64,000 nt of DNA, from positions 2,868,282-2,932,281 of the forward strand of contig NZ_CP028105.1 of the NCBI RefSeq assembly GCF_003019675.1, in the 5' to 3' direction. A program made the translations under genes and the position numbers. Source of the DNA: Fusobacterium ulcerans (GTDB lineage Bacteria; Fusobacteriota; Fusobacteriia; Fusobacteriales; Fusobacteriaceae). Under the pieces are notes generated by a model. The model was given only the letters and a program-made list of their open reading frames with translations. It was not told the DNA's origin and made no database searches. This document shows, piece after piece, positions 1-64,000 of this stretch (its first letter is position 1; the number at the start of each line of letters is the position of its first letter).

Positions 1-1
1 T

Positions 2-148
2 ACCCCTTTAAAAGAGACACCTGTATATTATTCTGAAAATAAAAAAGAGATAATATACATAGAAGAACTGGTAAAAAAACAAATAAAAAGTTTTTCTCAG
101 GAAAGAGAAAAGGAAATAAACGATTATTTTAGAAAAAAAATGATGTAG
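2..148 (+). CDS. C-terminal end of an unidentified protein (truncated by window edge)
   Basis: An open frame enters from the left edge and ends at TAG 146-148, giving the last 48 residues of a protein. The tail is strongly charged (many Lys/Glu, ends RKKMM) and looks helical. It is followed after 18 bp by corA, so the two may be co-transcribed. Nothing in the visible part identifies a family. Confidence 0.6.
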   Translation, partial: TPLKETPVYYSENKKEIIYIEELVKKQIKSFSQEREKEINDYFRKKMM

Positions 149-166
149 AGAAGTGAGGTGAATTAG

Positions 167-1231
167 ATGAACGATTCATCAAATAGAAAAAAGAAGGTGG
201 GGCTTCCTCCGGGGAGTATAATTTATACTGGTGAAGATTCCAACCATAAAATATCTATTGAAGTGTTTTCATATAATGACAGTATAATAAAAAAAGAGAA
301 TTATAGTGAAGATGATGACTTTGGTTTTGATAAAAATTTCAGAGGAGTTACCTGGGTAAATATAGATGGTATCCATAATATCCCACTAATAAAAAAAGTA
401 GGAGAAATGTACGATCTGGACAATCTGGTACTAGAAGACCTTGTAAACAGCACTCAAAGAGCGAAGGTAGAGGAACGTGAGGATTATCTATTTATAGTAA
501 TGAAGATGTTGAATCTAAATCTTATTTCAAAAGAAATAGGATATGAGCAGGTATCATTCATACTAGGAGAAGATTATCTTCTTACATTTCAGGAAAGTCC
601 AGGGGATATTTTTGATACTATAAGAGCCAGAATAGAGTCTCATAATTCTAAAATGAGAAAGAAAAGCGTGGGATATCTTGCTTATACAATAATAGATACA
701 ATAGTTGACAATTATTTTCTTATATTAGATGAGGTAGAATTGGAAATAGATCGTTTAGAGTCTAAAGTTATAGACAATTCAGATAAAGATGATCTTCAGT
801 CTATAATGACTCTCAAACAGAAAGTAACAACTTTAAAAAGATCAATATCACCAATCAGAGAACTTATAGCTAAATTACAGTCAAAAGGACTTACAGAATA
901 TTTTAATGATGATATAAAAATATATCTGACAGACTTATATGATCACGGTATAATTGTATGTGATACTTTGGATATATTAAACAGCAGAGTAACTGAACTT
1001 GTTCAGCTATATCATTCCACTATCAGTAATGGAATGAATGAGGTTATGAAAATACTTGCAATTATATCTACAATATTTATGCCATTAAGTTTTTTAGCAA
1101 GCTTATATGGTATGAACTTTAAATATATGCCTGAATTGGAGTGGCGTGATGGATACTATGCAATTCTATGCATCATGTTTATTTTGGTTTTAGGGATGCT
1201 TGCGTACTTTAAAAGAAAAAAATGGTTGTAG
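167..1231 (+). CDS. corA: CorA family magnesium/cobalt transporter
   Basis: 354 aa, the normal CorA length. The family signature YGMNF lies near the C-terminus, at the end of the first of two membrane helices (about residues 290-315 and 330-350); the long N-terminal part is the cytoplasmic funnel domain. CorA forms pentameric inner-membrane channels that bring in Mg2+ (also Co2+/Ni2+) down the membrane potential. The start ATG is preceded by GAGGTGA at good spacing. The C-terminus ends in a basic KRKKW tail, as usual. No M-box riboswitch is visible upstream, though the upstream gene is cut off. Confidence 0.95.
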   Translation: MNDSSNRKKKVGLPPGSIIYTGEDSNHKISIEVFSYNDSIIKKENYSEDDDFGFDKNFRGVTWVNIDGIHNIPLIKKVGEMYDLDNLVLEDLVNSTQRAKVEEREDYLFIVMKMLNLNLISKEIGYEQVSFILGEDYLLTFQESPGDIFDTIRARIESHNSKMRKKSVGYLAYTIIDTIVDNYFLILDEVELEIDRLESKVIDNSDKDDLQSIMTLKQKVTTLKRSISPIRELIAKLQSKGLTEYFNDDIKIYLTDLYDHGIIVCDTLDILNSRVTELVQLYHSTISNGMNEVMKILAIISTIFMPLSFLASLYGMNFKYMPELEWRDGYYAILCIMFILVLGMLAYFKRKKWL

Positions 1232-1286
1232 TTATTGAAAAAATGCTTTATAATCTAATTAATATCAATGTACTTGGGAGGGATTT

Positions 1287-1958
1287 ATGGGACTGCTATC
1301 AATATTCAAAAAAAGTAATGATGAGGAATATTTGAAAAAAATCGAAAAATTGGAAGAGACTCTTGCTTCTAAAGAAAACGAAATTTCTAATTTAATCAAT
1401 GAAATCGAATCTTTGAATAAGTTTACACCAAGACAGTTGGAAGTATTCGAAAAAAATCTTAAGGAGAACAAAGAGGAAGTTCAAAGGCTAAAAAATATCT
1501 TGGATTCTTACTGCATCCCTTACAATACTAAAGAAAGATATTCTTATAAAGTTGAAATTGAAAAATTTTTCTCATCAAGTAAATTTCAAGAATTAAATAC
1601 TGCATTAAAAGAAAAAGGAATCACATATCTTCAAGAGGTAAGTGTAGATATTCTTGAAACTATGCCGGCTGATCTAAAAGGTATAGATGAAGGAAAGAAA
1701 AAATATCAGGATTACCTAAGCAAAAAAATTGAATGGGAAATAGTTACTCTTTTAAATAAAGGGGAAAAAATCAGTAAGATATACAGCAAAACTAGAAAAT
1801 TTGCAAATATTCTTAGTGAAGGATGCTATGAATTCATGGAAGATATAAGAGATTATGATTTCGACAGTCTGGTAGATGCTGGATTTAATGCTGAACAGAT
1901 AAAGGAATTTAAAGAAAAAAGAGATGAATATTACCTTGAAAAAAGAATAGGTAAGTAA
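1287..1958 (+). CDS. Hypothetical protein with N-terminal coiled coil
   Basis: 223 aa, no family recognised. Residues about 10-75 are a Lys/Glu-rich heptad region typical of a coiled coil; the rest is mixed alpha/beta and charged. There is no signal peptide or membrane segment, so it is probably cytoplasmic. The ribosome site GGGAGGG precedes ATG 1287. It sits between corA and coaBC with only 13 bp to coaBC, so it is probably co-transcribed with it. Function unknown. Confidence 0.8.
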   Translation: MGLLSIFKKSNDEEYLKKIEKLEETLASKENEISNLINEIESLNKFTPRQLEVFEKNLKENKEEVQRLKNILDSYCIPYNTKERYSYKVEIEKFFSSSKFQELNTALKEKGITYLQEVSVDILETMPADLKGIDEGKKKYQDYLSKKIEWEIVTLLNKGEKISKIYSKTRKFANILSEGCYEFMEDIRDYDFDSLVDAGFNAEQIKEFKEKRDEYYLEKRIGK

Positions 1959-1971
1959 TCGGAGGACAGCA

Positions 1972-3147
1972 ATGAAGAACATACTGCTGGGAGTAACTGG
2001 CGGAATAGCAGCTTATAAATCGGCGAACATAGTTTCTCTTTTGAAAAAAAAGGGTTACAATGTAAAAGTTATAATGACTAAAAATGCAACTGAAATAATA
2101 ACACCTCTTACTTTGGAAACTTTATCCAGAGAGAGAGTCTATGTGAGTATGTGGGACAGAACTCCTCATTTTGAAGTGGAGCATATTTCGCTTGCTCAAT
2201 GGGCAGATGCAGTTCTTGTAGCACCTGCTACATATAATATAGTAGGGAAGATAGCCAATGGAATAGCAGATGATATGCTTTCAACTGTGATTTCAGCAAC
2301 TAAGAGCCCTGTATTTTTTGCATTGGCTATGAATGTCAATATGTATGAAAATCCAATTTTGTTAGAAAATATAGAAAAATTGAAAAAATATAACTATAAT
2401 TTCATTGAATCAGATGAAGGATTTCTAGCATGTAATGTAAATGCAAAGGGAAGATTAAAGAATGAAGCTGAAATAGTAGAGATATTAGAAAAATATTTTG
2501 AAGAAAAAGAAACAGATAAATATCTGACTGGTAAAAAAATACTTATTACTGCTGGAAGAACAGAGGAAGCCATAGACCCTGTGAGATACCTTTCTAACAG
2601 ATCAAGTGGACAGATGGGATATTCTCTGGCTATAGCAGCACAAAAGCTGGGAGCAGAGGTTATACTTGTTTCAGGACCTACAGAGCTGGATATACCAAGA
2701 GGAATAAAGAAATTTATTCAGGTGAGAAGTGCTCAGGAGATGTATGAAGCTGCTGTAAAAGAATTTGAGACAGTAGATATAGCGATTGCTTGTGCCGCAG
2801 TTGCTGATTACAAGCCTAAGACATATTCAACTGAGAAGATAAAGAAAAAAGATGGAGACATGACTATTATTCTTGATAGAAATCCAGATATTCTTTATGA
2901 AATGGGAAAATTGAAGAAAGATCAATTTTTAGTAGGATTTGCAGCTGAAACAGAAAATATCGTGGAAAATGCTCTTGGTAAATTAAAGAGAAAGAATCTG
3001 GACATGATAGTGGCTAACAATGCTGCTAATATGCAGAAGAAAACTAATGAGATACTTATAATAAAAAGTCAGGAAGATATGAAGGAGATACCTGAAAAGG
3101 AAAAATCTCAGCTTGCATATGATATATTGAAAGAAATAAAATTGTAA
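1972..3147 (+). CDS. coaBC: Bifunctional phosphopantothenoylcysteine decarboxylase / phosphopantothenate-cysteine ligase
   Basis: 391 aa, full-length CoaBC. It makes 4'-phosphopantetheine from phosphopantothenate and cysteine in coenzyme A synthesis. The N-terminal flavoprotein CoaC half shows GGIAAYKS, the active-site His in FEVEHISLAQWAD, the ATYNIVGKIANGIADD stretch, AMNVNMYENP and the substrate-clamp Cys in EGFLACN. The C-terminal CoaB half shows ITAGRTEEAIDPVRYLSNRSSG (in two overlapping motifs: TAGRTEE and YLSNRSSG) and AAVADYKP. Ribosome site GGAGGACAGC precedes ATG. A hairpin terminator follows 10 bp downstream. Confidence 0.97.
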   Translation: MKNILLGVTGGIAAYKSANIVSLLKKKGYNVKVIMTKNATEIITPLTLETLSRERVYVSMWDRTPHFEVEHISLAQWADAVLVAPATYNIVGKIANGIADDMLSTVISATKSPVFFALAMNVNMYENPILLENIEKLKKYNYNFIESDEGFLACNVNAKGRLKNEAEIVEILEKYFEEKETDKYLTGKKILITAGRTEEAIDPVRYLSNRSSGQMGYSLAIAAQKLGAEVILVSGPTELDIPRGIKKFIQVRSAQEMYEAAVKEFETVDIAIACAAVADYKPKTYSTEKIKKKDGDMTIILDRNPDILYEMGKLKKDQFLVGFAAETENIVENALGKLKRKNLDMIVANNAANMQKKTNEILIIKSQEDMKEIPEKEKSQLAYDILKEIKL

Positions 3148-3154
3148 GATATGA

Positions 3155-3187
3155 AAAGGTTGTTTTGATGGACAGCCTTTTTTATTT
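3155..3187 (+). terminator. Rho-independent terminator after coaBC
   Basis: Stem AAAGGTTGT / ACAGCCTTT (3155-3163 with 3172-3180, one G-U pair) with an 8-nt loop, followed by a T-rich run. Confidence 0.85.
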
Positions 3188-3309
3188 TTCTCTTTTGCTT
3201 TGAATTAATTTGGAAATAAAAAATGTGAATGACTAAAAAGCTAGAATTACAACCTTTTTATAAGCCATCCACATATAAAATTCAAAATAATATTTCTAAT
3301 TTTTATAAA

Positions 3310-5142
3310 TTAAGCAGTTAATAAATTTTCATTATATATTCTTTCAAATTTATTGACACAGGTAGGCTTTGAAAAATAGAAGCCTTGCAGTGTAAAATAA
3401 CCTATTTTTTTGAGAAAATCCATCTGTTCAGCAGTTTCAACTCCTTCGCATAAAAGAGGTATATCAAGAGCAGTACAAAGCTGTATAATTCCTTTTATAA
3501 GAATCTTATTCTTATCTGAAATTTCACCCCTTCCTAAAAATCCTTTATCTAATTTAATTAAATCAAAAGGGATAGTTTTTAAAAGATTCAGACTTGAATA
3601 ACCAGAACCAAAATCATCTAACTGGATGCAGTATCCTAGATTTTTAAGCTTTTTAATAGGAATTAAAATATCTTCTAAATTATTAACAAATACATTTTCT
3701 GTTATTTCAAGTTCTATGTATTTAGGATCAATCCCATGATCAGATACTATCTTATGAAATTGTGCAACAAAATGTGGATTTTTAAAATGATCTCTTGAAA
3801 CATTTACTGATATTGGAAATAGAGGAAGTTCATCTTCCATTCTATTCTTTATATATGCACATACTTTTTTATAAATCAAAAAATCAAGTTTTACTATATC
3901 TCCAGTTTCTTCCATTAAAGGAATAAATTCTCCGGGCATCATAACTTCTTTACCATTTTCTACCATTCTGGCAAGAGCTTCTGCTCCAATTATTTTATTG
4001 ATACGAGTATCTACTTTAGGCTGCAAATAGAATGTGAACTTATCATTTTCAAATGCAGATAGTATTCTTGTATGAAGTTCCTGTTTTTTTATAAAAAGTT
4101 TTTTTCTTTCTTCATCAAAAACTCCGCCTTTAGTTGTTAATGAAGGCTTTAATGATTTTCTTACAGCATCAGCCTTGCTTATATATGAATATATACTTTC
4201 ATTTTTATTATCTACAGCACATACTCCGCAAATAAATCCAAGATTGCATTTGGGATGGTGATGAGCTTCATGATGGAGAAAGTCAGATCCTTTTTTAATA
4301 AAAGATTCAACCATTTCTTCAAGGTCTGCCCCATCTGGAACAGAAAAAACTCCAATGAAATTATCAGCATAGACTCTGCAACTAGCTATGTAAGATGGAT
4401 GTTTCTGTATATAGTCTGCAAAAGATGATAAAAAACAATTTCCTTGATATTCACCATATATTCTATTTAGAGATTTAAAACCTATTATATCAACATAAAA
4501 TACTGCTATGTTTTTCTTTTCATTTTTATTTATATAGCTTTCACTCTCTTGAAGAAAAGAAGTGTAAGTAGGAAGGTTAGTGACAGGATCAAATTGATCA
4601 ACTTTATGGAATAGATTTTTCATATTTTTATTTTCAATTAATATTGAAGGGGAAATATCTTCATTAAATTCCCAGAATTTTTTTATTGCTCTAAAGAATT
4701 CTCTTTCTTTCTCTTCTGAATAGAAAAAATACTGCCAGCTTCCAGCTGTTGCAGCATAGAAGAGGGCTTTCATAGCCTGAGGATATATGAACTCTAGATT
4801 TTTATTCTCTTTTTCTCTGATAATAGCTCCAATGCTTATATCTTTATATAGCTTTGTTTTTTTAGCTTCAGTCAAAAAGATTTCTATTGCTTCTTCAATT
4901 TTTTCTTTTTCTTCATAAGAACTAACAACTACTTTTTCTAAGGAAGCAAATTTAATAGAACTCTTTTGAAACGGCAGATATTTATCTATTAATTTTAAAA
5001 TGTTTTTTTTCAATTCTTTTTCATTTTTAGGAAGAATACTTTTAATATCCATAATAAATAAAACGTGATACAAACAACTGCTGTTCTTTTCAATTTCATT
5101 CATGATTACTTTCTGCAATTCTGTATTATTATAAAGGTACAT
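3310..5142 (-). CDS. c-di-GMP phosphodiesterase (degenerate GGDEF + EAL)
   Basis: 610 aa, no membrane segments, so cytoplasmic. Order: an N-terminal region of about 190 residues without a recognised sensor fold, a GGDEF-like domain (about 200-340) whose signature is replaced by YADNF, and an EAL domain (about 350-600). The EAL domain keeps the hydrolysis residues: GAEALARM, NVSRDHF, ELEITENVF, LDDFGSGYSSL, LIKLDKGFL, CEGVET and QGFYFSKP. So it should hydrolyse c-di-GMP to pGpG, while the GGDEF part is catalytically dead and may be regulatory. AAAGGAG precedes ATG. It is a paralogue of the next gene upstream (5408-7273), same strand, with its own promoter. Confidence 0.92.
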   Translation of the reverse strand: MYLYNNTELQKVIMNEIEKNSSCLYHVLFIMDIKSILPKNEKELKKNILKLIDKYLPFQKSSIKFASLEKVVVSSYEEKEKIEEAIEIFLTEAKKTKLYKDISIGAIIREKENKNLEFIYPQAMKALFYAATAGSWQYFFYSEEKEREFFRAIKKFWEFNEDISPSILIENKNMKNLFHKVDQFDPVTNLPTYTSFLQESESYINKNEKKNIAVFYVDIIGFKSLNRIYGEYQGNCFLSSFADYIQKHPSYIASCRVYADNFIGVFSVPDGADLEEMVESFIKKGSDFLHHEAHHHPKCNLGFICGVCAVDNKNESIYSYISKADAVRKSLKPSLTTKGGVFDEERKKLFIKKQELHTRILSAFENDKFTFYLQPKVDTRINKIIGAEALARMVENGKEVMMPGEFIPLMEETGDIVKLDFLIYKKVCAYIKNRMEDELPLFPISVNVSRDHFKNPHFVAQFHKIVSDHGIDPKYIELEITENVFVNNLEDILIPIKKLKNLGYCIQLDDFGSGYSSLNLLKTIPFDLIKLDKGFLGRGEISDKNKILIKGIIQLCTALDIPLLCEGVETAEQMDFLKKIGYFTLQGFYFSKPTCVNKFERIYNENLLTA

Positions 5143-5210
5143 TTTTTCTCCTTTTATATCTCTGAATCTATATTAAAAAAGTATTTTTTAAGAGCTGTAT
5201 TATGTCTAAA

Positions 5211-5239
5211 ATTGTATCACAAAAATTGTCTAAATACAA
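5211..5239 (-). promoter_or_regulatory. Promoter of the 3310-5142 EAL gene
   Basis: Minus-strand -35 TTGTAT (5239-5234), 17-bp spacer, -10 TACAAT (5216-5211) preceded by TGA. The two boxes also form an inverted repeat (TTGTAT...ATACAA). Almost the same arrangement and spacer bases occur before the paralogue (7377-7349). Confidence 0.7.
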
Positions 5240-5393
5240 GATTATAGTATATAAATAACGATTCTGCAATTAAGGGGTTTTGCAATAGAGAAGCAGAAAT
5301 ACATATTTTAAACTTAATTAAAAAAGATATTTAAAACAAAAAAATATTTAAATTTTTCCTTAATAAACAAAAATATTTAAAATTAAAAGCGAA

Positions 5394-5419
5394 TAAAAAA
5401 AAGAGGACTAAACCTCTTT
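5394..5419 (-). terminator. Terminator overlapping the stop codon of the 5408-7273 EAL gene
   Basis: Minus-strand stem AAAGAGG / CCTCTTT (5419-5413 with 5406-5400), 6-nt loop containing the TAG stop (5410-5408), then a T run. The stop codon lies in the loop of its own terminator. Confidence 0.85.
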
Positions 5420-7273
5420 AAAGAACTCAATATCATCACTGTCATAAATTTTTTCAAAATCTTCTACAGGCATAGGTTTTGCAAAGTAGAATCCTTGAAC
5501 GAGAGAACAACCAGATTGTTTAAGGAAATTGATCTGTTCTTTAGTTTCAACTCCTTCACAAAGAAGTGGAATATCAAGTTCTTTACATAAAGCTATAATT
5601 CCTTTTATAAGGATTCTGTTCTTCTTTGATATTTCTCCTCTTCCCAGAAATTCCTTGTCTAATTTTATTAAATCAAAGGGAATATCTTTTAACAGGTTAA
5701 GACTTGAATAACCAGAACCAAAATCATCCATCTGTATGCTGTATCCTAAAGATTTAAGATCATAGATAGCATTAAGTATATCTGCTATATTGCTGCTGAA
5801 AACACTTTCAGTAACTTCAAGTTCCAGATACTTTGTTTCTATTCCTGTATTTTTTACTATATAGTCAAGCTGCTGAACAAAATGAGGATTTTTAAAGTGC
5901 TCTCTGGAAACATTTACAGATATAGGAAATAATGGCAGATTTTTCTTTTTTCTCTCATTTATATAGTCACATACTTTTTTGTATATAAAGAAATCTAACC
6001 TTACAATATCTCTTGTTTCTTCCATTAAAGGAATAAAATCTCCTGGCATTAGAGGAGGAATGTTACTGTCAAAAGATGTCATACGCACAAGGGCTTCGGC
6101 ACCAATAATTTCATTTGTAAGTATGTTTATTTTAGGTTGAAGATAAAAAATAAAACTCTTATTTTCTAAAGCAGTCATTATAGTTCTTAATCTCTCTTGT
6201 TTTATTAGGTAAAGAGCTTTTTTAGGAGCATCAAAAACTTCACTTTTAGATGTTAATGAAGGTTTTAAAGATTTTCTTACATCATCAGCTTTACTTATAT
6301 ATGAATAAATACTTTCATTTCTGTCATCTATAGCACACATTCCACAAATAAATCCAAGATTACATTTAGGATGGAAATGTGCTTCTTCCTGTAAAAATCC
6401 ATTACAGTCTCTTATAAACTTAACAGAAAGCTGTTCTAAAGTAACTCCTTCAGGAATAGTAAATAATTCAATGAAATTATCAGCATATACTCTACAAGCA
6501 CTTATATAGAATTCATTTGCTTTTATGAAATCAGAAAATGCTCTTAAAAAACGATTTCCTTCCTCTTCTCCATATATCTTGTTTAAAGTTTTAAAACCAA
6601 TTATATCTGCATAAAATACAGCCAGTTTCTTATTTTCATTTTTGTTATTTATATGATCCTGAGCCTTTTTTATAAATGAACTATAAGATAGAAGTTCAGA
6701 TATATTATCAAATTGATCTAATCTTTCAAAAAGGTTTTTTATTTTATTATCTGATATTAATCTAGAAATAAATTGTGAATCAGATAATTCCTTATTAAAT
6801 TCCCAAAAATTTTTTACTGATTCAAGAAACTTGTTCTCTTTTTCTTCAGAATAGAAAAAATACTGCCAGCCACCAGCAGTTTCAGCATGAAATATGGCTC
6901 TGATAACTTGTTGATAAAGAGTCTCAAGATTAGTATCTTTGTTCTTTCTTACTGTTGCACCAATAGAAATATTTTTATAGATATTTTCTTTCTTAGCTTT
7001 TTTTAGAAAATCTTTCATCATTTCTTCAGCTTCTATTTTTCCTTCATCAGAGAAAACTACTATATTTCCTGAAGAAAGAAATCCATAAGAGCTTTTTAGA
7101 AATAATGGATATTCCACTAAAAGTTTTAAAATATCTTTTTTAAGCTCGTTATCATTTTTATAAATAGAACTTTCAACATGTATTACAAATAAAACCGAAT
7201 GAATATTTGTATTATCTTTTTTTAATTCTTTCATTATTAATTGTTGAAGTTCAATATTGTTATAAAGATACAT
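5408..7273 (-). CDS. c-di-GMP phosphodiesterase (degenerate GGDEF + EAL), paralogue
   Basis: 621 aa, same architecture as 3310-5142 and clearly homologous along its length (MYLYNN start, CRVYADNF in place of GGDEF). The EAL residues are complete: GAEALVRM, NVSREHF, ELEVTESVF, MDDFGSGYSSL, LIKLDKEFL, CEGVET, QGFYFAKP. Predicted c-di-GMP-specific phosphodiesterase with an inactive GGDEF domain. The N-terminal 200 residues differ most from the sister gene, so the two probably sense or bind different partners. Good ribosome site (GGAGAAG) before ATG. Tandem duplication is the simplest origin. Confidence 0.92.
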   Translation of the reverse strand: MYLYNNIELQQLIMKELKKDNTNIHSVLFVIHVESSIYKNDNELKKDILKLLVEYPLFLKSSYGFLSSGNIVVFSDEGKIEAEEMMKDFLKKAKKENIYKNISIGATVRKNKDTNLETLYQQVIRAIFHAETAGGWQYFFYSEEKENKFLESVKNFWEFNKELSDSQFISRLISDNKIKNLFERLDQFDNISELLSYSSFIKKAQDHINNKNENKKLAVFYADIIGFKTLNKIYGEEEGNRFLRAFSDFIKANEFYISACRVYADNFIELFTIPEGVTLEQLSVKFIRDCNGFLQEEAHFHPKCNLGFICGMCAIDDRNESIYSYISKADDVRKSLKPSLTSKSEVFDAPKKALYLIKQERLRTIMTALENKSFIFYLQPKINILTNEIIGAEALVRMTSFDSNIPPLMPGDFIPLMEETRDIVRLDFFIYKKVCDYINERKKKNLPLFPISVNVSREHFKNPHFVQQLDYIVKNTGIETKYLELEVTESVFSSNIADILNAIYDLKSLGYSIQMDDFGSGYSSLNLLKDIPFDLIKLDKEFLGRGEISKKNRILIKGIIALCKELDIPLLCEGVETKEQINFLKQSGCSLVQGFYFAKPMPVEDFEKIYDSDDIEFFKEV

Positions 7274-7348
7274 TTCTTCTCCTTTGTTTATTTTGCCTAA
7301 AAATAAGTTAATTTAAAATAAAAAATCTTAATGTCTATTTACGAAAAA

Positions 7349-7377
7349 ATTGTATCATAAAATATGTCTGAATACAA
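7349..7377 (-). promoter_or_regulatory. Promoter of the 5408-7273 EAL gene
   Basis: Minus-strand -35 TTGTAT (7377-7372), 17-bp spacer, -10 TACAAT (7354-7349). The spacer shares the AGACA and TTTT..TGA blocks with the promoter at 5239-5211, so the duplication carried the promoter along. Confidence 0.7.
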
Positions 7378-7546
7378 GAAGATAATGGAATTGGAAGGAG
7401 TCTGTATTGAATAAAAAAAATTCTTTTAAAGCTAAAAAACTAAATTTTCCTTGAGGTTTTTTAGAATAAAAATACAAAAATATTATGGGACAAAGTGAGT
7501 GGAATATAAATTTTTTTCTATATAAAACTTGTAAAAAAATTAAAAG

Positions 7547-7577
7547 TTGACTTTGAGTATACTCTTGGGTATATAAT
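7547..7577 (+). promoter_or_regulatory. Probable promoter of nfnAB
   Basis: TTGACT (7547-7552) and TATAAT (7572-7577) with a 19-bp spacer, slightly long. A short dyad AGTATACT sits inside the spacer. Confidence 0.5.
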
Positions 7578-7610
7578 AAAAAGGATAATTGTAATAAGGA
7601 AGGGATGGAA

Positions 7611-9878
7611 ATGTATAAAATAGTAGAAAAGAAATGGCTTACACCAATCATCTGTTATATGAATGTAGAAGCACCTGATCTGGCAGCATCAGCTCAGCCG
7701 GGGCAGTTTCTTATCATTAAGACAGATGCTAAGGGGGAACGTATCCCTTTGACTATATGCGACTATGACAGAAAAAAAGGAACAGTAGCTATTGTTTTTC
7801 AAGTGCTTGGAGAGAGTACTAAGAAAATGGGAGAATTTGAAAAGGGAGAATATTTTGCTGATGTAGTAGGTCCTCTTGGACAGCCAAGCGAGCTTATACA
7901 TACAGATATGGAAGAGCTGAAAAAGAAAAAATATCTCTTTGTAGCTGGGGGAGTAGGAACAGCTCCAGTATACCCACAAGTAAAATGGATGAAAGAAAAT
8001 GGTATAGATGCTGATGTAATAATTGGTACAAGAAGCAGAGATACTTTAATATTTGAAGATGGAATGAAATCTGTATCAGGTAATCTCTATGTATGTACAG
8101 ATGATGGAACATATGGGAGAAAAGGAATGGTTACAGATGTAATAGACGACCTTTTAAAAGAAGGAAAGCATTATGATCATGCTATTGTAATCGGACCTAT
8201 GATAATGATGAAGTTTGCATCTAAAAAATGCAGAGAAAATAATATTCCAAATACAGTAAGTCTAAATCCTTTAATGGTAGATGGAACTGGAATGTGTGGT
8301 GCATGCAGAGTAACAATAGAGGGAAGAGTCAAATTTGCCTGTGTAGATGGACCGGAATTTGATGGAGATCAAGTAAACTTTGATGAAGCAATGAGAAGAC
8401 AGAATATGTATAAGACAGAAGAGGGAAGAAATATTCTCATGATAGAAGATGGAGAAACTCATCACAACCCTTCTTGTCCTAATCATGAAATAGTAGTGGA
8501 TAAAAAGAAGAGAGTACCTGTGAGAGAGCAGGAACCTGATATAAGAAACAAGAACTTTGAAGAAGTATGCTACGGATATAACATGGAGGAGGCTCAGGCA
8601 GAAGCTTCAAGATGCATCAGCTGTAAAAATCCTCTATGTGTGCAGGGATGTCCTGTATCAATAGATATACCAGCTTTTATTAAAAAGATAAAAGAGGGAG
8701 ATATGGCAGGAGCAGGAAGAATAATAGCTGAATACTCAAATCTTCCAGCAGTATGTGGAAGAGTATGTCCGCAGGAAACTCAATGTGAAGGAAAATGTAT
8801 ACTAGGAATAAAAGGTGAGCCTGTATCTATTGGTAAATTAGAGAGATTCGTAGGAGACTGGGTAATAGCCAATGGAATAGAATATGAGATAAAAGAAAAG
8901 AATAACAAGAAAGTTGCAGTCATAGGAGGAGGACCAGCAGGACTTACAGCAGCAGGAGACTTGGCTAAGATGGGATATGATGTAACTATTTATGAAGCGC
9001 TTCACAAACTGGGAGGAGTATTAAGCTATGGGATTCCAGAGTTCAGACTTCCAAAGGAAAAAGTAGTGGATAAGGAAATAGAAAATCTATACAAGCTGGG
9101 AGTAAAAGTAGTAACTAATGCTGTAGTAGGAAGAACATTTACAATAGATGAACTCTTGGACAGAAAGGGATTCTCAGCAGTATTCATAGGAAGCGGAGCA
9201 GGACTCCCAAGATTTATGAATATCCCCGGAGAAAACTATAATGGAGTAATATCAGCAAATGAATTTCTTACAAGGGTAAACCTTATGAGAGCTAATAAAT
9301 CTGATTATGCAACACCTATAAAAATAGGTAAGAGAGTAATAGTAGTAGGTGGAGGAAATGTTGCTATGGATGCTGCCAGAACTGCTAAGAGGCTGGGAGC
9401 AGATACAACAGTAGTCTACAGAAGAGGAGAAGCAGAACTACCAGCTAGAAGAGAAGAGGTAGAACATGCCAAAGAAGAGGGAATTAAATTCCATTTTCTA
9501 GTATCGCCTACAGAAGTAGTTGGAGATGAGAAAGGCTGGGTAAAAGAGATCAAATGTATAAGAATGGAGCTTGGAGAACCAGATGAAAGTGGCAGAGCAA
9601 AATTCTCACCAATAGAGAACAGCGAATTTATAATAGAAGCAGAAACAGTAATAATGTCACTGGGAACATCACCAAATCCACTTATAGCTTCAACAACAGA
9701 AAACCTTAAAGTCAATAGATGGAAAGGAATAGAAGCAGAAGAGGAGACTGGAAGGACTTCAAGAGAGGGAGTATTTGCAGGGGGAGATGCAGTAACAGGA
9801 GCAGCCACAGTAATACTTGCAATGGAAGCAGGAAAGAAAGCAGCAGCAGAAATAGATAATTATTTGAAAAATAAATAA
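7611..9878 (+). CDS. nfnAB: Fused NfnA-NfnB: NADH-dependent reduced ferredoxin:NADP+ oxidoreductase
   Basis: 755 aa from ATG 7611, chosen because AAGGAAGGG sits about 6 nt before it; an in-frame ATG at 7605 is the alternative. Residues 1-285 match the NfnA/PyrK-like subunit: FAD and NAD domain (FVAGGVGTAPVYPQ) and a [2Fe-2S] site of NfnA type, VDGTGMCGACR followed by FACVDG. Residues about 300-755 match NfnB/GltD: two [4Fe-4S] sites (CISCKNPLCVQGCP; CGRVCPQETQCEGKC), FAD motif VIGGGPAGLTAAG and NADPH motif VVGGGNVAMDAARTA. The two-subunit Nfn enzyme couples NADH and reduced ferredoxin to reduce two NADP+. Such fusions are often annotated as glutamate synthase small subunit, but no large subunit lies nearby. 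The Nfn role is inferred from domain order. Confidence 0.88.
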   Translation: MYKIVEKKWLTPIICYMNVEAPDLAASAQPGQFLIIKTDAKGERIPLTICDYDRKKGTVAIVFQVLGESTKKMGEFEKGEYFADVVGPLGQPSELIHTDMEELKKKKYLFVAGGVGTAPVYPQVKWMKENGIDADVIIGTRSRDTLIFEDGMKSVSGNLYVCTDDGTYGRKGMVTDVIDDLLKEGKHYDHAIVIGPMIMMKFASKKCRENNIPNTVSLNPLMVDGTGMCGACRVTIEGRVKFACVDGPEFDGDQVNFDEAMRRQNMYKTEEGRNILMIEDGETHHNPSCPNHEIVVDKKKRVPVREQEPDIRNKNFEEVCYGYNMEEAQAEASRCISCKNPLCVQGCPVSIDIPAFIKKIKEGDMAGAGRIIAEYSNLPAVCGRVCPQETQCEGKCILGIKGEPVSIGKLERFVGDWVIANGIEYEIKEKNNKKVAVIGGGPAGLTAAGDLAKMGYDVTIYEALHKLGGVLSYGIPEFRLPKEKVVDKEIENLYKLGVKVVTNAVVGRTFTIDELLDRKGFSAVFIGSGAGLPRFMNIPGENYNGVISANEFLTRVNLMRANKSDYATPIKIGKRVIVVGGGNVAMDAARTAKRLGADTTVVYRRGEAELPARREEVEHAKEEGIKFHFLVSPTEVVGDEKGWVKEIKCIRMELGEPDESGRAKFSPIENSEFIIEAETVIMSLGTSPNPLIASTTENLKVNRWKGIEAEEETGRTSREGVFAGGDAVTGAATVILAMEAGKKAAAEIDNYLKNK

Positions 9879-9885
9879 AAAAATC

Positions 9886-9924
9886 ATCACCCATGAGGTA
9901 ATTTTACCTTGTGGGTGATTTTTT
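9886..9924 (+). terminator. Strong terminator after nfnAB
   Basis: Fifteen-base arms TCACCCATGAGGTAA (9887-9901) and TTACCTTGTGGGTGA (9904-9918) pair fully, with two G-U pairs, then TTTTTTG. Confidence 0.92.
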
Positions 9925-10001
9925 GTTTTGGCAGTTTATTTCTATAAATTGTGATGAAAAAGATGAACTTTTTGAAACAAAAATTTTTTAAAAAAAATGT
10001 C

Positions 10002-10096
10002 TTGAAAAATATTAAGGAAATAAATAGATTAAGAGAGATTTGAGAAGAAATTCAGAATGCTTTTTATTAGTGCCTTTATTCTGAATTTTATTTTTT
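10002..10096 (+). other. Intergenic promoter-like boxes and 11-bp hairpin with T run (possible small RNA)
   Basis: Lies in the gap 9925-10238. TTGAAA (10002-10007), 17-bp spacer, TAGATT (10025-10030) resemble a weak promoter. About 18 bp on, AAATTCAGAAT (10048-10058) pairs perfectly with ATTCTGAATTT (10078-10088), followed by a T-rich run. This could encode a transcript of about 60 nt, or simply be a second terminator. The rest of the gap is featureless AT-rich sequence. Confidence 0.35.
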
Positions 10097-10238
10097 TAAT
10101 ATACAAAAATAGAATGTTATGATAATATATGAATCGTTGCATTTGTAAAAAATTTAAATATTTTTAAAAAATATTAAAAAAGAAGTATTAGATATAAATA
10201 AGTCAGTATATATTACTATGAGTTTAAAGGAGCGAAAA

Positions 10239-11063
10239 ATGGAGAACAAAAGAAACACAAAGAATCAACCATTCTGTTGGCAGGAAAAAAAGATACTGAG
10301 ATTATTAAGGAATCAGTATTATGGGGGTAAAGAACATGACAAGCTTAGAAACTTGTATCTGACTCTTACTGAAATCTATAGTGATTTTAATGGACAGGAT
10401 ATCAAATACTACACTCAGACAATAGCCAGATACAGTGGTTTAACCAAGGAATGGATACCAAAAGGATTAAAAATATTTGAAAAATTAAAAATGGTACAGC
10501 TGATAGAAGACAGAGACAAGGGAAAATTTAAAGGGAAAAGATTAATATTCACTCCTGAAAATATTGAAGAAATAAAAAATTTTCCCAATACCGAAAAAAT
10601 CAATGATGATAAAATCATTCCTGAATTTTCAGAGCCATCAGAAGATATTTCTTATTTAGAAGATAATAAAAGAGTAAAAGATATAAATAATACACACACA
10701 GGGGAAGAGGAAAAAGCGAATGATAATCTAAAACAGGAAAATTTAAGTGATGCTCCAGTAGAGATACAGGACATATTAAAAAAATATAAGGAGCTGAATC
10801 TGCCAGAATACAACTATCGTCCAGACAATCATATACTCTTGGGAGTATGGAGAGAACTTGGAGCTGTAAAGCTGTTTGAAGCATTGACGCTGATGTCAAA
10901 GTCAGAGTTTGTTAAGAATAATATGAGCATCAACAGTATTTTCAAAATAGAAAATCTGAAGAAGGCTCTCAATGGAAATTTCAAGGACAAAAGAAAAATG
11001 AACAGAGATAGAAATGATCCTAAGAAAATAATAAAATTCAGAGCATCTAAAAAAATAAAATAA
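10239..11063 (+). CDS. Helix-turn-helix protein resembling phage/plasmid replication-initiation or DnaD-like proteins
   Basis: 274 aa. ATG 10239 is preferred over in-frame ATG 10218 because AAAGGAG lies 6 nt before it. Residues about 10-100 look like a winged helix (TQTIARYSGLTKEWIPKGLKIF as two adjoining helices, then a wing). The middle is an acidic, low-complexity linker. The C-terminal stretch MSINSIFKIENLKKALNGNF resembles the short conserved tail of phage replication organisers (pattern N-x2-S-x-FK-x-ENL...LNG). Isolated here, with its own terminator and no phage genes around. Family assignment is tentative. Confidence 0.7.
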   Translation: MENKRNTKNQPFCWQEKKILRLLRNQYYGGKEHDKLRNLYLTLTEIYSDFNGQDIKYYTQTIARYSGLTKEWIPKGLKIFEKLKMVQLIEDRDKGKFKGKRLIFTPENIEEIKNFPNTEKINDDKIIPEFSEPSEDISYLEDNKRVKDINNTHTGEEEKANDNLKQENLSDAPVEIQDILKKYKELNLPEYNYRPDNHILLGVWRELGAVKLFEALTLMSKSEFVKNNMSINSIFKIENLKKALNGNFKDKRKMNRDRNDPKKIIKFRASKKIK

Positions 11064-11085
11064 TTAAAAGTGAGCCACCTGAAAG

Positions 11086-11117
11086 AACTATCTGTTACAA
11101 CCAGATAGTTTTTTTTA
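11086..11117 (+). terminator. Terminator after the helix-turn-helix gene
   Basis: AACTATCTG (11086-11094) pairs with CAGATAGTT (11102-11110), 7-nt loop, then eight T. Confidence 0.92.
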
Positions 11118-11145
11118 TTTACATATTTTTAAAAAATAAAGTTAC

Positions 11146-11174
11146 TTGATAAAATAAAGCTTGTATGGTAAAAT
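11146..11174 (+). promoter_or_regulatory. Promoter of the RclA-like/HxlR pair
   Basis: TTGATA (11146-11151), 17-bp spacer, TAAAAT (11169-11174). The leader to the start codon is about 80 nt. Confidence 0.65.
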
Positions 11175-11258
11175 GAAAAAAAGGGGAAAGAGGAATCGGT
11201 AGTTGAAAATATAATAGAATTAAAAGGCAATATAAAATTTATCGAGGAGGCTTTTAAA

Positions 11259-12617
11259 ATGAAAAATTATGATGCAGTGGTAATAGGATTTGGAAAAGGC
11301 GGAAAAACTTTAGCAGGACAAATGGCAGATAAAGGTTGGAAAGTTGCTGTCATAGAAAAATCAGATAAAATGTATGGAGGAACTTGTATAAATGTAGGAT
11401 GTATACCTACAAAATATCTTATAAACGAAGCTGCTAAGAATAAATTTAAAAAATTAAATTCTTTTGAAGAGTATGCCAAAGAATATAAAAATATTATAGA
11501 GAATAAAAATGGGCTGATCTCACTTTTCAGAAAGAAAAATTATGATAATCTTAATGATAAAGAAAATATAGATATATATACTGGAGAAGGTTCTTTTGTA
11601 AATAAAAAAGTTATTGAAGTAAAAATGAAAGATGAAGTTATTCAAATAAAAGGAGAAAGAATATTTATAAATACAGGAGCAGAAACTGTTATTCCTCCAA
11701 TAAAGGGATTGAGAGAGAGTAGATATGTCTATGACAGTGAAGCTATAATGGAACTGAAAGAACTTCCTAAAAAACTTGTGATAATAGGTGGAGGATATAT
11801 TGGTCTGGAATATGCAGATATGTATAATAATTTTGGTTCAGAAGTAGTAGTTATAGAAGGAAGTCCTTTATTTATAGCACGTGAAGATAGAGAAATAGCA
11901 GATGAAATCAAAAAAGTTATGGAGAGAAAAGGAATAAAATTCATACTAGGAGCAAAAGTTGCAGAGATATTAGAAAATGAAGTGAAATATGAAAAAGATG
12001 GAAAAATAGAAAGTGTAATTGGAAATGCTGTTCTTGTGGCAGTTGGAAGAAAACCGAATATTAAAGGGTTAAAATTAGAAAATGCTGGAGTAAAAGTTAC
12101 AGAAAGAGGAGCTGTAGAAACAGATGATAATCTTCATACATCAGCAGATGGAATATGGGCAATGGGAGATGTTCATGGAGGGCTGCAATTTACATATACT
12201 TCTCTTGATGATTCACGTATCATCTATAATGAACTTTTTGGAGATAAGAAATATACATTGAAAGATAGAGGACCAGTGCCTTATACTGTATTTATAGAGC
12301 CTCAATTTTCGAGAATAGGAATGACAGAAGAGGAAGCTTTACAAAAAGGATATAAAGTAAAAACTTCAAAAATTTTAGCAGCCAATCCTAGAATGAAAAT
12401 ATATGGAGAGACTGATGGACTATTAAAAGCTGTTGTAGATGCAGAAACTGGAAAAATATTAGGAGCATCTCTGTTTTTCAGACAGTCAGGAGAGGTTATA
12501 AATAATATAAGGCTTGTAATGATGGCAGAGAAAGATTATACTTTTTTAAGGGATGGAATATTTACTCATCCTACAATGAGTGAAACATTAAATGACCTCT
12601 TTGATCAAATAAAATAA
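11259..12617 (+). CDS. RclA-like flavin disulfide reductase (pyridine nucleotide-disulfide oxidoreductase)
   Basis: 452 aa class I flavoprotein disulfide reductase. FAD motif VIGFGKGGKTLAGQMA, redox-active pair C43/C48 in GGTCINVGCIPTK, NAD(P)H motif VIIGGGYIGLEYAD, second FAD motif WAMGDV, and the C-terminal base pair H437/E442 in THPTMSETLND. The N-terminal wording (GFGKGGKTLA, MYGGTCIN) is closest to RclA, the E. coli enzyme protecting against reactive chlorine and reducing copper, rather than to lipoamide dehydrogenase, and there is no 2-oxoacid dehydrogenase nearby. AGGAGG-type site before ATG. The following HxlR regulator, 18 bp on, suggests an oxidant-responsive unit. The substrate is inferred. 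Confidence 0.8.
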   Translation: MKNYDAVVIGFGKGGKTLAGQMADKGWKVAVIEKSDKMYGGTCINVGCIPTKYLINEAAKNKFKKLNSFEEYAKEYKNIIENKNGLISLFRKKNYDNLNDKENIDIYTGEGSFVNKKVIEVKMKDEVIQIKGERIFINTGAETVIPPIKGLRESRYVYDSEAIMELKELPKKLVIIGGGYIGLEYADMYNNFGSEVVVIEGSPLFIAREDREIADEIKKVMERKGIKFILGAKVAEILENEVKYEKDGKIESVIGNAVLVAVGRKPNIKGLKLENAGVKVTERGAVETDDNLHTSADGIWAMGDVHGGLQFTYTSLDDSRIIYNELFGDKKYTLKDRGPVPYTVFIEPQFSRIGMTEEEALQKGYKVKTSKILAANPRMKIYGETDGLLKAVVDAETGKILGASLFFRQSGEVINNIRLVMMAEKDYTFLRDGIFTHPTMSETLNDLFDQIK

Positions 12618-12635
12618 AAGCATAAAGGAGAAGAG

Positions 12636-13058
12636 ATGAAAAATCAATATGAATTACCATGTAATATAGCACAGACTTTGAATATAATAGGGGATAAATG
12701 GACTCTTCTGATTGTTCACGAAATAATGCTTGAAGATAAAAGCTACAATGAGCTTTTGAGCAAATTAACAGGAATAGCCTCTAATCTTCTTTCAGGCAGA
12801 TTAAAAAGTCTAGAAGAAGATGGAATAATCAAAGGAGAGCTATATCAAAAACATCCTCCTAGATACAAATATACATTGACTGAAAAAGGAAGAGACCTTG
12901 AGGATGTGTTCAATAGTATAATTCTTTGGGGAAGCAAACACTTAGACAAATGTTATAAAAATCTGGTAGATAAAAAAACAGGGCATAAAGTAGAAATCAA
13001 ATATTATCTTCCTGAAACAAAAGAATTGTTAGACAAAGAAAATGTTGAAGCGAGATAA
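12636..13058 (+). CDS. HxlR family transcriptional regulator, probably redox-sensing
   Basis: 140 aa single winged-helix protein of the HxlR (MarR-like) family: core pattern LNIIGDKWTLLIVHEIM, then LLSGRLKSLEEDGIIKGELY and YTLTEKGRDL. A single Cys at position 9 (ELPCNIAQ) is where the oxidant- and quinone-sensing members of the family keep their reactive Cys. It is co-transcribed with the RclA-like reductase, which it may control. The binding site is not identified. Confidence 0.88.
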   Translation: MKNQYELPCNIAQTLNIIGDKWTLLIVHEIMLEDKSYNELLSKLTGIASNLLSGRLKSLEEDGIIKGELYQKHPPRYKYTLTEKGRDLEDVFNSIILWGSKHLDKCYKNLVDKKTGHKVEIKYYLPETKELLDKENVEAR

Positions 13059-13128
13059 AGAGGCTAAAAATCTAATTTTTTCCCAAGAAAACCCTTTACT
13101 AAATCAGGGGGATGTGTTATATTGTAGA

Positions 13129-13159
13129 TATAATACATTTTAGTTTTAAAGAATGTATT
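13129..13159 (+). promoter_or_regulatory. -10 box and dyad upstream of the diguanylate cyclase
   Basis: TATAAT (13129-13134) followed directly by the perfect inverted repeat AATACATT (13132-13139) / AATGTATT (13152-13159). The dyad sits over the expected transcription start, a usual place for an operator. No good -35 is visible. Confidence 0.4.
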
Positions 13160-13283
13160 TAAGAGGGGAAATAACAATTTTTTACTAAAAAATATAATAT
13201 TAACAAAAAAATTTCAAGTTCATAAAAAATAAATTGCAAAAAAGTGATTACTAATGTCAAAAATTAATTAAGGGGAGAGAAAT

Positions 13284-14627
13284 ATGGCATTATTTTCAAA
13301 GAAAAATAACTATTACTACATTAATTCAAATCATCAGATAAAAAATAATGAACTTGAAGAAGCTCTAACATTGGCAGCAGATGGAATAGGAAAATTTGCT
13401 CTTAATGATGAATTAACAATCTTGTATTTCAATCAAGGTTTATGTAATCTTGTTGGTGAAAAAGCTGAAAATGTTGAAATACAAGGATTTAACAGCAGCT
13501 TATACATTCATCCAGATGATGTAGAGCTTGTAAAAGAAAAATTTCTGGAAGCATCTAAGACTATGGAAAAAACTTTTAAAATGAGATACAGACTTATTCA
13601 TGTAGCAGGACATTCTATTCATGTAAAAGTAAATGGATTTTTTACAGGGGAACTATATGAAGGTAAATTTCCAACTGTTTATCTTATTTTCACAAATATC
13701 TCATCATTAGTTCAAATGAATCAAGAATTGGAAATGGAAAGAAAACGTTATGCAATGTTTACTGATCTTCTTTTAGAAAGCTATTTTGAGTATGATGTAA
13801 AAAATGATATATTAAAAATATTTGATAATACTAATTTTTATATATTTCCAGATAAAGAGATAAGGATGTTCAGTAAATTAATTGGAGATGAAAATTCAGT
13901 GAATACTATACAAAACTGTATTTCATTGTACGAATGTATAATCTCTCAAAAAGATTGTGAAAAAGATATAGAGTTTTTAGTGGATAATGAGCAAAAAAAT
14001 TGGTTTCATATGAAATACCACAAACTTTTAGATTCTGATAATGCTTTGGATAAGATTATTGGGTCATATAAAAATGTACATAATGAAAAAATATTTGAAT
14101 TAATGCAAAATCAATATAATTATGAATTGAAAAAGAAAGCTGAATATGATGCAGTTACTGATCTTTTAAATAGAGCTACTTTAGAAGAGCTTATTTCTCT
14201 GAATTTGAAAATAGATATCATGAAAGGGATAAATATTTTTATGATATTTGATGTGGATGATTTTAAAGAGATAAATGATACATATGGACACCCGTTTGGA
14301 GATATAGTTTTACATAAAATTGCAGATATATTTAAAGAATCATTTCGTTCTGTAGATATTATAGGCAGACTAGGTGGAGATGAATTTGCTGTATTTCTTC
14401 CACAGATATCGTCAATTGAATGGATAATTCAAAAATTAAAAGGAGTTCTTCCAAAAGTTAAAAGGCTTTCTAAAGAACTGAATATAGAAAAATCTATATC
14501 TATAAGTATTGGAATTTATGAAATACAATTTTCTGATAGCTTTAGAGAAATATTCATTAAAGCAGATAAAGCTTTGTACCAGGCTAAAAAAAGTGGAAAG
14601 AATGGATATGAATTTTATTCTGATTAA
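13284..14627 (+). CDS. Diguanylate cyclase with PAS-type sensor
   Basis: 447 aa, soluble. Two PAS-like regions (about 25-140, with HPDDVELVKEKF typical of PAS, and about 150-275) precede a GGDEF domain (about 290-445). The active motif GRLGGDEF is intact and the feedback I-site RSVD lies exactly five residues before GGDEF, so both synthesis of c-di-GMP and product inhibition are expected. Substrate- and metal-binding FDVDDFKEINDTYGHPFGD is also intact. Functional counterpart of the two EAL proteins at 3.3-7.3 kb. AGGGGAGAG before ATG. Confidence 0.93.
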   Translation: MALFSKKNNYYYINSNHQIKNNELEEALTLAADGIGKFALNDELTILYFNQGLCNLVGEKAENVEIQGFNSSLYIHPDDVELVKEKFLEASKTMEKTFKMRYRLIHVAGHSIHVKVNGFFTGELYEGKFPTVYLIFTNISSLVQMNQELEMERKRYAMFTDLLLESYFEYDVKNDILKIFDNTNFYIFPDKEIRMFSKLIGDENSVNTIQNCISLYECIISQKDCEKDIEFLVDNEQKNWFHMKYHKLLDSDNALDKIIGSYKNVHNEKIFELMQNQYNYELKKKAEYDAVTDLLNRATLEELISLNLKIDIMKGINIFMIFDVDDFKEINDTYGHPFGDIVLHKIADIFKESFRSVDIIGRLGGDEFAVFLPQISSIEWIIQKLKGVLPKVKRLSKELNIEKSISISIGIYEIQFSDSFREIFIKADKALYQAKKSGKNGYEFYSD

Positions 14628-14633
14628 CTAGAT

Positions 14634-14666
14634 AAACCAGATTCTTTATTTTGGAATCTGGTTTTT
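14634..14666 (+). terminator. Terminator after the diguanylate cyclase
   Basis: AACCAGATTC (14635-14644) pairs with GAATCTGGTT (14654-14663), then a T run. Confidence 0.9.
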
Positions 14667-14832
14667 GTATATTTATAATTAAAAATTATTCCTTAAATAG
14701 TTAAGCATCTATCATATTCTTCTTGAATACTAAATTTAAACTTGAAATTTTTTAATATAACATAAAAAAATAGGATTCTTGTACTAAAAAAGAACTATTT
14801 TTCTTCCATATAAAAGAAAAAAAAATTTCATA

Positions 14833-14861
14833 TTGACATTAAAATGAAAATAATGTATTAT
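14833..14861 (+). promoter_or_regulatory. Promoter of the sodium:alanine-type symporter
   Basis: TTGACA (14833-14838), 17-bp spacer, TATTAT (14856-14861). Confidence 0.85.
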
Positions 14862-14872
14862 AAGTAAATCTT

Positions 14873-14904
14873 AAAAGTCCTATAGTTTATATAGGACTTT
14901 TATT
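14873..14904 (+). promoter_or_regulatory. Perfect 12-bp hairpin at the 5' end of the symporter leader
   Basis: AAAAGTCCTATA (14873-14884) and TATAGGACTTTT (14890-14901) pair perfectly around a 5-nt loop. The expected transcription start is about 14868, so the hairpin would sit at the very 5' end of the mRNA. It ends in four T but no longer run, so it may be a stability element or a weak attenuator. Confidence 0.6.
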
Positions 14905-14942
14905 ATAACACTATTGAAATTCTTAGGGAAAGAGGAGGGAAA

Positions 14943-16295
14943 ATGGACAGCGTATTGCAGGTAGTAAAGAGCATTAATAATGTTCTTTGGAGTTACTTAT
15001 TGATTTTTTTACTGTGTGGAACAGGAATAATGTTTACAGTGATGCTGAAAGGAGTTCAGGTCACTAGATTTATGGACAGTGTTAGAAGGGTATTTCATAG
15101 AGGCTCAAGAAAGGGTCAGGCAGATTCCAAAGGGATGAATTCATTTCAATCTTTAGCTACTGCTGTAGCAGCACAGGTTGGAACTGGAAATCTGGCTGGA
15201 GCAGCTACTGCTATAGCAGCAGGAGGACCTGGAGCTATATTCTGGATGTGGGTAACAGCTTTTTTCGGAATGGCAACTATATTTGCTGAAGCTGTTCTTG
15301 CTCAGATATACAAAGAGGATATAAACGGAGAAGTGAGAGGTGGACCAGCATTCTATATCAGCAAAGGATTAAAATGCAAAGGTCTGGCAGTATTTTTTTC
15401 CGTAACTATAATAATCGCTCTTGGGTTTGTAGGAAATATGGTACAGGCAAATTCTATTGGAGAAGCATTTAAGGAAGCCTTTGGAATAAATCCAATTATT
15501 ATGGGAGCTATAACTGTTGTTGTAGCAGGTCTTATATTCAGAGGCGGAGTAAAGCAGATAGCTTCCTTCACAGAAAAAATAGTACCTTTTATGGCTGTAT
15601 TGTATATGATAGGAGGACTATATATACTTCTTTCTAACTTGAGTGGAACTATTCATGGAATAGAAATGATATTTGTAGGAGCATTCAACCCTAGAGCTGC
15701 CACAGGTGGACTGTTGGGAGTGGGGGTAAAGCAGGCTGTAAGATATGGAGTTGCAAGGGGATTGTTTTCCAATGAAGCAGGAATGGGAAGTACACCTCAT
15801 GCCCATGCTATAGCCAAAGTCAGGAATCCTATAGATCAAGGTATAGTGGCAATGTTTGGAGTATTTTTTGATACATTTATAATACTTACTATAACTGCTC
15901 TTATAATATTGTCAAATGTACCGATAGATGGAAAAATGACAGGGATAACATTGACACAGTTTGCATTTAAACAAGGAATGGGACAATTAGGAACAATATT
16001 TGTAGCTGTTGCTCTTCTTTTCTTTGCTTTTTCTACTATTATAGGCTGGTATTTCTTCGGGGAAGCAAATATCAGATATCTTTTTTCCAGTAAGAAAAGT
16101 GTGGACATATATTCATATGTGGTTTTAGTTTTCATATTTCTAGGCTGCCTTTTAAAAGTGGAGCTAGTATGGGAACTTGCTGATATGTTCAACGGACTTA
16201 TGGTACTGCCTAATATAATCGCACTTATTGGATTATCCGGTGTAGTAAAAAAAGGACTGGAAGAATATAATAGGAAAGAAGGAGACTTTAAATAG
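14943..16295 (+). CDS. Alanine/glycine:cation symporter (AGCS family)
   Basis: 450 aa inner-membrane protein with about 10-11 hydrophobic helices. The family signature GTGNLAGAATAIAAGGPG lies near residue 80, and FSNEAGMGSTPHAHA (a conserved substrate-pore motif) near 280. Members import alanine or glycine with Na+ (or H+). Single-gene unit with its own consensus promoter and leader hairpin; GAGGAGG-type site before ATG. Confidence 0.92.
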   Translation: MDSVLQVVKSINNVLWSYLLIFLLCGTGIMFTVMLKGVQVTRFMDSVRRVFHRGSRKGQADSKGMNSFQSLATAVAAQVGTGNLAGAATAIAAGGPGAIFWMWVTAFFGMATIFAEAVLAQIYKEDINGEVRGGPAFYISKGLKCKGLAVFFSVTIIIALGFVGNMVQANSIGEAFKEAFGINPIIMGAITVVVAGLIFRGGVKQIASFTEKIVPFMAVLYMIGGLYILLSNLSGTIHGIEMIFVGAFNPRAATGGLLGVGVKQAVRYGVARGLFSNEAGMGSTPHAHAIAKVRNPIDQGIVAMFGVFFDTFIILTITALIILSNVPIDGKMTGITLTQFAFKQGMGQLGTIFVAVALLFFAFSTIIGWYFFGEANIRYLFSSKKSVDIYSYVVLVFIFLGCLLKVELVWELADMFNGLMVLPNIIALIGLSGVVKKGLEEYNRKEGDFK

Positions 16296-16350
16296 GAAAG
16301 AACAATTTACTTTAAGAAATTTTCAATAGTGTGTAAGAAAAAGAAAAAAT

Positions 16351-16379
16351 TTGACAAAAATGTTTTTAAGTAATATAAT
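16351..16379 (+). promoter_or_regulatory. Consensus promoter of the thi operon
   Basis: TTGACA (16351-16356), 17-bp spacer, TATAAT (16374-16379): perfect consensus, about 30 bp before the TPP aptamer. Confidence 0.92.
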
Positions 16380-16408
16380 CGAATCGTAAAAAAGAAAATA
16401 ATAATTAA

Positions 16409-16495
16409 AACTGCTAGGGGAGCTGAAAAGCTGAGAAGGATAAAACCTGACCCTTGGAACCTGATCTGGATAGTACCAGCGGAGGGAAGCAAGTT
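16409..16495 (+). promoter_or_regulatory. TPP riboswitch (THI element)
   Basis: Hallmark blocks in order: GGGGAGC, GCTGAGA, ACCCTTGGAACCTGATCTGG (as ACCTGA.CCCTTGGAACCTGATCTGG, split across 16446-16470), TAGTACCAGCG and AGGGAAGC. P1 forms from AACTGCT (16409-16415) and AGCAAGTT (16488-16495). It binds thiamin pyrophosphate and here precedes a terminator, so TPP should switch thiCSGHFE off. Confidence 0.95.
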
Positions 16496-16540
16496 ATCTT
16501 TTCAGCCTTATTTAGAATTATCTGGCAGAAAGTAGCACAT

Positions 16541-16577
16541 TGCTCTATACCGTTTGGTATAGGGCATTTTTTATTTT
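16541..16577 (+). terminator. Riboswitch-associated terminator before thiC
   Basis: Stem TGCTCTATACC (16541-16551) / GGTATAGGGCA (16556-16566), 4-nt loop, T-rich run 16567-16577. Its 3' arm can instead pair with TGCCCTATA (16579-16587), and GGCAGAAA (16524-16531) with TTTCTGCC (16575-16582), so alternative folds exist. Confidence 0.9.
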
Positions 16578-16619
16578 CTGCCCTATAACTCAGGAATAAA
16601 AAACTTAGGAGGAAAAAAT

Positions 16620-17897
16620 ATGTATTCAACACAAATGGAAGCAGCAAAAAAAGGCATCTTCACAAAAGAGATGGAGATAGTAGCAAGAGATGAAAATATG
16701 ACAAGGGAAGAGCTTATGGAAAAAATGGCTCAGGGAAGAGTTGTTATACCAGCTAACATCAATCATAAAAGTCTTTATCCAAGAGCCGTTGGAGAAGGAA
16801 CTAAAACTAAGGTTAATGTAAATCTTGGAGTATCAGAAGATTGCTGTGATTACTGTGGAGAGATGGTAAAAGTTCAAAAAGCTATTGAATATGGAGCAGA
16901 TGCAATAATGGACTTGAGTACTTTTGGAGATACTAAGAAATTCAGAAGAGAGCTTGTGGAAAAATCAACAGTTATGCTTGGGACAGTACCTATGTATGAT
17001 GCAGTTGCAAAGCTTGGAAAAAATATAAAAGACATGTCTGTAGAGGAATTGTTCAGAGTAGTAGAGGAGCATTGTGAAGATGGAATTGATTTTCTTACTA
17101 TTCATGCAGGTCTAAACAGAACTTGTGTAGATAGATTAAAAAATAATAAGAGACTGACTAAAATAGTAAGCAGAGGAGGTTCAATATTATTCCAATGGAT
17201 GATGCTGAATGATAAAGAAAATCCTTTCTTTGAGCATTACGACAGACTCCTTGATATCTGTAGAAAATATGATGTGACACTTAGTCTGGGAGATGGACTT
17301 AGACCGGGAAGTATTCATGATTCAACAGATGCACCACAGATTCAGGAGCTTTTAATACTTGGGGAGCTTACAAAAAGAGCATGGGAAAAAGATGTACAGG
17401 TAATGATAGAAGGACCAGGTCATGTACCTATGCATGAGATTGTAACAAATATGCAGATTGAGAAAAAATTATGCCACAATGCACCTTTCTATGTATTAGG
17501 ACCTTTAGTTACAGATATAGCTCCTGGATATGATCACATTACAGCAGCTATTGGAGGAGCTATTGCAGCATCATCTGGAGCAGATTTTCTTTGCTATGTA
17601 ACACCAGCAGAGCATTTGAGACTGCCTACTCTGGAAGATATGAAAGAGGGAATAATGGCATCGAGAATAGCTGGACACGCTGCTGATATAGCAAAGGGAT
17701 TAAAAGGAGCTATAGAGTGGGATCACAGAATGAGTAAATTCAGAGGAGAGCTTAACTGGAAAGGGATGTTCAGCGAATGTATAGATCCTGAGAAGGCAGA
17801 AGCTTACAGAGCATCCTCTGCTCCTATAGAAGAGGAAGTATGTACTATGTGTGGAGATCTTTGCCCAATGAAAAGATGCAATGAGATTTTAGATTAA
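16620..17897 (+). CDS. thiC: Phosphomethylpyrimidine synthase ThiC
   Basis: 425 aa, the short (bacterial anaerobe/archaeal) ThiC form. A radical SAM enzyme that rearranges aminoimidazole ribotide to HMP phosphate, the pyrimidine part of thiamin. The C-terminal cluster motif [13 protein letters not shown] (CX2CX4C) binds the [4Fe-4S] cluster. Conserved substrate stretches [14 protein letters not shown] and [11 protein letters not shown] are present. GGAGG precedes ATG. First gene after the TPP riboswitch. Confidence 0.97.
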
Positions 17898-17914
17898 TAT
17901 TACAAGGAGAAAAT

Positions 17915-18127
17915 ATGAATATACTTTTAAATGGAAAGGACTATTCATCAGAAAAAATATCCACTGTAAAAGAGCTTCTTATGGAACTGGAAAGAGAATG
18001 GTCGATAGAACTCGGTGGAGCAGTTGTTCTTGTAAATGATGAAATAGTAAAAAAAGATAGATGGGAAGCTACTGAAATATCTGAAAATGCAGAAATAGAA
18101 GTACTTTCTTTTGTATCTGGAGGGTAG
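17915..18127 (+). CDS. thiS: Sulfur carrier protein ThiS
   Basis: 70-aa ubiquitin-fold protein ending in GG (FVSGG), the diglycine that ThiF adenylates and that is then converted to thiocarboxylate to carry sulfur to ThiG. It lies 17 bp after thiC with an AAGGAG site. Confidence 0.93.
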   Translation: MNILLNGKDYSSEKISTVKELLMELEREWSIELGGAVVLVNDEIVKKDRWEATEISENAEIEVLSFVSGG

Positions 18128-18209
18128 AAGAAAGTTTGATTACTAGTTATTTATATGTAAAAAACCAAGGATTGTTTCATATTCGAGAAACTTGATTAAT
18201 TAGGCTCAT

Positions 18210-18296
18210 GGCAAAGAAGGATTACAACAGCTTTGCTGTTGCATCTCAGTAATTATAACAATTAAAATTGCTTAATTACTGGAACTCAGCTTTGCC
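18210..18296 (+). repeat. Structured dispersed repeat, copy 1 (between thiS and thiG)
   Basis: In the 293-bp thiS-thiG gap. Outer stem GGCAAAG (18210-18216) / CTTTGCC (18290-18296); first inner hairpin CAACAGC / GCTGTTG (18225-18231, 18235-18241); second inner stem CAGTAATTA / TAATTACTG (18247-18255, 18273-18281). The same blocks recur in order at 57921-58016. Outside it, the gap holds only AT-rich sequence and the thiG ribosome site. Confidence 0.75.
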
Positions 18297-18420
18297 TCAA
18301 ACAGTTATATTTTTTAGCGTTCAATTTCGCTGTATTAATCTAACTTTCTTTCATAAATTACACAATCCTTTAAGTTTTTATGAAAAATTATATATTTTAG
18401 ATAGAAAAAAGGAAGGTAAA

Positions 18421-19197
18421 ATGGATAAGTTTATATTAAAAGGACATGAATTTGGAAGCAGACTTCTTACAGGTACTGGAAAATTTTCAGATAAAAATTT
18501 AGTAGCTCCTATGTTGGAAGCCAGTGGGTCACAAATAATAACTATGGCATTAAGAAGAATAAATTTTCAAAATCCTAAAGAAAATATATTGAATTATATC
18601 CCTAAACATATAACTCTTCTTCCTAATACATCAGGAGCAAGAACAGCAGAGGAAGCTGTAAAGATAGCGAGAATAGCAAGAGAAGCTGGATGTGGTGATT
18701 TTATCAAAATAGAGATAATCAATGATTCTCAATATCTTATGCCAGATAATTCAGAAACAATAAAGGCTACAAAAATACTAGCTGATGAAGGATTTATTGT
18801 ACTTCCATATATGATGCCTGACCTTATAGCAGCTAAAAGAATGGAAGATGCAGGAGCAGCAGCAGTTATGCCTTTAGGGTCGCCTATTGGTTCTAACAGA
18901 GGAATAGTAACTAAACCCCTTATAGAAATGATGCTGGAAACTAACAGAGTTCCTATCATAGTAGATGCTGGAATAGGAAGACCATCTGATGCTGCAATAG
19001 CTATGGAGATGGGATGCGACGCTGTCCTTGTAAATACAGCAATAGCTACAGCACAAGATCCAGTGAAAATGGGAAGAGCTTTTTCATTGGCAGTAGAAGC
19101 TGGAAGGGAAGCTTTTCTGGCTAAAATAGCAGAGGAAAAGAGATATGCCAGTGCTTCATCACCATTGACTGGATTTCTTTTCAGAGGTGACAAATAA
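18421..19197 (+). CDS. thiG: Thiazole synthase ThiG
   Basis: 258 aa TIM-barrel enzyme that builds the thiazole phosphate from DXP, dehydroglycine and ThiS thiocarboxylate. ATG 18421 is chosen for its AAGGAAGG site; the frame is open further upstream (from 18268) but that part is not ThiG-like. Signature stretches: [21 protein letters not shown] (with the Schiff-base Lys region), [11 protein letters not shown] and [12 protein letters not shown]. Separated from thiS by a structured repeat, then directly abuts thiH. Confidence 0.96.
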
Positions 19198-20304
19198 GTG
19201 AGCTATTATGATGAACTTGTAAAATGGAAAGATTTTGATTTTGAAAACTATTTTTCTAATGTTACAGATGAAGATATAAAAAAAAGCATAGGGAAGGATA
19301 AACTGGGAATATATGATTATTTAAACCTCCTTTCACCAAAGGCTCAAGATCATCTGGAAGAGATGGCAGTAAAAGCTGCAAAGCTTACAAGACAGCACTT
19401 TGGTAATGTAATAGGATTGTATCTTCCAATATATGTTTCAAATTATTGTACAAGCAACTGCGTCTACTGTGGTTTTTCAAAAAAGAATCATATAAAAAGA
19501 AGACATATGAAATTTGAAGAGATAGAGCATGAAGCACAGGAAATAGCTAAAAGCGGAATCGGAAATATACTTCTTCTTACAGGAGAGGCGAAAGGGCTGG
19601 TAGATAAAGAATATCTCAAAGGCGGAATAGATGTATTGAAAAAATATTTCTCCTCTGTTTCGATAGAGGTTATGCCTTTAGATGAAGAAGATTATAGATA
19701 TCTGGCAGAAGATGGACTGGATGGACTCACTGTATATCAGGAGACATATGACGAAAAAAGATATGAACAGGTGCATCTATCTGGAGAGAAAAGAAACTTT
19801 AAATATCGTCTTGATACACCGGAAAGAGGAGCAAAGGCAGGAATCAGAACTATTGGAATAGGTGCTCTTCTTGGACTGGGAGGTATCAGGAGTGATGCTT
19901 TTAAGACAGGGCTTCATCTGAAATATCTCATGGAAAATTATCCAAACAGTGAATTCAGTATATCTTTTCCAAGAGTAAATGAAGCAGAAGGAAATCTAAA
20001 GGACAGCTATGCTGTAGATGATTTGACTTTTGTGCAGATACTCCTTGCTAACAGAATATTTCAGCCAAAGGCAGGAATAACTCTTTCCACTAGAGAAAGT
20101 GCAGCAATGAGAGATAATATTGTAGCTTTGGGAGTAACTAAGTTTTCTGCTGGGTCTAAAACAGAAGTTGGAGGATATTCACATGAAAATGAATCTACTG
20201 CTCAATTTGATATAACTGACAACAGGGATGTAGAGGATATAGTAAGAGCTATAAGAGGAAGAGGTCTGGAAGTAGTATATAAGGACTGGGAGACATTAGT
20301 ATGA
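19198..20304 (+). CDS. thiH: 2-iminoacetate synthase ThiH
   Basis: 368 aa radical SAM tyrosine lyase that splits tyrosine to dehydroglycine (2-iminoacetate) and p-cresol for thiazole synthesis, the anaerobic alternative to ThiO. [4Fe-4S] motif CTSNCVYCGF (CX3CX2C). Starts with GTG immediately after the thiG stop; AGAGGTGA lies 7 nt before it. Overlaps thiF by 4 bp (ATGA), implying translational coupling. Confidence 0.96.
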   Translation: MSYYDELVKWKDFDFENYFSNVTDEDIKKSIGKDKLGIYDYLNLLSPKAQDHLEEMAVKAAKLTRQHFGNVIGLYLPIYVSNYCTSNCVYCGFSKKNHIKRRHMKFEEIEHEAQEIAKSGIGNILLLTGEAKGLVDKEYLKGGIDVLKKYFSSVSIEVMPLDEEDYRYLAEDGLDGLTVYQETYDEKRYEQVHLSGEKRNFKYRLDTPERGAKAGIRTIGIGALLGLGGIRSDAFKTGLHLKYLMENYPNSEFSISFPRVNEAEGNLKDSYAVDDLTFVQILLANRIFQPKAGITLSTRESAAMRDNIVALGVTKFSAGSKTEVGGYSHENESTAQFDITDNRDVEDIVRAIRGRGLEVVYKDWETLV

Positions 20305-20843
20305 GAATAGGAATAGCTGGAACAGGTGGAATAGGTTCTAACACAGCTGTTCATCTTGTGAGATCAGGTGTGAAAGAGTTGAAATTTGGAGATTTTGATA
20401 TTATTGAAGAATCAAATCTCAACAGACAGTTTTATTTCAAAGATCAGGTAGGAAAGTACAAAGCAGAAATGCTATATGAAAATTTAAAAAGGATAAATCC
20501 AGATGGAGATTTTCAATATAGTATCATCAAATTTGAAAGAGAGAATATAAAAGAATTTTTCAAAGACTGTGATATAGTAATAGAAGGGTTTGATAAAAAA
20601 GAGTATAAAAGTATGCTTGTGGAAGAATTGTATCCTTTAGGAAAATTGATAATATCTGCTTCTGGGATAGCCAGTCATGACTGTGAAGGAATCCGAGTGG
20701 AAGAAGCAGGAAAAAACCTGTATATAGTGGGAGATTTTCAAAAAGACATTTCTGAATACAAAACATATTCTCATAAGGTGGCAGTGATATCTGCTCTTAT
20801 GGCAGAGATAGCTTTAAAAAGAGGTGGATATATTGAGGAATAG
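20301..20843 (+). CDS. thiF: ThiS adenylyltransferase ThiF (short form)
   Basis: 180 aa E1-like enzyme that adenylates the ThiS C-terminus. Nucleotide motif GIAGTGGIGSNTAVHL and the ESNLNRQFYF loop are clear. It is shorter than E. coli ThiF (about 250 aa) and lacks the C-terminal CXXC zinc pairs, like the second ThiF family of clostridia-type anaerobes. Overlaps both neighbours slightly. Confidence 0.92.
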   Translation: MRIGIAGTGGIGSNTAVHLVRSGVKELKFGDFDIIEESNLNRQFYFKDQVGKYKAEMLYENLKRINPDGDFQYSIIKFERENIKEFFKDCDIVIEGFDKKEYKSMLVEELYPLGKLIISASGIASHDCEGIRVEEAGKNLYIVGDFQKDISEYKTYSHKVAVISALMAEIALKRGGYIEE

Positions 20844-21468
20844 AATAGATATACCAGAAGGGTTATATGGGATAACTGGAGATAATTTTGCCAATGGGAA
20901 GAGCAATTATCAATGTGTAGAAGAAATGATAAAAGGTGGAATTAAAATAGTTCAATATAGGGATAAGAGAAAAAATTCCAGAGAAAAAGTAGAAGAGGCA
21001 GGAGCTATAAGAGAGCTTTGCAGAAAAAACAATGTACTTTTCATAGTAAATGATGATGTAGCTATTGCTATGCTGGTAGATGCTGATGGAGTACATGTAG
21101 GGCAGGAGGATATGAAGCCAGCCGATGTGAGAAAACTTCTAGGTGAAAATAAGATTATTGGCTTGTCTACTCATTCAGAGGAACAGGGAATGGCAGCATA
21201 CAATGATATAGATGTAGACTATATTGGAGTGGGCCCTATATTTCCAACGACGACAAAAGATACTGCTCCAGTTGGACTTGGATATTTAGAATTTGCTGTA
21301 AAGAATCTTCATCTGCCATTTATAGCCATAGGTGGAATAAAAGACTATAACATAGATGAAATAATAAAAAGAGGGGCTAAAAGGATATGTCTTGTAAGTG
21401 ATATTGTAGGAGCAGAGGATATATGTAAAAAAATTATTGATCTTAATAATAAAATTTTGAAAAAATAA
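20833..21468 (+). CDS. thiE: Thiamin phosphate synthase ThiE
   Basis: About 211 aa TIM-barrel enzyme that joins HMP pyrophosphate and thiazole phosphate. Motifs: KIVQYRDK, FIVNDDVAIA, DGVHVGQEDM, GLSTHS, YIGVGPIFPTTTK and AIGGI. Start uncertain: TTG 20833 is favoured because GAGGTGG lies 5 nt before it; in-frame GTG 20824 is the alternative. Overlaps the end of thiF. No thiD or thiM is in the window. Confidence 0.94.
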   Translation: MRNRIDIPEGLYGITGDNFANGKSNYQCVEEMIKGGIKIVQYRDKRKNSREKVEEAGAIRELCRKNNVLFIVNDDVAIAMLVDADGVHVGQEDMKPADVRKLLGENKIIGLSTHSEEQGMAAYNDIDVDYIGVGPIFPTTTKDTAPVGLGYLEFAVKNLHLPFIAIGGIKDYNIDEIIKRGAKRICLVSDIVGAEDICKKIIDLNNKILKK

Positions 21469-21619
21469 TAGTCATTTAATCTGATTTTGAGGATATATTT
21501 TTCTTTTAGTTATGGCACGGATATATTATTTCAATAGGTTAAGCCTCTTGACAATTAGGGAATTAAGTAATAAAGTATAATAAGATACTATAAATTAACT
21601 ATAAGAAAAGAGGGATTTT

Positions 21620-22303
21620 GTGCTAAAGATATACGACGATATAATGGGTAAAACAAATTCTAGTTTTGCATACAAAATATTAAAAGAGAATATACTCAGA
21701 CTTGACCTTAAACCTGGAGAGGAACTTCGTGAAATTGATCTGTTTCATTCTCTTAATATGAGCCGTACACCTATTAGAGAGGCACTTATTCTTCTAAAAC
21801 ATGATGGGTTAATAGAAACTCTTCCTCAGAGCGGAACTTTTGTTACTAAGATAGATAAAGAAAAATTTGAAGATGGAAGAATGCTGAGAATTTGTGTGGA
21901 AGAGAAAATGATACAATTAGCTTGCGATAATTTTTCAGAAGAACATCTAAAAAAATTAGAAGATAACCTTGCAAAACAGAAATTTATCCTTGATACAACT
22001 AGAAACTATGTAGAATTTCATAAACTAGATGTGGAATTTCATCAAATGATATTTGAAGGAGTGGGATACAAAGATTTATTTAAAGTGACAACAGAGAACT
22101 TTTTTGACTATCAGAGAGTGAGAGTTTTAAATTCCTCTAACAAGATAAAAGATAATTTTATTCAAGAGAGCCATTTGAGGATATTGGATACTATTAAAAA
22201 CAAGAAAAAAGATAAAGTTCATGAACTGCTTAATGAGCATTTTTCAAGATTACCAGCAAAACTTGAATATTTTATTGAAGAATATCCATTCTATTTTAAA
22301 TAA
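21620..22303 (+). CDS. GntR family regulator with FCD domain
   Basis: 227 aa. N-terminal winged helix (LKPGEELREIDL, MSRTPIREALILLKHDGLIE, GTFVTKID) and a C-terminal all-helical FCD ligand domain (EFHKLDVEFHQMIF; metal/ligand His pattern). FCD regulators usually sense carboxylates or sugar acids. Starts with GTG after AGAGGGA; a TATAAT box lies at 21576-21581. It stands alone between thi and nfi, so its targets cannot be read from neighbours; the glucarate operon at 35.9 kb is one guess. Confidence 0.9.
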   Translation: MLKIYDDIMGKTNSSFAYKILKENILRLDLKPGEELREIDLFHSLNMSRTPIREALILLKHDGLIETLPQSGTFVTKIDKEKFEDGRMLRICVEEKMIQLACDNFSEEHLKKLEDNLAKQKFILDTTRNYVEFHKLDVEFHQMIFEGVGYKDLFKVTTENFFDYQRVRVLNSSNKIKDNFIQESHLRILDTIKNKKKDKVHELLNEHFSRLPAKLEYFIEEYPFYFK

Positions 22304-22310
22304 AAGTAAG

Positions 22311-22335
22311 AAGCTGACTATAAGTCAGCTTTTTT
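22311..22335 (+). terminator. Terminator after the GntR gene
   Basis: AAGCTGACT (22311-22319) / AGTCAGCTT (22323-22331), 3-nt loop, T run. Confidence 0.93.
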
Positions 22336-22367
22336 GCTTAGAAATAAAAATTAATCAGAGGGGAATT

Positions 22368-23075
22368 ATGGAATACATAGAAGATTTTTTATTTATATCA
22401 GAAGATAAATGTAAAAAGATACAATTGGAACTAAAAGATAAAGTTGAATTAAAAAATAATTTTAAATTAGAAGACATTAAATATGTGGCTGGAATAGATC
22501 TGGCTTACTGGATGGAAAATGAAAAAGAGACAGCTGTATGCTGTATAACCATTATAGATATTGATACTAAAGAAATTGTGGAGGAAGCAAATACAAAAGG
22601 GGATATAACATTTCCATATATAGCAGGATATCTTTCATTCAGGGAGCTTCCCTTAATATTGGAAATTGTTAAAAAATTAAAGATACAGCCTGATTTATAT
22701 GTTTTTGATGGAAATGGATACCTCCATCCAAGAAATATGGGAATAGCAACTCATGCTTCTTTTTATTTAAAAAAACCATCTATAGGGGTTGCTAAAAGTT
22801 ACTATAAAATAGATGGAGTAGAATTTGTAATGCCAGAAGACAAAGAGGGAGCATATACTGAAATAGTAATAGAAAACAAAGTATGCGGTGCATCTTTAAG
22901 AACTCATAAAGGAGTAAAACCTGTATTTGTATCTGTAGGGAATTATATGAAATTGGAAAGAGCTGTTGAAATAATAATGCTGCTGGTTGGAAAAGAGAGC
23001 CATATACCGCTTCCAACAAGATATGCAGATATAGCTACACATAAAATGAGAGATTTTTATAAAAATAATAAGTAA
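22368..23075 (+). CDS. nfi: Endonuclease V (deoxyinosine 3'-endonuclease)
   Basis: 235 aa, normal for the family. It nicks DNA (or RNA) one nucleotide 3' of inosine. Catalytic acids are visible: D44 in AGIDLAYW, E93 in SFRELP, D114 in FDGNGYLHPRNMG; the IGVAKS segment follows. ATG 22368 is chosen for AGAGGGG before it, rather than an upstream in-frame ATG at 22221 that would overlap the GntR gene. Confidence 0.95.
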   Translation: MEYIEDFLFISEDKCKKIQLELKDKVELKNNFKLEDIKYVAGIDLAYWMENEKETAVCCITIIDIDTKEIVEEANTKGDITFPYIAGYLSFRELPLILEIVKKLKIQPDLYVFDGNGYLHPRNMGIATHASFYLKKPSIGVAKSYYKIDGVEFVMPEDKEGAYTEIVIENKVCGASLRTHKGVKPVFVSVGNYMKLERAVEIIMLLVGKESHIPLPTRYADIATHKMRDFYKNNK

Positions 23076-23078
23076 TTT

Positions 23079-23135
23079 AAAAATGAGTGACTAAACAGGC
23101 GGATTAAATCTGCCTATAAGCCACTCATTTTTTAT
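23079..23135. terminator. Bidirectional terminator between nfi and the DUF2628 gene
   Basis: Outer stem AAATGAGTG (23081-23089) / CACTCATTT (23122-23130) flanked by A and T runs, inner stem AGGC.GATT / AATC.GCCT. Serves convergent genes on both strands. Confidence 0.9.
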
Positions 23136-23154
23136 TTGTCATAAATTAAAATAT

Positions 23155-23568
23155 TTACTTGTAAAATATATTAAAAACAGCCACCTGAAGAAGTATTACA
23201 ATAAGAATTCCTATTACTCCCCCACTTGTTCTTCTGCCTTTCTTGATATTATTTTTTACCTTTTCAAAATACAAGATATTTCCTTTAAAACCTAAATATG
23301 CAGGAAAAAGAAAAAGAAATGCCAGATATACTGATGGAAGATGATCTGAAGTAATATTGATAAAAATTATATAAAGAATAGCATATTCATAGAGCCCTCT
23401 ATAGCCCAGCCAAAAAGGTGCTAAAAAAAATGCCCAAAAATTAAACTTTGTATTATCAGAGAGCCATTCATTTACATAGTGGTTAAAACCGTTTCCAACA
23501 TGATCTTGAAGGCACTCAATATTATTTTCTATAAACTCAACATCTTCTATTAACAATGGATTTTTCAT
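23155..23568 (-). CDS. DUF2628-type small membrane protein
   Basis: 137 aa from ATG 23568, chosen because AGAAGGGAGAT lies just before it. A hydrophilic N-terminus (about 45 residues) is followed by FNFWAFFLAPFWLGYRGLYEY, the DUF2628 pattern (20 or so residues centred on AFFLAPFWLGYR), then three hydrophobic helices. Inner-membrane protein of unknown function; family members are often found alone. Confidence 0.75.
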   Translation of the reverse strand: MKNPLLIEDVEFIENNIECLQDHVGNGFNHYVNEWLSDNTKFNFWAFFLAPFWLGYRGLYEYAILYIIFINITSDHLPSVYLAFLFLFPAYLGFKGNILYFEKVKNNIKKGRRTSGGVIGILIVILLQVAVFNIFYK

Positions 23569-24055
23569 AGTATATCTCCCTTCTAGTAGTTCTATATATA
23601 ATCGATTATAACAAAAATAGAAAAATAAGTCAAATTTTGGACTACAAAAATACATGTGAAATAGTTTTTTAGAATATAAAAATATAATAAAAGAGAAATT
23701 AAAATCTAAAGAAAATTTTTATTACTCATTTCTTCATTTATATATATAAAATTTTCCAAGATTAAAAAACTTAAAATATGTTCTTCATATAAAAATTTTT
23801 CTATGATTTTTATAAAAAAATGACATTTGCTAATCAAAGAAATGAGTAACTTAAAAAATAGAATTTTATTTTGTAAAATTTAAACTTCATAGAAAAAAAT
23901 AAAAAAAATGAAAACCCTTTAAAAACTTAATATTTTTTTATGAATAAAAAATTTCAAAGATTGAATATACTGGACTTTGTTCTAGGAAATTATTCTAAAC
24001 GAAAGAAATATCAATTCTTTTTTATGGAAAAATCTGCAAAAAAATAAAAAAACAT
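23569..24055. other. Long AT-rich intergenic region, no gene seen
   Basis: About 490 bp of extremely AT-rich sequence between divergent units. I see no open reading frame with a ribosome site, no strong hairpin and no RNA gene. It must hold the minus-strand promoter of the DUF2628 gene. Confidence 0.6.
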
Positions 24056-24099
24056 TTGACATATCGTGCACAATATATTATAAATATATTAATATATTT
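24056..24099 (+). promoter_or_regulatory. Promoter of the hdr-flx-frd operon with overlapping dyads
   Basis: TTGACA (24056-24061), 17-bp spacer, TATAAA (24079-24084). The spacer holds a near-palindrome centred on GTGCAC (ATATCGTGCACAATAT, 24061-24076), and a perfect palindrome AAATATATTAATATATTT (24082-24099) covers the start-site region. Either could be an operator. The leader to hdrB is about 150 nt. Confidence 0.75.
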
Positions 24100-24241
24100 A
24101 GTACTTAATTAAAACTTTGATTTCAAAAATAGTTCACAAATGGAAAAATAGTTTTAAAGGATACAGTAAATAAAAGTTTAATTTTAAAAAAACGTAGGAA
24201 TTAAAGAGATTTAATTAATGAATAGGGAGGGAAGAGAAGAA

Positions 24242-25012
24242 ATGAAATTTAGCTATTACCCTGGTTGTACTTTAAAAACTAAAGCACAAGACCTTGAGAA
24301 ATATGCCTTAGATTCAGCAGCTGCTCTAGGTATCGAATTGGAAGAGCAGAAAGACTGGCAATGTTGTGGGGCAGTATTTCCATTAGGTTCAGACGAAATT
24401 GCTACAAAACTTTCTTCAGTAAGAAGTCTGGCGGCTTCTTATGCTAAGGGAGAGAAACTTGTGACTATATGTTCTGCATGTCACCATGTAATAAAAAGAA
24501 CAAATGAGGAACTAAAATCTAATGAAGATATGAGAAGAAAAGTAAATAATTATCTTCAATTAGAAAATGACTACTCAGGAGAGGGAGAAGTAATCCACTA
24601 TCTTGAAATGTTAAGAGACGAAATAGGATTTGATAAGATAGCAGAGAAAGTGGTAAAACCTCTTAATCGTAAAATTGCAGCTTATTATGGATGTATGCTT
24701 TTAAAACCTAAAAAAGCGATGAACTTTGATGATCCTGAAAATCCATCAATAATGGAGAATTTTATAAAAGCACTTGGAGGAACTCCAGTACTTTACCCAT
24801 ATAGAACAGAATGCTGTGGAGCTTATCTTGCTGTAAATAATAAAGAACTTACAGAAAAAATGAGCAGTAAGATAATAAAATCAACTTTAGATAATGGAGC
24901 AGAGGAAATTGTTACAGCTTGTCCTTTGTGCAAGTATAACTTGGAACTTAAAGATACAGCATCTGTAAGTTATTTTTCAGAGATTTTAGCTGAAGCTTTA
25001 GGAGTTAAGTAA
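24242..25012 (+). CDS. hdrB: Heterodisulfide reductase subunit B homologue (HdrB)
   Basis: 256 aa. ATG 24242 is chosen over 24218 because HdrB proteins begin MKxSYYPGCT and a GGGAGGG site precedes it. It carries two complete CCG motifs: C9-X31-C41C42-X34-C77-X2-C80 and C151-X39-C191C192-X34-C227-X2-C230. In methanogen HdrB these bind two noncubane [4Fe-4S] clusters that cleave the CoM-S-S-CoB disulfide. Fusobacteria lack CoM/CoB, so the natural disulfide or electron partner is unknown; the fumarate reductase genes downstream are a candidate. First gene of an eleven-gene operon. Confidence 0.93.
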   Translation: MKFSYYPGCTLKTKAQDLEKYALDSAAALGIELEEQKDWQCCGAVFPLGSDEIATKLSSVRSLAASYAKGEKLVTICSACHHVIKRTNEELKSNEDMRRKVNNYLQLENDYSGEGEVIHYLEMLRDEIGFDKIAEKVVKPLNRKIAAYYGCMLLKPKKAMNFDDPENPSIMENFIKALGGTPVLYPYRTECCGAYLAVNNKELTEKMSSKIIKSTLDNGAEEIVTACPLCKYNLELKDTASVSYFSEILAEALGVK

Positions 25013-25039
25013 GAGATTTCTAAAGACAGGGAGGAAAAA

Positions 25040-25453
25040 TTGGAAAGAGATAGAGTAGTTTTCAATAAAGATAAAAAAGATGTACTTACAATAGAGGAAA
25101 TCAGCAAGGAAAAAACAGCAAACTGTATGCAGTGTGGAAAATGTTCTGCTGGATGCCCTGCTGCTGAAGGAATGGACATACTTCCTCATCAAGTAATAAG
25201 ACATCTGCAAATGGGAGATGTAGAAACAATAAAAAATAGTAAAACTATATGGACTTGTGCTTCTTGTTTTACTTGTGCTTCTCGTTGTCCTAGAAATGTA
25301 GATCTTTGTAAATTGATGGAAGCAGTTCGTTTGACTATCGTAAGAAAAAAAGGAAGCAGCAAATTGATTCCTGAGGATGTACCTGGAATAATGTCAGATA
25401 AAAAGATGCCGCAGCAAGCTATTGTTAGTGCATTTCGTAAATATAGTAAATAA
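25040..25453 (+). CDS. hdrC: Heterodisulfide reductase subunit C homologue (HdrC)
   Basis: 137 aa, starting with TTG 25040 after AGGGAGGAAAAA. Two [4Fe-4S] sites: C29/C32/C35/C39 (CMQCGKCSAGCP) and C73/C76/C79/C83 (CASCFTCASRCP). In the known complex HdrC wires HdrA to HdrB. Soluble, without the membrane partner HdrE. Follows hdrB by 27 bp. Confidence 0.94.
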   Translation: MERDRVVFNKDKKDVLTIEEISKEKTANCMQCGKCSAGCPAAEGMDILPHQVIRHLQMGDVETIKNSKTIWTCASCFTCASRCPRNVDLCKLMEAVRLTIVRKKGSSKLIPEDVPGIMSDKKMPQQAIVSAFRKYSK

Positions 25454-25477
25454 ACTGTTTTGTGAGGAGGAAAGAGA

Positions 25478-27463
25478 TTGCAAAGAGTTGGAGTTTTTGT
25501 TTGTTGGTGCGGGAATAATATAGCAGGTACTGTAGATGTAGAAAGAGTATCTGAAGTAGCAAAGGATATTCCTGGAGTAGTTTATTCAACAAATTATCAA
25601 TATATGTGCTCAGAGATAGGGCAAAATTTATTAAAGGATGCTATAAAAGAGCATAACTTAGATAGAGTAGTAGTTGCTTCATGTTCACCTAGAATGCATG
25701 AGACAACATTTCGTAATGCAGCAGCAAAGGCTGGATTAAATCCATACCTTGTTGAGATAGCAAATATAAGAGAACACTGTTCATGGGTACATAAAGACAA
25801 AGAGCAGGGAACAGAAAAAGCAATAGCACTTGTAAAAGCTGCTGTAGCAAAAGCTATTCTTAATGCTCCGTTAGTATCTGGAGAGAGTGGAGTAGAAAAA
25901 AGAGCATTGGTAATCGGAGGGGGAATTGCTGGTATACAGACAGCCCTTGATATAGCTGATGCAGGATTCAAAGTGGATATAGTTGAGAAGCAACCAAGTA
26001 TAGGTGGAAAAATGGCTCAGTTAGATAAGACATTCCCTACACTTGACTGTTCAGCTTGTATCTTAACACCTAAAATGGTTGATGCTTCTATGCATCCAAA
26101 CATTACTTTACATACATACAGTGAAATAGAAGCTGTAAATGGTTATGTAGGAAACTTTACAGTATCTATAAAGAAAAAAGCTCGTTATGTAGATATGGAT
26201 AAATGTACAGGTTGTGGAATCTGTGTTGAAAAATGTCCTTCAAGAAAAGCAGGAAATGAATTTGAAGAAAATCTAACTAAAAGAGGAGCTATATATAAAG
26301 CATTTGCACAGGCAGTACCAAATGTACCAGTAATCGATACTACTCAATGTATAAAAATGGCAACTGGAAAATGTGGAATCTGTGAAAAACTTTGTATGGC
26401 AAAAGCTATAGATTTCTCTCAAAAAGATGAAATTATAGAAGAAAGATATGGAGCTATAGTAGTAGCTACTGGATATGATCTTATCAATCTTGAGAAGTTA
26501 GGAGAATACAACTATTCTCATCCAAATGTAATAACTTCACTGGAATTTGAAAGACTTACAAATGCAGCAGGACCTACTCATGGAAAATTCCTTAAACCTT
26601 CAGATCATACAAAACCTAAGAAAGTAGTTTTTGTACAATGTGTTGGATCAAGAGATACAAGCGACAGAGGAAAACCTTACTGTTCAAAAATCTGTTGTAT
26701 GTATACAGCAAAACATGCAATGCTTCTTAGAGATAAATACCCAGATATCGAAGCATATGTATTCTATATAGATGTAAGAACACCTGGTAAAAACTTTGAT
26801 GAATTCCAAAGAAGAGCAGTTGAAGAGTATGGAGTTCAATATATCAAAGGTATGGTTGGAAAAGTATTCCCAGAAGGGGATAAACTAATGGTAAATGGTG
26901 TAGATGCACTTACTGGACAGACAGTTGTAATAGATGCTGATATGGTAGTACTGGCAGCAGCTACAAGAGCTAAAGATGATGCAGTAGCTTTAAAAAGAAA
27001 GCTAAACATCAGTACAGATACAAACAACTTCTTTACAGAGGCACATCCAAAACTAAAACCAGTAGAAACAGCTTCAGCAGGAATATACTTAGCAGGGGCT
27101 TGTCAAGGACCTAAAGATATTCCTGAAACAGTGGCACAAGCCAGTGCAGCAGCAGCAAAAGCAATAATTCTGCTTTGCAAGGATAAACTTGTAAATAACC
27201 CTTGTGTATCTTCTGTAAATACAGATCTTTGCAGTGGATGCGGTCAATGTGCACAAATGTGTCCATACGATGCTATCTCTCTAAAAATGACTGATATCAG
27301 AGATCATGGAAAAGTTGTAAGAAGATTAGTGGCAACAGTAAATGATGCACTATGTCAAGGATGTGGAGGATGTACAGTATCTTGCCGTCCAGGAGCAATT
27401 GACCTGAGAGGATTCTCAAATAAACAAATTATGGCGGAGGTAGATGCAATATGTCGTCTGTAG
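25478..27463 (+). CDS. hdrA: Heterodisulfide reductase subunit A homologue (HdrA), flavin-bifurcating subunit
   Basis: 661 aa, full length, TTG start after GAGGAGG. An N-terminal domain with C9/C11/C44 and VVVASCSPRMHETTFR, a FAD-binding thioredoxin-reductase fold (VIGGGIAGIQTALDIADAG) with the HdrA hallmark LDCSACILTPKM, an inserted ferredoxin domain (CTGCGICVEKCP; GKCGICEKLCMAKAI), then YCSKICCMYTAKHAM, and a C-terminal ferredoxin domain (CSGCGQCAQMCP; CQGCGGCTVSC). In characterised complexes its FAD splits electron pairs between ferredoxin and HdrBC. Overlaps flxD by 13 bp. Confidence 0.95.
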   Translation: MQRVGVFVCWCGNNIAGTVDVERVSEVAKDIPGVVYSTNYQYMCSEIGQNLLKDAIKEHNLDRVVVASCSPRMHETTFRNAAAKAGLNPYLVEIANIREHCSWVHKDKEQGTEKAIALVKAAVAKAILNAPLVSGESGVEKRALVIGGGIAGIQTALDIADAGFKVDIVEKQPSIGGKMAQLDKTFPTLDCSACILTPKMVDASMHPNITLHTYSEIEAVNGYVGNFTVSIKKKARYVDMDKCTGCGICVEKCPSRKAGNEFEENLTKRGAIYKAFAQAVPNVPVIDTTQCIKMATGKCGICEKLCMAKAIDFSQKDEIIEERYGAIVVATGYDLINLEKLGEYNYSHPNVITSLEFERLTNAAGPTHGKFLKPSDHTKPKKVVFVQCVGSRDTSDRGKPYCSKICCMYTAKHAMLLRDKYPDIEAYVFYIDVRTPGKNFDEFQRRAVEEYGVQYIKGMVGKVFPEGDKLMVNGVDALTGQTVVIDADMVVLAAATRAKDDAVALKRKLNISTDTNNFFTEAHPKLKPVETASAGIYLAGACQGPKDIPETVAQASAAAAKAIILLCKDKLVNNPCVSSVNTDLCSGCGQCAQMCPYDAISLKMTDIRDHGKVVRRLVATVNDALCQGCGGCTVSCRPGAIDLRGFSNKQIMAEVDAICRL

Positions 27464-27900
27464 AAAAAGTAGAAAAAGAAGAATTCAAACCTTTGATAGT
27501 TGCATTCTGCTGTAACTGGTGTAGTTATGCAGGTGCTGACTTAGCAGGGACAAGCAGATTAAACTACCCTGCTAATGTAAAAATAATTCGTGTTCCATGC
27601 TCTTGCAGAGTAAATACTAACTTCATAATCCGTGCTTTCCAAAAAGGTGCAGATGGAGTAGTTATTGCAGGATGTCACCCAGGGGACTGTCACTACTCAA
27701 CAGGAAACTATTACACAAGACGTCGTTTCTCTGTGTTCATCAATCTTCTTGAGTATATGGGAATAGAAAAAGAGCGTTTCAAAATAGACTGGATATCAGC
27801 TGCGGAAGCAAATAAGTTTGCTACAGTAATGAATGAAGTATTGGAAAACGTTCATAGACTTGGACCAAATAAAAAGTTGAGGGATGGTAGATGGAAATAA
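27451..27900 (+). CDS. flxD: FlxD/MvhD-type electron-transfer subunit
   Basis: 149 aa of the MvhD family. Cysteine pattern FCCNWCSYAGAD, PCSCRVN and AGCHPGDCHY ligates a [2Fe-2S] cluster. In methanogens MvhD docks the hydrogenase to HdrA; with no hydrogenase here and FlxCBA following, it should join the NADH-oxidising module to HdrA. Overlaps hdrA (13 bp) and flxC (10 bp), implying stoichiometric coupled translation. Confidence 0.93.
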   Translation: MSSVEKVEKEEFKPLIVAFCCNWCSYAGADLAGTSRLNYPANVKIIRVPCSCRVNTNFIIRAFQKGADGVVIAGCHPGDCHYSTGNYYTRRRFSVFINLLEYMGIEKERFKIDWISAAEANKFATVMNEVLENVHRLGPNKKLRDGRWK

Positions 27901-28766
27901 TGACTGAAAAAATTAGAAAAATAGCTAAAGAAGCACTTTCAAGTAATAAAGTCCAAATGGTAATTGGTTGGGAAAAAGGAGATTTCTCATTTGAATCTAT
28001 ACCAGTTTTCATCACTGATGCTGAACAGGCTGATAAACTTGTATTAGATGCTTACTGTATAAACAACCTAAGCAAATATCTTATGGAACAAACACAAAAA
28101 TATGAAAAAATTGGAATATTTTTAAAAGGATGCGATTCATTAGGATTAAACCAATTATTGAAAGACCATAGAATAGACAGAGAAAAAGTATATGTATGGG
28201 GAGTTCCATGTAATGAAATGGTTGATTCTAAAAATAATAAATATACAAAATGTGAAACTTGTCTTCACCCTACTCCAGTAGTATATGATGAACTGTTAGG
28301 AGAGGAAATAACTTCTGAAATTGATCCTGAAGAGAGATTCAGAGAAGTAAGAATACTTGAGAATATGACTGCTGATGAAAGATACGAATTCTGGAGCAAT
28401 GAGTTTTCAAGATGTATCAGATGTAATGCTTGTCGTAACATATGCCCAGCATGCAGCTGTGTAAAATGTGTATTCGACAATGATGATATAAATGTTTTAG
28501 GAAAAGCTAATATAGCACCTGAAAATGGATTCTTCCACTTAACAAGAGCTTACCATGTAGCTGGTAACTGTGTGGACTGTGGAGAATGTGCAAGAATATG
28601 TCCTGCTCATATCAGACTTGACCTGTTAAACAGAAAAATAATAAAAGATATCAATGAAACTTATGGAGCATGGGAAGCAGGACTTGATTCTGAAACTCCA
28701 GCACCATTAGTATCATACACACTAGAAGATAAAGATAACTTTGCAGTAAAAAAAGGAGGTAAATAA
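27891..28766 (+). CDS. flxC: FlxC-type iron-sulfur subunit
   Basis: 291 aa. The N-terminal 170 residues resemble the F420-hydrogenase beta-like fold of Flx iron-sulfur proteins (FLKGCDSLGLNQLL, GVPCNEM, KCETCLHPTP). The C-terminal part has [4Fe-4S] motifs CIRCNACRNICPACSCVKC and CVDCGECARICP. Predicted to relay electrons between FlxA and HdrA in the FlxABCD-HdrABC family. ATG 27891 is supported by GAGGGA six nt before. Which iron-sulfur subunit is called B or C is assigned by similarity only. Confidence 0.85.
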   Translation: MEIMTEKIRKIAKEALSSNKVQMVIGWEKGDFSFESIPVFITDAEQADKLVLDAYCINNLSKYLMEQTQKYEKIGIFLKGCDSLGLNQLLKDHRIDREKVYVWGVPCNEMVDSKNNKYTKCETCLHPTPVVYDELLGEEITSEIDPEERFREVRILENMTADERYEFWSNEFSRCIRCNACRNICPACSCVKCVFDNDDINVLGKANIAPENGFFHLTRAYHVAGNCVDCGECARICPAHIRLDLLNRKIIKDINETYGAWEAGLDSETPAPLVSYTLEDKDNFAVKKGGK

Positions 28767-29794
28767 TGAAAAAAGTATTAAAAAGCAGACTGACTGAATT
28801 ATGGGAAGCTATTAATAACAGTTTTGATTTATTTCTTCCAATGGAAAATGGTACTCTTGTAAATTTTGGAAGCTATGCAGCTGACAAAAATGTAAGACTT
28901 GATGTACTTAAAACAAGTTCATCAGTAAAAGAGTTTGTTTTTCCTCAAACTGAAACATACTTAAAATTTAAAAATACAAGAAAAAAACTTGAACTTACAC
29001 CAGTAAATGTAGAGGGAAGAGACTATGTGCTTTTTGGTGTTAGAAACTGTGATGCAGCAAGTTTTAAAATAATGGACAATATATTTTTGAGAGAGCCGGT
29101 AGATACATATTACAGAGCTCACAGAGCAAAAGGGATCATAGTAACTATGGCATGTAATTCTCCAGAGGAAACTTGTTTCTGTAGTGCATTTGGAATAGAT
29201 GCTGCTGAAGCTTCTCCAGCTTCTGATATAGTAACTTGGGATATGGGAGACTATATCTTATGGGAAGCAAAGACAGAAAAGGGAGAAAAGCTTACTGCTG
29301 CTGTCTCATCTGTACTTGAAGATGCTGAAGATGTAAATGCTCTTGAAACATTAAAAAAAGAGATCAAAGAAAAAATGGAATCACTTCCATTAAAAGATCT
29401 TGATCCTAAAAAAATAACTAAAGAACAACAGGAGCTTTTCGATATGGAAGACTTCTGGGGAGATATCAGCAAAAAATGTCTAGCTTGTGGGTCTTGTACA
29501 TTTGTATGTCCAACTTGCCACTGTTATGATGTAAAAGATTATGATGGAGGAAATGCTGGAGAGAGATACAGATGCTGGGATTCTTGCATGATATCAGACT
29601 TTACTCGTATGGCTCATGGAAATCCAAGAACTAGTCAATTACAAAGAGTAAGACAAAGATTTATGCACAAACTTGTATATTATCCAAAAAATCATGAGGG
29701 AATGTACTCTTGTGTAGGATGTGGAAGATGTGTTGAGAAATGTCCTGTAGGACTAAATATTGTAAGAGTAATAAAAAGATTGGGGGAGGAATAA
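28766..29794 (+). CDS. flxB: FlxB-type iron-sulfur subunit (sulfhydrogenase beta/AsrA-like)
   Basis: 342 aa. The N-terminal half matches the beta subunit of sulfhydrogenase and AsrA (RDYVLFGVRNCDAASFKIMD, YYRAHRAKGIIVTMAC, ETCFCSAFG). The C-terminal part has CLACGSCTFVCPTCHCYDV, YRCWDSCM and CVGCGRCVEKCPVGLN, two [4Fe-4S] clusters. Overlaps flxC by one base (TAATG) and is 1 bp from flxA. Electron relay from FlxA. Confidence 0.88.
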   Translation: MKKVLKSRLTELWEAINNSFDLFLPMENGTLVNFGSYAADKNVRLDVLKTSSSVKEFVFPQTETYLKFKNTRKKLELTPVNVEGRDYVLFGVRNCDAASFKIMDNIFLREPVDTYYRAHRAKGIIVTMACNSPEETCFCSAFGIDAAEASPASDIVTWDMGDYILWEAKTEKGEKLTAAVSSVLEDAEDVNALETLKKEIKEKMESLPLKDLDPKKITKEQQELFDMEDFWGDISKKCLACGSCTFVCPTCHCYDVKDYDGGNAGERYRCWDSCMISDFTRMAHGNPRTSQLQRVRQRFMHKLVYYPKNHEGMYSCVGCGRCVEKCPVGLNIVRVIKRLGEE

Positions 29795-29795
29795 T

Positions 29796-30656
29796 ATGAG
29801 TTGTGGTTGCGGATGTCATGATCATGACAATGATCCTTTAATGCCTAAAGTGGCAATAATAACTAATATCAGAAGAGATACTCCTGATGTTACTACATTT
29901 AGAATAGAGAGTCCAGAAGGTGGAAAACCTTTTGAATTTATGCCAGGTCAATGTGCTATGCTGTCAGTTCCTCCAATAGGAGAAGCTATATTCTCTATAA
30001 CTTCATCTCCTACTGTAAAAGATTACATGGAGTGCAGCATAAAAAAATGCGGAATAGTAACTGACTATATACACCAGCTTGAAGAGGGAGCTGAAATTGG
30101 TATAAGAGGACCATATGGAAATAACTTCCCTGTAGAAGAAGCAGATGTATTGAAAGGTAAAGACCTTCTGTTCATAGCTGGAGGTATAGGACTTGCTCCT
30201 CTTCGTTCAGTTATCAACTATGTAATGGATAACAGAGAAAACTATGGAAAAGTGGATATCGTATATGGTTCACGTACTCCAGATGATCTAGTACATCAAA
30301 ATGATATTTTCAAAGTATGGCCTGCTCAGAAAGACACAAATGTGCATCTGACAGTAGACAGAGAATTTGAAGGATGGGATGGGCATGTTGGATTTGTCCC
30401 AAACTATGTAAAAGAGCTTGGACTTGACAATAACAAAGTTGCTCTTGTGTGCGGACCTCCAATCATGATCAAATTTGTACTTCAAGGTTTGGAAGAAATC
30501 GGATTTAAGAAAGAGCAAGTATTCACTACATTGGAACTTAAAATGAAATGTGGTGTAGGAAAATGCGGACGTTGCAACATTGGAGATAAATATGTTTGTA
30601 AAGATGGTCCAGTATTTAGATGTGATGAAATTTTAGAACTTCCAAATGAATATTAA
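29796..30656 (+). CDS. flxA: FlxA-type FAD/NAD(P)H-binding subunit
   Basis: 286 aa of the ferredoxin-NADP reductase fold. FAD-binding FSITSSP, NAD-binding AGGIGLAPLRSVINY, YGSRTPDDL and VCGPPIMIKF, and a C-terminal [2Fe-2S] site C252/C257/C260/C268 (KCGVGKCGRCN). This is the predicted NADH entry point. Odd feature: the first ten residues MSCGCGCHDH are Cys/His-rich and precede the usual start of the fold, perhaps a metal site or a tether. Confidence 0.92.
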   Translation: MSCGCGCHDHDNDPLMPKVAIITNIRRDTPDVTTFRIESPEGGKPFEFMPGQCAMLSVPPIGEAIFSITSSPTVKDYMECSIKKCGIVTDYIHQLEEGAEIGIRGPYGNNFPVEEADVLKGKDLLFIAGGIGLAPLRSVINYVMDNRENYGKVDIVYGSRTPDDLVHQNDIFKVWPAQKDTNVHLTVDREFEGWDGHVGFVPNYVKELGLDNNKVALVCGPPIMIKFVLQGLEEIGFKKEQVFTTLELKMKCGVGKCGRCNIGDKYVCKDGPVFRCDEILELPNEY

Positions 30657-30688
30657 TATTGAGAAAAAATCATAGTAAGGAGAGATAA

Positions 30689-31369
30689 ATGGCTGAAAAG
30701 AAAATGGTTGATATATATATATTAGGTAAAAAATATACTGTACCTTCAACTCTAACAATAATGGATTCTATGGAATATGCAGGATATCAGCTTATAAGAA
30801 GCTGCGGATGCAGATCAGGATTCTGTGGAGCTTGTGCTACTGTATATAGAGTGCAGGGACAAAGTGAACTTAAAGTAACTCTTGCTTGTCAAAGCGAGGT
30901 AGAAGATGGAATGTATCTTACACAAATTCCTTTCTTCCCGGGGAAAAAAGCAGTTTATGATATGGATAAAGTAGAAGCTTCTGCTGATACTATGGTAGAA
31001 AAATATCCTGAAATATACAAATGTATAGGATGTAATGCTTGTACAAAAGGATGTTCTCAAGGAATCAATGTAATGCAGTATATTGCATATGCACAAAGAG
31101 GAGAATTTGAGAAATGTGCTCATGAATCATTTGACTGTGTAGGATGTGGAATATGTGCATCAAAATGTCCTGCTGGAATAACTCACTACAATGTAGGACT
31201 TCTGGCTCGTCGTATTACTGGAAAACATATAGCTCCTAAGAGTAAACATTTAATGGAAAGAGTTGAAGAAATCAACGCTGGTAAATTAGATGCGGAATTA
31301 GATGAAATGATGAACAAAAGTATAGATGAACTAAAAGATCTATACAATCATAGAGATATCACTAAATAG
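30689..31369 (+). CDS. Fumarate reductase/succinate dehydrogenase-type iron-sulfur subunit (FrdB/TfrB N-terminal type)
   Basis: 226 aa. N-terminal plant-ferredoxin domain with C39/C41/C46/C49/C67 for [2Fe-2S] (CGCRSGFCGAC...LACQ). Then C112/C115/C118/C122 and C150/C153/C156/C160, both CX2CX2CX3C, giving two cubane [4Fe-4S] rather than the [4Fe-4S]+[3Fe-4S] of membrane FrdB. No FrdC/D membrane anchor is nearby. Methanogen TfrB is a FrdB-HdrB fusion; here the FrdB part is separate and HdrB is encoded at the operon start. Predicted wire between Hdr and the flavoprotein. Confidence 0.88.
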   Translation: MAEKKMVDIYILGKKYTVPSTLTIMDSMEYAGYQLIRSCGCRSGFCGACATVYRVQGQSELKVTLACQSEVEDGMYLTQIPFFPGKKAVYDMDKVEASADTMVEKYPEIYKCIGCNACTKGCSQGINVMQYIAYAQRGEFEKCAHESFDCVGCGICASKCPAGITHYNVGLLARRITGKHIAPKSKHLMERVEEINAGKLDAELDEMMNKSIDELKDLYNHRDITK

Positions 31370-31391
31370 TAGGAATGGAGGTTTTTGATAG

Positions 31392-33002
31392 ATGTATACG
31401 GCAGAAATGAGAGAATTAATAAAAAAGGTTGAGGCAACTCGTCCAAGTAGAATGGGACATGATTTTCCAAGATTGTCTCCAGAAGCTAAACTTGAAATAT
31501 TAAAGAGTAATCACCCTGACTATGTAGAAAGTGGATTCAGACCGCTTAATCTTGGAGTAAATTCTGGAGATAAAGTGCCTTTGGAACTAGCTGATCTTAT
31601 AGAAGCAAAAAGCAGAGTGGAATTAGATAAAGTAGATCTTAACAGAGTAGACTATGATGTAGATGTTCTTATAATAGGAGCAGGGGGAGCAGGAGCTGCT
31701 GCTGCACTGGAAGCACATAATACTGGAGCAAAAGTAATGATAGCTACTAAACTTCGTTTTGGTGATGCCAACACTATGATGGCAGAAGGAGGAATCCAAG
31801 CTGCTGACAAGCCAGACGATTCACCTGCTAGACACTACTTAGATGTATTAGGTGGAGGACATTTCACAAACATTCCTGAACTGGCAAAAGCATTAGTACA
31901 TGATGCACCGGGAGCTATCCAATGGCTTAATGAACTTGGAGTAATGTTTGATAAAGAAGAAGATGGAACTATGCATACACAGCATGGTGGAGGAACTTCA
32001 AGAAAGAGAATGCATGCTGCTGCTGACTACAGTGGAGCAGAAATCATGCGTGTACTTAGAGATGAAGTAAGAAATAAAGGTGTAGAAGTAATAGAGTTTT
32101 CACCAGCTGTAGAACTTATAAAAGATACAGAGGGAAAAGTAGCAGGAGCTGTACTGTATAATCTTGAAACTAAAGAATACTCAGTAGCAAAAGCTAAAAC
32201 TGTAATACTGGCTACAGGAGGAGCAGGAAGACTTCATTATCATGGATTCCCTACTTCTAACCACTATGGAGCAACAGCTGATGGATTAGTATTAGGATAC
32301 AGAGTAGGAGCAGAACTTGCTTTTGCTGATACTATTCAATATCATCCTACAGGAGTTGCATTCCCATCTCAAATATTTGGTGCTCTAGTAACTGAAAAAG
32401 TAAGAGGACTTGGAGCTACACCTCTTAACATAGATGGAGAGCAATTCGTATATCACTTAGAAACAAGAGATATCGAAGCATCTGCTATCATCAATGAATG
32501 TAATGTAAAAGGAAAAGGAATTGCTACACCAACTGGAGAAGTTGGAGTATGGCTTGACACTCCATTAATCGACATGATACATGGAGAGGGAACATTGGAA
32601 AAAAGACTTCCTGCAATGTTTAGAATGTTTGAAAAATTTGGAATAGATATGAGAAAAGAACCAATTCTTATCTACCCAACACTTCATTATCAAAATGGAG
32701 GACTCCTAATCAATGATAAAGGGGAAACTAAAATAGAAAACCTATTTGTTGCTGGAGAATGTGCTGGAGGAATCCACGGAAGAAACAGACTTATGGGAAA
32801 TTCATTATTGGATATAATAGTATTTGGACGTAGAGCTGGTAAAAATGCTGGTGCTAAGAGTAAAGAGGTTGAAGTAAAAGACCTTACTCTAAATCATATA
32901 GCAGAATACCATGAATCTTTGAAAGCAAATGGAGTAGAAACTGACAGAGTATCTCCTATGCTGCTTCCTCGTTACAGACATGGTGCAGATAAACAAAACT
33001 AA
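31392..33002 (+). CDS. Fumarate reductase flavoprotein subunit (FrdA/TfrA family)
   Basis: 536 aa. FAD motif LIIGAGGAGAAAALEA (residues 93-108) follows an unusual 88-residue N-terminal extension. The fumarate/succinate site is complete by motif: H318 (QYHPTG), E335/R338 (TEKVRG), R359 (ETRD), H432 (LHYQNGG), R466 (HGRNRLMGNSL). The His that binds FAD covalently in membrane FrdA is Asn here (N127, DANTMMAEGG), so FAD should be noncovalent as in soluble TfrA and L-aspartate oxidase. With FrdB and DcuC adjacent, fumarate reduction to succinate is the best reading; other enoate acceptors remain possible. Confidence 0.88.
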   Translation: MYTAEMRELIKKVEATRPSRMGHDFPRLSPEAKLEILKSNHPDYVESGFRPLNLGVNSGDKVPLELADLIEAKSRVELDKVDLNRVDYDVDVLIIGAGGAGAAAALEAHNTGAKVMIATKLRFGDANTMMAEGGIQAADKPDDSPARHYLDVLGGGHFTNIPELAKALVHDAPGAIQWLNELGVMFDKEEDGTMHTQHGGGTSRKRMHAAADYSGAEIMRVLRDEVRNKGVEVIEFSPAVELIKDTEGKVAGAVLYNLETKEYSVAKAKTVILATGGAGRLHYHGFPTSNHYGATADGLVLGYRVGAELAFADTIQYHPTGVAFPSQIFGALVTEKVRGLGATPLNIDGEQFVYHLETRDIEASAIINECNVKGKGIATPTGEVGVWLDTPLIDMIHGEGTLEKRLPAMFRMFEKFGIDMRKEPILIYPTLHYQNGGLLINDKGETKIENLFVAGECAGGIHGRNRLMGNSLLDIIVFGRRAGKNAGAKSKEVEVKDLTLNHIAEYHESLKANGVETDRVSPMLLPRYRHGADKQN

Positions 33003-33021
33003 TATATAAAGGGGGAATAAA

Positions 33022-34389
33022 ATGAATTTTATAGTTGCAATTTTGGTTGTGGTGGCAGTTGGATATCTTATTGTTAAAAAATATTATGCACAAGGTGTTC
33101 TGTTGCTTGGGGGAGCTGTACTTTTGTTAGCTGCTGTTGTCTTTAATGGAACTCCTATCCTTGCAAAAGGTGGAACAGGATCACTTTATCTTGATGTATT
33201 TGCTCAATTAAAAGCTAACTTTATTAAGACTACTGGAAGTCTTGGACTAGCTATTATGATAGTATCAGCATTTGCTAAATACATGGACCATATAGGAGCA
33301 AGTAAGGCTCTTGTAAAAGTTGCTATTAAGCCTTTACAAAAACTTAACTCTCCATATATAGTGCTTGCATTATCGTATGTAGTGGGACAAATACTTAATA
33401 TCTTCATACCAAGTGCATCTGGACTTGGAGTACTTCTAATGGTAACTGTATATCCTATCGTTGTATCTCTTGGAGTATCACCTCTAGCAGCTACAGCAGT
33501 AATAGGAACATCTGCTTGTCTTGACCTAGGACCAGCTTCTGGAAATGCTGTTCTGGCTTCTAAAACTGCTGGAATAGATGCAGCACTATACTTTGTTGAT
33601 TATCAAATACCAGTAGCAATAGTTACAGTTATTGTTATCACAGTTATCCACTACTTTGTAAATAAATCTATGGACAAAAATATGAATTTAGCTGAAAAAG
33701 CTAAAGAGGAAGCTGAATTTGAAAAAGAAATGAATGCAGAAGGAAAAGTTCCTGGATTCTATGCTCTTTTACCTATCATTCCGTTGATTGTAATACTTGT
33801 ATTCAGTCCGTTAACTGGAAGTAAAGTTAGAGTAGACGTTATAGAAGCTATGTTTATGAGTATTGCTTTAAGTATGTTCATTGAAGGATTGAGAAGAAAA
33901 GCTTTCAAAAGTACTCTTGTTGAATTGAAAATAGTATTTACAGCAATGGGAAGTCAATTTGCAAATGTTATCACTCTAATTGTAGCTGGAGAATTCTTTG
34001 CTCTTGGACTTACTAGAATAGGAGTTATATCAGCTCTTATTGACTCAACTAAGTCAGCAGGACTTGGACCTCAGCCAATGATTCTAGTAATGACTGCAAT
34101 AATAGCACTTTCTTCTATCCTTATGGGATCAGGAAATGCACCATTCTTCGCTTTTGCGGCACTTGCACCAGCAGTAGCAGCATCAGTTGATCTTAATCCA
34201 ATTGTTATGTTAATGCCAATGCAGTTAGCAGCAGGAATAGCAAGAAGTATTTCTCCTATCACTGCGGTTATTGTTGCAGTTGCAGGTATCTCTGGAGTAT
34301 CTCCATTTGATGTTGTAAAAAGAACAGCAGCTCCAATGGTTGGAGGACTTTTAGCAGTTCTTATCACTAACATGATTCTATTTGGATAA
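33022..34389 (+). CDS. dcuC: C4-dicarboxylate transporter, DcuC family
   Basis: 455 aa inner-membrane protein with about 12 hydrophobic helices. Family-like stretches: FIPSASGLGVLLM, IGTSACLDLGPASGN, SSILMGSGNAPFFAF. DcuC members exchange or export C4-dicarboxylates such as succinate during fumarate respiration. It lies 19 bp after frdA with GGGGG as ribosome site, strongly linking the redox cluster to fumarate/succinate. Confidence 0.9.
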   Translation: MNFIVAILVVVAVGYLIVKKYYAQGVLLLGGAVLLLAAVVFNGTPILAKGGTGSLYLDVFAQLKANFIKTTGSLGLAIMIVSAFAKYMDHIGASKALVKVAIKPLQKLNSPYIVLALSYVVGQILNIFIPSASGLGVLLMVTVYPIVVSLGVSPLAATAVIGTSACLDLGPASGNAVLASKTAGIDAALYFVDYQIPVAIVTVIVITVIHYFVNKSMDKNMNLAEKAKEEAEFEKEMNAEGKVPGFYALLPIIPLIVILVFSPLTGSKVRVDVIEAMFMSIALSMFIEGLRRKAFKSTLVELKIVFTAMGSQFANVITLIVAGEFFALGLTRIGVISALIDSTKSAGLGPQPMILVMTAIIALSSILMGSGNAPFFAFAALAPAVAASVDLNPIVMLMPMQLAAGIARSISPITAVIVAVAGISGVSPFDVVKRTAAPMVGGLLAVLITNMILFG

Positions 34390-34418
34390 TATTTAAAAAA
34401 TAAGGGGGACACATAGAA

Positions 34419-35534
34419 ATGGATATGAAAAAATATTTAGCAGATTTAGAAAAGTTAGTAAACATCGACTGTGGAAGCAATGTACCTGAAGGGGTACAGG
34501 AAGTTACAGAATTTTTCAAGAAAGAGCTTGAAAATGACTGGATACTTAAAGTATATCCTCAAAATGATGGAAAGAACCCTGTATTAGTAGCTAAGAACAG
34601 AGACAGTGAAGATATTGATCTTATGTTCCTAGGACATAACGATACTGTATTCCCTAAAGGAACTGTACCAGCATGGTCATATAAACTTGAAGGAAATATA
34701 GCAACAGGAGCGGGAGTATATGACATGAAGTCTGGAGTACTTTCTATGATAGAAGTTGCTAAAGAGTTCAAAGATGAAGATATAACTATAGCTCTTGTAA
34801 TGAATACAGATGAGGAAATCAGTTCTCGTTATTCAAGACCTGTAATAGAAGAAGTAGGAAAGAATGCAAAATATGCAATGGTATTTGAACCAGCTCGTAA
34901 AAATGGAAATGCTGTAATAGAGAGAAAAGGACTTGTAAAATACAAAGTTGAGTTCTTTGGAAAATCTTCTCATGCAGGAAACTATCCACAAGAGGGAATC
35001 AATGCTATTCTTGAAGCTTCTCGTTGGGTAACTGAAATATCTAAACTTCATAACTGGGATATAAAGAACTCACTTAATGTGGGACTTATAGAAGGTGGAA
35101 GTGGAGTAAATATCGTTCCTGATTATGCTTGTATCAAATTTGAAGGAAGATCTCACCAAGTAGAATTCTTTGAAACTATCAGAAAAACTATGGAAGAGTT
35201 AAAAGCAAATCCATTAGTTGAGGGAATCAAAGTAGAACTTGAAGAAATTGGATATAGACCACCATTAGTACTAAATGATAAATCAGCTACACTTCGTGAT
35301 CTTTTTGATGAGAGCAAAGCTGAAATGGGAATAAAATATGACTGGGAAGTAGCTGGAGGATGTTCTGATGGGAACTTCTTAGGAGTATTAGGTGTAGGAG
35401 TAGTTGATGCTGTAGGTCCTGTGGGGGGAGAAGCTCACAGCAAAAACGAATATTTGGACATATCTACTATTGAAGAAAGAATTGATCTAGCTAAGGCTGT
35501 AGTTAGAAAAATGATTGATAGAAAGATAATATAA
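34419..35534 (+). CDS. M20 family metallopeptidase (carboxypeptidase G2-like)
   Basis: 371 aa, cytoplasmic. Metal-site residues in order: H73 (GHNDTV), D102 (GVYDMKSG), E132-E133 (NTDEEISS), E157 (VFEPAR) and H340 (EAHSKNEY), with a lid/dimerisation domain between. M20 enzymes cleave amide bonds of N-acyl amino acids or short peptides. Last gene of the hdr-flx-frd-dcuC operon, so its product may be a C4 acid (aspartate, succinate or fumarate precursor) or an imported substrate. Exact substrate unknown. Confidence 0.88.
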   Translation: MDMKKYLADLEKLVNIDCGSNVPEGVQEVTEFFKKELENDWILKVYPQNDGKNPVLVAKNRDSEDIDLMFLGHNDTVFPKGTVPAWSYKLEGNIATGAGVYDMKSGVLSMIEVAKEFKDEDITIALVMNTDEEISSRYSRPVIEEVGKNAKYAMVFEPARKNGNAVIERKGLVKYKVEFFGKSSHAGNYPQEGINAILEASRWVTEISKLHNWDIKNSLNVGLIEGGSGVNIVPDYACIKFEGRSHQVEFFETIRKTMEELKANPLVEGIKVELEEIGYRPPLVLNDKSATLRDLFDESKAEMGIKYDWEVAGGCSDGNFLGVLGVGVVDAVGPVGGEAHSKNEYLDISTIEERIDLAKAVVRKMIDRKII

Positions 35535-35561
35535 CAACTGAATAGAGGGTTTAAAATTAGG

Positions 35562-35589
35562 AAAAGGCTGTTTTAGGACAGCCTTTTTT
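35562..35589 (+). terminator. Terminator at the end of the hdr-flx-frd operon
   Basis: AAAAGGCTGT (35562-35571) / ACAGCCTTTT (35578-35587) with a T run. The following 35590-35750 is featureless AT-rich sequence. Confidence 0.92.
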
Positions 35590-35754
35590 GTATTTAATAT
35601 AAATTTTTAATTTTTTTAAATTTTAAGAAGCTTTATATTCCTCAATAAATATTTTTTTTAAAACTTAGGAAGAAGATAAAAGGAATATTTTAAATTAATT
35701 AGCAGGGAAGAGAACTTTAAAATGGATATTATTTTTTTATGTTACTTAAGACAA

Positions 35755-35830
35755 TTTTCAATGCTTATTTTTGTTTTTTATAATATATCCTGTGAAAAAA
35801 TATTATGATACGATATACGAAATTAGATAA
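35755..35830 (+). promoter_or_regulatory. Probable promoter and candidate operator of the glucarate operon
   Basis: TTTTCA (35755-35760), 18-bp spacer, TATAAT (35779-35784). Downstream, ATACGATATACG (about 35808-35819) contains a repeated TACG half-element at a position suited to a repressor. Tentative. Confidence 0.45.
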
Positions 35831-35889
35831 TTATGTTTTAATAACTGAGGATTTATCCTATTAAACTATAATAATTGGAGGAAAATTTT

Positions 35890-37245
35890 ATGGAAAAGAA
35901 GGGATCACCAAAAGTAGTAAAAATGGATGTGTATCCAGTAGCAGGATATGATAGTATGCTTCTGACGCTTAGTGGATGTCATGCACCTTATTTCACAAGA
36001 AATATAGTAATTTTAGAAGATGAAACTGGAAATAAAGGAATAGGAGAAATACATGGCGGGGAAGCTATAACAGAAATGCTTGAAAGTTATAAACCAATAG
36101 TGGTAGGAGCAGAAATAGCTGATTACAGACAGGTTATAACAAACATAAGACAAAATGGGCAGAAGGCTAAAGGGGATAGTGGTGAAGGACTTCAGGGATT
36201 GAATATAAGCAATCTGAAATTTGTAGTTCAGGCTGAAGCTGCTGTGGAATGTGCTATGTTGGATTTATTAGGAAAATATGTAAATAAAGCTATGGCATCT
36301 CTGTTAGGAGATGGAGGAATACAAAGAAGAGAAGTTCCTTTCCTGGGTTATTTATTTTATATAGCTGATACAAAGAAAACTGATCTTCCTTATTTAGTAG
36401 AGAGTGACTGTAAAGATAAATGGGAGAAAGTGAGAAGAAAAGAAACTCTTACTCCTGAAGCAGTAGTAGAACAGGCAAAAGCTCTTTATGAAAGATATGG
36501 ATTTAAAGATTTTAAATTAAAAGGCGGAGTATTAAAAGGAGAAGAGGAAATGAAAGCTGTGGAGGCTCTTCATGCAGCTTTTCCAGAAGCAAGAGTAAAC
36601 ATTGATCCAAATGGAGCATGGACTTTAGAGGAAGCAATAAGATTATGCGAGGGTAAAAATAATGTAGTGGCATATATGGAAGATCCATGCGGACCAGAAG
36701 CTGGATTTTCAAGCAGAGAAATAATGGCAGAATTTAAAAATGCCACAGGATTAAAAGTTGCAACAAATATGATAGCTACTAACTGGAGACAGTTCTATCA
36801 TGCAGCAGCATTAAAATCAGTAGATATAATACTTGCCGATCCTCATTTCTGGACATTAAATGGAAGTGTAAGAATGGCATATATACTGAAAGACTGGGGA
36901 CTGACATGGGGATCACACTCAAACAATCACTTTGATATAACTCTGGCAACATTTGCACAGGTAGCAGCAGCTGCACCAGGAAAGATTACACCTGTAGATA
37001 CTCATTATATATGGCAGGACGGGCAAGGGCTTACTAAAGAATCTCCTGTGATAAAGGATGGAGTTATAAAAATAACTGATAAACCGGGACTTGGAGTAGA
37101 AATTGATATGGAAAAATTATTGAAAGCTCATGAGTTATATAAAACAATGCCAGCTAAGTTCAGAGATCGTGATGATGCACTGGCAATGCAGTATTTAATA
37201 AAAGACTGGAAATATGATTCTAAAAAACCTTGTATGGTTAGATAA
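35890..37245 (+). CDS. gudD: Glucarate dehydratase
   Basis: 451 aa enolase-superfamily enzyme that dehydrates D-glucarate (or idarate) to 5-keto-4-deoxyglucarate. ATG 35890 is chosen since GGAGG lies just before it. Signature stretches: DFKLKGGVLKG (KxK base), NIDPNGAW, YMEDPCGPE, ATNMIATNW, GSHSNNHFDI (catalytic His) and GLGVEIDMEK, ending KKPCMVR like known GudD. First gene of gudD-tctB-tctA-tctC; the aldolase and kinase steps are not in the window. Confidence 0.95.
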   Translation: MEKKGSPKVVKMDVYPVAGYDSMLLTLSGCHAPYFTRNIVILEDETGNKGIGEIHGGEAITEMLESYKPIVVGAEIADYRQVITNIRQNGQKAKGDSGEGLQGLNISNLKFVVQAEAAVECAMLDLLGKYVNKAMASLLGDGGIQRREVPFLGYLFYIADTKKTDLPYLVESDCKDKWEKVRRKETLTPEAVVEQAKALYERYGFKDFKLKGGVLKGEEEMKAVEALHAAFPEARVNIDPNGAWTLEEAIRLCEGKNNVVAYMEDPCGPEAGFSSREIMAEFKNATGLKVATNMIATNWRQFYHAAALKSVDIILADPHFWTLNGSVRMAYILKDWGLTWGSHSNNHFDITLATFAQVAAAAPGKITPVDTHYIWQDGQGLTKESPVIKDGVIKITDKPGLGVEIDMEKLLKAHELYKTMPAKFRDRDDALAMQYLIKDWKYDSKKPCMVR

Positions 37246-37259
37246 GGAAGGAGAGATTT

Positions 37260-37745
37260 ATGAGTAACAAAAGTTTAAATTGGGAAAGTAAAGATACTGT
37301 ATTAGGAATTATTATGCTCTTATGTGGAGCAGCATATGGAATATTAGTACTTCAAATACCTGGAACAAGATCTCAGTTATTTGATTCAAGATTTGTACCC
37401 TCTCTTATCAGTGTTTTGATTATAGTGGTTGGAGTACTGCAAACAGGAAGAGGGCTTAAAACTCCAAAGGGGGAAGCAGAAAAGAAAGAATTTGATAAGA
37501 AAACAGTAATATGCACATTTGCATTGATAGCTCTGTATATTCTGCTCTATTCTAGCGTGGGATTTATTATAACAACATTTTTATTTCTTTTCTTGGAAAT
37601 GAATGTATTAACCCCTGGATATGTTAAGAAAAATCAGCTTGTTTATTTGGCAATTTCTCTGCTCTTCTCAGTGGGAATATATTATCTATTTTATTTTGGA
37701 TTCAGTATCTTCCTTCCTGGTGGATTACTAGATGCATTTTTATAG
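37260..37745 (+). CDS. tctB: Tripartite tricarboxylate transporter small membrane subunit TctB
   Basis: 161 aa with four hydrophobic helices, the TctB pattern (ILVLQIPGTRSQLFDSRFVP near helix 1; last helices before the end). Partner of TctA in a substrate-binding-protein-dependent secondary transporter. Lies 14 bp after gudD. Confidence 0.87.
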   Translation: MSNKSLNWESKDTVLGIIMLLCGAAYGILVLQIPGTRSQLFDSRFVPSLISVLIIVVGVLQTGRGLKTPKGEAEKKEFDKKTVICTFALIALYILLYSSVGFIITTFLFLFLEMNVLTPGYVKKNQLVYLAISLLFSVGIYYLFYFGFSIFLPGGLLDAFL

Positions 37746-37767
37746 AAAATAAGGGAGGGACAAAGAG

Positions 37768-39276
37768 ATGTTTGAATTATTTGGAGAGGGGCTGTTGACA
37801 GCATTACAGCCATATACACTTATACTTATGCTGATAGGAACTGCTGTGGGAATAGTATTTGGAGCTGTTCCGGGATTATCTACAGTAATGGGGCTGGTTT
37901 TAGGACTGCCGTTTACATATGCAATGACGCCGGCAGTAGGAATTTGTTTTCTAATATCACTATATATTGGAGGAACTTCTGGAGGATTAATTTCAGCAGT
38001 ATTGCTGGGGATTCCGGGAACACCGTCATCAATAGCTACCTGCTTTGATGGACTTCCAATGAAAAACAATGGACGAGTTATGGAAGCACTTGGAATGGGA
38101 GTAGTATTCAGTTTTATAGGTACAGTAGTAAGTACTTTAGCACTTGTATTTATTTCACCGCTTCTTGCAAAAGTTGCTTTACAGTTTGGACCACATGAAT
38201 ATTTTTCAATAGCTATGTTTGCAATTATATTGATAACTTCATTGGCAGGAAGTACTCTGCCAAAAGCATTCTTTGCTGCATTTATGGGAATAGGTTTCGC
38301 AACAGTGGGGCTGTCGCCAACAGATGCTGTAAAAAGATTTACATTTGGAAGTCCTCAGTTGGTAGGAGGTTTTAATACACTGACAGTATTAATAGGACTT
38401 TTTGCTATAACAGAAATACTTCTTACATCAGAAACTATTAAATTTTCTACTAAGCAGGAAAAAATAGAAGTAAATATGAAGGATGTAAAAGGGTTCGGAT
38501 TTTCAATAAAAGAATTTCTGGCACAAAAATGGAATGCTCTGGTAGCAGCTGTTATTGGAATAGTAATAGGTATCATTCCCGGAATTGGAGGTTCTACCTC
38601 TAATCTGATTGCATATAATGTAATAAAAAGCAGATCTAAATATCCTGAAAAATTTGGAACAGGAATACCTGACGGAGTTGTTGCTTCTGAAACTTCAAAT
38701 AATGCTTCAGTAGGAGGAGCTATGATACCTCTTCTTACTTTGGGAATACCGGGAGACGGAGCTACAGCAGTTCTTCTTGGAGCTTTCATGGTACATGGTA
38801 TTGTTCCGGGGCCACTGTTGTTTAAAAATAATGCTTCATTGGTATTTGCAATATTTGCAGCTATGTTTATAGGAGCTTTTCTTATGCTGATAGTAGAGTT
38901 CTTTGGATTGAGAATATTTGCTCAGGTGCTGAGAGTGCCTAAATATGTACTGCTTCCTATTGTTATAGTATTTACAACAGTTGGAGCTTTTGCTCTTGCC
39001 AGCAGAACATTTGATGTTATAGCTATTCTGGTATTTGGTATCTTAGGATATATATTTGTTAAATTCAAAGTGCCTCAATCGCCTTTTATAATAGGATTTA
39101 TTTTAGGAAGAATGGCAGAAGAAAATTTGAGAAGAGGACTTATACTTTCTGATAATAATATATTGGACTTTTTCTCAAAACCAATAGCTTGTGTGTTTTT
39201 AATAGCAACTATTCTGTATCTAGGGTATATGCTATTTGGATATTGTAAAAAATGCAAGGTAATGAAAACAGCATAA
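37768..39276 (+). CDS. tctA: Tripartite tricarboxylate transporter large permease TctA
   Basis: 502 aa, about 12 hydrophobic helices. Conserved Gly-rich loops GAVPGLSTVMGLVLGLPFT, GGTSGGLISAVLLGIPGTP and IPGIGGSTSNLIAYN, then LGIPGDGATAVLLGAFMVHG. Couples uptake to an ion gradient. In this operon the likely cargo is glucarate or a related sugar diacid rather than citrate (inference from gudD). Confidence 0.93.
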   Translation: MFELFGEGLLTALQPYTLILMLIGTAVGIVFGAVPGLSTVMGLVLGLPFTYAMTPAVGICFLISLYIGGTSGGLISAVLLGIPGTPSSIATCFDGLPMKNNGRVMEALGMGVVFSFIGTVVSTLALVFISPLLAKVALQFGPHEYFSIAMFAIILITSLAGSTLPKAFFAAFMGIGFATVGLSPTDAVKRFTFGSPQLVGGFNTLTVLIGLFAITEILLTSETIKFSTKQEKIEVNMKDVKGFGFSIKEFLAQKWNALVAAVIGIVIGIIPGIGGSTSNLIAYNVIKSRSKYPEKFGTGIPDGVVASETSNNASVGGAMIPLLTLGIPGDGATAVLLGAFMVHGIVPGPLLFKNNASLVFAIFAAMFIGAFLMLIVEFFGLRIFAQVLRVPKYVLLPIVIVFTTVGAFALASRTFDVIAILVFGILGYIFVKFKVPQSPFIIGFILGRMAEENLRRGLILSDNNILDFFSKPIACVFLIATILYLGYMLFGYCKKCKVMKTA

Positions 39277-39302
39277 ATATATGAAAATGGAGGGATTTAT
39301 CA

Positions 39303-40295
39303 ATGAAAAAATTTGGAAAAATATTTTTAATGGGATTATGTGCTGCAACAATATTATCAGGTTGTGGTGGAAAAAAAGATGGAGGAAAAGATGCAGCAGC
39401 AGTATGGCCTAACAAACCAGTGGAAGTAGTTCTTCATGCATCAGCTGGTGGAGATACAGACTTTAATGCCAGAACATTTGGGGAATTCTTTGAAAAAGAA
39501 ACTAAAAAACCATTAGTAGTAACTAATATGCCTGGTGCTTCTGGACTGGCAGCTACAGAAAGTATAAAAGCAACACCAGCTAATGGATACAAAGCTTTGT
39601 TTACTCACTCAGGTCCAATGGTGGTAAACTATGTATCTGGAATATCAGATTATGATTTTAAAGAATTTGATGTAGCATGTATTCCAGCAATAGATGGAGG
39701 ATCAGTATTAGTAGCAAGTAAACAATCAGGAATCACTTCATTAAAAGATCTTATAGAAAAAAGTCAGGCTAATCCTGAAAGTGTTATATATGGAACAGAA
39801 TTTGGAGGATTTTCACATTTACAAGTGTTGATTCTTCAAGATAAAACAGGGGTAAAATTAAAACTTGCAGATATAGGTTCAACATCTGAAAAAGTTACAA
39901 ACCTATTAGGTGGAAGAATAGATGTAGCATCTATAGCTTATGGAAGTATAAAAGATTATGTACAAAATGGAGATATGATAGCTCTGGCTCAATACAATGG
40001 AGAGAGAAACCCTTACTTGGGAGATGTACCAACAGCTAAAGAAAGCGGTGTAGATATGGAAATGAATAACCCATATATTATAGCTTTTCCTAAAGGAACT
40101 GATCCAGCAATAGTAGCTAAAATGAGTGAAATCGCAGAAAAAGTAGTTGGAACACCTGAATATGCTGAGAAATTAAAAATTGGATTCAGTCAGCAGGCAA
40201 AAATATTAACTACTGAAGAAGCAAAGGCATATTTACAAAAAATAGAAGATGAGTATATGCAGTATAAAGATGTATTAAGAAATACAACAAAATAA
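39303..40295 (+). CDS. tctC: TctC-type substrate-binding lipoprotein
   Basis: 330 aa. Signal peptide with lipobox LSGC (C21), so lipid-anchored. The mature part is a Bug-family two-lobed binding protein: WPNKPVEVVLHASAGGDTD (the TTT/Bug N-terminal pattern), NMPGASGLAA, LLGGRIDV, GDVPTAKESG. Captures the diacid and delivers it to TctAB. Last gene of the glucarate operon. Confidence 0.93.
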   Translation: MKKFGKIFLMGLCAATILSGCGGKKDGGKDAAAVWPNKPVEVVLHASAGGDTDFNARTFGEFFEKETKKPLVVTNMPGASGLAATESIKATPANGYKALFTHSGPMVVNYVSGISDYDFKEFDVACIPAIDGGSVLVASKQSGITSLKDLIEKSQANPESVIYGTEFGGFSHLQVLILQDKTGVKLKLADIGSTSEKVTNLLGGRIDVASIAYGSIKDYVQNGDMIALAQYNGERNPYLGDVPTAKESGVDMEMNNPYIIAFPKGTDPAIVAKMSEIAEKVVGTPEYAEKLKIGFSQQAKILTTEEAKAYLQKIEDEYMQYKDVLRNTTK

Positions 40296-40305
40296 TATTG
40301 TAAAT

Positions 40306-40417
40306 AAAGAGAGTGCAAAAGTTAGATTAAATTTTAGAAATTTGGAAGTCAGTAAGAGATAATTTTCTGATGAAAAAGTTCTTAATTATATTTCTGCTTT
40401 GAGGCACTCTTTTTTTT
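40306..40417 (+). terminator. Terminator with long inner region after tctC
   Basis: AGAGTGC (40310-40316) pairs with GCACTCT (40404-40410), continued by AAAAG/CTTTG, followed by eight T. The 80-nt inner part is AT-rich and only weakly self-complementary. Confidence 0.65.
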
Positions 40418-40429
40418 ATTATATAGTTG

Positions 40430-40438
40430 TGCTATAAT
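40430..40438 (+). promoter_or_regulatory. Extended -10 promoter of aroE-aroQ
   Basis: TGCTATAAT: a TGN-extended perfect -10 (40433-40438) without a clear -35, about 33 bp before the aroE start. Confidence 0.55.
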
Positions 40439-40470
40439 AAATTTAAAATAAAATACAGAGGGGTAAGAAA

Positions 40471-41289
40471 ATGAAAACTTATGGACTCATAGGAGAAAAA
40501 CTCGGTCATTCCCTTTCTCCTGTCATTCATCAATATATATTTGAAAACTATAATATAAAGGGATATTATTCTCTATATGAGGTAGAAAAAAGCAATGCTG
40601 AAAATATAATAGAGGGTATGAAGATAATGGGAATAGAAGGAGTGAATATAACTATTCCATATAAAGAAACACTTCTCCCAAAAATAGATTTCTTATCTGA
40701 AGAGGTAAGAAAAATAGGAGCTGTAAATGTCCTTAAAGTAAAAGATGGAAAAAGCTATGGATATAACAGCGACTACTATGGATTTATAAGACTTCTGGAA
40801 AGAGGAGAGATAGAAATAAAAGGAAAGAGCTGTGTAGTACTTGGAACAGGAGGAGCAGCAAAATCTGTAATAACAGCTCTTCATGATCTGGGAGCAGAGA
40901 GTATAAAAGTGGTATCAAGAACTCTTTCAAGTAAACTTACTGACCTTTTAGAAAAATTCCCATATATCAATATAGCTATCTATGAAAACTTTCTGGAAGG
41001 AGATGTTATAATAAATACAACACCAGTGGGAATGTATCCAAATGTTGGTGTTTCTCCAGTGGACGAAGAAGTCATAAAAAGATTTACAGCAGCAGTGGAC
41101 ATAGTTTATAATCCATTGAGAACAGAATTTTTGAATTTAGCTGAAAAAAATGGACTGCAATGTGCAGATGGACTTTATATGCTTATAGAGCAGGCAGTAA
41201 AAGCACAGGAAATATGGCAGGAAAGAGAATTTGATGATTCGTTGGGAGAGGAACTTTACAATTATTTAGCAGATAATTTTATAAAATAA
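40471..41289 (+). CDS. aroE: Shikimate dehydrogenase
   Basis: 272 aa. Reduces 3-dehydroshikimate to shikimate with NADPH. Motifs: GHSLSPVIHQ, VNITIPYKE (catalytic Lys), GAVNVL, GYNSDYYGF (catalytic Asp), nucleotide loop VLGTGGAAKSV, and DIVYNPLRTEFL. GAGGGGT site before ATG. Paired with aroQ 14 bp downstream; a role in aromatic biosynthesis is the default. Confidence 0.95.
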   Translation: MKTYGLIGEKLGHSLSPVIHQYIFENYNIKGYYSLYEVEKSNAENIIEGMKIMGIEGVNITIPYKETLLPKIDFLSEEVRKIGAVNVLKVKDGKSYGYNSDYYGFIRLLERGEIEIKGKSCVVLGTGGAAKSVITALHDLGAESIKVVSRTLSSKLTDLLEKFPYINIAIYENFLEGDVIINTTPVGMYPNVGVSPVDEEVIKRFTAAVDIVYNPLRTEFLNLAEKNGLQCADGLYMLIEQAVKAQEIWQEREFDDSLGEELYNYLADNFIK

Positions 41290-41303
41290 CAGGGAGAGAT
41301 AGA

Positions 41304-41756
41304 ATGAAAATAATGGTATTGAATGGACCTAACTTGAATTTTTTAGGTATAAGAGAGAAAGATATATATGGGCAGGACAATTATCAAAGTGTATGTAAAT
41401 ATATTATGGATAAGTTTGATGATCGTGATGTTGAAATAAATATATTTCAAAGCAACATAGAAGGAGAAATGATAAATATACTTCAAATGGCATATTTTGA
41501 AAAATATGATGGAGTTGTTATAAATCCCGGAGCTTATACTCATACTTCCATAGCTCTTTATGATGCAATAAAAAGTATAAATATACCAACTGTAGAGGTT
41601 CATCTTTCTAATGTTCATCAAAGAGAAGAGTTCAGACACAAATCATATACAGCTCCTGCATGCGTGGGACAAATCTGCGGCTTTGGAAAGGAAGGATATA
41701 TACTTGCCATTGAGGGATTAATCGTTCGTTTATCTGAGAAAAATTTCGGCAAATAA
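41304..41756 (+). CDS. aroQ: Type II 3-dehydroquinate dehydratase
   Basis: 150 aa dodecameric-type enzyme. Motifs: LNGPNLNFLGIRE, catalytic Tyr in DIYG, QSNIEGE, INPGAYTHTS (His) and EVHLSNVHQREEFRH. Converts 3-dehydroquinate to 3-dehydroshikimate, the substrate of the adjacent AroE. Confidence 0.96.
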   Translation: MKIMVLNGPNLNFLGIREKDIYGQDNYQSVCKYIMDKFDDRDVEINIFQSNIEGEMINILQMAYFEKYDGVVINPGAYTHTSIALYDAIKSINIPTVEVHLSNVHQREEFRHKSYTAPACVGQICGFGKEGYILAIEGLIVRLSEKNFGK

Positions 41757-41814
41757 ACAAAATATATAATAACTGTAAAATAAATTGATCTTTTCTTTCT
41801 TTGTCACATTTGCT

Positions 41815-41841
41815 TTGACAAAATTCAGTATATATGATACT
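41815..41841 (+). promoter_or_regulatory. Probable promoter of the purine operon
   Basis: TTGACA (41815-41820) is clear; the -10 is less so, within TATGATACT (41833-41841), giving a 12-15-bp spacer. It lies 20-45 bp before the purine aptamer. Confidence 0.5.
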
Positions 41842-41860
41842 CTAAAAGTAAGGTAATAAA

Positions 41861-41925
41861 ACTCATATATACCTGTAATATGGACAGGAGTTTCTACGGC
41901 CAACCTTAAAATGGCTGCTATGGGT
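41861..41925 (+). promoter_or_regulatory. Purine riboswitch, guanine/hypoxanthine class
   Basis: P1 ACTCATA / TATGGGT (41861-41867, 41919-41925); P2 CCTGT / ACAGG with loop AATATGG; J2/3 TTTCTAC; P3 CGGCCA / TGGCTG; J3/1 CTATG. The base that pairs with the ligand is C (GCTATG), which specifies guanine or hypoxanthine rather than adenine. It fits control of the de novo purine genes downstream. Confidence 0.93.
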
Positions 41926-42009
41926 GAAGTATACATATATAATCTTTTGTTTTTTGATTTTTTTGAAAAAAAGATTTACTTCATCTGGAATAGAATTAGA
42001 AATGAAGTA
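41924..42009 (+). promoter_or_regulatory. Candidate expression platform of the purine riboswitch
   Basis: TACTTCAT (41977-41984) can pair with GTGAAGTA (41924-41931), which invades the P1 3' strand, or with ATGAAGTA (42002-42009). These are mutually exclusive. An inner AATCTTTT / AAAAGATT stem supports the upstream fold. Neither fold ends in a T run, so it is not itself a plain terminator. Confidence 0.55.
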
Positions 42010-42038
42010 CTGAAAACAATTTGAAGGAGGATTATACT

Positions 42039-42125
42039 ATGTTATCTCATAAAAGAATAAAAAAGAAAATAGTACAGAACATAAATAATGTAGTAAATCA
42101 ACCTAAGGAAAAAACAATGGTCTAA
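42039..42125 (+). CDS. 28-codon leader open reading frame before fhs
   Basis: ATG 42039 follows a perfect AAGGAGG at 8-nt spacing, encodes a basic 28-residue peptide (MLSHKRIKKK...EKTMV) and stops at TAA 42123-42125. The stop codon lies in the 5' arm of the terminator 42119-42165, so a terminating ribosome would mask that arm. No homologue recognised; whether the peptide matters is unknown. Confidence 0.5.
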   Translation: MLSHKRIKKKIVQNINNVVNQPKEKTMV

Positions 42126-42165
42126 GTGTGCACTTAACGGAATGAGTGTGTACTTAGGCCTTTTT
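42119..42165 (+). terminator. Strong terminator between leader ORF and fhs
   Basis: GGTCTAAGTGTGCAC (42119-42133) pairs over 15 bp (four G-U) with GTGTGTACTTAGGCC (42146-42160), then five T. A transcript must pass it to reach fhs and the pur genes, so it is a likely attenuator. Confidence 0.88.
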
Positions 42166-42199
42166 AATTATTTATATAAAATTTCAAGGGAGGAAATTT

Positions 42200-43864
42200 G
42201 TGAAAACTGATATTCAAATTGCACAGGAAGCTAAAATAGTCAACATTATGGAAATCGCAAAAAAGATAGGACTTGATGAGGACAGCATCGAACAATATGG
42301 TAAATATAAAGCTAAGGTAGATTTGAAAGTACTTAAAAACCTAGAGAACAAGAAAGATGGGAAACTGGTATTAGTTACAGCTATCACACCTACTCCTGCT
42401 GGGGAAGGGAAATCAACTGTTACAGTTGGACTTACACAAGCACTTAACAAACTTGGAAAATCTTCTATTGCAGCTCTTAGAGAACCGTCATTGGGGCCGG
42501 TATTCGGAATGAAAGGTGGAGCTACTGGTGGAGGACATTCACAGGTTATACCTATGGAGGATATAAATTTACATTTTACAGGAGATCTTCATGCTATTGG
42601 AGTTGCTCACAACTTAATAGCAGCTTGTATAGATAATCATATCAATTCTGGAAATGCTCTGGATATAGATCTTACTAAAATAACTTGGAAAAGAGTTCTG
42701 GATATGAATGACAGAGCACTTAGAAATATAGTGATAGGACTTGGGGGAAAGGCTAATGGAATTCCTAGAGAAAGTTCATTCCAAATCACTGTTGCATCTG
42801 AAATAATGGCGGCATTATGTCTTGCTACATCACTTTCAGATCTTAAAGATAAAATAAGAAGTATGGTATTTGGTTATGCAAGAGATGGAAAAGCTCTTAA
42901 AGTAGGAGATCTTAAAATAGAAGGAGCTATTGCAGCACTTCTTAAAGAAGCCATCAAACCAAACCTTGTACAGACATTAGAAAATACACCAGTATTTATT
43001 CACGGAGGACCTTTTGCAAATATAGCTCATGGATGCAACTCTATTCTAGCTACTAAACTTGCACTTAAACTTTCTGATTATGCAATAACTGAAGCTGGAT
43101 TTGCTGCTGATCTTGGAGCAGAAAAATTTCTTGATATAAAATGCAGAAAAGGTGGACTTACTCCTAACTGTGTAGTTGTAGTAGCAACTGTAAGAGCTTT
43201 AAAACACCATGGTGGAGCTAAGGAACTTTCAGAAGAGAATCTTGAAGCATTAGAAAAAGGAATAGCTAACTTAGATAAACACATAGAAAATATGAAAAAA
43301 TATAATTTACCAGTAGTAGTTGCTATTAACAGATTTGTAAGCGATACTGAAAAAGAACTTGAATTTGTTGATAAACACTGTAGAGAATTTGGAGTGCCAG
43401 TAGCTCTTTGTGAAGTATGGGCTAAAGGTGGAGAGGGAGGAATCGCTCTTGCTGAAGAAGTTCTTGCTCAATTAGAAAAAGGAACTGACAACTATACTCC
43501 ACTATATGATTTAGATATGAGTATAAAAGAAAAAATAGAGAAAATAGCAAAAGAAATATATGGAGCAGATGGAGTAGAATTTACTGGTCCTGCTAAGAAA
43601 ATGCTTAAAACTATAGATGAACTTGGATATGGAAAACTTCCAGTGTGTATGTCAAAAACTCAAAAATCATTATCAGATAATGCAGCACTTCTAGGAAGAC
43701 CTACTGGATTTACAGTATCTGTAAAAGAATTGAGAATATCAGCTGGAGCAGGATTTATAGTAGCTATGGCAGGAGATATAATAGATATGCCTGGATTACC
43801 TAAAAAACCAGCAGCTGAATCTATAGACATTGATGAAAATGGAAAGATTGACGGACTATTCTAA
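42200..43864 (+). CDS. fhs: Formate-tetrahydrofolate ligase
   Basis: 554 aa, GTG start after AAGGGAGG. ATP-dependent synthesis of 10-formyl-THF from formate. P-loop [33 protein letters not shown], and [10 protein letters not shown] near the end are conserved. Heading the purine operon makes sense: 10-formyl-THF feeds PurN and PurH. Confidence 0.97.
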
Positions 43865-43915
43865 TTTAACTGAAAGTAAAAAAATTAATAATAAAATATA
43901 ATTGCAGGGGGCACG

Positions 43916-46900
43916 ATGAATTATCGTATTTATGTTGAAAAGAAAGCTGGATTTGATTTAGAGGCTAAGAGATTAGAAAATGAATTAAAAGAAAGTTTTC
44001 AAGATCTAAAACTTTCAAAAGTAAGACTTCTTAATTGTTATGATGTATTTAATATTGAAGCTGCTGAATTAGCAGAAGCTAAAAAGCTTATATTTTCAGA
44101 AATAGTTACTGATACTGTAACTGAAACTCTTGATACTAAAGGAGCAAAATATTTTGCAGTAGAATTTTTACCAGGACAGTTTGACCAGAGAGCCGACTCA
44201 GCTATGCAGTGTTTGAATCTGATATCTGATAAAAATCAAAATGTATCTGTTACTAGCGGAAGAGTTATTATCCTTGAAGGAGAAATAACAGAAGCAGATG
44301 TAGAAAAAATTGAAAAGTATTACATCAACCCAGTTGAGATGAGAGAAAAAGATCTTACTAAATTAGAGATAGAAGAAGGAGAAAAGGCACAGGATGTACC
44401 TGTTTTCACTGGATTCATAAATTACAACATGGATGAATTAAAATCTTTCAGAGAAGAGCTTGGACTAGCTATGACATTAGCAGATGTGGCTTTTGTGCAG
44501 GAATACTTTAAAAATACTGAAAAGAGAGACCCTACTGAAACAGAAATAAAAGTGTTGGATACTTATTGGTCTGACCATTGCAGACATACAACATTTGAAA
44601 CAAAAATCAAAGATATAGTATTCCCAAAAACTTCTTTTGGAGATACACTTCAAAAAGCTTTTGATGAATATTTAAAAGCGAGAGAGTTTGTACATGGAGA
44701 GAGACTTGAAAAGAAATATATCTCTCTTATGGATATGGCAACTATCTGTGGAAAAGAAATGAGAAAAAGCGGAAAACTTGATGACTTAGAAGTATCTGAT
44801 GAGATCAATGCCTGCTCTGTATATATTGATGTAGATGTAGATGGACAAATGGAGAAATGGCTTCTTATGTTTAAGAACGAAACTCATAACCATCCTACAG
44901 AGATTGAACCATTTGGAGGAGCTTCTACTTGTCTTGGTGGAGCTATAAGAGACCCATTATCAGGAAGATCATATGTTTATCAGGCTATAAGAGTAACAGG
45001 TTCTGGTAATCCATTGGAAAAACTTGAAGATACACTTCAAGGAAAACTTCCTCAAAAGAAAATAACTACTGGAGCAGCAAGTGGATATGCAGCTTATGGT
45101 AACCAGATTGGACTTACAACTGGACATGTATGTGAAATATATCATGATGGATATAAAGCAAAAAGAATGGAAGTTGGAGCAGTAGTTGGTGCTGTACCAG
45201 CTGACTGGGTAAGAAGAGAAAACGCTTCTAAAGGAGATATAGTTATCCTGTTAGGAGGAAAAACTGGAAGAGACGGCTGCGGAGGAGCAACTGGATCATC
45301 TAAAGAACATACAGGAGATTCATTGAGATTATGTGGTGCAGAAGTTCAAAAAGGAAATGCACCAGAAGAAAGAAAAATTCAAAGATTATTCAGAAATCCA
45401 GAAGTTACTAGACTTATAAAAAAATGTAATGACTTTGGTGCTGGAGGAGTATCAGTAGCTATTGGAGAATTAGCTCCAGGGCTTGATATAAATCTTGATG
45501 TAGTTCCTACTAAATACTTTGGACTTAGCGGTACTGAACTTGCTATTTCTGAATCACAAGAGAGAATGGCAGTAGTAATCGAAGCTAAAGATAAAGAAAA
45601 ATTTATGGAACTTGCAGGAAAAGAAAACCTTTTAGCAACAGAAGTTGCAGTAGTAACAGATGACAATAGACTTGTTCTTAATTTTAAAGGTAAGAAAATA
45701 GTAGATATTTCAAGAGAGTTCCTTGATACTAATGGAGTTACTCAAGAAACTACTGTAGAAGTTGAAGACATAAAAGAAAATACTCCATTGAATGCAGTTA
45801 ATTTTGAAGGAGCAGATATTAAAGACAGATGGATGAATATGCTTTCTTCTTTAAATGTAGCTTCTCAAAAAGGACTTATGGAGATATTTGATGCTACAAT
45901 AGGAGCAACAACAGTGCTTATGCCTTTTGGTGGAAAATATCAAATGACACCTACTGATGTAAGTGTACAGAAAATACCTCTATTAAAAGGAGAAACTGAT
46001 ACAGCTTCTGCTATTACTTGGGGATATGACCCAGTGCTTTCATCTTGGTCGCAATTCCATGGAGGAGCTTATGCAGTAGTTGAATCTCTTGCTAAATTAG
46101 TTGCAGTGGGAGCAGACTACAAGACTGTAAGACTTTCATTCCAAGAATACTTCCAAAAACTTGGACAAAATCCAATGAACTGGGGAAAACCATTCTCAGC
46201 ATTGTTAGGAACTATAGAAGCACAAAGAGGATTTGGAATTCCAGCTATTGGTGGAAAAGACTCAATGAGTGGAACATTTAATGATATTCATGTACCACCT
46301 ACACTTATATCTTTTGCAGTAACTCCTGTAAAAGCAAGTGTTGTTATATCACCAGAATTTAAAGCTGCTGGAAATAAAATATACTTAGTAAGACATCATA
46401 TGCTTGATAATTATATGCCAAATATAGAAGAGCTTAAAGAAAACTTTGAATTTGTATATGAAAACATTAAAAATGGAACTATCCTATCAGCAATGACTTT
46501 AAAAAGAGGTGGAATAGCTGAAGCTGTAAGTAAAATGACTCTAGGAAACAGAGTTGGAGCTAAGATAGCTGATCTTGGAGAAGAGCTGTTCAAACTTGGA
46601 TATGGAACATTTGTAGTAGAAACTTCTAAAGAGCTTACAGGTAAAAACGTAGAGTTATTAGGAGAAACAATAAAAGAGTACAAGATTGTAGTTGGAGATA
46701 AAGAAATCTGTATGACTGAAGGAGAAAAGGTATGGTTAGATAAACTATTCCCAGTATTCCCTCACAAAACAATAGAAAAAGTAGAAAACTACATCTGGAC
46801 ACCATATGAGAAAAAAGAAATAATAGTATGTAAAAATAAAATTGCTAAACCAAGAGTATTAGTACCAGCATTCCCAGGAACTAACTGTGAATATGATTCA

Positions 46901-47641
46901 GCTAGAGTATTTGAAAAAGCTGGAGCAGAAGCTAATATACTTTTATTCAGAAATATAACTCAAGACTATATCAATGATTCAATAGAAAAAATGGTAAAAG
47001 AGATAAATAATTCACAGATCCTTATGTTCCCAGGTGGATTCAGTTCTGGAGACGAGCCAGATGGATCAGGAAAATTCATTGCAACTGTACTTACAAATCC
47101 TAAGATAGCAGAAGCAATAGCTAAATTCCTAGAAAGAGATGGATTGATACTAGGTATCTGTAACGGATTCCAAGCTCTTGTAAAATCAGGACTTCTACCA
47201 TATGGAGAGATTGGAAAAGTTACTGAAAATTCTCCTACTCTTACATTCAACAAGATAGGTAGACACGTTTCTCAAATGGTAAAAACAAAAGTTACTTCAA
47301 ATAAATCACCATGGTTGGCAGGAATAGAAACTGGAGAAGAATTTGAAATAGCTGTATCACATGGAGAGGGAAGATTCTTTGCCAATGATGATGTTATTAA
47401 AAAACTATTTGAAAATGGACAGGTTGCAACTCAATATGTAAATCTTGATGGAATTCCTACTAATGAGTTTAGATTTAACCCTAATGCTTCTACTTGTGCT
47501 ATTGAAGGAATTACTTCAATAGATGGTAAAGTATTTGGTAAAATGGGACACTCTGAAAGAGCAGGAAAGAATATTTTCAAAAATATTACTGGAAACAAAG
47601 AGCAGAAAATATTTGAAAATGGAGTTAAATACTTTAAATAG
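43916..47641 (+). CDS. purL: Phosphoribosylformylglycinamidine synthase, single-chain
   Basis: 1241 aa large-type FGAM synthase with PurS-like, PurL and glutaminase parts in one chain. Converts FGAR, glutamine and ATP to FGAM. Visible: DTYWSDHCRHTTFETK, KNETHNHPTEIEPFGGA, and a C-terminal class I amidotransferase domain with PAFPGTNCEYD, MFPGGFSSGDE, nucleophile Cys in GICNGFQAL and a His/Glu pair further on (SHGEGRF). This is the fused form usual in Gram-negatives and some anaerobes, not the split PurSQL of Bacillus. Confidence 0.96.
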   Translation: MNYRIYVEKKAGFDLEAKRLENELKESFQDLKLSKVRLLNCYDVFNIEAAELAEAKKLIFSEIVTDTVTETLDTKGAKYFAVEFLPGQFDQRADSAMQCLNLISDKNQNVSVTSGRVIILEGEITEADVEKIEKYYINPVEMREKDLTKLEIEEGEKAQDVPVFTGFINYNMDELKSFREELGLAMTLADVAFVQEYFKNTEKRDPTETEIKVLDTYWSDHCRHTTFETKIKDIVFPKTSFGDTLQKAFDEYLKAREFVHGERLEKKYISLMDMATICGKEMRKSGKLDDLEVSDEINACSVYIDVDVDGQMEKWLLMFKNETHNHPTEIEPFGGASTCLGGAIRDPLSGRSYVYQAIRVTGSGNPLEKLEDTLQGKLPQKKITTGAASGYAAYGNQIGLTTGHVCEIYHDGYKAKRMEVGAVVGAVPADWVRRENASKGDIVILLGGKTGRDGCGGATGSSKEHTGDSLRLCGAEVQKGNAPEERKIQRLFRNPEVTRLIKKCNDFGAGGVSVAIGELAPGLDINLDVVPTKYFGLSGTELAISESQERMAVVIEAKDKEKFMELAGKENLLATEVAVVTDDNRLVLNFKGKKIVDISREFLDTNGVTQETTVEVEDIKENTPLNAVNFEGADIKDRWMNMLSSLNVASQKGLMEIFDATIGATTVLMPFGGKYQMTPTDVSVQKIPLLKGETDTASAITWGYDPVLSSWSQFHGGAYAVVESLAKLVAVGADYKTVRLSFQEYFQKLGQNPMNWGKPFSALLGTIEAQRGFGIPAIGGKDSMSGTFNDIHVPPTLISFAVTPVKASVVISPEFKAAGNKIYLVRHHMLDNYMPNIEELKENFEFVYENIKNGTILSAMTLKRGGIAEAVSKMTLGNRVGAKIADLGEELFKLGYGTFVVETSKELTGKNVELLGETIKEYKIVVGDKEICMTEGEKVWLDKLFPVFPHKTIEKVENYIWTPYEKKEIIVCKNKIAKPRVLVPAFPGTNCEYDSARVFEKAGAEANILLFRNITQDYINDSIEKMVKEINNSQILMFPGGFSSGDEPDGSGKFIATVLTNPKIAEAIAKFLERDGLILGICNGFQALVKSGLLPYGEIGKVTENSPTLTFNKIGRHVSQMVKTKVTSNKSPWLAGIETGEEFEIAVSHGEGRFFANDDVIKKLFENGQVATQYVNLDGIPTNEFRFNPNASTCAIEGITSIDGKVFGKMGHSERAGKNIFKNITGNKEQKIFENGVKYFK

Positions 47642-47688
47642 AATTTAAATATTTTAAATAATAGATATTCTCAGGAGGATAATAAAAG

Positions 47689-48168
47689 ATGAAAGTTGCC
47701 ATAATATTTGGTAGTAAATCAGATACAGATAAAATGAAGGGAGCAGCTAACTGCTTAAAAGAGTTTGGAATTGAGTACTCAGCTCACGTTCTTTCTGCTC
47801 ACAGAGTGCCAGAAAAATTAGAAGAGACATTAGAAAAATTAGAAAAAGATGGATATGAAGTAATAATAGCAGGAGCTGGGCTGGCTGCCCACCTTCCTGG
47901 TGTTATAGCATCTAAAACTGTACTTCCTGGAATAGGGGTGCCAATCGAGGCAGCTTTTAACGGTATGGATGCACTTCTTTCAATAGTGCAGATGCCTAAA
48001 TCTATTCCAGTAGCAACTGTAGGAGTAAATAATTCATACAATGCTGGAATGCTTGCTGTACAAATGCTTTCTTTAAAATGTCCTGAATTAAAAGAGAAAC
48101 TTGTAAAATTCAGAAAAGACATGAAAGCAAAATTTATAGCTGATAATGAAACTGGGGTAGAGCTATAA
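47689..48168 (+). CDS. purE: 5-(carboxyamino)imidazole ribonucleotide mutase / AIR carboxylase PurE
   Basis: 159 aa. Motifs GSKSDTDKMKGA, HVLSAHRVPEKL, GAGLAAHLPGVIAS and GVPIEAAFNGMDALLSIVQMP (in two overlapping parts). Forms CAIR from AIR. No purK is beside it, so it could be either the mutase class with purK elsewhere or the CO2-using class; I cannot decide from sequence alone. GGAGGA site before ATG. Confidence 0.94.
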   Translation: MKVAIIFGSKSDTDKMKGAANCLKEFGIEYSAHVLSAHRVPEKLEETLEKLEKDGYEVIIAGAGLAAHLPGVIASKTVLPGIGVPIEAAFNGMDALLSIVQMPKSIPVATVGVNNSYNAGMLAVQMLSLKCPELKEKLVKFRKDMKAKFIADNETGVEL

Positions 48169-48231
48169 GATAATCTAGTCAAAAATTTTTAATTTTTAAT
48201 ACATTAACTATTTCTAGGAGGAAAAAAAGAA

Positions 48232-48948
48232 ATGTCTGCACAAAAAAAAGAATTTATCTATGAAGGAAAAGCTAAACAAGTATATTCAACTGATGACGAG
48301 AATCTAGTTGTTATCCATTACAAAGATGATGCAACAGCAGGTAACGGAGCTAAAAAAGGAACTATCGAAAACAAAGGAATAATGAATAACAAAATAACTG
48401 CTATGTTGTTTGAAATGCTTGAAAAAAATGGAATAAAAACTCACTTGGTAGAAGTACTTAATGACAGAGATCAACTTTGTCAAAAAGTAAAAATATTCCC
48501 ATTAGAAGTAATAGTAAGAAACGTTATAGCTGGATCAATGGCTAAAAGAGTAGGAGTAGAAGAGGGAACTAAACCTGTAAATACTATATTTGAAATCTGC
48601 TATAAAAATGATGCTTATGGAGATCCATTAATCAACGATCACCATGCAGTTGCATTAGGACTTGCTACTTATGAAGAATTAGCTGAAATCTACAGAATAA
48701 CTGGAGAGATCAACAACTTACTAAAAACTTCTTTTGATAAAATCGGAATTACTTTAGTTGACTTCAAAATAGAATTTGGTAAAAATAGTAAAGGAGAAAT
48801 CCTTCTTGCAGATGAAATCACTCCAGATACTTGCAGATTATGGGATAAAGAAACTGGTATGAAATTGGATAAAGATAGATTCAGAAGAGATTTAGGCGGA
48901 ATCGAAGAAGCGTATATTGAAGTTTTAAAAAGATTGGGGGCTGAATAA
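48232..48948 (+). CDS. purC: SAICAR synthase
   Basis: 238 aa. Joins aspartate to CAIR with ATP. Motifs: [53 protein letters not shown]. Its last base overlaps the purF start (TAATG), so the two are translationally coupled. Confidence 0.97.
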
Positions 48949-50345
48949 TGAACTGCACAGAAATGATGTTAGCAAAGGACAAAATGGAAGAGGAATGTGG
49001 AGTTTTCGGAGTATATAGTAAAACTCAAAAAGAAGTTTCACAATTAACTTACTATGCCCTATATGCTCTTCAACACAGAGGACAGGAAAGTGCAGGAATA
49101 ACTGTCTCAAATAATGGAGAATTAGTAACATATAAGGGGATGGGACTTACAGCTGATGTATTTACTCAAGAAACTTTGAATAATCTTCAAGGGAACGCAG
49201 CAATAGGACATGTAAGATATTCTACTACTGGTGAAAGCAAAATAGAAAATGCACAGCCTTTAGAAAGTAGATTTAAACTTGGTCAGATAGCAGTTGCTCA
49301 CAATGGAAATCTGACAAATACAAGAGTAATAAGAGAATTATTAGAAGATGGTGGAGCTACATTCACTTCAACTACTGACTCAGAAGTAATAATCAAAATG
49401 GTAGCAAGAAAAGCTGTAAATGGTTTTGAAGAAGCTATCAGAAGTACAGTTGGAGCGATAAAAGGAGCTTATGCTCTAGTAATACTAGCAGACAACAAAC
49501 TTATAGGAGTAAGAGATCCATATGGAATCAGACCTCTATGCCTTGGAATGAATGAAGAGGGAGATTACTTCCTTGCTTCTGAATCATGTGCTATAGATTC
49601 TATAGGTGGACATTTAATAAGAGATGTAGAAGCTGGAGAAATGGTAATCATAGATGAAACAGGAGTTAAATCAATCAGATATGCTGAAAATAATAAAGTA
49701 GCACCTTGTTCATTTGAGCACATTTACTTTGCTAGACCTGACAGTATCATAGATGGGATAAATGTATATGAAGCTAGAGTAAGAGCTGGAAGACTTCTAG
49801 CTAAACAGATGAAAATAGAAGCTGACATTGTTATTGGAGTGCCAGATTCTGGAATACCAGCAGCTATTGGATATGCTGAAGAAAGCGGAATACCATATGC
49901 TATGGGACTTATCAAAAACAAATATATTGGAAGAACATTCATTAAACCAACTCAAGCTTTAAGAGAGCAGGCTGTAATGGTAAAACTTAATCCATTAAGA
50001 GTACAGCTTGAAGGAAAAAGAGTAGTAATAATTGATGACTCTCTAGTAAGAGGAACAACAAGTAAAATACTTATTGATTTAATAAGAAGAGCAGGAGCAA
50101 AGGAAGTTCACTTCAGATCAGCTTCTCCGGCAGTTAAATATTCTTGTTTCTATGGAATAGATACAGCACATAGAGATGAGCTTATAGCTGCTAGAATGAC
50201 AGTTGATGAAATCAGAAAAGAGATAAATGCAGATACATTGGATTATTTATCAATGGATAATATGATAAAATCATTAGATTGTAAAGATTATTGTGTAGGA
50301 TGTTTCAATGGAGTATATCCTATGTGCACACCAACAGAAGAGTAA
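48948..50345 (+). CDS. purF: Amidophosphoribosyltransferase
   Basis: 465 aa, commits PRPP to purines. A 16-residue propeptide precedes the glutaminase nucleophile Cys17 (EEECGVFGVY). The PRPP loop VVIIDDSLVRGTT is present. C-terminal cysteines (CKDYCVGCFNGVYP) match the [4Fe-4S] ligands of the Bacillus-type oxygen-sensitive enzyme, suited to an anaerobe. GGGGG just before ATG. Confidence 0.97.
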   Translation: MNCTEMMLAKDKMEEECGVFGVYSKTQKEVSQLTYYALYALQHRGQESAGITVSNNGELVTYKGMGLTADVFTQETLNNLQGNAAIGHVRYSTTGESKIENAQPLESRFKLGQIAVAHNGNLTNTRVIRELLEDGGATFTSTTDSEVIIKMVARKAVNGFEEAIRSTVGAIKGAYALVILADNKLIGVRDPYGIRPLCLGMNEEGDYFLASESCAIDSIGGHLIRDVEAGEMVIIDETGVKSIRYAENNKVAPCSFEHIYFARPDSIIDGINVYEARVRAGRLLAKQMKIEADIVIGVPDSGIPAAIGYAEESGIPYAMGLIKNKYIGRTFIKPTQALREQAVMVKLNPLRVQLEGKRVVIIDDSLVRGTTSKILIDLIRRAGAKEVHFRSASPAVKYSCFYGIDTAHRDELIAARMTVDEIRKEINADTLDYLSMDNMIKSLDCKDYCVGCFNGVYPMCTPTEE

Positions 50346-50367
50346 AAAAATTATTTGGGAGGAAAAA

Positions 50368-51369
50368 ATGGCAATTTCTTATAAAGAAGCTGGAGTAGAT
50401 AAAGAAGAGGGTTACAAAGCAGTAGAACTTATGAAAAAAGCAGTGGCTAAAACTCAAAACAGTAGTGTACTTAATGGACTTGGAAGTTTTGGAGCTATGT
50501 ATGAATTAGGAAAATATGAAAATCCTGTATTAGTTTCTGGAACTGATGGAGTAGGAACAAAACTTGAAGTAGCATTAACATCAAAAAAATATGATACTGT
50601 AGGAATAGATGCTGTGGCCATGTGTGTAAATGACGTACTTTGTCATGGAGCACAACCTATATTCTTCTTAGACTATCTAGCTTGTGGAAAACTAGATGCT
50701 GAAGTAGCTGCTGAACTTGTGTCAGGAGTTGCAGAGGGATGTTATCAGGCAGGAGCTGCACTTATAGGTGGAGAAACTGCTGAAATGCCTGGATTCTATA
50801 AAGTGGGAGATTATGATATTGCTGGGTTCTGTGTAGGAGCAGTAGAAAAATCTAAAATAGTAAATGGAAGTACAACTTCTGAAGGAGATATCCTTATAGC
50901 TATCCCATCTTCTGGAGTACATAGTAATGGATTCTCTTTAGTAAGAAAAGTAATAACTGATTATACTAAAGATTTCAATGGAAAACCTATCAGTGAAACT
51001 CTTTTAACACCTACAAAAATATATGTTAAAGCTGTAATGGCTGTATTAGAAAAATATAATATAAAAGGAATGGCTCACATAACTGGTGGAGGACTTCCTG
51101 AAAATCTACCTAGAACTATAAGTGAAGGACATCAACCTGTAGTATTCAAAGAAAAATTAAGAGTTCTTGATATATTCAAATATATTCAAAAAGAGGGAGA
51201 AATTCCTGAGAATGAAATGTTTGGAACATTCAACATGGGAGTAGGATTTGTTCTAGTAGTAGACCCTAAAGATAAAGAGGGTGTAATAGAAGAATTAGCA
51301 AAACATGGAGAAGAAGCTTTTGAAATAGGATATGTTCAAAAGGGAGAGAAAGGCCTATGTTTAAGATAG
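50368..51369 (+). CDS. purM: AIR synthase (phosphoribosylformylglycinamidine cyclo-ligase)
   Basis: 333 aa from ATG 50368, which has GGGAGG before it; an upstream in-frame ATG at 50308 would overlap purF and is rejected. Motifs: SGTDGVGTKLEVA, GGETAEMPGFY, PSSGVHSNGFSLVRK, HITGGGLPENLPR. Converts FGAM to AIR. Overlaps purN by 13 bp. Confidence 0.96.
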   Translation: MAISYKEAGVDKEEGYKAVELMKKAVAKTQNSSVLNGLGSFGAMYELGKYENPVLVSGTDGVGTKLEVALTSKKYDTVGIDAVAMCVNDVLCHGAQPIFFLDYLACGKLDAEVAAELVSGVAEGCYQAGAALIGGETAEMPGFYKVGDYDIAGFCVGAVEKSKIVNGSTTSEGDILIAIPSSGVHSNGFSLVRKVITDYTKDFNGKPISETLLTPTKIYVKAVMAVLEKYNIKGMAHITGGGLPENLPRTISEGHQPVVFKEKLRVLDIFKYIQKEGEIPENEMFGTFNMGVGFVLVVDPKDKEGVIEELAKHGEEAFEIGYVQKGEKGLCLR

Positions 51370-51932
51370 CAGTATTAGTATCAGGAGGAGGAAGCAATCT
51401 TCAATCTATAATAGAGAAGTCAAAAAGCGGCGAGCTGGCATGTGAAGTAGCCTGCGTCATTGGAGACAGAGAATGTTATGGAGTGGAGAGAGCAGCTGAG
51501 CAAGGGATAGTAAGCTGTATTTTAGATAGAAAAGTCTTTAAAAAGGAATTGTGCAAAGAAATAGACAGAGTCGTTTCTGAAAAAGGAGTTGACTTGATTG
51601 TTCTTGCAGGGTTCCTGTCTATAATAGATGAAGAATTTGTAGAAAAATGGAAGGGGAAGATAATTAATATCCACCCTTCTCTGCTTCCTAAATTTGGAGG
51701 ACCTGGAATGTATGGAATAAAAGTACATGAAGCAGTCCTTGCAGCAGGAGAGAAAGAAAGCGGATGTACAGTTCATTATGTAGATAGTGGCGTAGATAGT
51801 GGAGAAGTGATCTTTCAAGTAAAAGTGCCTGTATTGGAAGGGGATACTGCTGAAGTTCTTCAAAAAAGAATATTAGTAGAAGAGCACAAACTTTTACCAA
51901 AATCTATTTCTAAAATAATATCAGAAAGATAA
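51357..51932 (+). CDS. purN: Phosphoribosylglycinamide formyltransferase
   Basis: 191 aa folate-dependent GAR transformylase. Motifs: [33 protein letters not shown] (catalytic Asn-His) and [15 protein letters not shown] with the catalytic Asp. Uses 10-formyl-THF from Fhs. Confidence 0.96.
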
Positions 51933-51948
51933 AAAGGAGAAAAAGTTG

Positions 51949-53451
51949 ATGAAAAGAGCATTGATATCAGTTTTTGATAAGAATGGTATATTAGAATTTG
52001 CTAACTTTTTAGTTAATCACGGGGTAGAAATAATTTCAACTGGGGGAACCTACAAGCATTTAAAAGAAAATGGAGTACCTGTAATAGAAGTTGCTGAAGT
52101 TACTGGAGCACCTGAAATGCTTGATGGAAGAGTAAAAACTCTTCACCCAGTTATTCACGGAGGAATACTTGCTATAAGAGATAATGCAGAACATATGGCA
52201 ACTATCAAAGAAAGAGGAATATCAACTATTGATATGGTAGTTGTTAATCTTTATCCTTTCTTTAAAAAAGTAAATGAAGATCTTACTTTTGAAGAAAAAG
52301 TAGAATTTATAGATATTGGTGGACCTACTATGCTTAGATCTGCTGCTAAATCTTTCCATGATGTAGTAGTTATCAGTGATACTGCTGACTATGAAACAGT
52401 AATGAAAGAAATGAAAGCTGGAGAGGTTACATTTGAAACTAAGAAAAGACTGGCTGGAAAAGTATTTAACTTAACATCAGCTTATGATGCAGCTATATCT
52501 CAATTCCTATTAGGAGACGAGATGCCTAAATATCTAAATGCTTCATATGAGAAACTAATGGATCTTAGATATGGTGAAAACCCTCACCAAAAAGCAGCTT
52601 ACTATGTATCTACTACTGATACTGGAGCTATGAAGGATTTTGACCAATTAAATGGAAAAGAACTTTCATTTAACAACCTAAGAGATATGGACGTAGCTTG
52701 GAGAACTGTATGTGAATTTATAGAGCCTGCTTGCTGTGGACTAAAACACTCTACACCTTGTGGAGCAGCTATTGGTAAAAATGTTTATGAAGCTTATACA
52801 AAAGCTTATGAATGCGACCCAGTATCTATATTTGGTGGAATAGTAGCTCTAAATAAAGAAGTAGATGCTGATACAGCTAGAGAAATGGTAAAAATATTCT
52901 TAGAGATTGTTATAGCACCATCATTCACTGATGAAGCTTTAGAAGTACTTAGAACTAAGAAAAACCTTAGAGTTATAAAATGCAAACATACACCTCAGGA
53001 TAAAATAAATATGGTAAAAGTAGATGGAGGACTTCTTATTCAAGATGAAGATTTAAGCTTCACAACTGATTATGAAGCAGTTACTGAAAAAGCTCCAACT
53101 GCTGAAGAGATGGAAAATCTTATCTTTGGAATGAAGGTTGTAAAACATGTAAAATCAAATGCTATTGTTGTAGTAAAAGATATGATGGCAGTAGGAATTG
53201 GAAATGGTGAAACTAACAGAATATGGCCGACTAGACAGGCAATAGAAAGAGCAGGAGATAAAATAGAAGGAGCTATCCTTGCTTCTGATGCTTTCTTCCC
53301 ATTCAGAGACGTTGTAGACGCATGTGCAAAAGCTGGAATAAAAGCTATTATCCAGCCAGGTGGATCTATGAGAGATCAAGAATCTATTGATGCTTGTAAC
53401 GAACATGAAATGTCAATGGTATTCACTGGTATGAGACACTTCAAACACTAA
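51949..53451 (+). CDS. purH: AICAR transformylase / IMP cyclohydrolase
   Basis: 500 aa bifunctional enzyme making IMP. N-terminal cyclohydrolase ([32 protein letters not shown]) and C-terminal transformylase ([39 protein letters not shown]). Start ATG 51949 follows AAGGAG by 10 nt; TTG 51946 directly before it is possible. Confidence 0.97.
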
Positions 53452-53471
53452 TACAAAGGAGAAATTAAAGT

Positions 53472-54725
53472 ATGAAATTATTAGTAGTTGGCAGCGGTGG
53501 AAGAGAACATGCTATCTGCTGGAAAGTAAGCCAGAATAAAAATGTAGAAAAAGTTTTCTGTGCTCCCGGTAATGGAGGAACTGCAACACTTCCAAAGGGA
53601 GAAAATGTAAATATAAAAGGGATAGATGAACTTTTAGCATTTGCTGTAAAAGAAAATATAGATCTTACTATTGTAGGAAGTGAAGAACTTCTTGTAGATG
53701 GTATAGTAGATAAATTCCAGGAAAAAGGATTAAAAATATTTGGACCAGATAAAAAAGCTGCTCTTTTGGAAGGATCAAAAGCATACGCAAAAGACTTCAT
53801 GAAAAAATATGGAGTAAAAACTGCTGCTTATGAAGTATTTACTTGTCCTGAAAAAGCAAAAGAATATATAAAAACTTGTGAATTCCCATTAGTTGTAAAA
53901 GCTAGTGGACTTGCAGCAGGAAAAGGAGTTCTTATCTGTCAGAATCTGGAAGAGGCTCTGAAAGCTGTAGATGAAATCATGGTAGATAAAGTATTCAGCA
54001 GTGCTGGAGAACAAATAGTTGTTGAGGAATTCTTAGATGGTGTAGAAGCTTCTATTCTATCAGTAACAGATTCTAAAGTTATACTTCCTTTTATCTCAGC
54101 TAAGGATCACAAGAAGATAGGAGAAAAGGAAACTGGATTGAATACAGGAGGAATGGGAACTATAGCTCCTAATCCTTATGTTACAAAAGAAGTATATGAT
54201 GCTTTTATCACTGGAATTATGAATCCAACTTTAGAAGGAATCAAAGCTGAGGGAATGAACTTTGCAGGAGTTATTTTCTTTGGACTTATGATAAATGAAA
54301 AAGGGGTATACCTTCTTGAATACAATATGAGAATGGGAGATCCTGAAACTCAAGTAGTTTTACCTTTACTTGAATCAGACTTTGTAGAACTTCTTGAAAG
54401 TGGTTTAGAAGGTAAATTAGATACTGCTGATGTAAAGTGGAGCAGTAAATCAGCTTGTTGTGTAGTTCTTGCTTCTGGAGGATATCCTGAAGCTTACAAG
54501 AAGGGATATGCAATAACTGGAATAGAAAAAGCAGACAATATGGTATTTGTAGCTGGAGCTAAACTGGAAAATGGAGAGCTTCTGACTAATGGTGGAAGAG
54601 TATTGAATGTAGTAGCTGTTGGAGATAACTTGGAAGATGCAAGAGCGAAAGCTTATGCAGATGCTGAGAAGGTAGAATTCAAAGATAAGTGCTACAGAAA
54701 AGATATTGGAGTACTATATAGATAA
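53472..54725 (+). CDS. purD: Phosphoribosylamine-glycine ligase
   Basis: 417 aa ATP-grasp GAR synthetase. Motifs: VGSGGREHAI, CAPGNGGTA, VVKASGLAAGKGV, ILSVTDSKVILP, DHKKIGEKETGLNTGGMG (two adjoining parts), YNMRMGDPETQ. Last gene of the operon; purB, purA and guaAB are not present in the window. Confidence 0.97.
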   Translation: MKLLVVGSGGREHAICWKVSQNKNVEKVFCAPGNGGTATLPKGENVNIKGIDELLAFAVKENIDLTIVGSEELLVDGIVDKFQEKGLKIFGPDKKAALLEGSKAYAKDFMKKYGVKTAAYEVFTCPEKAKEYIKTCEFPLVVKASGLAAGKGVLICQNLEEALKAVDEIMVDKVFSSAGEQIVVEEFLDGVEASILSVTDSKVILPFISAKDHKKIGEKETGLNTGGMGTIAPNPYVTKEVYDAFITGIMNPTLEGIKAEGMNFAGVIFFGLMINEKGVYLLEYNMRMGDPETQVVLPLLESDFVELLESGLEGKLDTADVKWSSKSACCVVLASGGYPEAYKKGYAITGIEKADNMVFVAGAKLENGELLTNGGRVLNVVAVGDNLEDARAKAYADAEKVEFKDKCYRKDIGVLYR

Positions 54726-54736
54726 AAATTTTAGCA

Positions 54737-54775
54737 GGGTGACTTTTAAGTAGAGATATAATTTTGAGGTCACCC
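54737..54775 (+). terminator. Stem-loop after purD
   Basis: GGGTGAC (54737-54743) / GTCACCC (54769-54775) with a 25-nt loop and a weak T tract. Confidence 0.5.
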
Positions 54776-54905
54776 ATATTTATAAGTTTTTAAAAAATAT
54801 TTTAACTTTATTTTTATAAAATAGTTAAAAGGTATTTGAATTGTATTTGTATGAATATTTCAAAGATAAAATAGTCTTTAATAATAGATATAGAAATTTA
54901 ATATA

Positions 54906-54962
54906 AAAGAGAGTAATCTTTAAGCAGAAATTAAATTTGCTTTTTTGACTACTCTCTTTATT
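54906..54962. terminator. Bidirectional terminator between purD and the DMT exporter
   Basis: AAAGAGAGTA (54906-54915) / TACTCTCTTT (54950-54959), with an inner AAGCA / TGCTT stem, flanked by A/T runs on both sides. The stretch 54776-54905 is AT-rich with nothing seen. Confidence 0.88.
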
Positions 54963-54974
54963 TTAAATGTATTA

Positions 54975-55904
54975 TTATTTATTGTAACAGTTTAAAAGTG
55001 TTATTCCTATACATACAAGAGCAAGGGCAGCAATAGTTTGTATTCCAAGACTGCTGTACTCTGAAAGTACTATGGCAGAAAGCAAAGTTCCAAATATAGG
55101 TTCCATAGCCTTGTAGCCAACTATTTTTGAAATAGGATTATATTTCAAAAGAATTCCCCAAGTTACAAATGTTACAGAGGAAACAAAAACCAGATAGAAA
55201 AGTATAAGGAAAGCTCCCATACTTTGAATCTGTAGTGATCCTCCAAGTCCAAGACCTATCATCACAAGGAAAGATCCTCCTATTAAAAACTGCCAGCCAC
55301 TTAATGTAACAGCATTTTCATTTGTTGAAAATATTTTAGTTATACAATCTGAAAGTCCAAATACAACTGCACTTAAAAGTAATAGCCCCTCTCCTCTAAA
55401 AGTAAAGGAAAAAGTGAAATCTCCATCTAAATTCAGAAGTACAATAGCAGAGAAACATAGCAGTCCAGCAATACACTTCACAGGAGTAAATTTTTCCTGA
55501 CGAAAGATAAAACAAGAAGCCAGCATAGCAAAAACCAGATTAGTTCCATTGATAACTGATGCTTTTATTCCACTTGTACTGGCAAGTCCCAGATACATCA
55601 ATGAATAAAAAATAGTAGTACGGATAAAACCAAGAAATGCTATTTTAGAAAAATTTCCTTTAGCTGGGAATAAAAAAGATTTATGTATTATACTTCCAGT
55701 AACTATAGTAGCCATGCCAGCTAATGTAAAACGTACTCCAGCAAACAAAATAATGGCAGCAGTGGCTCCAGACTTAATATTGAAAAGGCTGTATCCAAGT
55801 TTTATACTAGGAAAAGCACTTCCTCCCAGAACGCAATATACCATTGCCAGAGTAAATACAACTACTCCTTTTGAAAAATATGATGATCTAGACTCATCAT
55901 TCAT
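54975..55904 (-). CDS. EamA/DMT family exporter
   Basis: 309 aa with ten hydrophobic helices in two repeats of five, the drug/metabolite transporter layout (TSGIKASVINGTNLVFAMLAS as the repeat-1 end, adjoining helices). Inner membrane; substrate unknown, often amino acids or metabolites. GAGGGGGAAAG before ATG. Follows the MFS gene by 35 bp on the same strand. Confidence 0.87.
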   Translation of the reverse strand: MNDESRSSYFSKGVVVFTLAMVYCVLGGSAFPSIKLGYSLFNIKSGATAAIILFAGVRFTLAGMATIVTGSIIHKSFLFPAKGNFSKIAFLGFIRTTIFYSLMYLGLASTSGIKASVINGTNLVFAMLASCFIFRQEKFTPVKCIAGLLCFSAIVLLNLDGDFTFSFTFRGEGLLLLSAVVFGLSDCITKIFSTNENAVTLSGWQFLIGGSFLVMIGLGLGGSLQIQSMGAFLILFYLVFVSSVTFVTWGILLKYNPISKIVGYKAMEPIFGTLLSAIVLSEYSSLGIQTIAALALVCIGITLLNCYNK

Positions 55905-55939
55905 AATCTTTCCCCCTCTTTTTATATAATTTTCAGGAT

Positions 55940-57142
55940 CTATGATCCAATTTTCTTATATTGAAAATAGTTGTAAGTATATGATGCACTAGCTAGAATT
56001 AAAACTATTGTTACTGCCACAAAAGGCAGAAGTTTGTTTATTTCATATATAAATCCTGTGAACAGTGAACCTGTTATCATTCCAAAAGACTTTGCTGAAT
56101 TAAAATATCCAGATAAAAGTCCATAGTTGCTGCTTTGCCCCTTTGTAAATAGCGACTGCTGTATTGGTACATAAATTGCATTGAAGATATAGAACAATAC
56201 GCTAAATGCAAAGAATAAAAATATTTTTGAATTGAAGAAAAGTACAAATACTCCCATGACACTGTTTGTAAAAAGTATTATAGGGAAAATTTTTCTTAAG
56301 TCAAATTTATTAGCAAGCCACATATTAATAGTAAGATTAGCAAAAAGTCCAAGAATACCAATCATTCCCATTATACCCCCATTGTATGACGGAGGGAGTT
56401 TAAGAGCCGACTTAATATAGAAGTTAAAGCTGTTGTTGAAGCCAACTCTTGAAAATTCAGTAAGGATAACTCCTATAAAAAATACTATGATAGGAAAAGT
56501 AAGAATATCTTTTCCTTTTTCTATATCTATTATTTTCATTATTTTTTTGAAGTCTATTTTATCTTTTATTCTTTTTTCCTCATTTAAACTCTCTGGAAGT
56601 AAAATTTTAAATAAAAAAGATTCAATGAGGAGCAGAGGAATCTGAAGCATAAAAGTGTAGTAAATATTTATTTTTCCTATAAATCCTCCAATAAAGAATC
56701 CTACAGATACTGCCATTGTAACTAATGCTGCAAAGAAAGATAGACATTTAGTTCTTTCATGTCCTTCAGTCATATCAGATATATATGCAAGAGCAGTTAC
56801 TAAAAATCCTCCTGAGAATACACCTGCAAAGAATCTAAAGAACAGGATGAAACCAAGATTGCTGCAAGTAGCAAACCCAAGCTGTCCAACAGCATATCCA
56901 ACCATGCATATTCTTATAACTGTAACTCTTCCTTTTCTGTCGCTTAGCTCTCCCCAGAAAGGAGAAAAAAGAAAATTAGAAAAAGACATTGTAGCAAAGA
57001 GCAATCCAAAAACATAATCAGGCATATTTAAAGATTCTACATATGCTGGAGTAACAGGATGAATAAGGTTGTTAATAAGGTTGACGCAAAAATAAAGTAT
57101 AAAAAATCTTGTCATTTGTTTTTTGATTTCCAATAAAAACAT
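55940..57142 (-). CDS. Major facilitator superfamily transporter
   Basis: 400 aa, 12 hydrophobic helices. MFS motif A appears as WGELSDRKGRVTVIR between helices 2 and 3. Typical of drug/H+ antiporters, substrate not known. The start is doubtful: AGGGG touches ATG 57142, while it is better spaced for in-frame TTG 57133. Lies 19 bp after the lipoprotein gene. Confidence 0.87.
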   Translation of the reverse strand: MFLLEIKKQMTRFFILYFCVNLINNLIHPVTPAYVESLNMPDYVFGLLFATMSFSNFLFSPFWGELSDRKGRVTVIRICMVGYAVGQLGFATCSNLGFILFFRFFAGVFSGGFLVTALAYISDMTEGHERTKCLSFFAALVTMAVSVGFFIGGFIGKINIYYTFMLQIPLLLIESFLFKILLPESLNEEKRIKDKIDFKKIMKIIDIEKGKDILTFPIIVFFIGVILTEFSRVGFNNSFNFYIKSALKLPPSYNGGIMGMIGILGLFANLTINMWLANKFDLRKIFPIILFTNSVMGVFVLFFNSKIFLFFAFSVLFYIFNAIYVPIQQSLFTKGQSSNYGLLSGYFNSAKSFGMITGSLFTGFIYEINKLLPFVAVTIVLILASASYTYNYFQYKKIGS

Positions 57143-57161
57143 CCCCTGTGTTTTAAAGAGA

Positions 57162-57833
57162 TCAGCCTAGAAAAGCAGACTTTGTATCTTCTATAAGCTT
57201 ATTTCCTTGTATTTTATAGTATTTGAAATGTAAATTTTTATATTCTTTTGTATATTCACCTATGCTGAAAGGAGATTCAATAGAATAAATGTCTATATTA
57301 AGTTTATTAAAATCAGGATAAGTTTTTTTTATGTATAACAAAGCACCAGTAAGATATAAATTTTCCTGTTCTGAAGTGATTACTGTTATTTTTTCATCTT
57401 TGACTAATAAGATTTTACCTGCTAATTCTATAGCATGAGAATTAATAAGTGAATCTGGATTTCCTTTAAGATTTATGGCAAGAAACCTATTCCAAAGATT
57501 CTGGAATTGTGATGAATATTGATCATCGTTTGACAAAAGAGATATCACTTTAACTTTATCATCTTTTTTTATTTTAGAATTGATTTTATCCATTTCTCCA
57601 GCCAGAAGCTCATTTTTAAGATTAGTATATTTAGTGTTATTGATATAATGGATAACTGCGTAATCAGTAGTTTTAGTAATAGTTTTTTCTTTTACAGGCT
57701 TTTTTGCTGTTTTTGAAGGAATAGTTTTTGAAGCTGTAGTATTTCTTGGAGTCTTATCTATGATATATGGACTATCACAGCCAGTTAGAATACAAAAAGC
57801 TGAGATAAAACAGATAGATTTAAAGTATTTCAT
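57162..57833 (-). CDS. Putative lipoprotein of unknown function
   Basis: 223 aa. Signal peptide with lipobox LTGC (C19), then a Lys/Thr-rich linker (about 28-60) and an alpha/beta domain with no family I recognise. Probably anchored to inner or outer membrane. Heads a three-gene minus-strand unit with the MFS and DMT exporters. Confidence 0.75.
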   Translation of the reverse strand: MKYFKSICFISAFCILTGCDSPYIIDKTPRNTTASKTIPSKTAKKPVKEKTITKTTDYAVIHYINNTKYTNLKNELLAGEMDKINSKIKKDDKVKVISLLSNDDQYSSQFQNLWNRFLAINLKGNPDSLINSHAIELAGKILLVKDEKITVITSEQENLYLTGALLYIKKTYPDFNKLNIDIYSIESPFSIGEYTKEYKNLHFKYYKIQGNKLIEDTKSAFLG

Positions 57834-57891
57834 GTCATTCCCCCTAATATATAAGTAAAATAAAAATTACAGTAAATTATATAAAAAAATA

Positions 57892-58028
57892 AGAGTGAAC
57901 CTCAAGGAGAAATATAATTTCCAGCAAAGAATGCTTACAGCCTTTTGATGCTGTTTCTTAGTAATTATAGCTATTAAACTATTAATTGCTTAGTTACTGG
58001 AAATTTACTTTAGCTTTTTGGTCACTCT
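57892..58028 (-). repeat. Structured dispersed repeat, copy 2 (downstream of the RelA-like gene)
   Basis: In the 207-bp gap between two minus-strand genes. Outer pair AGAGTGA (57892-57898) / TCACTCT (58022-58028). Inside, the blocks of copy 1 recur in order: GCAAAGAA (57924), hairpin ACAGC / GCTGT (57937-57941, 57950-57954), AGTAATTATA (57960) and TTGCTTAGTTACTGGAA (57986). The arm AGTAATTA / TAGTTACT keeps pairing by a G-U change. Could double as the terminator of the RelA-like gene. Confidence 0.72.
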
Positions 58029-58040
58029 CATTTATATTCA

Positions 58041-58823
58041 CTACTTGAATTTATTATCAAGCTCTCTATAGTGAGTGTCTTCCCCAGGGTGAACAGTGAA
58101 TTGAGATTTCATATTTTTAATAAAAGTACCCATTTCATCAGCACTACCTACAATTCTATTGAAAATACCAAGGTATTCAGTAATGATAGGATTGTCAATA
58201 TCATATGGATATCTCATTAAATGATCAATCTCACTCCATGCTTCTTCAAAAACCGTTCTTACTTGTATTTCTACAAGAATTTCATCATGTCTTGTTACTG
58301 GAATTCCAATAAGATAATGTACAGAACGGTAACCATGATCTCTTACTACTATTTCACAATTCAGTTCAGAGATGCTTTCCTGAAGCTGAGCTACATTATA
58401 GTCTCCACGTCTTATATTTATTTGAGGAGTTTCTCTGATTTCCCAGATCTTCATTATTTCATCATGGATTCCTCTCCAGTCATCTTTAAATAAATGGAGA
58501 ACTCTGATACCTATAAGGTCAGTCACTATATCTTTATATGTTTCTACAGAGATTCCTCTGCTTACATACTTGCTTCCCTTACGGATTATTTTTTCTATAA
58601 GGTGTTCAGGTTTTTTAACTCTTCTTCTTACAGAGTGTACATTAGGTACATCTATAAGTTTTGATACTATGTGTTCTGCTTCTTTTTCAAGATATGGAAC
58701 AAGTTTACTATAATTTTCATATATCTTTACTAGTTCATCCCAAACCAGTCCTGTAGATTCGAAATATTCTTTATCAATACAGAAATTTTCGAAAAACTGA
58801 TCTTTATCTAATAAGTCAGACAT
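58041..58823 (-). CDS. RelA/SpoT-type (p)ppGpp synthetase, small alarmone synthetase-like
   Basis: 260 aa, synthetase domain only. Core motifs: RRRVKKPEHLIEKIIRKG, DLIGIRVLHLF, RDHGYRSVHYLIGI and EIQVRTVFEEAWSEIDH, which hold the GTP- and ATP-binding residues. No hydrolase, TGS or ACT domain, so it resembles small alarmone synthetases. Third gene of a unit with an acidic unknown protein (16 bp upstream) and a SIR2-like protein. Product could be (p)ppGpp or another pyrophosphorylated nucleotide. Confidence 0.88.
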   Translation of the reverse strand: MSDLLDKDQFFENFCIDKEYFESTGLVWDELVKIYENYSKLVPYLEKEAEHIVSKLIDVPNVHSVRRRVKKPEHLIEKIIRKGSKYVSRGISVETYKDIVTDLIGIRVLHLFKDDWRGIHDEIMKIWEIRETPQINIRRGDYNVAQLQESISELNCEIVVRDHGYRSVHYLIGIPVTRHDEILVEIQVRTVFEEAWSEIDHLMRYPYDIDNPIITEYLGIFNRIVGSADEMGTFIKNMKSQFTVHPGEDTHYRELDNKFK

Positions 58824-58839
58824 ACTTCACCTCTTCATA

Positions 58840-60090
58840 TCAGATTTTTTTAATTTTTTCTAAAGTTATTTCTACTGCTTTTCTATAGCAGCATATCTCA
58901 TTTTTTTCATTTATTTCTCTTGAAGAAATAGGTTCTACAAGTTTAACATGTTCTTTTAAATCAAAATTTATTCCATGGAGCTGTAATTTATGAATTTTTT
59001 CAAAACTCAATATATCTCCTGGAAGTATGTTATAATTATTCTTTATTCTGAAATTAACCCAATTAGAAAGTTCTTCACCTTTTATATAGGCATTTAAAAG
59101 GAAAAGTGAATAAAAAGTATCTTTAGTATAATTTATATTTTTTTCCTTGTAAAGCTCTAATTCTTTAGTTATAAACTTGTATGAGCTAATAGTTTCAGCT
59201 ACAATAGTGAATTTATAAACCTCTAATCTATTTTCAAAAACGATATTTCCCATAAGTTGATTATATTTAAAAGTAAGATTTTCTCCAGAGAATATTTTTT
59301 TGAAAATATCCACTACCTCACCAAGACGTGAAGTTTTAACTTTGTCATATATTTCATATTTAAAATAATCATCTTTTTTAACAAGAGTCTGTTTGTCATT
59401 GAGTTCTATGCTCAAAGCCAGTTTAAACTCTCTAGTTTTTATTTCTAATAATTTGAATTTACTATATACTAATATTTTTAATGAAGTATTATGAATAACA
59501 GTGTTTCCAATTTTTATTGAAGTATTTCCAATATTTACAATTTCATCAAAATCCATTTTTTCAGAGAAATTTTTATACTTGATTGGGAAATTTCTAAGTT
59601 GCAGAGATGTATATTTAATCTCAAGACCACTTTCAAAAGAGGAATCATCAGCAGAAATAACTATGTGTCTAGGCTCAGTTATTTCTTCAGCTTCAAATTT
59701 CTCTATTTCTTCATCTATAGGAGCAGTCTCCAGAGTAGCTTTCTCAATAGGGTTTTCAATAACATCTTTATGAACATCTTCAATTATAGTCCTATTTTCA
59801 TCAGAAATAGGTTCTTGAATTTTCTCTTCTGTGTATTCTTCCACAACATTTTCAACAACAAAATCATTTTTATCAGTAATTTTATCATCAGAATCAGTTT
59901 CTATACTTTCAGAAATAATTTCCTGAATTTTTTCTTCTTGTTTTTCAATAATATCATCATCTAAAGAAGAAACATCTTCATTTAAAGAATCAGTTTCTTC
60001 CTTTTTTTCTTCTTCAAAAGGCTCAGTTGAGAATAAACGAGTCTTGATAGGTTCTTTGCTTTCTTCATTAATTTTATCGGTAATATCCAT
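58840..60090 (-). CDS. Unknown protein with long acidic N-terminus
   Basis: 416 aa, not recognised. Residues 1-150 are Glu/Asp/Ile-rich, low complexity and probably disordered. Residues about 160-416 look globular, mixed alpha/beta, without signal peptide or membrane helix. The tight spacing (32 bp to the SIR2-like gene, 16 bp to the RelA-like gene) suggests a shared role with both. Confidence 0.78.
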   Translation of the reverse strand: MDITDKINEESKEPIKTRLFSTEPFEEEKKEETDSLNEDVSSLDDDIIEKQEEKIQEIISESIETDSDDKITDKNDFVVENVVEEYTEEKIQEPISDENRTIIEDVHKDVIENPIEKATLETAPIDEEIEKFEAEEITEPRHIVISADDSSFESGLEIKYTSLQLRNFPIKYKNFSEKMDFDEIVNIGNTSIKIGNTVIHNTSLKILVYSKFKLLEIKTREFKLALSIELNDKQTLVKKDDYFKYEIYDKVKTSRLGEVVDIFKKIFSGENLTFKYNQLMGNIVFENRLEVYKFTIVAETISSYKFITKELELYKEKNINYTKDTFYSLFLLNAYIKGEELSNWVNFRIKNNYNILPGDILSFEKIHKLQLHGINFDLKEHVKLVEPISSREINEKNEICCYRKAVEITLEKIKKI

Positions 60091-60122
60091 CTGCTCTACG
60101 CTATGCTCTCCATTTAGAGATA

Positions 60123-60932
60123 TTACCTTACTAACTTTTTTCTTAAAACATCATCTCCATCAGCATCAATCACAGTATGAAGATTGGCTAAAAGTTCTTT
60201 TTCACTTAATGTTGTAAGTTTTATATTGTATTTGTTTATAAGATCAGCTACAGCAGGATCTATTATGGCAGTTGATGTTACCAGATAAACAGGCTGCTCA
60301 TTATTTTTCGTCATTGATAAGAGAAAATCAAGCATATTTAAAAAATCTGGATCTTTAAGGTCAACCCCTAAGAAAATAGTAGGTCTGCTTATTAATTCAA
60401 ATCTCAAATTATTGAAAAACTCTTTATAAAATTCAAGGACTTTTAATTTCCTAATGTCCTGGCTTGTTAAAAAAATATCTTCTGAATTATAGATAGTCCC
60501 CATGATCTTGTAAAATCTAATTTTTCCTTCAACTGCTTTTGCAGGTTTTAAAGGAGTAGATACAGAAACAAGATTAGCGAACAAACGTTCAATCATTACA
60601 TCATAATTCATAGTAAAAATAGATTCAAAGTATCCTGAATTAAAAATATCGCTATATATTTCAACATTTCTATGATGTTTCAAATCAAATATTTCCCTGA
60701 TGTGTTTTATTAATCCTTTTTTTGAACTTACCACTGCATCAAGATAAGTCTGAGATGTTTCAGCAAAAGAATGAATATTCCTAATATAACCCTTAGCTGA
60801 CTGTTTGATATCAGACAGAACAGACTCGGCCATTTCAAGCCTTGTTGGGTATCCTGTGATTTTGCTTAGGAAATCCCCAGTAAAAAGATTCAATTTTTGA
60901 TCTTTTTCAAACTTATCAAAAAAGTTATTCAT
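60123..60932 (-). CDS. SIR2-like fold protein, catalytic residues changed
   Basis: 269 aa from ATG 60932 (AGGTGAT just before it). Pattern of the SIR2-like (SIR2_2) family: an N-terminal loop NLFTGDFLSKITGYPT, FTMNYDVMIERLF, KIMGTIYNSEDIFLTSQDI and TIFLGVDLKDPDFLNML. Two key features differ from active NAD-consuming SIR2 proteins: the GAGxS nucleotide loop reads TGDFLS, and the catalytic His of KxHG is Met144; N109 (MNYD) is kept. It may bind rather than cleave a nucleotide. First gene of the three-gene unit. Confidence 0.75.
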   Translation of the reverse strand: MNNFFDKFEKDQKLNLFTGDFLSKITGYPTRLEMAESVLSDIKQSAKGYIRNIHSFAETSQTYLDAVVSSKKGLIKHIREIFDLKHHRNVEIYSDIFNSGYFESIFTMNYDVMIERLFANLVSVSTPLKPAKAVEGKIRFYKIMGTIYNSEDIFLTSQDIRKLKVLEFYKEFFNNLRFELISRPTIFLGVDLKDPDFLNMLDFLLSMTKNNEQPVYLVTSTAIIDPAVADLINKYNIKLTTLSEKELLANLHTVIDADGDDVLRKKLVR

Positions 60933-61159
60933 GGTATCACCTACCTTGTTAGTTAATTGTTCTATCACTATTAGTATAACTTAAAATGACTAATTTAACA
61001 ACAAAAAAATTTCAAAAAGTCAAGATAAAAACACTTAATTCAAAAACTATAAAAAAATTAATTAAAAAAAGGAAATAGTAAATTAAAATTCAAATTATTA
61101 ATTAGAAAAATTTAGAAAAAAATGTTATTATCTTAGGTATAGAACATAGAGGTGATTAA

Positions 61160-62608
61160 ATGAATTTAGTTATTACTTTTTTTAAAGACTATATAGCCAT
61201 CATAAATATGGTATTCCTTATTATCATTATTTTGATTGAGCGTCGAAAGCCGGTATACACTTTATTTTGGATAACGATACTCATACTTGCTCCATATGTA
61301 GGATTTATAGCTTACTTATTTTTCGGACTCAGTTTTCAAAAGAAGAGAGTGGTAAATCAATTTTATAAATGGAAATTCCTTCATAGTAAAAAAGTAATCA
61401 AGTCTTCTGAGAGGGCTGATCTGATAAGGTGGAAGCAGTTGATTTCCTATCTGGAAATATCTTCAAAGAATAGATTGACTACTCTTAATTCAATGAAAAT
61501 TTTTACTGAAGGGAATCAGTTTTTTAAAAGCATAATAGCTGATTTGAAGAAAGCAGAAAAAACTATATACATGGAGTATTATATATTCAGATATGATGAA
61601 TTAGGAAAATCCATAGTTGATATTCTTATAGAAAAAGCTAAAGAGGGAGTAGATATAAGAATCATAGCAGATGAAGCTGGAGGAACCAGCCGTAAAATGA
61701 TTAGAAAGATGAGAGAGAATAAAATAGATGTAGAAATATTTTTTCCATCACACTTTCCTTTTTTAAAGATAGCCAATTTGAGAGCAAACTATAGAGATCA
61801 CAGAAAATTATGTATTGTTGACAGCAAACTGGGATACATAGGTGGATTCAATATTGGAAATGAATATCTGGGTAAAGGTAAAATGGGGCATTGGAGAGAT
61901 ACAGGAATGAGAGTTTTCGGAGAGGCAGCTCTGGAACTTGAAAAAGAATTTTTCTTTTCATGGGGAATAGTTAAGAAAAAGCACATAGAATATGAAGAGA
62001 AAAAATACCAGTATGAAAGAGAAGCGATGCAGGAAGTAATAAAAGACAGAGGAAAATATTCTGGATATGCTCAGGTAGTAAGCAGTGGACCAAATTATCA
62101 ATTCAGAACAATGAGAGACAATTTTCTTAAAATAATAATGGAAGCTAAAAACTATATCTATATACAGACTCCTTATTTTGTACCTGATGATACAGTGCTG
62201 GAAGCGTTGAAGATAGCAGCTATGTCAGGAGTGCATATTAAGATAATGATACCAGACAAGCCAGATCATTTCTTTATATATTGGGTAAACCAGTATTTTG
62301 TTGGAGAGCTTTTGGATTTAGGGGTAAAAGTCTACAGATATAACAAAGGATTCCTGCACAGTAAAATGGTCATGGCAGATAGTGAGATAGTCAGCATAGG
62401 AACTGCTAATTTTGACAATAGAAGTTTTTATCAGAATTTTGAAATAAATATAAATATATATGAAAAAGATGTAGCTGAAGAATTTAGAGAAATCTTCTAT
62501 AGAGACATGAAAGTCAGCAGTAAAATCCTGAGAAGTGAATACAGCAACAGAGGCTACTACATAAAATTTAAAGAATCAATATGTCGTTTACTTGCTCCTA
62601 TTTTATAA
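61160..62608 (+). CDS. cls: Cardiolipin synthase
   Basis: 482 aa phospholipase D-superfamily enzyme. Two N-terminal hydrophobic helices (about 5-55), then two HKD motifs: HRKLCIVD at 214 followed by GGFNIGNEY, and HSKMVMAD at 400 followed by GTANFDNRSF. Condenses two phosphatidylglycerols to cardiolipin at the membrane. AGGTGAT before ATG. The terminator overlaps its stop codon. Confidence 0.95.
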   Translation: MNLVITFFKDYIAIINMVFLIIIILIERRKPVYTLFWITILILAPYVGFIAYLFFGLSFQKKRVVNQFYKWKFLHSKKVIKSSERADLIRWKQLISYLEISSKNRLTTLNSMKIFTEGNQFFKSIIADLKKAEKTIYMEYYIFRYDELGKSIVDILIEKAKEGVDIRIIADEAGGTSRKMIRKMRENKIDVEIFFPSHFPFLKIANLRANYRDHRKLCIVDSKLGYIGGFNIGNEYLGKGKMGHWRDTGMRVFGEAALELEKEFFFSWGIVKKKHIEYEEKKYQYEREAMQEVIKDRGKYSGYAQVVSSGPNYQFRTMRDNFLKIIMEAKNYIYIQTPYFVPDDTVLEALKIAAMSGVHIKIMIPDKPDHFFIYWVNQYFVGELLDLGVKVYRYNKGFLHSKMVMADSEIVSIGTANFDNRSFYQNFEININIYEKDVAEEFREIFYRDMKVSSKILRSEYSNRGYYIKFKESICRLLAPIL

Positions 62609-62623
62609 AAATAGGAGTTTTTT
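62595..62623 (+). terminator. Terminator overlapping the cls stop codon
   Basis: CTCCTATTTT (62595-62604) / AAAATAGGAG (62608-62617), 3-nt loop, six T. The stop TAA (62606-62608) lies in the loop. Confidence 0.92.
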
Positions 62624-62743
62624 AAATATTATTCAAAATTTTTTAGCTATTCATTAAAATATATTATTATATAAAAAATACATCAAGAAAGAAGTCTATA
62701 AATGAAAAATTATAAAATACTGAACCTTAGAATCAACAACATT

Positions 62744-62772
62744 TTGACAAGAGTTTAGATTAGTGTTATATT
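62744..62772 (+). promoter_or_regulatory. Promoter upstream of the PHP gene
   Basis: TTGACA (62744-62749), 17-bp spacer, TATATT (62767-62772). About 185 bp before the PHP start codon. Confidence 0.8.
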
Positions 62773-62809
62773 ATTATCATAGAAGAATTTATTAAGAGCA
62801 TAAAATGAT

Positions 62810-62846
62810 AATATCCAGAAATAGATATTTTAACTGGATATTTTAT
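62810..62846 (+). promoter_or_regulatory. Hairpin in the PHP leader (attenuator or small-RNA end)
   Basis: AATATCCAG (62810-62818) / CTGGATATT (62834-62842), perfect, followed by TTTATAATT. It begins about 30 nt after the predicted transcription start, so it could end a 65-nt transcript or act in cis. The rest of the 62624-62957 gap holds nothing further that I can name. Confidence 0.5.
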
Positions 62847-62957
62847 AATTATACTATATTTTCAAGTGTCAGCAGATTATCAGAAATTTTAATAACCAGC
62901 ATACACGCACTTTGAATACATAGGTTCTTTTTCAATATGTAAAAAGAGGTGAGAACA

Positions 62958-63713
62958 ATGGTAGAATTTCAAAAACTGTCTCCTTTCTTTTTTCCTTTTA
63001 TAGATAGTGACAGTAGATTTGCAGGAGATTTTTATTATGATCTCCATATACACACAACAGCTTCAGACAGCTTTATAAAGCCAGAATTTTTAAAAAGTTT
63101 TGTCAAAAATAAAAGATATCTTTTGTCTGTTACAGACCATAATGAAATAAGTGGCGCAGTAGAACTCTACGAAAAGGGAATAGGAGTAGTTCCGGGAATA
63201 GAATTAGGATGTGAAGACGGGTTTGAACTTTTAGTTTATTTTAAAAAAATGGCTGATTTAGAAGAGTTTTATGTGAAAGAAGTAGAACAATATAAGAATA
63301 TAAAAAGAATGGCAAAAACTCATAGAAATATATATGAATATCTAGATGTGCTTCAAGGATGGGAATGCCACAAGTCAATTCCTCATATATGCGGAATCGT
63401 TCAAAAGAATTTTATAAATAATAAACCATATATTTATGATGTTATAAAATTAGTAGATTCTCTGGAAACTCATAATCACGCATTGTCATTGATTAGAAAT
63501 CTAGAGGCTGCTGAATTACGGGAAAGATATGGTCTTACTGCTACTTTTGGCAGCGACGCTCATATCATTAGAGAGGCAGTATCATATTACAAATATTCCA
63601 ATATGGATCAGAAGAATGGAGATAAGGTAATGGATTATCTTTACAAGATTGGCAGTGTAAGCGGAATAGGGCAAAAGCATCTGCTTCATCTTATTAAAAA
63701 TACCATATTGTAG
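62958..63713 (+). CDS. PHP-domain metal-dependent phosphoesterase
   Basis: 251 aa from ATG 62958, with AGAGGTGAG 5 nt before; GTG 62949 is possible but lies inside that site. PHP motifs: DLHIHTTASD (H30, H32, D37), VTDHNE (D60, H61), PGIELGCED (E82), and FGSDAHI near residue 200. The family includes nucleotide and nucleoside-bisphosphate phosphatases. Substrate unknown; a promoter and hairpin lie upstream. Confidence 0.85.
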   Translation: MVEFQKLSPFFFPFIDSDSRFAGDFYYDLHIHTTASDSFIKPEFLKSFVKNKRYLLSVTDHNEISGAVELYEKGIGVVPGIELGCEDGFELLVYFKKMADLEEFYVKEVEQYKNIKRMAKTHRNIYEYLDVLQGWECHKSIPHICGIVQKNFINNKPYIYDVIKLVDSLETHNHALSLIRNLEAAELRERYGLTATFGSDAHIIREAVSYYKYSNMDQKNGDKVMDYLYKIGSVSGIGQKHLLHLIKNTIL

Positions 63714-63728
63714 AATATTAAAAAACTC

Positions 63729-63757
63729 TTTTCAAAATTTAAATTTTAGTGTATAAT
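63729..63757 (+). promoter_or_regulatory. Promoter of tRNA-Arg
   Basis: TTTTCA (63729-63734), 17-bp spacer, TATAAT (63752-63757), placing the start just before the tRNA. Confidence 0.6.
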
Positions 63758-63768
63758 ATTGACTGTGT

Positions 63769-63845
63769 GATCCCGTAGCTCAATTGGATAGAGCAATTCC
63801 CTCCTAAGGAATAGGTTGTGTGTTCAAACCACATCGGGATCGCCA
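63769..63845 (+). tRNA. tRNA-Arg (anticodon CCU)
   Basis: Acceptor GATCCCG / CGGGATC, D-arm GCTC...GAGC, anticodon stem ATTCC / GGAAT around loop CTCCTAA (anticodon CCT, reading AGG), T-arm GTGTG-TTCAAAC-CACAT, discriminator G and encoded CCA. Confidence 0.96.
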
Positions 63846-63868
63846 GCTTAACTACAAAGGGGCTGAAA

Positions 63869-64000
63869 ATGAAAAAATTACTTATAATGATAGCAATTTT
63901 AATGATGACAGGGTGCAGTAATTTAGATTTTTTTGGTGGTGGAAAAGAAAAAAACGTTAAAAATGAGTACTCAAAATTGTCTATAAGATTAGACAGATTG
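63869..64000 (+). CDS. Start of a putative lipoprotein (truncated by window edge)
   Basis: 44 codons visible. Signal peptide MKKLLIMIAILMMTGC with lipobox MTGC (C16), then a Gly/Lys-rich linker. Preceded by AAAGGGGC. It runs off the right edge, so the family cannot be told. Confidence 0.8.
   Translation, partial: MKKLLIMIAILMMTGCSNLDFFGGGKEKNVKNEYSKLSIRLDRL

Follow-up and report, generated by a model that had tools for sequence, protein, structure and literature searches.

A guanine riboswitch predicted to act on an intrinsic terminator through translation of a leader ORF upstream of fusobacterial fhs-pur

We propose, with a probability of about 70%, that the guanine riboswitch upstream of the fhs-pur operon of Fusobacterium ulcerans is a translational OFF switch for a short leader ORF, and that translation of this ORF controls the intrinsic terminator preceding the operon. 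The proposal rests on computation of the parts, their conservation, the dependence of Shine-Dalgarno (SD) opening on the state of the aptamer and the absence of an RNA antiterminator. The original prediction for this DNA had held that ORF translation, perhaps gated by the riboswitch, controls read-through into fhs-pur, in departure from the usual direct aptamer/terminator switch. Sequence, comparison and energy calculations support the role given to translation, the gating finds support in a cost of opening the SD and AUG that depends on aptamer folding, and the departure agrees with our failure to find an antiterminator in the 11 fhs leaders searched for one.

Anatomy of the F. ulcerans leader

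The window, a stretch of 64,000 nucleotides, comes from a Fusobacteriaceae genome of 3.54 Mb in a single contig. Its fhs leader and purine operon contain the following features:

41843-41940, + strand: purine riboswitch aptamer, guanine type (RF00167, 62.2 bits; pairing checked)
41861-41867 / 41919-41925, + strand: aptamer P1 helix (pairing checked)
41918, + strand: ligand-contact C, within GCTATGGG, aligned to the RF00167 consensus C
41922-41931, + strand: GGGTGAAGTA, overlapping the 3' strand of P1; 5' strand of the anti-P1 helix
about 41938-41955 (approximate), + strand: anti-SD region AUAUAAUCUUUUGUUUU, pairing with the SD/AUG in the minimum-energy fold with P1 formed
41977-41986, + strand: shared strand TACTTCATCT, pairing with 41922-41931 (anti-P1) or alternatively, as TACTTCAT, with 42002-42009
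41977-41984, + strand: TACTTCAT, with two competing partners, GGGTGAAGTA or ATGAAGTA
42002-42009, + strand: ATGAAGTA, alternative partner of TACTTCAT
42024-42030, + strand: perfect Shine-Dalgarno sequence AAGGAGG of the leader ORF
42039-42125, + strand: leader ORF of 28 codons, MLSHKRIKKKIVQNINNVVNQPKEKTMV, with its stop TAA (42123-42125) in the 5' arm of the terminator
42119-42160, with U-tract to 42165, + strand: intrinsic terminator hairpin, arms GGTCTAAGTGTGCACTTA / TGAGTGTGTACTTAGGCC (covariance model R1 match, E 5.9e-13)
42200-43864, + strand: fhs, formate-tetrahydrofolate ligase, first gene of the operon (NCBIfam NF010030, 914 bits)
43916-54725, + strand: purL-purE-purC-purF-purM-purN-purH-purD, ORFs forming the rest of the purine operon (purL and purE identified by NCBIfam; purC, purF, purM, purN, purH and purD named from sequence)

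The aptamer is of the three-way-junction type and its score of 62.2 bits, where the RF00167 gathering score is 37, places it in the purine riboswitch class, with the C at 41918 indicating guanine specificity as had been predicted. The competing pairings claimed for TACTTCAT are also borne out, 41977-41984 being able to pair with either 41922-41931 or 42002-42009; in the relative L034 the pairing of ATGAAGTA is preserved by compensation (TGCTTCAT / ATGGAGCA). The 28-codon ORF and its perfect AAGGAGG were found as described. The terminator, originally given as a 15-bp hairpin holding the ORF stop, does hold the TAA in its 5' arm, while its pairs number 18 rather than 15 when G-U is counted (-22.6 kcal/mol, z -6.5, 0 shuffles equally stable). 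The fold of the entire leader beats all 100 shuffles (z -3.1). For the window leader alone, an open frame from the ORF ATG to the hairpin has P = 0.047 by dinucleotide shuffle; once species are compared, an ORF entering the hairpin appears to be far beyond chance.

Two further riboswitches were observed. A second purine aptamer in the same genome precedes a nucleobase permease, and no comparable leader ORF was noticed there. At 16406-16504 of the window, a TPP riboswitch (76.6 bits) is followed by a hairpin and a gene, with no leader ORF evident by eye.

From the arrangement at fhs we infer guanine binding, translation of the ORF, blocking of the hairpin by the ribosome and a kinetic (co-transcriptional) choice between folds. 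When guanine is absent, the nascent RNA would first make the anti-P1 helix, whose 10 continuous pairs join 41922-41931 to 41977-41986 and would leave the SD and AUG relatively accessible. A ribosome could then initiate on the leader ORF and read into the 5' arm of the terminator; at or near the stop it would prevent the hairpin, and RNA polymerase would read through into fhs-pur. When guanine is present, P1 would be held and the anti-P1 strand freed, and the SD/AUG would be buried in a long helix with 41938-41955, so that no ribosome would load, the terminator would form and the operon would be OFF. The leader peptide itself would have no role. The sign fits repression of purine synthesis by guanine, an end product; translation that promoted termination instead would give the wrong sign.

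A leader ORF entering the terminator in related bacteria

Among regions upstream of fhs taken from Fusobacteriaceae, 27 leaders from six genera carry a hairpin recognisable as the same one. In all 27 it is entered by an ORF 16-51 codons long, and two leaders of another family also have an ORF running into theirs. A conserved leader ORF overlapping an intrinsic terminator, the hallmark of a ribosome-mediated attenuator, is thus present in 27 of 27 leaders within the family and in two outside it. Loss of the ORF where aptamer and terminator are kept would have spoken against the original prediction, and no such loss was seen among the family leaders. The two leaders from outside, in genomes of family f4 (g21), have aptamer, ORF and hairpin together at fhs. 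The ORF is preceded by a normally spaced SD in 25 of the 27; the exceptions, L056 and L062, have a deleted aptamer and a long spacing.

For single leaders, dinucleotide shuffles of the stretch from start to hairpin put the probability of an open frame at 0.005 to 0.22. The product over ten diverged clades is ~1e-13, an approximate value in that the starts were picked by their SD and the clades are related, which inflates it.

Stop codons lie at offsets of -2, 4, 15, 20, 26-27 and 38 nt from the start of the hairpin. Given the usual size of a ribosome footprint, a ribosome terminating at any of these stops would therefore mask the 5' arm wholly or for the most part. The original prediction had a ribosome at the stop codon blocking the terminator. 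Its ribosome on the 5' arm stands; the stop itself is not the key, since in relatives its position ranges from 2 nt short of the hairpin to the 3' arm. The comparison instead supports an amendment in which occupation of the 5' arm by the ribosome would matter and the position of the stop codon would not.

Relative to the hairpin, the ORFs occupy all three reading frames, and in genus g13 the stop changes frame between members. Within clades, substitutions fall evenly on the first, second and third codon positions, and most of them are non-synonymous. Peptides of different clades cannot be aligned, and their C-termini shift frame inside one genus. Because all frames are used and the substitutions are mostly non-synonymous, openness rather than the peptide appears to be kept, suggesting that translation up to the hairpin is under conservation and the peptide is not.

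Two other explanations for the hairpin and ORF were rejected. The free variation of stop position, frame and peptide speaks against codon-specific stalling. The arms are near-palindromic in some species, as a DNA operator might be; elsewhere they are non-palindromic with the pairing kept, and the motif occurs only once in the F. ulcerans genome, at fhs. A one-mismatch match to the hairpin in L173 falls within a coding region that is unrelated.

Coupling of the aptamer to the leader ORF and alternative readings

In energy calculations without ligand, 92-100% of the ensemble contains the anti-P1 helix in transcripts that end at 41986-42033, up to the point where the SD emerges. For transcripts reaching 42045-42080, opening the SD and AUG costs about 2-3 kcal/mol with anti-P1 versus 6-7 kcal/mol with P1. 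The ligand-bound fold thus hides the SD and the alternative frees it, by energy calculation, as expected of a translational OFF switch. Past ~42045 the SD-hidden fold is the more stable even without ligand, and the ribosome would have to load in time, before this fold wins. The equilibrium effect in the F. ulcerans leader is small (1.0 kcal/mol), and the switch would therefore have to be kinetic in this species.

Of 15 aptamer-bearing leaders, 14 become costlier to open at SD+AUG when P1 is forced, by 0.6-6.3 kcal/mol over the unconstrained fold, and for each of these 14 shuffled platforms reach the observed rise in 0-5% of cases. L043 bears an aptamer and has no coupling of P1 to SD/AUG opening. 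At least two platform designs link P1 to the SD. In the window clade, the anti-P1 strand competes via the 3' side of P1. In L036-L042, the P1 5' strand TCATATATACC can pair with a downstream GGTATATATGA-like sequence, and an overlapping anti-SD covers AAGGAGG.

Gating of the ORF by the riboswitch is not universal, because L043 lacks the coupling and the aptamer of L047-L049 seems to have a terminator of its own. In L047-L049 a hairpin and U-tract, identified by eye, lie between aptamer and ORF, which probably gives this aptamer a separate terminator placed ahead of the ORF. In L044, L045, L056, L062 and L074, Rfam detects no purine aptamer 5' of fhs, but an ORF and the terminator persist; L056 and L062 have an aptamer remnant that by eye resembles a deletion. 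We therefore amend the original prediction on a second point: the ORF/terminator module appears to be separable from the riboswitch.

Other features of the fhs region were recorded in passing. In genus g8 (L051, L054, L061, L063), a ZMP/ZTP riboswitch replaces the guanine aptamer and the leader ORF at fhs. Three genera have an additional purine aptamer immediately 3' of fhs (L046 3175-3272, L048 3152-3249, L057 2708-2805, L056 1405-1502 on the minus strand). In L041 (G001:C1:1306325-1307985), fhs appears as two overlapping matches, residues 1-489 and 485-554, possibly reflecting a frameshift or an assembly error in G001.

We searched 98 genomes of the phylum with the hairpin covariance model. 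It also matches at hpt-purA, at a gene for an FAD-dependent oxidoreductase and at genes that we take, from their sequence, to be guaB and guaA. In the hpt-purA and FAD-oxidoreductase leaders an ORF enters the hairpin, and Rfam detects no known aptamer (L207, L218, L252 and L253 at hpt; L203, L208-L213 and L227 at the FAD-oxidoreductase gene). The hairpin sequence differs in L227 and L253, yet an ORF enters or abuts the hairpin, with a weak SD. In the guaB and guaA leaders of relatives (L202, L204, L205 and L206), the fhs-type hairpin directly follows a purine aptamer, with no space for an ORF.

These matches raise the tentative possibility that 'ribosome-read terminators' are a general fusobacterial device for purine genes. 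A hairpin family CCTAAGTRTAYACTT...ACTTAGG, common to fhs-pur, guaA, guaB, hpt-purA and the FAD-oxidoreductase gene, would then have three readers: an RNA antiterminator under a guanine aptamer, an aptamer-gated ribosome on a leader ORF, and a leader-ORF ribosome alone. If so, leaders of the last kind would respond to purine nucleotides or to translation as such, and the common hairpin sequence could mark a shared factor.

The leaders without an aptamer at fhs, hpt-purA and the FAD-oxidoreductase gene, together with the apparently separate terminator of L047-L049, would also suit an arrangement in two independent layers. The riboswitch would affect SD access, and the ORF and terminator would mainly read another signal, such as overall translation, ribosome supply or a polymerase speed set by purine nucleotides, with the guanine aptamer secondary. 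At pyrBI, polymerase speed is set by UTP. We regard this arrangement as unlikely. Beyond the level of shuffles, SD access tracks the folding of the aptamer in 14 of the 15 leaders, which is hard to explain without gating, and a common A- or G-rich pause tract before the hairpin was not seen by eye across clades.

The common design is a direct transcriptional riboswitch, in which RNA pairing alone would decide the terminator and the ORF would be a bystander; the guaA/guaB leaders, with an aptamer immediately before a homologous hairpin, resemble it. In three of these four leaders an antiterminator-like strand adjoins the hairpin, with a strength only marginally above chance. At fhs, no upstream segment of the 11 leaders searched pairs with the terminator 5' arm better than shuffles do. 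The part needed for a direct switch is therefore absent, and these 11 leaders do not fall in that class. The terminator also lies ~200 nt from the aptamer, and the openness of the ORF is retained in all species. A direct switch at fhs thus seems improbable.

We give still less credence to control of fhs by translational coupling (termination-reinitiation) from the leader ORF, as with uPPE2 of M. tuberculosis. A relay from riboswitch to uORF to gene has precedent (PMC11260477), but fhs has its own SD, no stop/start overlap exists, and the ORF stop lies ~75 nt upstream of fhs with the terminator between. Least credible is that the ORF encodes a small protein with a function, regulated together with the purine operon: the good SD and start, and peptides that in some clades are basic and share their beginnings, would agree with one, but the ORF substitutions bear no trace of purifying selection and, as described above, the peptides neither align between clades nor keep their C-terminal frame in one genus.

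Comparison with known systems

In the literature searched, outside subscription journals, we found no riboswitch described as controlling an intrinsic terminator by way of leader-ORF translation and no earlier report of such an arrangement in Fusobacterium. If our reading of the fhs leader as an aptamer-gated, ribosome-read terminator is true, a riboswitch and a ribosome-mediated attenuator would act in series, the metabolite controlling the ribosome and the ribosome controlling the terminator. The natural series of leaders, in which the ORF is always kept and the aptamer is retained, missing or connected to a terminator of its own, makes the evolutionary order testable. The case also cautions against assuming that a riboswitch acts directly on the terminator that follows it, and against dismissing short ORFs in such leaders as non-functional on the ground that their peptides are unconserved.

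The fhs leader shares with other purine riboswitches (RF00167) the aptamer, the specificity C, the OFF logic and a purine operon as target. It differs in that the fusobacterial platform would hide the SD of a leader ORF, instead of hiding the SD of the main gene or forming a terminator. Ribosome-mediated transcription attenuation operates at pyrBI and ampC of E. coli. It is also found at bmrBCD of B. subtilis, where the terminator lies inside the leader ORF bmrB (PMC4191407). These systems likewise have an intrinsic terminator that overlaps a leader ORF, with translation of the ORF deciding read-through, and their inputs are antibiotics, nucleotide-dependent pausing or growth rate; initiation on the fhs-leader ORF is instead predicted to be set by a small-molecule riboswitch, and its stop position is free.

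In the M. tuberculosis relay from a B12 riboswitch to uPPE2 to PPE2, downstream expression depends on a translated leader ORF whose SD is hidden by the riboswitch, as we propose here. The output of that relay is mainly termination-reinitiation at an overlapping stop/start (PMC11260477), unlike the intrinsic terminator predicted for the fhs leader. Riboswitch control of Rho termination (Hollands 2012; Bastet 2017, as these are cited in PMC11260477 and PMC7815308) similarly converts a translation state into a transcription decision. It acts via Rho, whereas the fhs leader has an intrinsic hairpin and U-tract, proposed to be covered by the ribosome. The fhs leader therefore appears to join two known kinds of control in a new combination, a reading well supported by comparison and calculation.
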